From a virus, in IMG/VR virus record IMGVR_UViG_3300037502_004194, positions 1-20,182 of that record: a DNA stretch of 20,182 nt; one strand, given 5' to 3'. The notes under the pieces are model-generated. The model ran no database searches, had not been told where the DNA came from, and saw nothing but the letters and a program-made list of their open reading frames with translations. Below are positions 1-20,182 of this stretch, in pieces. The stretch's first letter is position 1. Every line of letters starts with the position of its first letter. A program made the translations under genes and the position numbers.

Positions 1-42
1 GTGATACTGTTATACTGCCTATTCGGAAGGGGGGATACTATA

Positions 43-1911
43 TTGGCAGGTAATCGTTCATTTAAAGATTATGTGGCAGACAGATTTGAAAATGAATTAT
101 TTGATGCCATACAAAGTTACATTGAAGATAAATATGATGATTTGGATTTGAGGTTATATAAAGTTCGAAATATTGGTGACATAGAATTATCAGATATAGA
201 AGTAAAGTTTGTATCTGTAAATGATTTGCCGGGTATGAAGATAGAATTTGATGTCGTTGTAGAAGCTTATCTTGAAGTTCGTGAGTTAGATTATCATTAT
301 GATGAATCGGAATATTGCAATCAGTGGTTTATGTTGAAATGCTTAGGAGATTTAGACAGTAATTTGGATGATTTTACAATCTCCAGTGTAACTGAGTATA
401 TCGATAAAAATAAGCAGCCAAAACCTATGTCAGACTCTCTTGTTCCAATCATTTATAAGGAACAACTAGAATCAGTTGCTACAGACTTCCTTAGAAGACA
501 TTACCCTGAAGCATTAAAAAACCCAATGGCAATTGAACCACAAGTATTGGCAGAAAAAATGGGTCTTAGAGTTGAAATGAGAGAAATTACAAAAGATTTC
601 TCTGTTTTTGGGCAGATATTCTTTCACGATTGTGAAGCAGAAGTTTATGATAAAGATAGCGATGAAATGGTACAAACCCATGTAGATGCCCAAACTATAT
701 TCGTTGATCCAAAGGCATATTTTCTTCGAAATCTAGGATCAGTAAACAACACCATTGTGCATGAGTGTGTTCACTGGGATTTACATAGAAAAGCATTTGA
801 ATTGGAAAGGTTATATAACAGCAGTGTCACAAGAATTAAGTGCCAGGTAGTAGGTGGTATAAAAGATAGTAATAAAGATGCGACTGACTGGATGGAAAGG
901 CAGGCAAATGCACTTGCTCCAAGGATTCAAATGCCAATTTCAACATTTAAGAAAATAGCTTTTGAATTTATTAAACAATATAAAAAAGAAATAGGTACCG
1001 ATGAACTTATAGATGTAATGGAGCCAGTTATTGATGCCCTTGCTACTTTCTTTGGTGTTTCTCGTTTAGCAGCTAAAATAAGAATGATAGATGTTGGATA
1101 TGAAGAAGCCATAGGAACTTTTACATACATTGATGGTCGCTATGTTAAGCCGCATAGATTTAAAAAGGGTATTCTACAAAGAAATCAAACTTTTTCTATT
1201 GGCGCGATAGATGCTGCTATCCAAAGTTTAACCAATCCAGAAATGAGTTCTCTAGTAAGAGATGGCAGTTATTTATATGTTGATTCACACTTTGTTTTAA
1301 ACCATCCCAAATATTTAACACAGGATATATATGGAAATACTGTACTTACAGATTATGCACGAACTCATATGGAAGAGTGCTGTTTGATTTTCGAATTATC
1401 AGTCAAGTCTGGATGTAGAGAAAGATATTATAGTGAATGTTTTCTCAACCGTGATAAGACATCGAATATTGATTTCGATATAAAATATTGTAACGGTTTT
1501 GAGTATGCGACTCCAGAAAGAAAAGTAAAGATACTTGCAGATATTTTAGAAGAGGAAGCAAGAATTTATAGTGAATTACCAAACAGTTATACAAAATCTC
1601 TGCAGATGGTAATTGAATGGAGAGGAGTTACATATAAAGAACTTGGAGAAAGAATATTGCTTAATGAAAAAACTGTAAGAAGAATTGTTAATGGAGAAAC
1701 CAAAGGTTCTATTAATTCTTTAGTACTAATTTGCTTAGGACTTCATCTTTCACCTAAGATAAGCAGACACATTATTGATAATTCTCCTCATTCATTAAAT
1801 ATTAGCGATAAGAATCACCAATGGTATGATTTTGCATTGGCCCACCTTTACACAAAATCTATGGATGAAATAAGACAGTTTTTACATCAATATGGTGCAG
1901 ACCCATTATAA
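43..1911 (+). CDS. ImmA/IrrE-type metallopeptidase with C-terminal HTH
   Basis: Likely a zinc-dependent protease of the ImmA/IrrE (Gly-zincin) group; relatives cleave or relieve repressors of mobile elements and stress genes. The metal site is visible: HECVH at residues 240-244 and a downstream WMERQAN segment whose Glu285 fits the third ligand. A helix-turn-helix region follows at about residues 518-580 (EWRGVTYKELGERI, then EKTVRRIVNGE), so DNA binding is probable. The first 130 residues are acidic and unrecognised. The TTG start was chosen because AAGGGGGG sits about 8 bases upstream; a GTG at base 1 is in frame but would have its ribosome site outside the window. At about 622 aa it is much longer than classical ImmA. 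It ends just before a strong terminator, so it is a separate unit from the early genes. Whether it belongs to the phage or to neighbouring host or ICE DNA cannot be told from this window. Confidence 0.75.
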   Translation: MAGNRSFKDYVADRFENELFDAIQSYIEDKYDDLDLRLYKVRNIGDIELSDIEVKFVSVNDLPGMKIEFDVVVEAYLEVRELDYHYDESEYCNQWFMLKCLGDLDSNLDDFTISSVTEYIDKNKQPKPMSDSLVPIIYKEQLESVATDFLRRHYPEALKNPMAIEPQVLAEKMGLRVEMREITKDFSVFGQIFFHDCEAEVYDKDSDEMVQTHVDAQTIFVDPKAYFLRNLGSVNNTIVHECVHWDLHRKAFELERLYNSSVTRIKCQVVGGIKDSNKDATDWMERQANALAPRIQMPISTFKKIAFEFIKQYKKEIGTDELIDVMEPVIDALATFFGVSRLAAKIRMIDVGYEEAIGTFTYIDGRYVKPHRFKKGILQRNQTFSIGAIDAAIQSLTNPEMSSLVRDGSYLYVDSHFVLNHPKYLTQDIYGNTVLTDYARTHMEECCLIFELSVKSGCRERYYSECFLNRDKTSNIDFDIKYCNGFEYATPERKVKILADILEEEARIYSELPNSYTKSLQMVIEWRGVTYKELGERILLNEKTVRRIVNGETKGSINSLVLICLGLHLSPKISRHIIDNSPHSLNISDKNHQWYDFALAHLYTKSMDEIRQFLHQYGADPL

Positions 1912-1935
1912 AAATTAAAAAATTTTCTTAAAAAG

Positions 1936-1958
1936 CGGACACGAGGTGTCCGTTTTTT
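1936..1958 (+). terminator. Rho-independent terminator after the ImmA/IrrE gene
   Basis: A perfect 7-bp stem (CGGACAC / GTGTCCG) with loop GAG is followed directly by six T and preceded by a run of A. It lies 24 bases after the stop codon. The stem is itself a 17-bp palindrome that recurs at 2073-2089, so it may double as a protein-binding site. Confidence 0.85.
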
Positions 1959-1978
1959 AAAAAAGATAAGAATATCTT

Positions 1979-2030
1979 AAAGAGCTAGATATTAGCCCGA
2001 TTTACAGGGTTTTTATTTGGCTCTTTTTTT
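1979..2030 (+). terminator. second terminator-like hairpin
   Basis: Outer stem AAAGAGC / GCTCTTT closes a 34-base interior that holds an additional short CCC/GGG pairing, and a seven-T run overlaps and follows the right arm. In tandem with the previous terminator it isolates the upstream gene from the early operon. Confidence 0.65.
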
Positions 2031-2050
2031 ATTTGTAATTTTAAGAAACT

Positions 2051-2089
2051 ATTGTTTTTATGCTGTAACAATCGGACATGAGGTGTCCG
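2051..2089. promoter_or_regulatory. operator-like paired dyads in the early control region
   Basis: Two dyads abut. ATTGTT / AACAAT (10-base spacer) is followed at once by the 17-bp palindrome CGGACATGAGGTGTCCG, a 16/17 match to the terminator stem at 1936. Unlike that copy it has no T-run, which favours a DNA-binding site over a terminator. The rest of the 1912-2268 gap is AT-rich and I see no gene in it. No convincing sigma-A promoter was found for the early operon. Confidence 0.45.
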
Positions 2090-2165
2090 CCACAACCCTT
2101 ATTTAATCCTCTAAACTATTAGTAGAAGCAAAGAGAGTAGCACTTAATTAGATAGATGAAATATT

Positions 2166-2201
2166 TTATTTAAAAATTTATTAAAAAAATTTTTTAAATA
2201 A
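2166..2201 (+). promoter_or_regulatory. AT-rich leader hairpin before the early operon
   Basis: TTATTTAAAAATT pairs with AATTTTTTAAATAA (13 bp with one bulged T) around a 9-base loop. It lies 67 bases ahead of the first early gene and consists almost only of A and T, so it may be an attenuator or simply AT-rich DNA. Confidence 0.3.
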
Positions 2202-2268
2202 GCAATAAACCTTCCTATTTAACTTTTATTCTTAAATCACAGAGGAAAGGAAAGGGGGTGAGAGAGCG

Positions 2269-2592
2269 ATGGGGCCAAATGAAAGGCGAATGGAAATTAT
2301 AGAAGTTTTATGCAAAAGGCGACAAGATACTATGTCTAACTTAGCCTTTGAGTTTGGTGTTAGTATCAGAACTATTAAAAAGGATATTGATATCCTATCG
2401 CTTTCTTACCCCATAGAAACAATTCGAGGTCGCTATGGCGGAGGGGTAAAAGTAGCAGATGGTTATTATCTTAACAGGAAGTACCTGAAGCCTAAACAGC
2501 AGGAATTACTGGAACGACTAAGGACGAGCCTATCTGGTAATGACCTCGCTGTAATGAATAGCATCCTCAAAGATTTTGCTCTGAATTACTAA
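2269..2592 (+). CDS. DeoR/HTH_11-like early regulator
   Basis: A 107-aa protein whose first 60 residues form a winged helix-turn-helix of the DeoR/HTH_11 type: RRMEIIEVLCKRRQDTMSNLAFEFGV, then a recognition segment SIRTIKKDIDILS, then a glycine-rich wing (GRYGGGVKV). No WYL or sugar-binding domain follows, only a short helical tail, so this is a small stand-alone DNA-binding protein. A GGGGGTG ribosome site lies 8 bases before the ATG. It is the first gene after the control region, which suggests early transcription or a switch role. Similar small HTH proteins open early operons in Clostridial prophages; the target is unknown. Confidence 0.75.
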   Translation: MGPNERRMEIIEVLCKRRQDTMSNLAFEFGVSIRTIKKDIDILSLSYPIETIRGRYGGGVKVADGYYLNRKYLKPKQQELLERLRTSLSGNDLAVMNSILKDFALNY

Positions 2593-2612
2593 TAGGAGAG
2601 GAGGTGCAGATT

Positions 2613-2858
2613 ATGAATGACATACATCTTGCATTAGCAGAAGAACTAGAAAAGCTAGCAGCTGTATATCGTGCCAAGAGTCAAATAAAAACAGATGAGA
2701 TAAGTATTCAAGATATAAGTTTTGTACTGTCTGAAAAAATGAAAAAAGGCAAGATAAAAGCAATTAAAGCACTATTAAAGAAATATGGTGTAGATAAACT
2801 TATAGAAGTTAAACCAGAAGATTATGAAGCTATTTTTGAAGAAGCTAAAAAAATATAA
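2613..2858 (+). CDS. small helical phage protein (often labelled 'rrp5-like')
   Basis: An 81-aa protein with two helical parts: LALAEELEKLAAVYRAKSQ at the N-terminus and a C-terminal block reading roughly KIKAIKALLKKYGVDKLIEV followed by PEDYEAIFEEAKKI. That C-terminal pattern is common in small Firmicute phage proteins, many of which carry the unhelpful automatic label 'rRNA biogenesis protein rrp5'. I do not believe that function. ATG 2613 was chosen over GTG 2604 because GAGAGGAGGT ends 8 bases upstream of it. It sits 20 bases after the HTH gene and 13 before the antirepressor, so it is co-transcribed. The function is unknown. Confidence 0.7.
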   Translation: MNDIHLALAEELEKLAAVYRAKSQIKTDEISIQDISFVLSEKMKKGKIKAIKALLKKYGVDKLIEVKPEDYEAIFEEAKKI

Positions 2859-2871
2859 TGGAGGGGAAAAT

Positions 2872-3666
2872 ATGAACCAATTAAAAATTTTTAAAAATAC
2901 AGAGTTTGGCGAACTAGGTGTTTTAGTTATAGATGGGAAAGAGTATTTTCCAGCTACAGAATGTGCAAGAATTTTAGGATATACCAATCCACATAAGGCT
3001 ATAAGGGATCATTGTAGGGGGTGCACGAAACGTTCAGTAGGGGTAGTAACAGGTAAAAAAGCTGACGGAAGCGATGCAATTCAAGAAGTAGAGATGAATT
3101 TTATAACAGAAGGAGACTTGTATCGATTAATAATAAGATCCAAACTTCCTACAGCTCAAAAATTTGAGCAATGGATATTTGATGAAGTATTGCCTTCAAT
3201 AAGAAAACATGGAATTTATGCAGCAGATAAGGTAATAGAAGAAATGCTAAATAACCCTGATACTATGATAAAAACACTTCAGGCACTAAAAGAAGAAAGA
3301 AAAAAAATACAAGAGCTTACAGAAAAGGTAGAAGAACAGGACAAGAAACTACAACTTTTTAGAAATCTTCAGCGTTTGAATGAAATGCTTAGGGCTTCTG
3401 ATATTGGTATGTATTATGGAATCACTGCAAAGGAGTTTAACAGGATAATGCAAGATGCAGGAGTTATTAAAAAAGTTGACAACAATTTCTATGGTCGTAA
3501 TTCATATTACGTTATGACAGCTAAATATAGCCATACAAGATACTGTCAAGTTATCACTGATACTTTGAAAAATGGAGTAAAGATTAAAACAAATGTATGG
3601 TTACCTGAATCGTTAGAGTTTATTGACTCCATAATGAAGGAGTATGGATATGAGTTTGATATATAG
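2872..3666 (+). CDS. phage antirepressor, BRO-N plus KilA-C
   Basis: Antirepressors of this family bind DNA or repressors and favour lytic growth. Residues 1-115 match the BRO N-terminal pattern: FGELGVLVIDGKEYFPATEC, ILGYTNPHKAIRDHC, FITEGDLYRLIIRSKLP and the hallmark FEQWIFDEVLPSIRKHG. A coiled-coil linker follows (about 140-175, KEERKKIQELTEKVEEQDKKL), then a KilA-C/ANT-like domain (about 180-264, LNEMLRASDIGMYYGITAKEF through RNSYYVMTAKYS). The length of 264 aa is typical. ATG 2872 was preferred because GGAGGGG lies just upstream; the longer in-frame start at 2824 lies inside the previous gene. It is flanked by other early regulators, as in many Clostridial prophages. Confidence 0.9.
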   Translation: MNQLKIFKNTEFGELGVLVIDGKEYFPATECARILGYTNPHKAIRDHCRGCTKRSVGVVTGKKADGSDAIQEVEMNFITEGDLYRLIIRSKLPTAQKFEQWIFDEVLPSIRKHGIYAADKVIEEMLNNPDTMIKTLQALKEERKKIQELTEKVEEQDKKLQLFRNLQRLNEMLRASDIGMYYGITAKEFNRIMQDAGVIKKVDNNFYGRNSYYVMTAKYSHTRYCQVITDTLKNGVKIKTNVWLPESLEFIDSIMKEYGYEFDI

Positions 3667-3696
3667 GCATTCTCAAAATTAGATGGTGAAAAAATA

Positions 3697-3924
3697 ATGC
3701 AAATTAATCATGAAATAATTCAGAAAAAGCTAAAGGCAAAAGGATGGTCCCAAAACGAACTTGCAAGAAGGATGAATATTCCTAAAGGAACACTTAGTAA
3801 TGTTTTAAGTGGAAGACGTGGTGCAGGTAGAAAAGTAATCTCTGGTCTACTTAGAGCGTTTCCAGAAGAAAAGTTAGAGAATCTCATCTTAAGTGAAAGT
3901 ATAAAAACGAAAAAAGGCAGGTGA
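3697..3924 (+). CDS. small XRE-family (Cro/CI-like) HTH protein
   Basis: A 75-aa protein that is almost entirely one XRE helix-turn-helix: IQKKLKAKGWSQNELARRMN, then IPKGTLSNVLSGRRGAGRKV. The tail is lysine-rich. It has a modest ribosome site (AGATGGTGA) 7 bases before the ATG. It ends in a GTGA overlap with the helicase gene, so its translation is probably coupled to the replication module. It may be a Cro-like or autoregulatory factor for early or replication transcription; no partner repressor is visible in the window. Confidence 0.8.
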   Translation: MQINHEIIQKKLKAKGWSQNELARRMNIPKGTLSNVLSGRRGAGRKVISGLLRAFPEEKLENLILSESIKTKKGR

Positions 3925-5168
3925 TAAAAATAATTCTATACCCACATCAAAGACAAGCTCTAGCACAAACTCAAAATATAAACAGAGTAGCATATTATCT
4001 AGACCTTGGACTTGGGAAGACATTTGTAGGCTCTGAGAAAATGAAACAGTTAAATGCCCCATATAACTTAGTAGTCTGTCAAAAGTCCAAAATCAAAGAC
4101 TGGGCCGAGCATTTTAAAACCTACTACGATTATGAAGTAATAATTTTCAAGAATCAATTTATGGAAAGTATTCCACCCAAAAGCGTTATAATTATCAACT
4201 ATGACCTAGTATGGCGAAGGAAACAATTACAAGAACTAAGAGACTTTACACTGATGCTGGACGAGTCCCAGTATATAAAAAATGAAACATCCAATAGATC
4301 AAAGTTCATCTTAGATTTAAATCCAACTAATGTAATTTTACTATCAGGAACTCCTACAGGCGGAAAATATGAAGAATTATGGTCTCAGTTAAAGCTCTTA
4401 GGTTGGAATATTAGTAAAAAGCTATTCTATAAGCATTATACAATCACAGAAAAACTTGATATGGGTGGATTTCAGATTACCGTTGTAAAGGGTTATAAAA
4501 ATGTAGATAGGCTAAAAGAGAAATTGAAAGAACACGGAGCAGTATTTATGAAAAGTGAAGAAGTCTTTGACCTGCCTGAGCAGATTGAAAATATGGTAAT
4601 AGTGAAAAACACCAAGGAGTACAGGAAGTTTAAAAAAGATAGAGTTATAACTTTGGGTGATGAAACTTTAGTAGGAGATACAGTTTTAACCAAACTATTA
4701 TACCTAAGACAACTATCATCCATATATAATCCTAACAAACATCAAGCCATTAAAGATTTACTTATATCTACAGAAGATAGAGTGGTAGTTTTCTACAACT
4801 TTAAAAAGGAACTTGAAATCATCAAAAACATCTGTGAGACCTTAGAAAAACCTATATCCTACATTAACGGTGATGGTACTGACCTTAAAAACTATGAAAT
4901 TAAAAATAACACTGTAACACTAGTTCAATACCAAGCAGGAGCTTCGGGTGTCAACCTTCAAAAGGCCAATAAAATTATTTATCACAGCTTACCTTTATCC
5001 AGTGAACTATGGATGCAGTCAAAGAAAAGGATACACCGCATAGGCCAAAGTAGGACATGTTTTTATTATTACCTTATAACAGAAAAAAGTGTAGAAGAAA
5101 AAATATTAGAGGTTCTAAAGGAAAGAAGGGATTTCACACTAGATTTATTTGAGAAGGTGGATAAATGA
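3921..5168 (+). CDS. SNF2-type DEAD-like helicase
   Basis: An ATP-dependent DNA translocase of superfamily 2, a usual member of Firmicute phage replication modules. Motifs run in the expected order: YPHQRQAL (Q-like region, 7-14), DLGLGKT (Walker A, 28-34), DESQ (motif II, 114-117, in place of DEAH), LSGTPT (motif III, 141-146) and QSKKRIHRIGQ (motif VI, 366-376). At 415 aa it is a minimal two-lobed motor without accessory domains. The GTG start overlaps the upstream stop, and the AAAGGCAGG-like site is close to it, which implies translational coupling; the exact start is somewhat uncertain. It overlaps the next nuclease gene by ATGA, so helicase and nuclease probably act together on phage DNA. 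Confidence 0.92.
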   Translation: MIKIILYPHQRQALAQTQNINRVAYYLDLGLGKTFVGSEKMKQLNAPYNLVVCQKSKIKDWAEHFKTYYDYEVIIFKNQFMESIPPKSVIIINYDLVWRRKQLQELRDFTLMLDESQYIKNETSNRSKFILDLNPTNVILLSGTPTGGKYEELWSQLKLLGWNISKKLFYKHYTITEKLDMGGFQITVVKGYKNVDRLKEKLKEHGAVFMKSEEVFDLPEQIENMVIVKNTKEYRKFKKDRVITLGDETLVGDTVLTKLLYLRQLSSIYNPNKHQAIKDLLISTEDRVVVFYNFKKELEIIKNICETLEKPISYINGDGTDLKNYEIKNNTVTLVQYQAGASGVNLQKANKIIYHSLPLSSELWMQSKKRIHRIGQSRTCFYYYLITEKSVEEKILEVLKERRDFTLDLFEKVDK

Positions 5169-5530
5169 CAGAGAAACAGTTTCAAAGAAAAGTCATTAAG
5201 TATTTAAAATCTTTATCTAACACCTGGTTTTTCAAAGTATTTGGAGGTGGATATCAAAGAGCAGGTATACCAGATTTAATCTGCTGCATTAATGGAGTAT
5301 TCATTGCCATTGAACTTAAAGGAGATAATGGAAAACCCACTGAGCTACAGAAGATGAATATTAAAAATATTAATGATGCTGGTGGTATAGGAGTAATTTT
5401 ATATCCGAAAGGATTTAAGGAATTTAAAAAACTCATAAAGGAGGTGAAAAGGTGCGATATTCCCACAGTAGGGTGGAGTGCTTTGAAAAATGTAGATTTA
5501 GGTTCTATCTTAGATACATCAAAGGACTAA
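5165..5530 (+). CDS. VRR-NUC domain nuclease
   Basis: A small PD-(D/E)XK nuclease of the VRR-NUC type, found alone in phages and in eukaryotic FAN1 repair enzymes. The active-site pattern is clear: Glu3 and Gln5 near the start, GIPDL at about residues 36-40, and IELKG at about 50-54 with Lys53 as the catalytic lysine. It starts in an ATGA overlap with the helicase stop and has an AAGGTGG ribosome site. The domain normally ends near the LIKEV segment at about residue 93. Here the frame runs on for 28 residues into the next gene, overlapping it by 79 bases. It probably acts on branched replication or recombination intermediates. Confidence 0.88.
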   Translation: MTEKQFQRKVIKYLKSLSNTWFFKVFGGGYQRAGIPDLICCINGVFIAIELKGDNGKPTELQKMNIKNINDAGGIGVILYPKGFKEFKKLIKEVKRCDIPTVGWSALKNVDLGSILDTSKD

Positions 5531-7050
5531 CAACTATTATTCCTCCAGGTGCAGATAGTCCACTGATTGTAGGAAGTGCTATGCACTTAGGACTAGAAAA
5601 AGGCATTGATGATATGGAGAAATATTATTATTCCCAATATCCAGTTATAAACGATAAACACATTAATGAAATGATTAAATTAATGGTATTGGTAGAAAAA
5701 GCATTAAAGGTAATGCAGGACTTAATTCATGATAAACCAGTTACCTTTGAGTACGAGATAGATTTTCCAGAATTTAAAGGATTTGTAGATTTGATTATTC
5801 ATAATAAGGACAGTACAGTAGACATCTATGATTTTAAATATAGCAACAATATTGACCACTACCTTCAGTCAAAGCAGCTTCATTTATATAAGTACTACCT
5901 AGAAAAATTAGGATTTAAAGTAAAAAGGCTAGGTTTTATTTTTATCCCTAAAACCTACATCAGACAAAAGAAAACAGAGGACCTTTATCAATTTAGAAAG
6001 CGGCTTAAAAAAACACTTTCTAACATGGAAATAAAAATTATAAAAATACCCTATGAGCACCAGAAGGTGGAGGCGTTTTTTAATAGCTGCAGTGATATTG
6101 AAAATGAAAAAATCTATGAAAAAGCACCAAGCAGATTATGTAATTGGTGTGAATTTCAAAAATACTGTGAGGAGGAGATTGATTACATGCTACTACCTAA
6201 AAATGAAAGAAGAGAGAAAAAGATTGATGTAAATCCTGATATGTGGCTATATGCCGATAGTTATGTGGGAAAATCAACCTTTGTAGATAAGTTTGATGAC
6301 CTACTGTTTTTAAATACCGATGGAAACACAGATAATACAACATCTCCAGTTATAAAAATTGCCGATGAAGTAACCTATGAAGGAAGGCTTAAAAAAGTAA
6401 AAATGGCCTGGGAAGTGTTTCTAGATGCAGTGACAGAGCTTGAAAAAAAGGAGAATACCTTCAAAAGGGTATGTATTGATTTAGTAGAGGATCTATATGA
6501 ACACTGTAGACTTTATAACTATAAAAAATTAGGAATAGACCATGAACAAGATGCTGGCTTTGGTAAAGGCTGGGATATGGTAAGGACCGAATTTCTATCA
6601 GCTATGAAAAGGCTTAAAAACCTAGGATATCAAATCATTTATATTTCAAAGGAATTAACATCTGAGATAACTCTTAAAAATGGCAATAAAATTACAACCA
6701 TCAAGCCTAACATCAACGATAAAGTGGCAAATGTGCTGGCAGGAACAGTAGATTTAACTGTAAGGGCTTATATAGATGGTAAAGAAAGATTTCTACAGCT
6801 TGAAAAGAAAGAAAATATATTTGGTGGTGGAAGATTTGAGTTTAAAGAGTCTAGAGTAAAGCTAGATAAAAAAGAATTTATAAAGGCTTTAAAAGCAGCC
6901 CAAGAAGGTATTAAAACCTATTCAAAGGTAGAATCTACTGAGGAAATTGAAGAAGAAACAGAAGAAGCTACAGATAATGATGCATCTGAAACAGAAGAAA
7001 ATGAAAAACCAGAAAAGCCAGCAAGAAAGAGCAGACGCTCTAGAAAATAA
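5452..7050 (+). CDS. Cas4-like nuclease joined to RecA-like (Sak4-type) ATPase
   Basis: Residues 1-245 form a RecB/Cas4-type PD-(D/E)XK nuclease: SHSRVECFEKCRFRFYLRY at the start, GFVDL (110-114), IYDFKY (Asp127, Lys129), and cysteines 14, 230, 233 and 239 placed like the Fe-S cluster ligands of Cas4/AddB. Residues 260-480 look like the phage 'AAA_24/Sak4' RecA-like ATPase: P-loop A-xxxx-GKST at 268-276, Walker B-like VCIDLVED at 340-347, and a DLTVRAYIDGKERF strand pair. The tail (about 480-532) is highly acidic and then basic (RKSRRSRK), a plausible interaction tail. It starts at GTG after AAAGGAGGTGA. It probably serves end resection and single-strand annealing or recombination beside the DUF669 protein and polymerase. 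Confidence 0.85.
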   Translation: MRYSHSRVECFEKCRFRFYLRYIKGLTTIIPPGADSPLIVGSAMHLGLEKGIDDMEKYYYSQYPVINDKHINEMIKLMVLVEKALKVMQDLIHDKPVTFEYEIDFPEFKGFVDLIIHNKDSTVDIYDFKYSNNIDHYLQSKQLHLYKYYLEKLGFKVKRLGFIFIPKTYIRQKKTEDLYQFRKRLKKTLSNMEIKIIKIPYEHQKVEAFFNSCSDIENEKIYEKAPSRLCNWCEFQKYCEEEIDYMLLPKNERREKKIDVNPDMWLYADSYVGKSTFVDKFDDLLFLNTDGNTDNTTSPVIKIADEVTYEGRLKKVKMAWEVFLDAVTELEKKENTFKRVCIDLVEDLYEHCRLYNYKKLGIDHEQDAGFGKGWDMVRTEFLSAMKRLKNLGYQIIYISKELTSEITLKNGNKITTIKPNINDKVANVLAGTVDLTVRAYIDGKERFLQLEKKENIFGGGRFEFKESRVKLDKKEFIKALKAAQEGIKTYSKVESTEEIEEETEEATDNDASETEENEKPEKPARKSRRSRK

Positions 7051-7072
7051 AAATTAAAAGGAGGAATTTTTA

Positions 7073-7525
7073 ATGAGTAATGTATTTGCAAAATTTGACA
7101 AAGAATTTGATGTGAAGGGATTAAGAGAAGACTTAAAAAATATTAGCACAGGTGATGCTGAATACAAGGAAGTACCCCTTGGAACTTATGAAGTAAAGAT
7201 TGAAAAGTTAGAGCTAGCAGAATCTAAGAGCGGAAAACCTATGGTTAGCTGTTGGATGAGAATTTTAGAAGGAGAATATAAAAACTCTATTCTGTTTATG
7301 AATCAAGTTATCCATACTCCCTATGGACTTCATATGGCAAATGAATTTTTAAGGTCTTTAGAATCTGGTATCGAAGTGGAATTTGAAAGTTTCACCCAGT
7401 ATCATAATATGCTCCTTAATATCCATGAAGCCATTGATGAAACCTATGAGTATGCAGTGGAGTATGGGGAAACCAAAAAAGGATTCAAGACCTTTAAAAT
7501 AGTTGAAGTATTTGAGGTTGAATAA
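7073..7525 (+). CDS. DUF669-family phage protein, putative ssDNA-binding
   Basis: A 150-aa acidic protein with the pattern of DUF669: FAKFDKEFDVKGLREDL at the start, then VPLGTYEVKIEKLELAESKSGKPMVSCWMRILEGEYKN and LFMNQVI. Members sit next to the phage Sak4-type ATPase and replication genes and are thought to be OB-fold single-strand DNA-binding proteins; that role is inferred from family and context, not seen here. A consensus AGGAGG lies 9 bases upstream of the ATG, so it is probably made in large amounts, as expected for an SSB. The stop is two bases before the polymerase start. Confidence 0.8.
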   Translation: MSNVFAKFDKEFDVKGLREDLKNISTGDAEYKEVPLGTYEVKIEKLELAESKSGKPMVSCWMRILEGEYKNSILFMNQVIHTPYGLHMANEFLRSLESGIEVEFESFTQYHNMLLNIHEAIDETYEYAVEYGETKKGFKTFKIVEVFEVE

Positions 7526-7527
7526 AG

Positions 7528-9219
7528 ATGATTTTATTTTATGACGTAGAAGTCTTTCCCCACGATTGGCTTCTCGTCATAATTGACCCCACAAATCATC
7601 AAAAACATGTAATCATAAATGATGCTAAGAAATTAGCATCATTTTGTGAAAAACATAAAGAACATATCTGGATAGGCTATAACAGCCGTCACTATGACCA
7701 ATATATTCTAAAAGGTATCCTTTTAGGTTTTGATCCCCATAGTATCTCCAAGTACATTATAACAGATAAAAAGCAGGGATGGCAGTATAGCTCCCTATTT
7801 AAAAAAATAAAACTCTATCAATATGATGTAATGACTACCCATAATAGCCTAAAGGAACTAGAAGGATTCATGGGAAATGATATTAGGGAAACTACTGTAA
7901 GTTTTAATATAGATAGAAAACTAACTGAAAATGAATTACAGGAAGTAGCTAGTTACTGCACATATGACGTAGAGCAGACTATGGAGATTTTTCTTCATAG
8001 AAAAGAAGAATTTGACTCCCATGTGGCTCTGCTAAAGGCCTTTAATCTACCACTAAAATATATAAGTAAAACAAAGGCGCAACTTGCAGCGGTAATTTTA
8101 AAGGCTAATAAGGTAAATCGCTCTGATGAATTTGATTTAATCCTGCCAGACACTTTAAAAATTGAAAAATATAAACAAGTAGTAGAGTGGTACAAGAACC
8201 CAAACAATCATAGTTATGAAAAATCCCTAGAAACAACTATGAGTGGAGTGCCCCATGTATTTGCATGGGGAGGGCTTCACGGAGCAAGGGACAAGTATCA
8301 GGATGAAGGAATTTTAGTCAATGTTGATGTATCTTCCTTTTATCCATCTCTTATGCTTGAGTATAACTTTTTATCTAGAAATGTAGAAGACCCAAGTTTA
8401 TATAAAAAAATATATGAACAGCGTCTTAGACTTAAAGCAGAAAAAAGCCCTATGCAGCTTCCTTATAAAATCGTCCTTAACAGTACTTATGGGGCCATGA
8501 AATATAAATATAATAACCTCTATGACCCAAGACAGGCCAATAATGTGTGCGTAGGTGGACAGCTACTTCTTCTAGATTTAATAGAGAAACTAGAGCCCTA
8601 CTGGACATTAATTCAATCTAATACCGATGGATTAATAGGAAAAATCAAAAGGAAAAGGGACCTTAACAAAATAAAATCCATCTGCAAAGAGTGGGAAGAT
8701 AGAACCCGTATGAAATTGGATTTTGAACTCTTTCATAAAATCTATCAAAAGGATGTAAACAACTATATCATCATTAAAGAAGATGGTAGCTATAAGTCTA
8801 AAGGAGCCTATGTCAAGAAATTAAGCAATATTGATAATGATTTACCTATTGTAAATATGGCATTAAAAGAATTTTTTATTAATGGAGTACCAGTAGAAGA
8901 AACCATAAATAACTGTAGGGACCTTTTAATGTTTCAAAAGGTAGTAAAAATAAGCTATAAATATTCCCATGCTCTTTATGGCAATAAAAAATTATCAGAA
9001 AGGTGCCTTAGGGTATTTGCTTCAAAGAAAGAAGATGACAAAGGAGTTTATAAACTAAAGGAAAATGGCAGAGTAGAAAAAATAGCTGGTACACCAGAGA
9101 AGTGTTTTATAAAAAATGAAAATGTTATAGGTAAAAGAATTCCTAGAAGACTTGATAAAGATTGGTATATTCATGTAGCTAAAAAAAGACTTAGTGATTT
9201 TTTAGAAAAAGCAAAGTGA
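7528..9219 (+). CDS. compact family-B DNA polymerase with 3'-5' exonuclease
   Basis: Replicative phage DNA polymerase. Proofreading motifs: Asp6 and Glu8 in FYDVEVF (ExoI), NSRHYD at 51-56 (ExoII), Y143CTYD147 (ExoIII). Polymerase motifs: motif A DVSSFYPS at 267-274 with catalytic Asp267, motif B KIVLNSTYG at 314-322, motif C NTDG at 365-368 with catalytic Asp367. Motif C departs from the usual DTDS: the first aspartate is Asn and the serine is Gly. At 563 aa it is short for family B, and I see no obvious terminal-protein region. It has no strong ribosome site of its own (AGGTTG), which suggests translational coupling to the preceding gene two bases away. The gap after it ends the first replication block. 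Confidence 0.92.
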   Translation: MILFYDVEVFPHDWLLVIIDPTNHQKHVIINDAKKLASFCEKHKEHIWIGYNSRHYDQYILKGILLGFDPHSISKYIITDKKQGWQYSSLFKKIKLYQYDVMTTHNSLKELEGFMGNDIRETTVSFNIDRKLTENELQEVASYCTYDVEQTMEIFLHRKEEFDSHVALLKAFNLPLKYISKTKAQLAAVILKANKVNRSDEFDLILPDTLKIEKYKQVVEWYKNPNNHSYEKSLETTMSGVPHVFAWGGLHGARDKYQDEGILVNVDVSSFYPSLMLEYNFLSRNVEDPSLYKKIYEQRLRLKAEKSPMQLPYKIVLNSTYGAMKYKYNNLYDPRQANNVCVGGQLLLLDLIEKLEPYWTLIQSNTDGLIGKIKRKRDLNKIKSICKEWEDRTRMKLDFELFHKIYQKDVNNYIIIKEDGSYKSKGAYVKKLSNIDNDLPIVNMALKEFFINGVPVEETINNCRDLLMFQKVVKISYKYSHALYGNKKLSERCLRVFASKKEDDKGVYKLKENGRVEKIAGTPEKCFIKNENVIGKRIPRRLDKDWYIHVAKKRLSDFLEKAK

Positions 9220-9267
9220 TACATCCCAAATAACTAACATCTAATCATTTTACAATCATTAAAAATC

Positions 9268-9302
9268 GGCTCTTTTCTGGGAGGCAAGTTCCCAAAAGAG
9301 CC
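9268..9302 (+). terminator. strong hairpin after the polymerase gene
   Basis: GGCTCTTTT pairs perfectly with AAAAGAGCC (9 bp), extended by GGGA / TCCC across a two-base bulge. No T-run follows, so it is not a standard Rho-independent terminator; it could be an mRNA-stabilising or processing hairpin. Confidence 0.5.
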
Positions 9303-9342
9303 CTAAAAACAGCATACAAGAGAGAAAAAATCTGATTCATGA

Positions 9343-9454
9343 GGGGTTAGTTGGTAGGAAAGGCAGGTTTTTAATAAAAATCTGGTAGAAAAACCTTATA
9401 AAAAGGTAGCGAATTCTTACCAACTACCCTATGAATTGGTATAAAAAACTACCA
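9343..9454. repeat. nested inverted repeats with GGTAG elements before the primase gene
   Basis: An outer dyad pairs TAGTTGGTAGGAA (9348-9360) with TTCTTACCAACTA (9414-9426), 13 bp with one G-T, extended by GGG / CCC across a bulge. Inside it AGGTTTTT (9365-9372) pairs with AAAAACCT (9389-9396). A further TGGTA / TACCA hairpin lies at 9437-9454. GGTAG or its complement occurs five times. The 272-base gap holds no credible gene. It lies between polymerase and primase-helicase, so it may be an origin or a structured leader. Confidence 0.45.
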
Positions 9455-9491
9455 GTTAATTAGCAATTTTAATCAATAAGGCGGTGAAAAA

Positions 9492-11381
9492 GTGGACATT
9501 TTAAAAGGTTACATTAAAACTAGAGGTAAAAAACCCATAGAAACATATAGAAAGAAAAAGAAATTCTATACCTACGACTACATCCGTAAAACCGGTGGTG
9601 ACTTTGCTGGAATTTTAGCAGATGGGATGGTGCAGATTGATGTAGATGATGAAGAAGAAGCGGACCTTGTAAAAAATATAGTTACTGACCAGAAAATATC
9701 TTGTGCTATTTTAAAGACTACTAGAGGACTACACTTTTACTTTAGAAATAAGGATTTAAATAAAAGACAGACAAAAAAGAAAACACCAATAGGTGTATCT
9801 GTTGACATAGGTATTGGTGAGCAGAATGCTCTTGTACCAATAAAAGTAGAAGGTAAAACGAGAAGATGGCTAAACCGCATTGAAAATATTGAGGATATTG
9901 ATTTTTTACCAGATTGGTTAAGACCTATTAAAAATGCCCCGGATTTTAGTGCTCTAGGAGAAGGTGATGGCCGCAATCAAACTCTTTTTAATTATATACT
10001 TACCTTACAGTCAGAAGGTTTTAGTAAAGAAAGTATAAAAAACACTATTGCTATCATCAATCAATACATTTTAAAGGTACCACTGGAAAAAAGAGAACTA
10101 GATAAAATTTTAAGAGATGAAGCATTTTTAAAAGAGTCCTTTTATATTAAATCCAAGTTCCTACACGATAAATTTGCTAAATTTCTAAAAGCAGAGGAGC
10201 ACATTATAAAGATTAATAGCCAGCTTCATATCTACAGAGATGGTATATATAAAAGCGACCCACTAGAAATTGAATCATCTATGATTAAACATCTGCCGGA
10301 GCTTACAAAGTCCAAACGAAATGAGATATATAGCTATTTACAGCTTATAGCAGAAGATGTAGAGCCATCAGATGCAAAATATATAGCCCTTGCAAGTGGA
10401 GTACTAGATATAAATACTATGACAATTACTGACTTTTCACCGGATTTAATATTACAAAATAAAATTAAATATAATTATCTTCCAAGTGCCTATGACTCAG
10501 TAGTAGATAGAACCCTTGATAAAATATGCTGTAATGATAAGGATTTACGAAAGCTCCTAGAAGAGTTAGTAGGATACTTACTCTTTAGAAGAAATGAAAT
10601 GGGTAAGTGTTTTATCCTCACTGGAAGTGGGAGTAATGGGAAGTCCACATTCCTTGATATGACTAAAAATCTATTGGGTAGTGATAATTATTCATCCCTT
10701 GGAATAGATGAACTTGGTGAGAGATTTAAAACAGCAGAGCTTTTTCACAAATTAGCTAACATTGGAGATGACATTAGTAAAAAGTATATTGACGATAATG
10801 CCATTTTTAAAAAATTAGTTACAGGAGAAACGGTAAATGTAGAGAGAAAAGGAAAGGATCCCTTTGAATTTAATAACTATGCAAAGCTTCTTTTTAGTGC
10901 AAATAAACTACCAAGAATAAATGACACTTCAGATGGTTTAATGAGAAGACTTGTAATTATTCCCTTTAATGCAGTTTTTAGTGAAAAGGATGCAGATTTT
11001 GATGCCTTTATAAAAGACAAGCTTTTAACTAAGTCGGCTATGGAATATTTATTAAAACTTGGAATAGAAGGATTAAAAAGAGTACTAACCACAGGATTTA
11101 CAGAACCTTCAGTAGTAACAAAAGAGAAGAAGGAATATGAAATGATTAATAATCCAGTTTTAACTTTCATAAATGAAGGAATAAAAATAGAAAATGAACC
11201 ATCTAAAGATGTATACAGAAAATATAGTACTTGGTGTTATGAGAATGGGTTAAAGCCCCTTAGTCATGTGGAGTTTGGACGAGAAATTAATAAGCATGGT
11301 TTTGAATCAAAGGTAAAGAGAGTTAATGGGAAAACTATAAGGATTTATATAAAGGATATTACAGAAGTTACAGATAAGTGA
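9492..11381 (+). CDS. primase-polymerase / SF3 (D5-like) helicase
   Basis: A two-part replication protein that primes and unwinds phage DNA. The N-terminal 150 residues form an archaeo-eukaryotic-type prim-pol: IDVDDEE with Asp50/Asp52, GLHFYF with His81, VSVDIG with Asp105. The C-terminal half is a superfamily-3 helicase: D5_N-like region (about 230-350), Walker A GSGSNGKST at 378-386, Walker B NIGDD at 423-427, and the motif-C segment LLFSANKLPRIND. A pox-D5-like C-terminal winged region follows (RKYSTWCYENGLKPLS). At 629 aa it is of ordinary size. It starts at GTG after GGCGGTG. Its last codons lie in the left arm of a 13-bp inverted repeat. Confidence 0.93.
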   Translation: MDILKGYIKTRGKKPIETYRKKKKFYTYDYIRKTGGDFAGILADGMVQIDVDDEEEADLVKNIVTDQKISCAILKTTRGLHFYFRNKDLNKRQTKKKTPIGVSVDIGIGEQNALVPIKVEGKTRRWLNRIENIEDIDFLPDWLRPIKNAPDFSALGEGDGRNQTLFNYILTLQSEGFSKESIKNTIAIINQYILKVPLEKRELDKILRDEAFLKESFYIKSKFLHDKFAKFLKAEEHIIKINSQLHIYRDGIYKSDPLEIESSMIKHLPELTKSKRNEIYSYLQLIAEDVEPSDAKYIALASGVLDINTMTITDFSPDLILQNKIKYNYLPSAYDSVVDRTLDKICCNDKDLRKLLEELVGYLLFRRNEMGKCFILTGSGSNGKSTFLDMTKNLLGSDNYSSLGIDELGERFKTAELFHKLANIGDDISKKYIDDNAIFKKLVTGETVNVERKGKDPFEFNNYAKLLFSANKLPRINDTSDGLMRRLVIIPFNAVFSEKDADFDAFIKDKLLTKSAMEYLLKLGIEGLKRVLTTGFTEPSVVTKEKKEYEMINNPVLTFINEGIKIENEPSKDVYRKYSTWCYENGLKPLSHVEFGREINKHGFESKVKRVNGKTIRIYIKDITEVTDK

Positions 11382-11398
11382 AAACATCTGTAACTTCT
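11363..11398. repeat. perfect 13-bp inverted repeat over the primase stop codon
   Basis: AGAAGTTACAGAT and ATCTGTAACTTCT are exact complements separated by 10 bases, and the stop codon lies in the loop. No T-run follows. The GTTACAGAT core recurs three more times just downstream, so this is best read as the first pair of an iteron set rather than a terminator. Confidence 0.8.
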
Positions 11399-11423
11399 AA
11401 AGACTAGAAAAATGAATGAATAA

Positions 11424-11567
11424 GGCAGGTGTTACAGATGTTACAGATATTTGTTTATTCCTTTATATAAAGAGAAAAAGAGAGTAGATAAAAAATTATT
11501 ATATATAAAATAAATATATATATATTATATATAATCTGTAACAATGTTAAAAAATTATCAACCTGCC
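11424..11567. other. candidate replication origin: iterons flanking an AT-rich tract
   Basis: GGCAGGT and two tandem GTTACAGAT copies (11431-11448) stand on the left. ATCTGTAAC (11534-11542) and ACCTGCC (11561-11567) stand inverted on the right. Between them is a run of about 40 bases that is almost only A and T (about 11497-11535). Iterons beside an easily melted tract, next to the primase-helicase gene, is an origin-like layout. The same DNA is the leader of the next gene, so it could instead be an operator. Confidence 0.5.
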
Positions 11568-11590
11568 GTGAAAATCGGAGGTGTAAGATT

Positions 11591-11977
11591 ATGAATATAA
11601 CAAAAACAAATGAAACTAATATAGAGCAAAAGAAATCTGAGGAGAAAAAAATCGTATTTATATGCAGTCCCTTTGCAGGGGATATTGAGGGAAACACAGA
11701 GAGAGCTAGAAGATATGGAAGATTTGCTGTAACTAAAAATGCTATACCAATAATACCTCATCTCATGTACCCACAGTTTTTATGTGAGGATGATCCTGAA
11801 GAAAGAAAGCTAGGACTAGCTATGGGATTAGTACTTTTATCAAAATGTCACGAACTGTGGGTGTTTGGTGGTAAAGTTACATCAGGAATGGCTGTGGAGA
11901 TAGAAAAAGCAAAAAGTGTTAATATGCCTATTAGATATTTTGATACTCATTGTAAACCTGTGGGAGGGATGAGATGA
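11591..11977 (+). CDS. DUF4406-family nucleoside deoxyribosyltransferase-like protein
   Basis: A 128-aa protein of the nucleoside 2-deoxyribosyltransferase-like fold (DUF4406): KIVFICSPFAGDIEGNTERARRY at the front, then IPIIPHLMYPQFL, and LLSKCHELWVFGGKVTSGMAVEIEKAKSVNMPIRYF. The SPFAGD loop, the E in ERAR and the SGMAVEI segment are the usual ligand-binding positions. Phage copies may handle modified nucleotides, or bind nucleotides without catalysis; the substrate is not known. The first 18 residues are polar and look like an unstructured extension. GGAGGTG precedes the ATG, and the gene ends in a four-base overlap with the next one. Confidence 0.85.
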   Translation: MNITKTNETNIEQKKSEEKKIVFICSPFAGDIEGNTERARRYGRFAVTKNAIPIIPHLMYPQFLCEDDPEERKLGLAMGLVLLSKCHELWVFGGKVTSGMAVEIEKAKSVNMPIRYFDTHCKPVGGMR

Positions 11978-12216
11978 TGAATGATATGAATGTTAAAGAT
12001 ATTAAAGACGAGAGAGATTGCTTCGCTTATAAAAATAAAAGATGTACTATTTTAAAATCAAATAAATGTGAAGGAACTGAGTGTGGATTTTATAAAACTA
12101 AAGAAGAATTTAAGCTAGGACAAAAGAAGGCACTTGAGAGAATACTTTCTTTAGATAAAGATAAAAGGGATTATATAAGTGAAACCTACTATGGTGGGAA
12201 AATAGAGGTGATATAG
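11974..12216 (+). CDS. small four-Cys phage protein
   Basis: An 80-aa protein not assigned to a named family. Cysteines at 16, 24, 32 and 37 (DCFAYKNKRCTIL, NKCEGTECGFY) suggest a small metal-binding knuckle, followed by a helical KTKEEF...QKKALERILSL segment. Similar short 'CFAYxxxxCxIL...CxFYKT' proteins are common next to DUF4406 genes in Clostridial phages. It overlaps the previous stop (ATGATGA), and GGGAGGG lies 5-8 bases before two adjacent ATG codons, so the start could also be 11977. Function unknown. Confidence 0.75.
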   Translation: MMNDMNVKDIKDERDCFAYKNKRCTILKSNKCEGTECGFYKTKEEFKLGQKKALERILSLDKDKRDYISETYYGGKIEVI

Positions 12217-12218
12217 CA

Positions 12219-12635
12219 ATGAAAGCTAAGGAATATTTATCGCAGGCTATTTGGCTTGATAAAAAGATTAATAATAAGCTTGAAGAGAAACAAAGGCTAG
12301 AAAGTTTGGCCCAAAAAGTCACAGTGGATATTACACAAGAAAAAGTATGTGGCGGAAAAATAACAAGTCCTATGGAAAATGCTATTGTTAAGCTTATAGA
12401 TTTAAGTCATGAAATAAATGATGATATTGATAAGTTAGTTGATTTAAAAAGAGAAATACTAGAAACTATTAACAAGGTAAATGATATTACTTGCCAAGTT
12501 CTTTTAGAAATGAGATATATATGCGGTAAAAGCTGGGAAGATGTAGCAAGTGCTATGGGTTATGACAGGAGTACAATATTTAGAATTCATGGAAAAGCAT
12601 TAAAAGAAATTCAAAAAATAAAAAGTTGCGACTAA
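12219..12635 (+). CDS. DUF1492 / ArpU-like sigma-70 region 4 regulator
   Basis: A 138-aa protein resembling the phage late-gene activators of the DUF1492/ArpU/RinA type. The N-terminal part is a long helix pair (LDKKINNKLEEKQRLESL, and LIDLSHEINDDIDKLVDLKREI). The C-terminal 40 residues form a sigma-70 region 4-like helix-turn-helix: LEMRYICGKSWEDVASAMGY, then DRSTIFRIHGKALKEI. Proteins at this place usually switch on packaging and structural genes. The promoter at 12642-12671 begins at its own stop codon and is overlapped by three phased 10-bp repeats, an obvious candidate target. The gene starts two bases after the previous one and ends the middle operon. Confidence 0.85.
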   Translation: MKAKEYLSQAIWLDKKINNKLEEKQRLESLAQKVTVDITQEKVCGGKITSPMENAIVKLIDLSHEINDDIDKLVDLKREILETINKVNDITCQVLLEMRYICGKSWEDVASAMGYDRSTIFRIHGKALKEIQKIKSCD

Positions 12636-12671
12636 ATGCGATTGAATGCGACTATTAAAATGTAGTACAAT
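12627..12671 (+). promoter_or_regulatory. sigma-A-like promoter overlapped by three 10-bp repeats
   Basis: TGCGA occurs at 12627, 12637 and 12647, exactly one helical turn apart, each starting a TGCGAYTRAA-like decamer (the last ends in ATT). The promoter TTGAAT (12642-12647), 18-bp spacer, TACAAT (12666-12671) is overlaid by the last two repeats. This suggests direct control, probably by the sigma-like protein encoded immediately upstream. Transcription would start near 12678. Confidence 0.7.
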
Positions 12672-12677
12672 ATAAAG

Positions 12678-12814
12678 TGTAAAGGTATAGAAAAATCAAG
12701 AGTACCATATGCTGTTTGAATAGGCCGAGGTTATATCGATTCGATTCCAAGGAAACGCAGCATTCTTGATAAAAGGGCCCTAGGAGATAAACTCTAAAGG
12801 GCTTTTTCTATACC
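12678..12814 (+). ncRNA. candidate structured RNA 1
   Basis: No reading frame worth reporting lies here, but the segment starts at a good promoter and folds extensively. A 12-bp closing stem pairs GGTATAGAAAAA (12684-12695) with TTTTTCTATACC (12803-12814). Inside, ATCAAGA (12695-12701) pairs with TCTTGAT (12764-12770) and ATGCTG (12709-12714) with CAGCAT (12758-12763), stacked on the right strand. The apical part contains a tRNA T-arm-like TTCGATTCC. A terminator hairpin (GCCCT / AGGGC) with five T closes the 3' end. The closing stem uses the terminator's own T-run, so the two structures compete. I do not recognise a named RNA family. Confidence 0.55.
12777..12807 (+). terminator. terminator of candidate RNA 1
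   Basis: Stem GCCCT / AGGGC with a further GAG / CTC pairing inside, followed by TTTTT. The 19 bases starting at 12798 recur exactly at 13862-13880. Confidence 0.6.
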
Positions 12815-12836
12815 CTGAATAGATGAAAAAATCACC

Positions 12837-12865
12837 TTTACAACGAACTTGTGTTCGTATAAAAT
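12837..12865 (+). promoter_or_regulatory. LexA-box promoter
   Basis: TTTACA (12837-12842), a 17-bp spacer and TAAAAT (12860-12865) make a good sigma-A promoter. The spacer holds CGAACTTGTGTTCG (12844-12857), which agrees with the Gram-positive LexA/DinR consensus CGAACRNRYGTTCG at every position but one. A repressor bound there would block RNA polymerase, so the two small genes downstream should be DNA-damage inducible. Confidence 0.8.
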
Positions 12866-12895
12866 ATTATTATATAAATTTATGGGGTGATGAAT

Positions 12896-13159
12896 ATGAT
12901 GGTAATAGGAAAAGAAATTAAAATGATTGACAGTATAAACTTGAAAGGAATATCCTATCCTGTTAAATTTGGATTTGAAGTAAACGATGAGTTAAAGGCA
13001 ATAAAGGTTAAAAAAATAAATAAAGTAAACAAAGAAGAATTAGAAGGAAAAGAAGTTTATAAATTTTCTTGTGAAAGCGAGATTGAAGATGAAATTTTAA
13101 AATTTGATATAACCTTTGATACAGATACATATAAGTGGGTATTAACTGACATACAATAA
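12896..13159 (+). CDS. small uncharacterised protein under LexA-type control
   Basis: An 87-aa lysine- and glutamate-rich protein with alternating hydrophobic stretches (SYPVKFGFEVNDELKAIKV, EVYKFSCESEIEDEILKFDI, TFDTDTYKWVLTDIQ) that look like a small beta-rich fold. I recognise no family, signal peptide or membrane segment. GGGGTGA lies upstream of ATG 12896, with another ATG directly after it; GTG 12887 is part of the ribosome site. Its promoter carries a near-perfect LexA box, so it should be induced together with the prophage. It could be a cell-takeover, anti-host or damage-response factor; this is inference from regulation only. Confidence 0.65.
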   Translation: MMVIGKEIKMIDSINLKGISYPVKFGFEVNDELKAIKVKKINKVNKEELEGKEVYKFSCESEIEDEILKFDITFDTDTYKWVLTDIQ

Positions 13160-13180
13160 AAATTTAAAGGGGAGTTTCGG

Positions 13181-13348
13181 TTGGATAAAGGAGAATTTAT
13201 TCTTGTCTGCAGTAATTGTGGACAAAGATTAATTTTAGAAAATGGCATAGAATATGATAAGATAACAGAGAAATTTAACATAGTTATTAGCGACACAAAG
13301 GAGATTTTAATTATATGTAATGAATGTGGTAATAGAGTTAGATTTTAA
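13181..13348 (+). CDS. 55-aa zinc-ribbon-like mini-protein
   Basis: A short frame starting at TTG with AAGGGGAG six bases upstream: it begins MDKGEFILVCSNCGQRLIL and ends ILIICNECGNRVRF. Two Cys-x2-Cys-Gly knuckles about 36 residues apart, each followed by a basic residue (CGQR, CGNR), give a convincing rubredoxin/zinc-ribbon pattern. It lies 21 bases after the previous gene with no terminator between, so it shares the LexA-box promoter. Small stand-alone zinc ribbons can bind nucleic acid or a partner protein; the function is unknown. Confidence 0.65.
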   Translation: MDKGEFILVCSNCGQRLILENGIEYDKITEKFNIVISDTKEILIICNECGNRVRF

Positions 13349-13560
13349 ACATTAAATATATTTATTATTGATAGAAAACTAATAAAAAATAGATAAGATA
13401 AATAAATGTCACTATTATAATTTTGAATTATAAAAAATATAATAAAGATAAGAGAACCAGATGCTTCAGAATAGACTTAATATATATTGAGTTGGTTTCT
13501 AGAAAAAGATATAAATTTGTGGAAATAATGAATTGCTGTTAAAGGCTATTTTAAGAATAA

Positions 13561-13589
13561 TTGACAAAAGAGTTAATTTGGTATACTAT
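13561..13589 (+). promoter_or_regulatory. strong sigma-A promoter in a gene-free gap
   Basis: A perfect TTGACA, a 17-bp spacer and TACTAT (an overlapping TATACT is two bases earlier). The next credible coding start is more than 440 bases downstream, beyond a terminator. The transcript therefore seems to be non-coding. The 213 bases before it (13349-13560) are AT-rich with small dyads only. Confidence 0.75.
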
Positions 13590-13595
13590 CAGTAG

Positions 13596-13725
13596 TAATA
13601 GAGCTCACCACGCCTATTAACAATGCGGACCAGGGTGAGACTTTTAAATAACTTGAGATGAATGCTTAAAGTGGTATTAAAGGCAAAGATGGGGAGTCAC
13701 GAGTGGGCTCCCTGGTATTATTTTA
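13596..13725 (+). ncRNA. candidate structured RNA 2
   Basis: Three successive hairpins follow the promoter. CTCACC (13604-13609) pairs with GGTGAG (13634-13639), with an inner CGC / GCG. ACTTTTAA (13640-13647) pairs with TTAAAGT (13666-13672) with one bulge. GGGAG (13692-13696) pairs with CTCCC (13708-13712) and runs into a TATTATTTT tail, a weak terminator. GC content rises clearly above the surroundings, as often seen for functional RNAs in AT-rich genomes. There is no open frame of note. If the weak terminator is read through, the RNA would end at 13871. I do not recognise a named family. Confidence 0.5.
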
Positions 13726-13839
13726 AATATAAAAATTTACTTTAGCTAAACACTTGGCTGGATGCTATGTATTTTTTAGTGTGGATTTGTACAACTATTT
13801 TATATGATCAACATATTTTCATTATTTGATAAAAGACTT

Positions 13840-13871
13840 AAGCTCTGAAACATTTGTTTTCAGGGCTTTTT
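13840..13871 (+). terminator. strong Rho-independent terminator
   Basis: AAGCTCTGAAA pairs with TTTTCAGGGCTT (11 bp with one G-U) around a 6-base loop, followed by five T. A near-copy lies at 15545-15578. Confidence 0.9.
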
Positions 13872-13924
13872 CTATACCCTAAAAATCAAATTTATATTAT
13901 TTAATTTGAATTATCGGAGATTCA

Positions 13925-13997
13925 TGATACATATTATAATAAAAATGTATCAATTAATACATAACTTGTTGTAATTTTAGTATATTTAGTATATAAT
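13925..13997 (+). promoter_or_regulatory. toxin-antitoxin promoter with operator dyads
   Basis: TTGTAA (13969-13974), 17 bp, TATAAT (13992-13997) is a good promoter 34 bases before the toxin start. Upstream, TGATACAT (13925-13932) and ATGTATCA (13945-13952) are exact inverted repeats, and a further ATACAT half-site lies at 13957-13962. The half-sites end just before the -35 box, as expected for an autoregulated toxin-antitoxin operon bound by the antitoxin's HTH. Confidence 0.7.
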
Positions 13998-14031
13998 TTG
14001 ATTATAATATAAGAATAGGAGTGACTAAAGT

Positions 14032-14457
14032 TTGAAGCATTTCAAAAGAAAAATTAATAAGTATACAGATTTTACTCCTGAAGATATAAAAAAGTACCTT
14101 GATAAGTTTAGAAAAGCTGTATTAGAGGGAAAGTATATTATTTCTAAAAATCAGAATAGACAAGAAAATATAGAGTTTATTGAGGATTATAAAATTAATA
14201 CAAAAAAGGAAAAAGAAATACTATTAGGGATTCAATATGATGATTTTTGTTATGCTGTAGATAACGAGAAAGAAGAATTTGCCCATGAGAAATTGTACAT
14301 ATTCTGTAAGTGTCAAGAGTTAGATTATTGGGGCACTTTAGAATCTGTTGACATATATATTAAAATAAACATGACTCAGACAAAAAGAGGAGATGATTTT
14401 ACTATAGTGGTTTCTTTTCATAAAAGAAATAAACCAATAAAATATCTTTTTAAATAA
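14032..14457 (+). CDS. putative MqsR-like toxin
   Basis: A 141-aa basic protein at the first position of a two-gene operon. The C-terminal half follows the order of elements in MqsR toxins (RelE-superfamily RNases): EILLGIQYDDFCYAV resembles MqsR's IGLSESDFYKS region, and SVDIYIKINM...FTIVVSFHKRN resembles its VYLKI...IVSFKEK strand pair. The N-terminal 60 residues are an extra helical, lysine-rich part (TPEDIKKYLDKFRKAVLEGKY). The start is TTG with AGGAGTGA seven bases upstream; a poor start codon is common for toxins. Its neighbour carries an MqsA-like zinc ribbon and a Panacea region, which supports a toxin role. The family match is from memory of motifs, so I hold it as probable, not sure. 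Confidence 0.6.
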   Translation: MKHFKRKINKYTDFTPEDIKKYLDKFRKAVLEGKYIISKNQNRQENIEFIEDYKINTKKEKEILLGIQYDDFCYAVDNEKEEFAHEKLYIFCKCQELDYWGTLESVDIYIKINMTQTKRGDDFTIVVSFHKRNKPIKYLFK

Positions 14458-14513
14458 ATTACTTGATTACACTAAATTAAAAGTTGATAATAAATAAAAA
14501 GGAGGCGCCCTAA

Positions 14514-15512
14514 ATGAAAGGGTTTTGTGAAAAATGTCATGAAATGACAGAATACTCTATTAAAGAAGTAAAAAAGGAAAAAAATATTAAAGGTAAGAAT
14601 ATTAAATATATAGGGAAAGAAGCTTATTGTAATGAATGTGGAAGTGAAATATTTGTGCCTGAGATTCGTGATCATAATTTGGCTATGTTAGATAAGGCGT
14701 ATAGAGAAAAAGAAGGATTAATTTCAGTACCAGAAATTGAATTAATACTTGAGAAATATGATGTAGGAAAAAGACCTTTATCTCTATTATTAGGTTGGGG
14801 AGAAGGCACTTTAACTAGATATTTAGATGGAGATATTCCTTCAAAACAATATTCTGATATATTAAAAAGACTACTTAGTGATTCTAATTACATGAAAGAA
14901 ATATTAGAACAAAATAAAGATAAAATTACAGATTTAGCATATAGACGTATAATCAATGCTTTAGAAAAAAATGAAATTGCAGTAGAAGCTATAGAACCAG
15001 AAGATAAAATAGATTATGTTGTTAAGTATTTGTTAGCAAATTCTTTAGATATAACACCACTTGCTTTACAAAAACTATTATATTATGCTCAGGGATTTTA
15101 TAAAGCATTTACAGGTGAGTATTTGTTCCATAATAATTGTGAAGCTTGGGTACATGGGCCTGTATATAGGAGCATATATTATAAATATAAAGGTTACGGT
15201 TATAATCCAATTGACGATCCAGATTTTAAATATGAAGAAATTAAATTAACAACAGCAGAAAAAGAGATACTAGATAGTGTTATTGCAAATTTCGGTTGTT
15301 ATAGTGGTAAGGTTTTAGAAAAAATGACTCATATCGAGGAACCTTGGAGAATTACTAGAAAAGGTTTGAGTGACAATGAAAGCTCAGATAGAATTATAAA
15401 TAAAGAATTAATAGCTAAATACTTTGGAGAGATTAAATCTAAATATGGTATGCTTAATATCTCTGATATTAAGGATTACAGTAGGGATCTTTTTAGCAAA
15501 TTATATAATTAG
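14514..15512 (+). CDS. Panacea (SocA/DUF4065) antitoxin with MqsA-like zinc ribbon and HTH
   Basis: Probable antitoxin that neutralises the upstream protein and represses the operon. Three parts are visible. A zinc ribbon has Cys5, Cys8, Cys39 and Cys42 (FCEKCHE, YCNECGSE), like the MqsA N-terminus. An HTH at about 72-107 reads LILEKYDVGKRPLSLLLGWG then EGTLTRYLDGDIPS. A Panacea/SocA domain at about 163-300 includes DYVVKYLLANSLDITPLALQKLLYYAQGFYKAF and AWVHGPVYRSIYYKYKGYG. Panacea domains are known to serve as antitoxin modules against many toxin types. The length of 332 aa is normal for this arrangement. A GGAGG lies before ATG 14514, a stronger site than the toxin's, which favours antitoxin excess. 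Confidence 0.85.
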   Translation: MKGFCEKCHEMTEYSIKEVKKEKNIKGKNIKYIGKEAYCNECGSEIFVPEIRDHNLAMLDKAYREKEGLISVPEIELILEKYDVGKRPLSLLLGWGEGTLTRYLDGDIPSKQYSDILKRLLSDSNYMKEILEQNKDKITDLAYRRIINALEKNEIAVEAIEPEDKIDYVVKYLLANSLDITPLALQKLLYYAQGFYKAFTGEYLFHNNCEAWVHGPVYRSIYYKYKGYGYNPIDDPDFKYEEIKLTTAEKEILDSVIANFGCYSGKVLEKMTHIEEPWRITRKGLSDNESSDRIINKELIAKYFGEIKSKYGMLNISDIKDYSRDLFSKLYN

Positions 15513-15544
15513 AAATATAAAATATATAAATTAATATTTAATCT

Positions 15545-15578
15545 AAGCTCTGAAACCTTTACTTTTCAGGGCTTTTTT
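15545..15578 (+). terminator. Rho-independent terminator after the antitoxin
   Basis: AAGCTCTGAAA / TTTTCAGGGCTT with a 7-base loop and six T. Both stem arms are identical to those of the terminator at 13840, so the toxin-antitoxin operon is bracketed by the same terminator. Confidence 0.9.
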
Positions 15579-15604
15579 AATACTTAAAATTTGGAGATGG
15601 CAAA

Positions 15605-15781
15605 ATGAATAAATGTAAAAAATGTCTATGGGGAACATGGCTTACACCAAAGAAGATGTACTGCATGTTCCCTGTTTGTTTTAAAGCAAAAATAGATAAG
15701 GAGAATAGTTATGCCAAGAAAACCAAAGCGTATGTGCAGCTTCCCAGGCTGCCCAGAACTGACGGAAGGAAGGTATTGTGA
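15605..15781 (+). CDS. small four-Cys protein overlapping the HNH gene
   Basis: A 58-aa frame beginning MNKCKKCLWGTWLTPKKMYC and continuing MFPVCFKAKIDKENSY. The Cys pattern (two as CxxC, then C and C five apart) and the WGT / FPxC context resemble short proteins often found just before phage HNH genes. GGAGATGG lies about 6 bases upstream of the ATG. The last 23 residues overlap the HNH gene in another frame, so the C-terminus may be incidental, but the Cys cluster lies wholly outside the overlap. Function unknown, possibly metal binding. Confidence 0.55.
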   Translation: MNKCKKCLWGTWLTPKKMYCMFPVCFKAKIDKENSYAKKTKAYVQLPRLPRTDGRKVL

Positions 15782-16088
15782 GAAACATCAGAAGGAAGAG
15801 ACGAAGAAATATAACAGAAATAGAAAATACAAAAAGCTTTATAACAGCAATAGATGGCAAAGGTTAAGGAAAAAGGTATTAATAAAGCATCCTCTTTGTG
15901 TAGAGTGTGAAAAGAAAGGAAGACTTACTCCAGCAACTGTAGTGGACCATATTGTATCCCATCATGGTGATGAAGCTTTGTTTTGGGATGAAGATAACCT
16001 TCAGGCCTTGTGTAAGTCTTGTCATGATAAAAAGACAGCTAGAGAAGATGGAAGATGGGGAAGGAAAAATAAAGTGTACACCTATTAA
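15711..16088 (+). CDS. phage HNH endonuclease
   Basis: A 125-aa HNH nuclease of the kind that sits beside terminase genes and assists DNA packaging by nicking or cleaving at cos. Zinc-binding cysteines C63 and C66 (LCVEC) and C101/C104 (LCKSCH) frame the HNH core: VVDHIVSHHGD with Asp79-His80, FWDEDNLQAL with Asn96, and CHDKKT with His105. An extra N-terminal Cys/His cluster (C9, C14, C23, H26) looks like a second zinc site. GGAGAATAG precedes the ATG. It lies directly before the GC-rich cos/pac candidate, the usual arrangement in HNH-dependent cos phages. Confidence 0.92.
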   Translation: MPRKPKRMCSFPGCPELTEGRYCEKHQKEETKKYNRNRKYKKLYNSNRWQRLRKKVLIKHPLCVECEKKGRLTPATVVDHIVSHHGDEALFWDEDNLQALCKSCHDKKTAREDGRWGRKNKVYTY

Positions 16089-16093
16089 AGTTA

Positions 16094-16114
16094 TGTGGAT
16101 AACCCTGTGGATAA
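16094..16114. promoter_or_regulatory. two consensus DnaA boxes
   Basis: TGTGGATAA, the exact complement of the bacterial DnaA box TTATCCACA, occurs at 16094-16102 and 16106-16114 in the same orientation, 12 bases apart. Two perfect 9-mers this close are very unlikely by chance, so host DnaA probably binds here. Confidence 0.8.
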
Positions 16115-16140
16115 GCTGTTGATATTGTGTTGACAACTTG

Positions 16141-16240
16141 AATAGGGGTAGGGGGTATAATATCTCAACACCTTACAAACACAGGAACGGGGCGGCCCCC
16201 AAACGCATTAATTCGCAGTATTCTTAGGGCGGGAGGGGAA
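16141..16240. other. candidate cos/pac region
   Basis: Three GC islands stand out in otherwise AT-rich DNA: GGGGTAGGGGG near 16145, GGGGCGGCCCCC at 16189-16200 (with internal symmetry), and GGGCGGGAGGGG near 16228. They fill the gap between an HNH nuclease and an HTH protein, where cos phages of Firmicutes carry their cohesive-end site. No gene is visible in 16089-16317 apart from a doubtful 23-codon frame. Confidence 0.5.
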
Positions 16241-16317
16241 AATTAGCGAAAAGATGAAAGTCAACAGAAATAGCCATTTTAAAGGATTTGCTTTAATGAA
16301 AAGTAGAGGTGTTAAAT

Positions 16318-16830
16318 ATGCTTAAAAAAGAGCAAAAAGAAGAGATTTTAAAACTTCGTAAAAAAGGCTATGGATATCGAAGTATAGCTAGTATTTTAAA
16401 AGTTAAGAGGGATGATGTTAGGGATTTATGTAAAAAGTATGGACTTACTGGATATTTAGGATATGGAGAGTCAATAAAAAACGATATACCTAAAAAGAAA
16501 GAGATACAAAAACAATGCTTACACTGTGGGAAAGAAATAAATACAAAAGAGCGCAGAGGAAGAAAATCAAAGTTCTGCTCTGATAAATGCAGAAGAACTT
16601 GGTGGAATGAAAATCAAGATAAGAAAGACCGTAGAGATACAGCTTGGTATTCATTTATTTGTAAATATTGCGGTAAAGATTTTAAAGCATATGGAAATAA
16701 AAATAGGAAATTCTGCTCTAGAAAATGTGCAAGGGATTATAGGCATGGCTCATATAAAGAAAAAACTGGATATGAAACTAGAGTAGAAAAAGATAGCAAA
16801 AGTAATGAAGGTACCAATTCAGATGAATAG
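16318..16830 (+). CDS. HTH protein with two Cys4 zinc motifs
   Basis: A 170-aa basic protein. Residues 1-45 form a resolvase/sigma-type helix-turn-helix (EILKLRKKGYGYRSIASILK, then VKRDDVRDLCKKYG). Two zinc motifs follow with the same layout: C67-x2-C70...C87-x3-C91 (CLHCGKE, FCSDKCRRTWW) and C115-x2-C118...C133-x3-C137 (CKYCGKD, FCSRKCARDYR). Proteins of this pattern are often auto-labelled 'sigma-70 subunit', which the sequence does not support. Its place between the cos candidate and the methylase would suit a small-terminase-like or regulatory DNA-binding protein. ATG 16318 is favoured because AGAGG is spaced correctly; GTG 16309 would overlap that site. Confidence 0.75.
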   Translation: MLKKEQKEEILKLRKKGYGYRSIASILKVKRDDVRDLCKKYGLTGYLGYGESIKNDIPKKKEIQKQCLHCGKEINTKERRGRKSKFCSDKCRRTWWNENQDKKDRRDTAWYSFICKYCGKDFKAYGNKNRKFCSRKCARDYRHGSYKEKTGYETRVEKDSKSNEGTNSDE

Positions 16831-16866
16831 GTGCTTTTTTTATTTATGAGAAGTGAGGTGGTAAAA

Positions 16867-18108
16867 GTGAAAAGAACAGAAGAATTAAAAGTGTTACCCA
16901 TAGATGAACTTATCCCTTATGCTAATAATGCCAGAACTCATAGCAAAGAGCAGATAAAAAAGCTTAGAAGCAGTCTTAGAGAATTTGGGTTTGTAAATCC
17001 AATACTAATAGATAAAGAAAAAAATATAATTGCAGGACATGGAAGAGTAGAAGCTGCAAAAGAAGAAGGAATCAAATCTGTACCATGTGTTTTGGTAGAG
17101 CATTTAACAGAAGCCCAGAAGAAAGCATATATTTTAGCTGATAATAGACTAGCATTAGATGCAGGATGGGATAAAGAGCTATTGGCCCTAGAACTAGAGA
17201 ATTTAAAAGAACTGGATTTTGATATAAACCTTACTGGATTTGATGCTGCAGAGATAGAAGATTTGTTCTCTAATATTCATGATAAAGAAGTAAAAGACGA
17301 TGATTTTGATGTAGATGCAGCCCTTGAAGAAGAGCCAATATCAAAACAAGGAGATATATGGATACTTGGAAAGCATAGGCTTATCTGTGGAGATAGTACA
17401 AAAGCAGAAACCTATGAGAAGCTTATGGAAGGTAAGAAAGCAAACTTAGTGGTTACCGACCCACCATATGGTGTATCATATGAAGGAGCTGCAGGGACCA
17501 TACAAAATGATAACCTTGATAATGATGCTTTTTACAAATTTTTATATGATGCTTTTAAAAACATGGAAAGTGTAATGGCAGATGATGCATCAATATATGT
17601 TTTTCATGCAGATACCAAAGGACTAATATTTAGAAAGGCCTTCGAAGATGCAGGATTCTATTTATCAGGGGTTTGTCAATGGGTTAAAAATTCATTAGTT
17701 TTAGGAAGAAGTCCTTATCAATGGAAACACGAACCCTGCCTTTTTGGTTGGAAAAAGAAAGGAAAACACAAATGGTATGCAGGAAGACAAGAAACTACAG
17801 TTTGGAATTTCGATAGACCTACAAAATCAAAATTACATCCAACTACAAAACCAATACCTTTAATTGCTTATCCAATAAAAAATAGTTCAGTTAGTAACTG
17901 CATAGTTCTAGAACCTTTTGCAGGAAGCGGATCAACAATTATCGCCTGTGAACAACTCGATAGAATATGTTACGGTGTAGAGTTAGATGAAAAATACTGT
18001 GATGTAATTGTTAAAAGGTATATAGAGTATGTTGGCACTGATGAAAAAGTTTTTTTAATAAGGGATGGAGAAAAAATAGCTTATAGAGATATTGATATAA
18101 CAAAATAA
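16867..18108 (+). CDS. ParB-like nuclease domain fused to beta-class DNA methyltransferase
   Basis: Residues 1-110 are a ParB/Srx-like N-terminal domain: IDELIPYANNARTHSKEQI, FGFVNPILIDK and the IIAGHGR motif at 54-60. Residues 165-413 are an amino-methyltransferase (N6-adenine or N4-cytosine): catalytic DPPY at 198-201, and the AdoMet-binding FAGSGST at 351-357. DPPY precedes FAGSG, which marks the beta class. Such fusions are common near phage terminase genes and modify phage DNA, protecting it from host restriction or marking pac/cos. No partner restriction enzyme is seen. GTG 16867 has GAGGTGG six bases upstream; in-frame starts at 16831 and 16846 lack a ribosome site. The target sequence cannot be predicted. 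Confidence 0.92.
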   Translation: MKRTEELKVLPIDELIPYANNARTHSKEQIKKLRSSLREFGFVNPILIDKEKNIIAGHGRVEAAKEEGIKSVPCVLVEHLTEAQKKAYILADNRLALDAGWDKELLALELENLKELDFDINLTGFDAAEIEDLFSNIHDKEVKDDDFDVDAALEEEPISKQGDIWILGKHRLICGDSTKAETYEKLMEGKKANLVVTDPPYGVSYEGAAGTIQNDNLDNDAFYKFLYDAFKNMESVMADDASIYVFHADTKGLIFRKAFEDAGFYLSGVCQWVKNSLVLGRSPYQWKHEPCLFGWKKKGKHKWYAGRQETTVWNFDRPTKSKLHPTTKPIPLIAYPIKNSSVSNCIVLEPFAGSGSTIIACEQLDRICYGVELDEKYCDVIVKRYIEYVGTDEKVFLIRDGEKIAYRDIDITK

Positions 18109-18111
18109 AGG

Positions 18112-18165
18112 CTTGACTTTACCTGTGTTTAGAGTGATGTATAGACTACACTAAAACGCAGGAGG
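18112..18165 (+). promoter_or_regulatory. hairpin-promoter element, copy 1
   Basis: TTGACT box at 18113, left arm CCTGTGTTT (18122-18130), conserved centre AGAGTGATGTATA, TATAGA at 18140, right arm AAACGCAGG (18154-18162) running into the ribosome site GGAGG (18161-18165). The arms pair along their length with one G-U, extended by AG / CT across a bulged A. Confidence 0.8.
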
Positions 18166-18173
18166 CTTGGAAA

Positions 18174-18617
18174 ATGAAAACTTTTACAACCTATTCAATA
18201 AGATTAGTTAAAGAAAAGGCAGCAAGGTATGATATCGACAAAAAGATAAACTCACCAAAAGAAGTTTGGAAGATAGCAATAGAAATTTTACAACTAAACG
18301 AGATGGCAGAAGAAGTGTTTTCAATAATAACATTAAGTACTAAAAATGAAGTAATAGGTGTTTTTGAAGTAAGTCGAGGAACACTAGACTCAAGCCTTGT
18401 TCATCCAAGGGAAGTATTCAAAAGAGCACTACTTAGCAACGCATCATCAATTATACTACTTCATAACCATCCTTCAGGAGATCCTAAACCCAGTCCAGAG
18501 GATATTAGGATAACTAAAAGATTAAAGAATGCAGGTGAGCTTTTAGGAATACAGGTTTTTGACCATGTAATTATAGGAGATGGATATTATAGTTTAAAAG
18601 AAAAAGGAATGATGTAA
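18174..18617 (+). CDS. RadC-like JAB/MPN-domain protein
   Basis: A 147-aa protein consisting only of the RadC-type JAB (MPN+) domain. The metal-binding motif is intact: HNHPSGDPKPSPED at 97-110 with His97, His99 and Asp110, and an upstream glutamate pair at 46-47. The helix-hairpin-helix domain of chromosomal RadC is absent, as in the plasmid and phage YeeS/YkfG-type relatives. Their role is unsettled; links to repair, anti-restriction and mobile-element maintenance have been proposed. It is the first of four genes each led by the same hairpin-promoter element. ATG 18174 lies 8 bases after GGAGG. Confidence 0.9.
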   Translation: MKTFTTYSIRLVKEKAARYDIDKKINSPKEVWKIAIEILQLNEMAEEVFSIITLSTKNEVIGVFEVSRGTLDSSLVHPREVFKRALLSNASSIILLHNHPSGDPKPSPEDIRITKRLKNAGELLGIQVFDHVIIGDGYYSLKEKGMM

Positions 18618-18641
18618 AGTTTTAGGTTTAATGCTATTTTT

Positions 18642-18698
18642 CTTGACTTATCTGTGTTTTAGAGTGATATATAGTAGTAACAAAAACACAGAAAGGGG
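18642..18698 (+). promoter_or_regulatory. hairpin-promoter element, copy 2
   Basis: TTGACT at 18643, left arm TCTGTGTTTT (18651-18660), centre AGAGTGATATATA, TATAGT at 18670, right arm AAAACACAGA (18683-18692) next to the ribosome site AAAGGGG. The outer C-G pair of the other copies is T-A here, changed on both arms. Confidence 0.8.
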
Positions 18699-18706
18699 AT
18701 TTGAAA

Positions 18707-19024
18707 ATGCAAGCCATATTTATAAGGAAGGCATTTGATTTAGAAGAATTAAAAGCATTAACTTACGAGGATCTAAAAATAGGAAGAAAAGGAATTTCGT
18801 ATGAAGTAACAAAAGAAGTTAATCTTAGCAATAATGAATTTAAAAGGTTTACCCGAAATTTCTTAAAAGACCAACCTTGGATTACAGAGGGTGAAGATGG
18901 AGGAATGAACAAAAACGGTCAGATAAGATGTATAAGAGTCAAAAATAAAGAAACAGGAGAAAAAATTTTAGTAAACTCTGAAGGGTACACATACTCAAGA
19001 TATACTGCATTAGAACTAGATTAA
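18707..19024 (+). CDS. uncharacterised 105-aa mobile-element protein
   Basis: A small soluble protein that I recognise only as a type recurring in Firmicute prophages and conjugative elements (possibly DUF6329-like; I am not certain of the family). It begins MQAIFIRKAFDLEELKAL, has a helical central segment (NNEFKRFTRNFLKDQPWITE) and a strand-rich C-terminus (QIRCIRVKNKETGEKILVNS, then GYTYSRYTALELD). No catalytic motif, membrane segment or Cys cluster is visible. ATG 18707 is 8 bases after AAAGGGG; the in-frame TTG at 18701 is too close to that site. It carries its own upstream element and its own terminator, so it is a complete one-gene unit. Confidence 0.75.
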   Translation: MQAIFIRKAFDLEELKALTYEDLKIGRKGISYEVTKEVNLSNNEFKRFTRNFLKDQPWITEGEDGGMNKNGQIRCIRVKNKETGEKILVNSEGYTYSRYTALELD

Positions 19025-19042
19025 GGCCATTAGGCCTTTTTT
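19023..19042 (+). terminator. short Rho-independent terminator
   Basis: AAGGCC / GGCCTT around loop ATTA, with a six-T run. It begins inside the stop codon of the 105-aa gene and lies 19 bases before the next hairpin-promoter element, so that element must supply its own promoter. Confidence 0.85.
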
Positions 19043-19060
19043 AGTTATGTAAATAAATCC

Positions 19061-19114
19061 CTTGACTTACCTGTGTTTTAGAGTGATGTATATAGTAACA
19101 AAAACACAGGAGGG
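19061..19114 (+). promoter_or_regulatory. hairpin-promoter element, copy 3
   Basis: TTGACT at 19062, left arm CCTGTGTTTT (19070-19079), centre AGAGTGATGTATA, TATAGT at 19091, right arm AAAACACAGG (19101-19110) continuous with the ribosome site AGGAGGG. Perfect 10-bp arms. It follows a terminator directly. Confidence 0.85.
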
Positions 19115-19121
19115 ATTTTAA

Positions 19122-19901
19122 ATGAGTAGAAAGGAACTAGTAAAAAAATTAAGTGAACATTTTGGAGTAAAATCTAAATATCTAGGAGCACCAAGTTTTG
19201 CATACCAAGTGGAGACAGAAGATGAAACTTACACCATTGACAGAGAAGGAAAAATAATAAAATCTTCAGGAGAAGAAGTACAATTTAAACAGTTATTAAA
19301 AGGACCTGAAAAAGTAGCACCTAAGGAATTAGAAACTGAAACAGCTAATAAAATACCAGCTGAAGATATAGTAATTACTTTACCAATGGCAGACCATAGT
19401 GGAAAAACCTTAAGAAATCTAGTTAACATGATTTACAGCAAGCAAGACCTTATTAAAAAAGCATTAGAAATCGAGAAAGATTTAGTAAGAGATGATTTTG
19501 CCATAGGTATTAATGAAGTGAAAATTGAAACCTTAGAAGATTTTAAAACTGCTCTTGAAGATATAGGAAAGAATAGCTGTCCAGGGATTGAATTTAATTT
19601 TTATGATAAAAAATTATATTTTAATTTTTTACAAGGAGAAGAAGAAAATAATGAAAAGATTAAAGTTTATAAACAGTTTATATCCATTCTAAATAAAACT
19701 GCTAAAAAATTAAAGCATGCTTCAGCAAAAGTAAAATCTACAGATAATGAAAAATACACCTTTAGAACCTGGCTCTTAAGGCTGGGAATGATTGGAGATG
19801 AATATAAGATGGCAAGAAAAGAACTACTTAAAAATCTATCGGGCAATGGAGCGTTTAGAAAAGTAAAATCAAAGGTTAAAAGCAATGAAGTAGAAGAATA
19901 A
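19122..19901 (+). CDS. uncharacterised 259-aa protein of the 'virulence-related' type
   Basis: Related proteins in Clostridial prophages and conjugative elements are often labelled 'virulence-related protein' without evidence; I recall the same opening (LSEHFGVKSKYLGAPSFAYQ). Residues 1-50 form a small domain ending in YTIDREGKII. A charged linker follows (about 55-85), then a middle domain with LRNLVNMIYSKQDLIKKALEI and CPGIEFNFYDKKLYFNF. A conserved-looking C-terminus reads YTFRTWLLRLGMIGDEYKMA and then RKELLKNLSGNGAFRK, lysine-rich and helical. No signal peptide or enzyme motif is seen, so it is probably cytoplasmic and may bind nucleic acid. It starts 8 bases after AGGAGGG of element copy 3. 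Confidence 0.8.
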   Translation: MSRKELVKKLSEHFGVKSKYLGAPSFAYQVETEDETYTIDREGKIIKSSGEEVQFKQLLKGPEKVAPKELETETANKIPAEDIVITLPMADHSGKTLRNLVNMIYSKQDLIKKALEIEKDLVRDDFAIGINEVKIETLEDFKTALEDIGKNSCPGIEFNFYDKKLYFNFLQGEEENNEKIKVYKQFISILNKTAKKLKHASAKVKSTDNEKYTFRTWLLRLGMIGDEYKMARKELLKNLSGNGAFRKVKSKVKSNEVEE

Positions 19902-19925
19902 AAACTACAAAAGGGCAATAAAAGT

Positions 19926-19980
19926 CTTGCAATTACCTATGTATAGAGTGATGTATATAATAACAAAAACATAGGGAGGT
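19926..19980 (+). promoter_or_regulatory. hairpin-promoter element, copy 4
   Basis: TTGCAA at 19927, left arm CCTATGT (19936-19942), centre AGAGTGATGTATA, a perfect TATAAT at 19956, right arm ACATAGG (19969-19975) running into GGGAGGT. The central G-C pair of the other copies is A-T here, changed on both arms. The stem is shortest, about 7 bp. Confidence 0.8.
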
Positions 19981-19987
19981 GCAAAGT

Positions 19988-20182
19988 ATGAATAAGTGGC
20001 TTATAAGAGCAACTCTTGAGGGTCTGATTTTTACAGCAAAGGAAAAGCAGTGTGTACTTGGTGATGATGCTAAAGAAGATATAAATAAGCTTAAAGAAGT
20101 TTATGAAGAATTAGTAATGTTTTGGGATTTAGATGAAAGCCTAATAGATGAATTTGAAGCAGTGATAATAAGTAAATTGTAG
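19988..20182 (+). CDS. uncharacterised 64-aa acidic protein
   Basis: A short protein, MNKWLIRATLEGLIFTAKEK followed by an acidic helical part (KEDINKLKEVYEELVMFWDLDESLIDEFEAVIISKL). I recognise no domain; it looks like a small all-helical protein that could act by binding another protein. ATG 19988 is 8 bases after GGGAGGT of element copy 4; the in-frame GTG at 19979 is part of that ribosome site. The gene ends exactly at the window edge, so what follows (a fifth cassette or the large terminase) cannot be seen. Confidence 0.7.
   Translation: MNKWLIRATLEGLIFTAKEKQCVLGDDAKEDINKLKEVYEELVMFWDLDESLIDEFEAVIISKL

Follow-up and report, generated by a model that had tools for sequence, protein, structure and literature searches.

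A predicted type II MqsR:PanA toxin–antitoxin operon with a divergent toxin, carried as an optional phage cassette

Results

The two-gene operon between a late-type transcription regulator gene (12219-12635) and an HNH endonuclease gene (15711-16088) is very probably a toxin–antitoxin operon of type II and of the MqsR:PanA kind that forms an optional phage cassette and encodes a putative MqsR-fold RNase together with an antitoxin that would both neutralize the toxin and repress its own operon. It lies in a 20.2 kb window of phage DNA from a virus record, the window being the whole stretch analyzed here, and further genes of the window encode a primase/helicase and a ParB-methyltransferase. The toxin gene (14032-14457, plus strand) has a TTG start, encodes 141 amino acids and is preceded by the ribosome-binding site AGGAGTG (14017-14023, plus strand), and the antitoxin gene (14514-15512, plus strand) has an ATG start, encodes 332 amino acids and is preceded by AGGAGG (14500-14505, plus strand), both reading frames being where the initial annotation had placed them and each having a good ribosome-binding site. 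The nearest genome copies of the pair are from Firmicutes, several of them Clostridium, and the phage host is probably Clostridium-like.

Several other features were observed in the window, within which no Rfam family or tRNA was found. An open reading frame of 636 amino acids with an IrrE/ImmA-type peptidase domain (Peptidase_M78) occupies 1-1911 at the window edge, and a repeat of about 60 nt is found between successive genes (18103-18165, 18642-18706, 19051-19113, and 19917-19975), as well as in related phages. The region 3' of the late-regulator gene (12636-12818) is noncoding, is retained in the near-identical phage L113, and contains a possible ATGCTG...CAGCAT stem before a terminator. 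A possible small RNA gene is located at 13561-13722, where a strong terminator (13690-13714) lies downstream of a promoter-like TTGACA-17-TACTAT and a long open reading frame is absent; an exact 22-nt probe for this candidate matched only the L003 contig, there was no Rfam match, and its folding was no better than that of most shuffles (z = -1.1).

Searched by itself, the window toxin matched neither PF15723 nor any other MqsR model and gave no convincing Pfam match, its sole match being to a PHROG of unknown function. Searches of the PDB with the single toxin sequence and with early profiles found no MqsR, no relative of the toxin was found in an annotated phage collection, and a repeat viral scan for relatives added nothing further. 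Two of ten toxin relatives matched PF15723 (best E = 3e-4, this one below the cut-off), and a relative from Bacteroidota, obtained with tblastn and carrying the annotation MqsR, matches PF15723 at 3e-4. When a profile of the toxin family (30 sequences) was aligned with a PF15723 MqsR profile, built from a set gathered independently, hhalign returned 98.1% with a score of 80.8, compared with a best score of 22.7 in 200 column shuffles and with values below 1% for reversed and unrelated profiles. Searched against the PDB, this PF15723 set recovers E. coli MqsR (3hi2) with E = 2.6e-5.

The structural model of the toxin (pLDDT 88) consists of a short strand, a helix at residues 16-31, a strand at 35-37, helices at 44-52 and 57-65, and four further strands, in the order beta1-alpha1-beta2-alpha2-alpha3-beta3 to beta6. 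MqsR has been reported to be made up of three helices and six strands (PMC2791442), and the model contains these six strands and three helices in the MqsR order. A Foldseek search with the model against the PDB and viral models returned nothing significant, with no MqsR or RelE among the best 50 matches, a result that, given the strong profile alignment, is not taken to refute the MqsR assignment. The initial annotation's reading of an MqsR order of elements in the 141-residue protein is borne out by the model, and profile and model together identify the toxin as a diverged relative of MqsR. In the case of the extra, basic N-terminal 60 residues that the annotation had described, an added domain is ruled out by the alignment of the MqsR profile from residue 8 onward and by the model, which places beta1-alpha1-beta2-alpha2 in this region; the MqsR order of elements in the model therefore indicates that these residues represent the N-terminal half of MqsR itself, somewhat lengthened.

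Within the 87 intact toxins, Tyr109, Lys111, Ser128, and His130 are invariant, and Glu86 is present in most. The residues required for toxicity of E. coli MqsR are K56, Q68, Y81, and K96, and only Y81 is clearly kept in the alignment, where it corresponds to Tyr109 (87/87); the position of K96 is taken by His130 in all 87 toxins, most have His or Tyr at that of K56, and no counterpart of Q68 could be assigned by alignment. Most PF15723 members whose partner is a Panacea antitoxin likewise have His at the K96 position. The replacement of Lys96 by His130, the change of K56, the unplaced Q68, and the presence of His in the Panacea-paired MqsR proteins together leave the chemistry of the toxin uncertain. 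A rival explanation, prompted by His130 and the loss of K56 and Q68, is that the small gene encodes a protein with the MqsR fold but with a chemistry or target other than that of an MqsR-type RNase. That His130 and the loss of K56 and Q68 are fixed across 87 sequences would fit such a protein, as would the varied activities of RelE-fold toxins (noted in PMC10440598), but the shared His of the other Panacea-paired PF15723 members and the invariance of the Tyr, Lys111, and Ser128 positions speak against it, and we consider it quite improbable. The preferred reading is of a diverged RNase toxin with the MqsR fold, which is predicted to block translation.

The initial annotation described the antitoxin as an MqsA-type ribbon, an HTH, and a Panacea region in one chain, and family models place the first two and the third above their respective cut-offs. 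The MqsA-like portion, comprising the zinc ribbon and the HTH (residues 5-130; 14526-14903, plus strand), matches the MqsA family model TIGR03830 with E = 1.4e-19 and 70.2 bits (cut-off 61.8), and the Panacea domain (residues 185-278; 15066-15347, plus strand) matches SocA_Panacea PF13274 with E = 1.1e-22 and 81.5 bits (cut-off 25.7), whereas the protein is below the cut-off of the stricter Pfam MqsA model (15.5 versus 30). The ribbon residues Cys5, Cys8, Cys39, and Cys42 are invariant in 23 antitoxin homologues, and the antitoxin model (pLDDT 89) matches the E. coli MqsA structure 3gn5 with E = 6e-4.

The antitoxin gene is directly downstream of the toxin gene in 96/96 homologous loci from viruses, plasmids, and genomes, a figure that is conditional on a recognizable toxin because the loci were retrieved by toxin patterns. 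Ten loci (L036, L037, L039, L046, L050, L061, L076, L081, L091, and L094) have a toxin broken by a frameshift, truncation, or stop next to an intact antitoxin. Damaged antitoxins are found in three loci, with all of the lesions after residue 117, sparing the ribbon and HTH: a frameshift after approximately residue 118 in L018, a frameshift near 145-155 in L088, and an in-frame loss of approximately 213-240 in L084. The probability of at least 10 of 13 lesions falling in the toxin is P = 6e-4, with about 4 of 13 expected by length, under a length-based null that treats lesions as independent and leaves out assembly errors; many of the loci are draft metagenome assemblies, and such errors would hit both genes equally. 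In the B. fungorum MqsR(D2):PanA system the ribbon alone neutralizes the toxin and the HTH-Panacea portion does not (PMC10440598), and the lesion pattern, read from sequence, agrees with this finding. The N-terminal zinc ribbon of the window antitoxin would likewise bind the toxin, with the Panacea domain not being needed for neutralization and probably acting as a sensor or stability switch.

It might be argued from the antitoxin HTH and a conserved operator-like palindrome that this is no toxin–antitoxin pair but a transcription regulator next to a small gene unrelated to it. However, the pairing is complete, the toxin decays first while the antitoxin is retained, and there is homology to a validated pair, making this explanation most improbable and upholding the annotation as a toxin–antitoxin operon.

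The palindrome in question is ATGTATCAATTAATACAT (13945-13962), an 18-bp imperfect palindrome upstream of the toxin start that is the predicted operator. It occurs once in the window and is conserved across divergent relatives, among which its consensus is ATGYAYYAATTRRTRCAT. Allowing three or fewer mismatches, it is found in 30 of 91 upstream regions, with about 0.2 expected from mononucleotide shuffles, and allowing five or fewer it is found in 77 of the 91, mostly 63-94 nt before the toxin start. The operator palindrome of E. coli MqsR/MqsA differs from it. Just downstream is a predicted sigma-70 promoter, TTGTAA-17-TATAAT (13969-13997, plus strand), the -35 box of which is just 3' of the palindrome, and we infer that the antitoxin HTH would autorepress the operon at 13945-13962. 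An operator-like half-site, TGATACAT, is present at 13925-13932 (plus strand) and again at 13945 on the minus strand, and comparable second sites are found upstream in a number of the closer relatives, among them L019, L022, L023, L036, and L038; as an isolated 8-mer it is not significant, with 30 sites at one or fewer mismatches against 26 expected. The inverted operators and separate promoter that had been annotated can be retained insofar as there is a promoter-like site and an inverted pair of TGATACAT, but the conserved element is the overlapping but distinct 18-bp palindrome.

An intrinsic terminator 5' of the operon (13840-13868, plus strand) has an 11-pair stem and a T run, and its stem is common to the intrinsic terminator 3' of the operon (15545-15574, plus strand), which is identical, including the loop, in phage L113 that lacks the operon. 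Both terminators are real, with five terminator-like sites found in the scan compared with 0.9 expected, although the identical bracketing terminators of the initial annotation are only near-identical, as their loops differ. Three related terminator 3' halves are found in the window (12798-12819, 13862-13883, and 15568-15589).

The cassette has approximate limits of 13348-15544 and is absent from the near-identical phages L113 and L114. The L113 sequence is 99.8% identical over 8243-13347 and joins window position 13347 to approximately 15531-15545 with a few bases between, and the arrangement in L114 is the same, with both phages lacking the cassette and keeping the downstream terminator. In L002 the segment 12820-13861 is missing, the junction being within 22 nt (3831-3852 in L002) that two terminators have in common (12798-12819 and 13862-13883). 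The empty site of L113 and L114 and the deletion in L002 make the operon an optional cassette, and these sequences suggest terminators as the places of recombination at which cassettes are exchanged. The empty site is clean in L113 (6130-6135), and phages without the cassette are 98-99.8% identical on the left flank. Short CxxC reading frames, possibly for small zinc-ribbon proteins, flank the cassette (approximately 13182-13348 and 15606-15711), the first running up to the boundary of the insertion. The pair is also directly upstream of an HNH gene in relatives from virus records (L004-L008, L014, and L121); in Clostridioides, and in most of the copies from genomes, no HNH gene adjoins the pair downstream.

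Discussion

The initial annotation regarded the combination of these proteins as an unusual hybrid, but the architecture has already been published and experimentally dissected. The pairing of an MqsR toxin with an antitoxin of ZBD-HTH-Panacea layout is known and validated from Bacillus fungorum (NetFlax, PMC10440598): the B. fungorum MqsR(D2):PanA was dissected by truncation, the Lactobacillus rossiae MqsR(D2):PanA was validated, and neutralization of the toxin by the antitoxin was shown for these related pairs (PMC10440598). The MqsR-like domain is the commonest recognized partner of Panacea, with 90 sequences (PMC8832971), and MqsR:Panacea pairs are also present in L101, L102, L104, and L105. 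Like the B. fungorum and L. rossiae systems, the window pair combines an MqsR-type toxin with a Panacea antitoxin, and like B. fungorum PanA its antitoxin is a single chain of zinc-binding domain, HTH, and Panacea. It differs in that the toxin belongs to a divergent subfamily (141 or approximately 136 amino acids) missed by the Pfam MqsR model, and in being phage-carried, its activity being predicted from sequence and models. The window pair is a divergent, phage-carried subfamily of the published MqsR:PanA architecture, and that architecture is itself not new.

E. coli MqsR/MqsA (PMC2791442) shares with the window pair the order of secondary structure elements, the Tyr81 position, the four-Cys ribbon and HTH, and a toxin gene that comes first, but the K96 of its toxin is His130 in the window toxin, its K56 is changed and its Q68 has no assignable counterpart, and MqsA is without the Panacea domain found in the window antitoxin. 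The MqsRAC system likewise has an MqsR-family toxin and an MqsA-family antitoxin, though it uses a SecB-like chaperone gene (PMC9519451), whereas in the window operon a fused Panacea domain takes its place and a chaperone gene is absent. In L103 and L110 the MqsR-like gene is paired with an MqsA-type antitoxin that has no Panacea, and the gene that follows in L110 carries a SecB annotation, of the MqsRAC type, and therefore Panacea and the chaperone look like alternatives. The antitoxin SocA of the type VI SocA/SocB system has the Panacea domain in common with the window antitoxin, but the latter is below the NCBIfam SocA cut-off (62.5 versus 190 bits) and its partner is in the MqsR group.

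The benefit of the operon to the phage would most likely be in keeping the element or in stopping competing phages. In the latter case, a cue from an incoming phage would act on Panacea, the toxin would be freed, and infection would be stopped. The operon is a presence/absence cassette in phages, placed directly 5' of an HNH endonuclease gene, MqsRAC blocks phage T2 in E. coli (PMC9519451), Panacea has been proposed to be a sensor (PMC10440598), and a related MqsR:PanA pair adjoins CBASS genes on a Fibrella plasmid (L109, 1-2852). Against this, neither protein of the pair matched a PADLOC defense model, most genome copies are outside the phage slot 5' of the HNH gene, and plain maintenance accounts for the same pattern, such that we put forward phage exclusion tentatively, as a real possibility; the defense or superinfection-exclusion role that the initial annotation had called likely is, by analogy, plausible. 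The operon may be a maintenance (addiction) module only, stabilizing a prophage or plasmid with no reaction to other phages, and its occurrence on plasmids, phages, and chromosomes and its operator, which is like those of classical autoregulated type II operons, are consistent with this; near-identical phages, however, manage without it, and this reading too is held with reserve. A more elaborate proposal is that the re-built active site (invariant His130, Tyr109, and Lys111, and mostly Glu86) gives a cleavage chemistry or target unlike that of E. coli MqsR, in a cassette for phage exclusion that recombination at common terminators would exchange, Panacea being the sensor in place of the SecB-like chaperone found in MqsRAC; this combination we regard as unlikely.

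The preferred interpretation as a type II MqsR:PanA operon extends these systems by a large divergent subfamily, mostly from Firmicutes, whose toxin is unrecognized by Pfam, NCBIfam, and PADLOC models. The MqsR:PanA subfamily now has a conserved operator and natural lesions that agree with neutralization by the ribbon and not by Panacea. If the operon blocks other phages, the phage carrying the cassette and its near-identical counterpart lacking it would allow a clean, naturally occurring comparison.

Follow-up and report, generated by a model that had tools for sequence, protein, structure and literature searches.

Four small genes at one end of a phage genome fragment are each preceded by a copy of the same element of about 50 bp, in which a promoter-like core is combined with two inverted arms. 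We consider it probable that the elements are self-contained switches, each serving a single accessory gene and made of a promoter and a hairpin that would silence read-through RNA at the ribosome-binding site. This reading is drawn from the sequence: from the core of fixed spacing, its position before cargo genes and the integration module, the paired change of the arms, and the predicted occlusion of the ribosome-binding site. Silencing of translation in the cell is what we infer.

The window (the whole stretch of DNA that was analysed) is an entire viral record of 20,182 bp, i.e., a 20-kb fragment. By gene content the phage reads as a temperate siphophage. Replication genes are followed by a DUF1492 regulator, an HNH endonuclease, an HTH zinc-finger protein, a ParB/DNA methylase and the four small genes, and the window ends ahead of the terminase genes. 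Relatives of the third small gene are annotated as amidoligase or virulence-related. The protein encoded at 14514-15512, in which a SocA-like Panacea domain follows an N-terminal regulator-like part, is possibly an antitoxin.

The four elements (Table 1) were detected as one repeat family on the plus strand, exactly where the first-pass annotation had placed them, and each precedes one ORF with a Shine-Dalgarno (SD) sequence. The pattern TAGAGTGATRTATA occurs exactly four times in the record, every time at an element, and the reversed pattern does not occur in it. Position-matrix scores of the four copies are 46-54, while the best score in the shuffled window is about 10; the matrix was trained on the same four copies, so these scores are not independent. 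The arms of element 4 differ from those of element 3 by a double change from G-C to A-U. The right arm had been described as merging with the SD sequence. It does overlap it in copies 1 and 3, but it stops just short of it in copy 2 and only touches its edge in copy 4.

Table 1. Features of the window discussed in the text
Feature	Positions	Strand	Sequence or best match
DUF1492 sigma-region-4-like regulator (PHROG 36)	12219-12635	+	PF07374 2.9e-10; phrog_36 1e-29
Probable late promoter	12627-12671	+	tandem 10-bp-spaced TGCGACT/TGCGATT/TGCGACT, then TACAAT box
HTH plus treble-clef protein (PHROG 2308)	16309-16827	+	syntenic with elements, not universal
Element 1	18112-18174	+	TTGACT 18113-18118; core TAGAGTGATGTATA 18130-18143; -10 GATGTA 18136-18141
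Element 1, left arm	18122-18130	+	CCTGTGTTT; 9 bp with right arm, one G-U
Element 1, right arm	18154-18162	+	AAACGCAGG
Element 1, ribosome site	18159-18165	+	SD CAGGAGG; ATG 18174
Gene 1	18174-18617	+	RadC-like JAB-domain protein, 147 aa; Pfam PF04002 1.9e-44; PHROG 10276
Element 2	18642-18707	+	core TAGAGTGATATATA 18660-18673; SD AAGGGG 18693-18698; ATG 18707
Element 2, left arm	18651-18660	+	TCTGTGTTTT; 10 bp with right arm
Element 2, right arm	18683-18692	+	AAAACACAGA
Gene 2	18707-19024	+	DUF6329-domain protein, 105 aa; PF19854 9e-7; phrog_21303
Intrinsic terminator, between gene 2 and element 3	19023-19038	+	AAGGCCATTAGGCCTT TTTT
Element 3	19061-19122	+	core TAGAGTGATGTATA 19079-19092; SD CAGGAGG 19107-19113; ATG 19122
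Element 3, left arm	19070-19079	+	CCTGTGTTTT; 10 bp with right arm
Element 3, right arm	19101-19110	+	AAAACACAGG
Gene 3	19122-19901	+	PHROG 2443-type protein, 259 aa; phrog_2443 5e-56
Element 4	19926-19988	+	TTGCAA 19927-19932; core TAGAGTGATGTATA 19944-19957; SD GGGAGG 19974-19979; ATG 19988
Element 4, left arm	19936-19942	+	CCTATGT; 7 bp with right arm
Element 4, right arm	19969-19975	+	ACATAGG
Gene 4	19988-20182	+	small protein, 64 aa; precedes terminase genes in relatives

The core consists of TTGMTA, 17 bp and GATWWA, with TAGAGTGAT nearly fixed. The information content sits in CTTGMTAT, in TT and in TAGAGTGAT with the next AT; the intervening bases are nearly free. This conservation is partly imposed by our search patterns. 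Two observations are independent of the patterns. CTTG, which was absent from the query, lies 18 bases ahead of the core in nearly all of 98 copies. Among 88 loci fetched by homology of neighbouring proteins alone, 61 have a copy that scores well beyond the shuffled maximum, in every case on the same strand as the neighbouring gene; one further locus has a copy on the opposite strand. TTGMTA, 17 bp and GATWWA, followed at about 7 bases by a conserved A, correspond to promoter geometry. We therefore treat the core as a putative promoter with a predicted start site. Its -10 is probably GATWWA (GATRTA in the window copies), 17 bp from TTGMTA. The boxes TATAGA, TATAGT, TATAGT and TATAAT that had been named instead are 21-23 bp from the TTG box, and their register differs by 2 bp between copies 1-2 and copies 3-4.

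A host sigma-A promoter has TTGACA, 16-18 bp and TATAAT. TTGMTA and the 17-bp spacing agree with it, but GATWWA makes a poor match to the sigma-A hexamer, and the 40 sigma-70-like sites found in a scan of the window include none of the four elements. Streptococcus and Mollicutes are not known to have more than a few alternative sigma factors, if any. Therefore, a phage-encoded factor is likely to recognize the core. A literature search with the core motif found no paper containing the core sequence. Three candidates for the reader were rejected. A target of DUF1492 would vary with its regulator between phages, as the repeats downstream of the DUF1492 gene do, but the element core is constant. 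The HTH zinc-finger protein (PHROG 2308) is strongly syntenic with the elements, but as a necessary factor it should accompany them, and it went undetected in 22 of 50 element-bearing records, fragments among them. A sigma factor of the Gardnerella ORF3 type was not detected in the window and is present in some phages only.

The gene of the PHROG 2308 protein (loci L306-L393) adjoins the methylase gene upstream, or lies about 165 bp before an element that leads to a recombinase gene; in some phages it is present twice. Variants that have diverged from the element, e.g., TAGAGTTAATATAC and TATATTGATATATA, occur in phages without a standard core nearby (L309 at 11740, L357 at 7471, L379 at 10567, L376 at 10495). 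They may be useful for finding the recognition factor.

A search for the core with an A-rich tail retrieved 53 viral stretches. We then refer to matches of the pattern CTTG 14 bases before TAGAGTGATNNAT, run on viral contigs and genome contigs; the counts given here are those among the matches listed. A few matches in unrelated bacteria, apparently due to chance, were excluded from the tests. The element is present in hundreds of phage and prophage loci, with hosts from Firmicutes, Mollicutes and Actinobacteria, so the confinement to Clostridial elements implied at first does not hold. Hosts among the matches listed include Streptococcus, Gemella, Lachnospiraceae, Veillonella, Acidaminococcus, Bacillus, Acholeplasma (Mollicutes) and Gardnerella (Actinobacteria). 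Annotated carriers include Streptococcus phi1207.3, Javan phages, Gardnerella phage vB_Gva_AB1 and gut phages labelled Ca. Heliusvirales. At least 358 distinct copies are among the matches listed, and an SD sequence and an ORF follow 333 of the 358. In the same matches, the commonest downstream family is PHROG 2443-like (127 of 332 downstream genes), and 43 of the downstream genes are recombinases. The remaining ones belong to small families, mostly of no assigned function, e.g., DUF6329, DUF7678, DUF7698 and DUF4314.

In long or complete phage sequences, strong matrix sites were found only ahead of the recombinase and ahead of the cargo genes that lie between methylase and terminase; the scan gave no strong site in front of genes for structural or replication proteins. 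Another 32 records likewise have few sites each, mostly on one strand. The distal copy stands in front of serine recombinases. In G015, which is closely related to the window phage, five copies precede cargo genes, and the sixth is followed by an excisionase-family gene and then a tyrosine integrase. Thus the element accompanies the integration module whichever type of integrase is present, and the distal copy fits a promoter for this module. G015 also has an extra unit, consisting of an element and a 59-aa gene, between the terminator that follows gene 2 and the element ahead of the PHROG 2443-like gene, and precisely this unit is missing from the window. Therefore, cassettes appear to be gained and lost as units, with the element as the boundary. 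A terminator follows 14% of cargo genes and none in shuffles.

The 5' arm of the hairpin is the otherwise unconserved promoter spacer, and the 3' arm is the leader up to the SD sequence. Pair counting on a MAFFT alignment was out of register, with left arms shifted by one base relative to the fixed core. Instead, we compared own left and right arms with swapped ones; for the pairing score of cargo copies and for the orthologues of the window genes (both below), 0 of 3000-5000 permutations matched as well. Duplex energy with own versus swapped leaders gave z = -4.1 for 46 widely different copies and z = -11.6 under looser clustering (n = 178). By class, z was -1.8 for recombinase copies, -6.0 for PHROG 2443-like copies and -6.4 for other cargo. 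A simple pairing score for cargo copies (n = 90) gave z = 7.2, with controls of 1.9 (mirror), -0.8 (direct repeat) and 0.8 (coding sequence); when the 40 nt upstream were scored against right arms, a small signal appeared that we cannot explain (z = 2.9). For orthologues of the window genes, picked by protein similarity and not by pairing, z was 8.7. They contain double changes such as CTGTGTTT/AAACACAG, CTGTGCTT/AAGCACAG, CTGTACTT/AAGTACAG, CCTATGT/ACATAGG and CTTGTTTTT/AAAAACAAG. By the swapped-arm tests and their controls, the pairing is upheld by compensatory change in relatives.

Helices of 7 bp or longer that include three G-C pairs are present in 67 of 189 cargo copies (35%), compared with 11.5% for swapped arms. 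Integrase and recombinase copies have no excess of such helices (3 of 36, or 8%, vs 6% swapped), and most copies outside the clade of the window have no clear helix. Therefore, forming a hairpin cannot be what the element does in general: judging by these counts, the promoter core would be general and the hairpin confined to a subset of copies. One phage (L068) has two different arm pairs, ATCTCCTTTAG/CTAAAGGAGGT and GTGTCCTTTT/AGGAGGACAC, in each of which the arms match one another. In some copies the arm is a plain anti-SD sequence, as in the former pair and in the Gardnerella type, CCTTCTTTAG/CTAAAGGAGG. The pairing z was 7.3 when G-U was scored, 6.0 when A-C was scored and 7.0 with neither; thus RNA is modestly favoured over a DNA dyad. 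A plain count over all copies gave equal numbers of G-U and A-C mismatches (56 each), probably due to the dominance of weak chance helices. An Rfam search gave no match at the elements.

The first-pass annotation had proposed that read-through RNA folds and hides the ribosome-binding site and that transcripts started inside the element keep it open. Predicted folding bears out the second statement for the window and the first one in part. The predicted probability of the SD sequence being unpaired in read-through and internal RNA is, respectively, 0.06-0.15 and 0.73 for copy 1, 0.00-0.01 and 0.84 for copy 3, 0.27-0.42 and 0.58 for copy 2 (partial occlusion), and 0.59 and 0.98 for copy 4 (weak). 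When the left arms were shuffled as a null, much of the occlusion disappeared for copies 1 and 3 (0.40 and 0.34 unpaired), whereas copies 2 and 4 were little changed (0.56 and 0.63). The fold z is -2.5 for copy 3 and only about -1.1 for copies 2 and 4. A putative promoter in the 5' strand of a hairpin at the ribosome-binding site is thus clear in copies 1 and 3, partly seen in copy 2 and weak in copy 4. The idea of a portable module for unrelated genes is strengthened by the presence of the same element in hundreds of loci and by the covariation of its arms.

The element would then work as follows. The phage-type promoter TTGMTA/17 bp/GATWWA is predicted to start RNA some 7 bases downstream of the -10, on the A of TA[AC]C. 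Such RNA would carry only the right arm, and its ribosome-binding site would be open. RNA from upstream promoters would also carry the spacer that separates the -35 from the -10. Since many spacers are complementary to the leader and SD sequence of their own copy, the site would there be folded away and read-through RNA would be little translated. Some cassettes are preceded by a terminator (at 19023 in the window); therefore, read-through would be limited anyway.

Which RNA is silenced depends on what lies upstream. A probable late promoter is located about 5.4 kb upstream of element 1, with several terminators in between. In the window and in L052, L066, L069, L099, L133, L142 and L214, at least three tandem repeats with a 10-bp period overlap or follow the DUF1492 stop codon and are followed by a TATAAT-like box. 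The repeat unit varies by phage: TGCGACT in the window, and TTGGCAT, TTTGCAA, TTCACCC, TGTCAGT and others elsewhere. It differs as if operator and regulator change together. Among 56 regions downstream of DUF1492, 13 score at least 19 of 21, and no shuffled mean reaches that. The DUF1492 gene is present in 44 of 50 element-bearing phage records. These arrays are probably late promoters controlled by DUF1492, which makes the protein a candidate activator of the late operon. As the likely late promoter is upstream, RNA reaching the elements is probably late-operon RNA. The cassettes would then be active at some other stage (following entry, in the lysogen or on induction) and quiet late. Probably, they are used outside the late phase and silenced during it, which is the reverse of T4 gene e. 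The timing suggested initially, with a late internal start and early read-through as in T4, seems less likely.

Several other sequences near the array attracted attention. At 12700-12780, between the probable late promoter and a terminator, the window has conserved CATATGCTG...ATATCGATTCGA...AGGAAACGCAGCATTCTTG, also found in the same place in L142. This segment is possibly a structured leader RNA; it gave no Rfam match and no tRNA. A terminator-like tail, GGGCTTTTTCTATACCCT, has three copies (12798-12819, 13840-13883 and a diverged one at 15545-15589), two of which have an 11-bp stem. A weak match to abiF RNA at 13604-13640 (27.3 bits) is below the gathering score of 37.

The most serious alternative is a variant of the preferred explanation in its timing: as in T4 gene e, the element would be a late or middle promoter under a phage factor, and the hairpin would silence early read-through. 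We regard it as possible but doubtful. The anatomy equals that of T4 gene e, soc and I-TevI (PMC3014915, PMC2988022), and the constancy of the core across hosts of different phyla suggests a phage-encoded factor. However, the element precedes cargo genes and those for integrase or excisionase, but no structural gene; the DUF1492 repeat array, with a unit that varies between phages, is the likely late promoter; and in G015 a terminator after the last cassette parts it from the terminase. It is less likely still that the element is an ordinary phage promoter whose arms are incidental, or a by-product of an A-rich leader and a T-rich spacer, with no translational role. Most integrase copies and many cargo copies do keep the core while lacking the hairpin, and copies 2 and 4 occlude weakly. 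Yet own arms match well above swapped ones, with controls near zero, and composition would serve swapped arms equally; therefore, the excess counts against a by-product of composition.

A DNA operator, in which a dimeric protein binds the inverted repeat and core and represses or activates the promoter, seems improbable to us. Near-palindromic arms do flank a constant centre, and the HTH zinc-finger gene adjoins in many phages. Against this, arms differ between copies of one phage while each remains self-complementary, G-U is tolerated slightly more than A-C, and that gene was not detected in the same 22 of 50 records. We give very little credence to the repeats being primarily recombination substrates for the swapping of cargo cassettes. 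The junction at which the G015 cassette is missing from the window does lie at an element, but the core and CTTG spacing have promoter geometry aimed into the gene, and the arms covary with the leader and SD sequence.

A switch of the preferred kind has a clear precedent. In T4 genes e, soc, 49 and I-TevI, a late promoter lies within the strand that hides the ribosome-binding site of a longer early RNA, and mobE and segB are also listed with a late promoter in the 5' strand of such a hairpin (PMC3014915, PMC2988022). The working principle is therefore already known: a promoter in the left strand of the hairpin, upstream RNA silenced and internal RNA open (here by prediction), in several genes. 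Our case differs in phage lineage, hosts and promoter type, and the T4 late box TATAAATA is not present in the elements. Here, one recognizable element is repeated before cargo and integration genes, read-through RNA is probably late and not early, and promoter and hairpin are separable.

Morons are phage cargo genes with their own promoter and terminator. The cassettes resemble them as single accessory genes between phage modules, with their own promoter-like element and sometimes a terminator. A unit was gained or lost between the window and G015, and only 14% of cargo genes are followed by a terminator. The cassettes differ from morons in that one conserved putative promoter is common to all of them and to the integration module, often with a hairpin at the ribosome-binding site. 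Late-regulator systems of the DUF1492/ArpU/RinA type are represented in most element-bearing records by the DUF1492 gene, but its probable target is a separate array that varies by phage, while the element core is fixed.

Tentatively, and with less confidence than in the switch itself, we suggest a broader picture. A large phage lineage spanning hosts of several phyla may have its own promoter class, TTGMTA-N11-TAGAGTGATWWAT, read by a phage-borne factor and forming one regulon of cargo genes and the integration module. In this lineage the free spacer may have repeatedly evolved as antisense to the ribosome-binding site of the same copy, insulating cargo from the surrounding late operon. The fixed core raises the question of its reader protein across Streptococcus, Acholeplasma and Gardnerella. 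If the interpretation is true, one DNA pattern would reveal the accessory genes in gut and streptococcal phages of this widespread group, independently of protein homology. A phage could also seat genes within another operon and yet time their translation, with the spare bases of the promoter doubly used.
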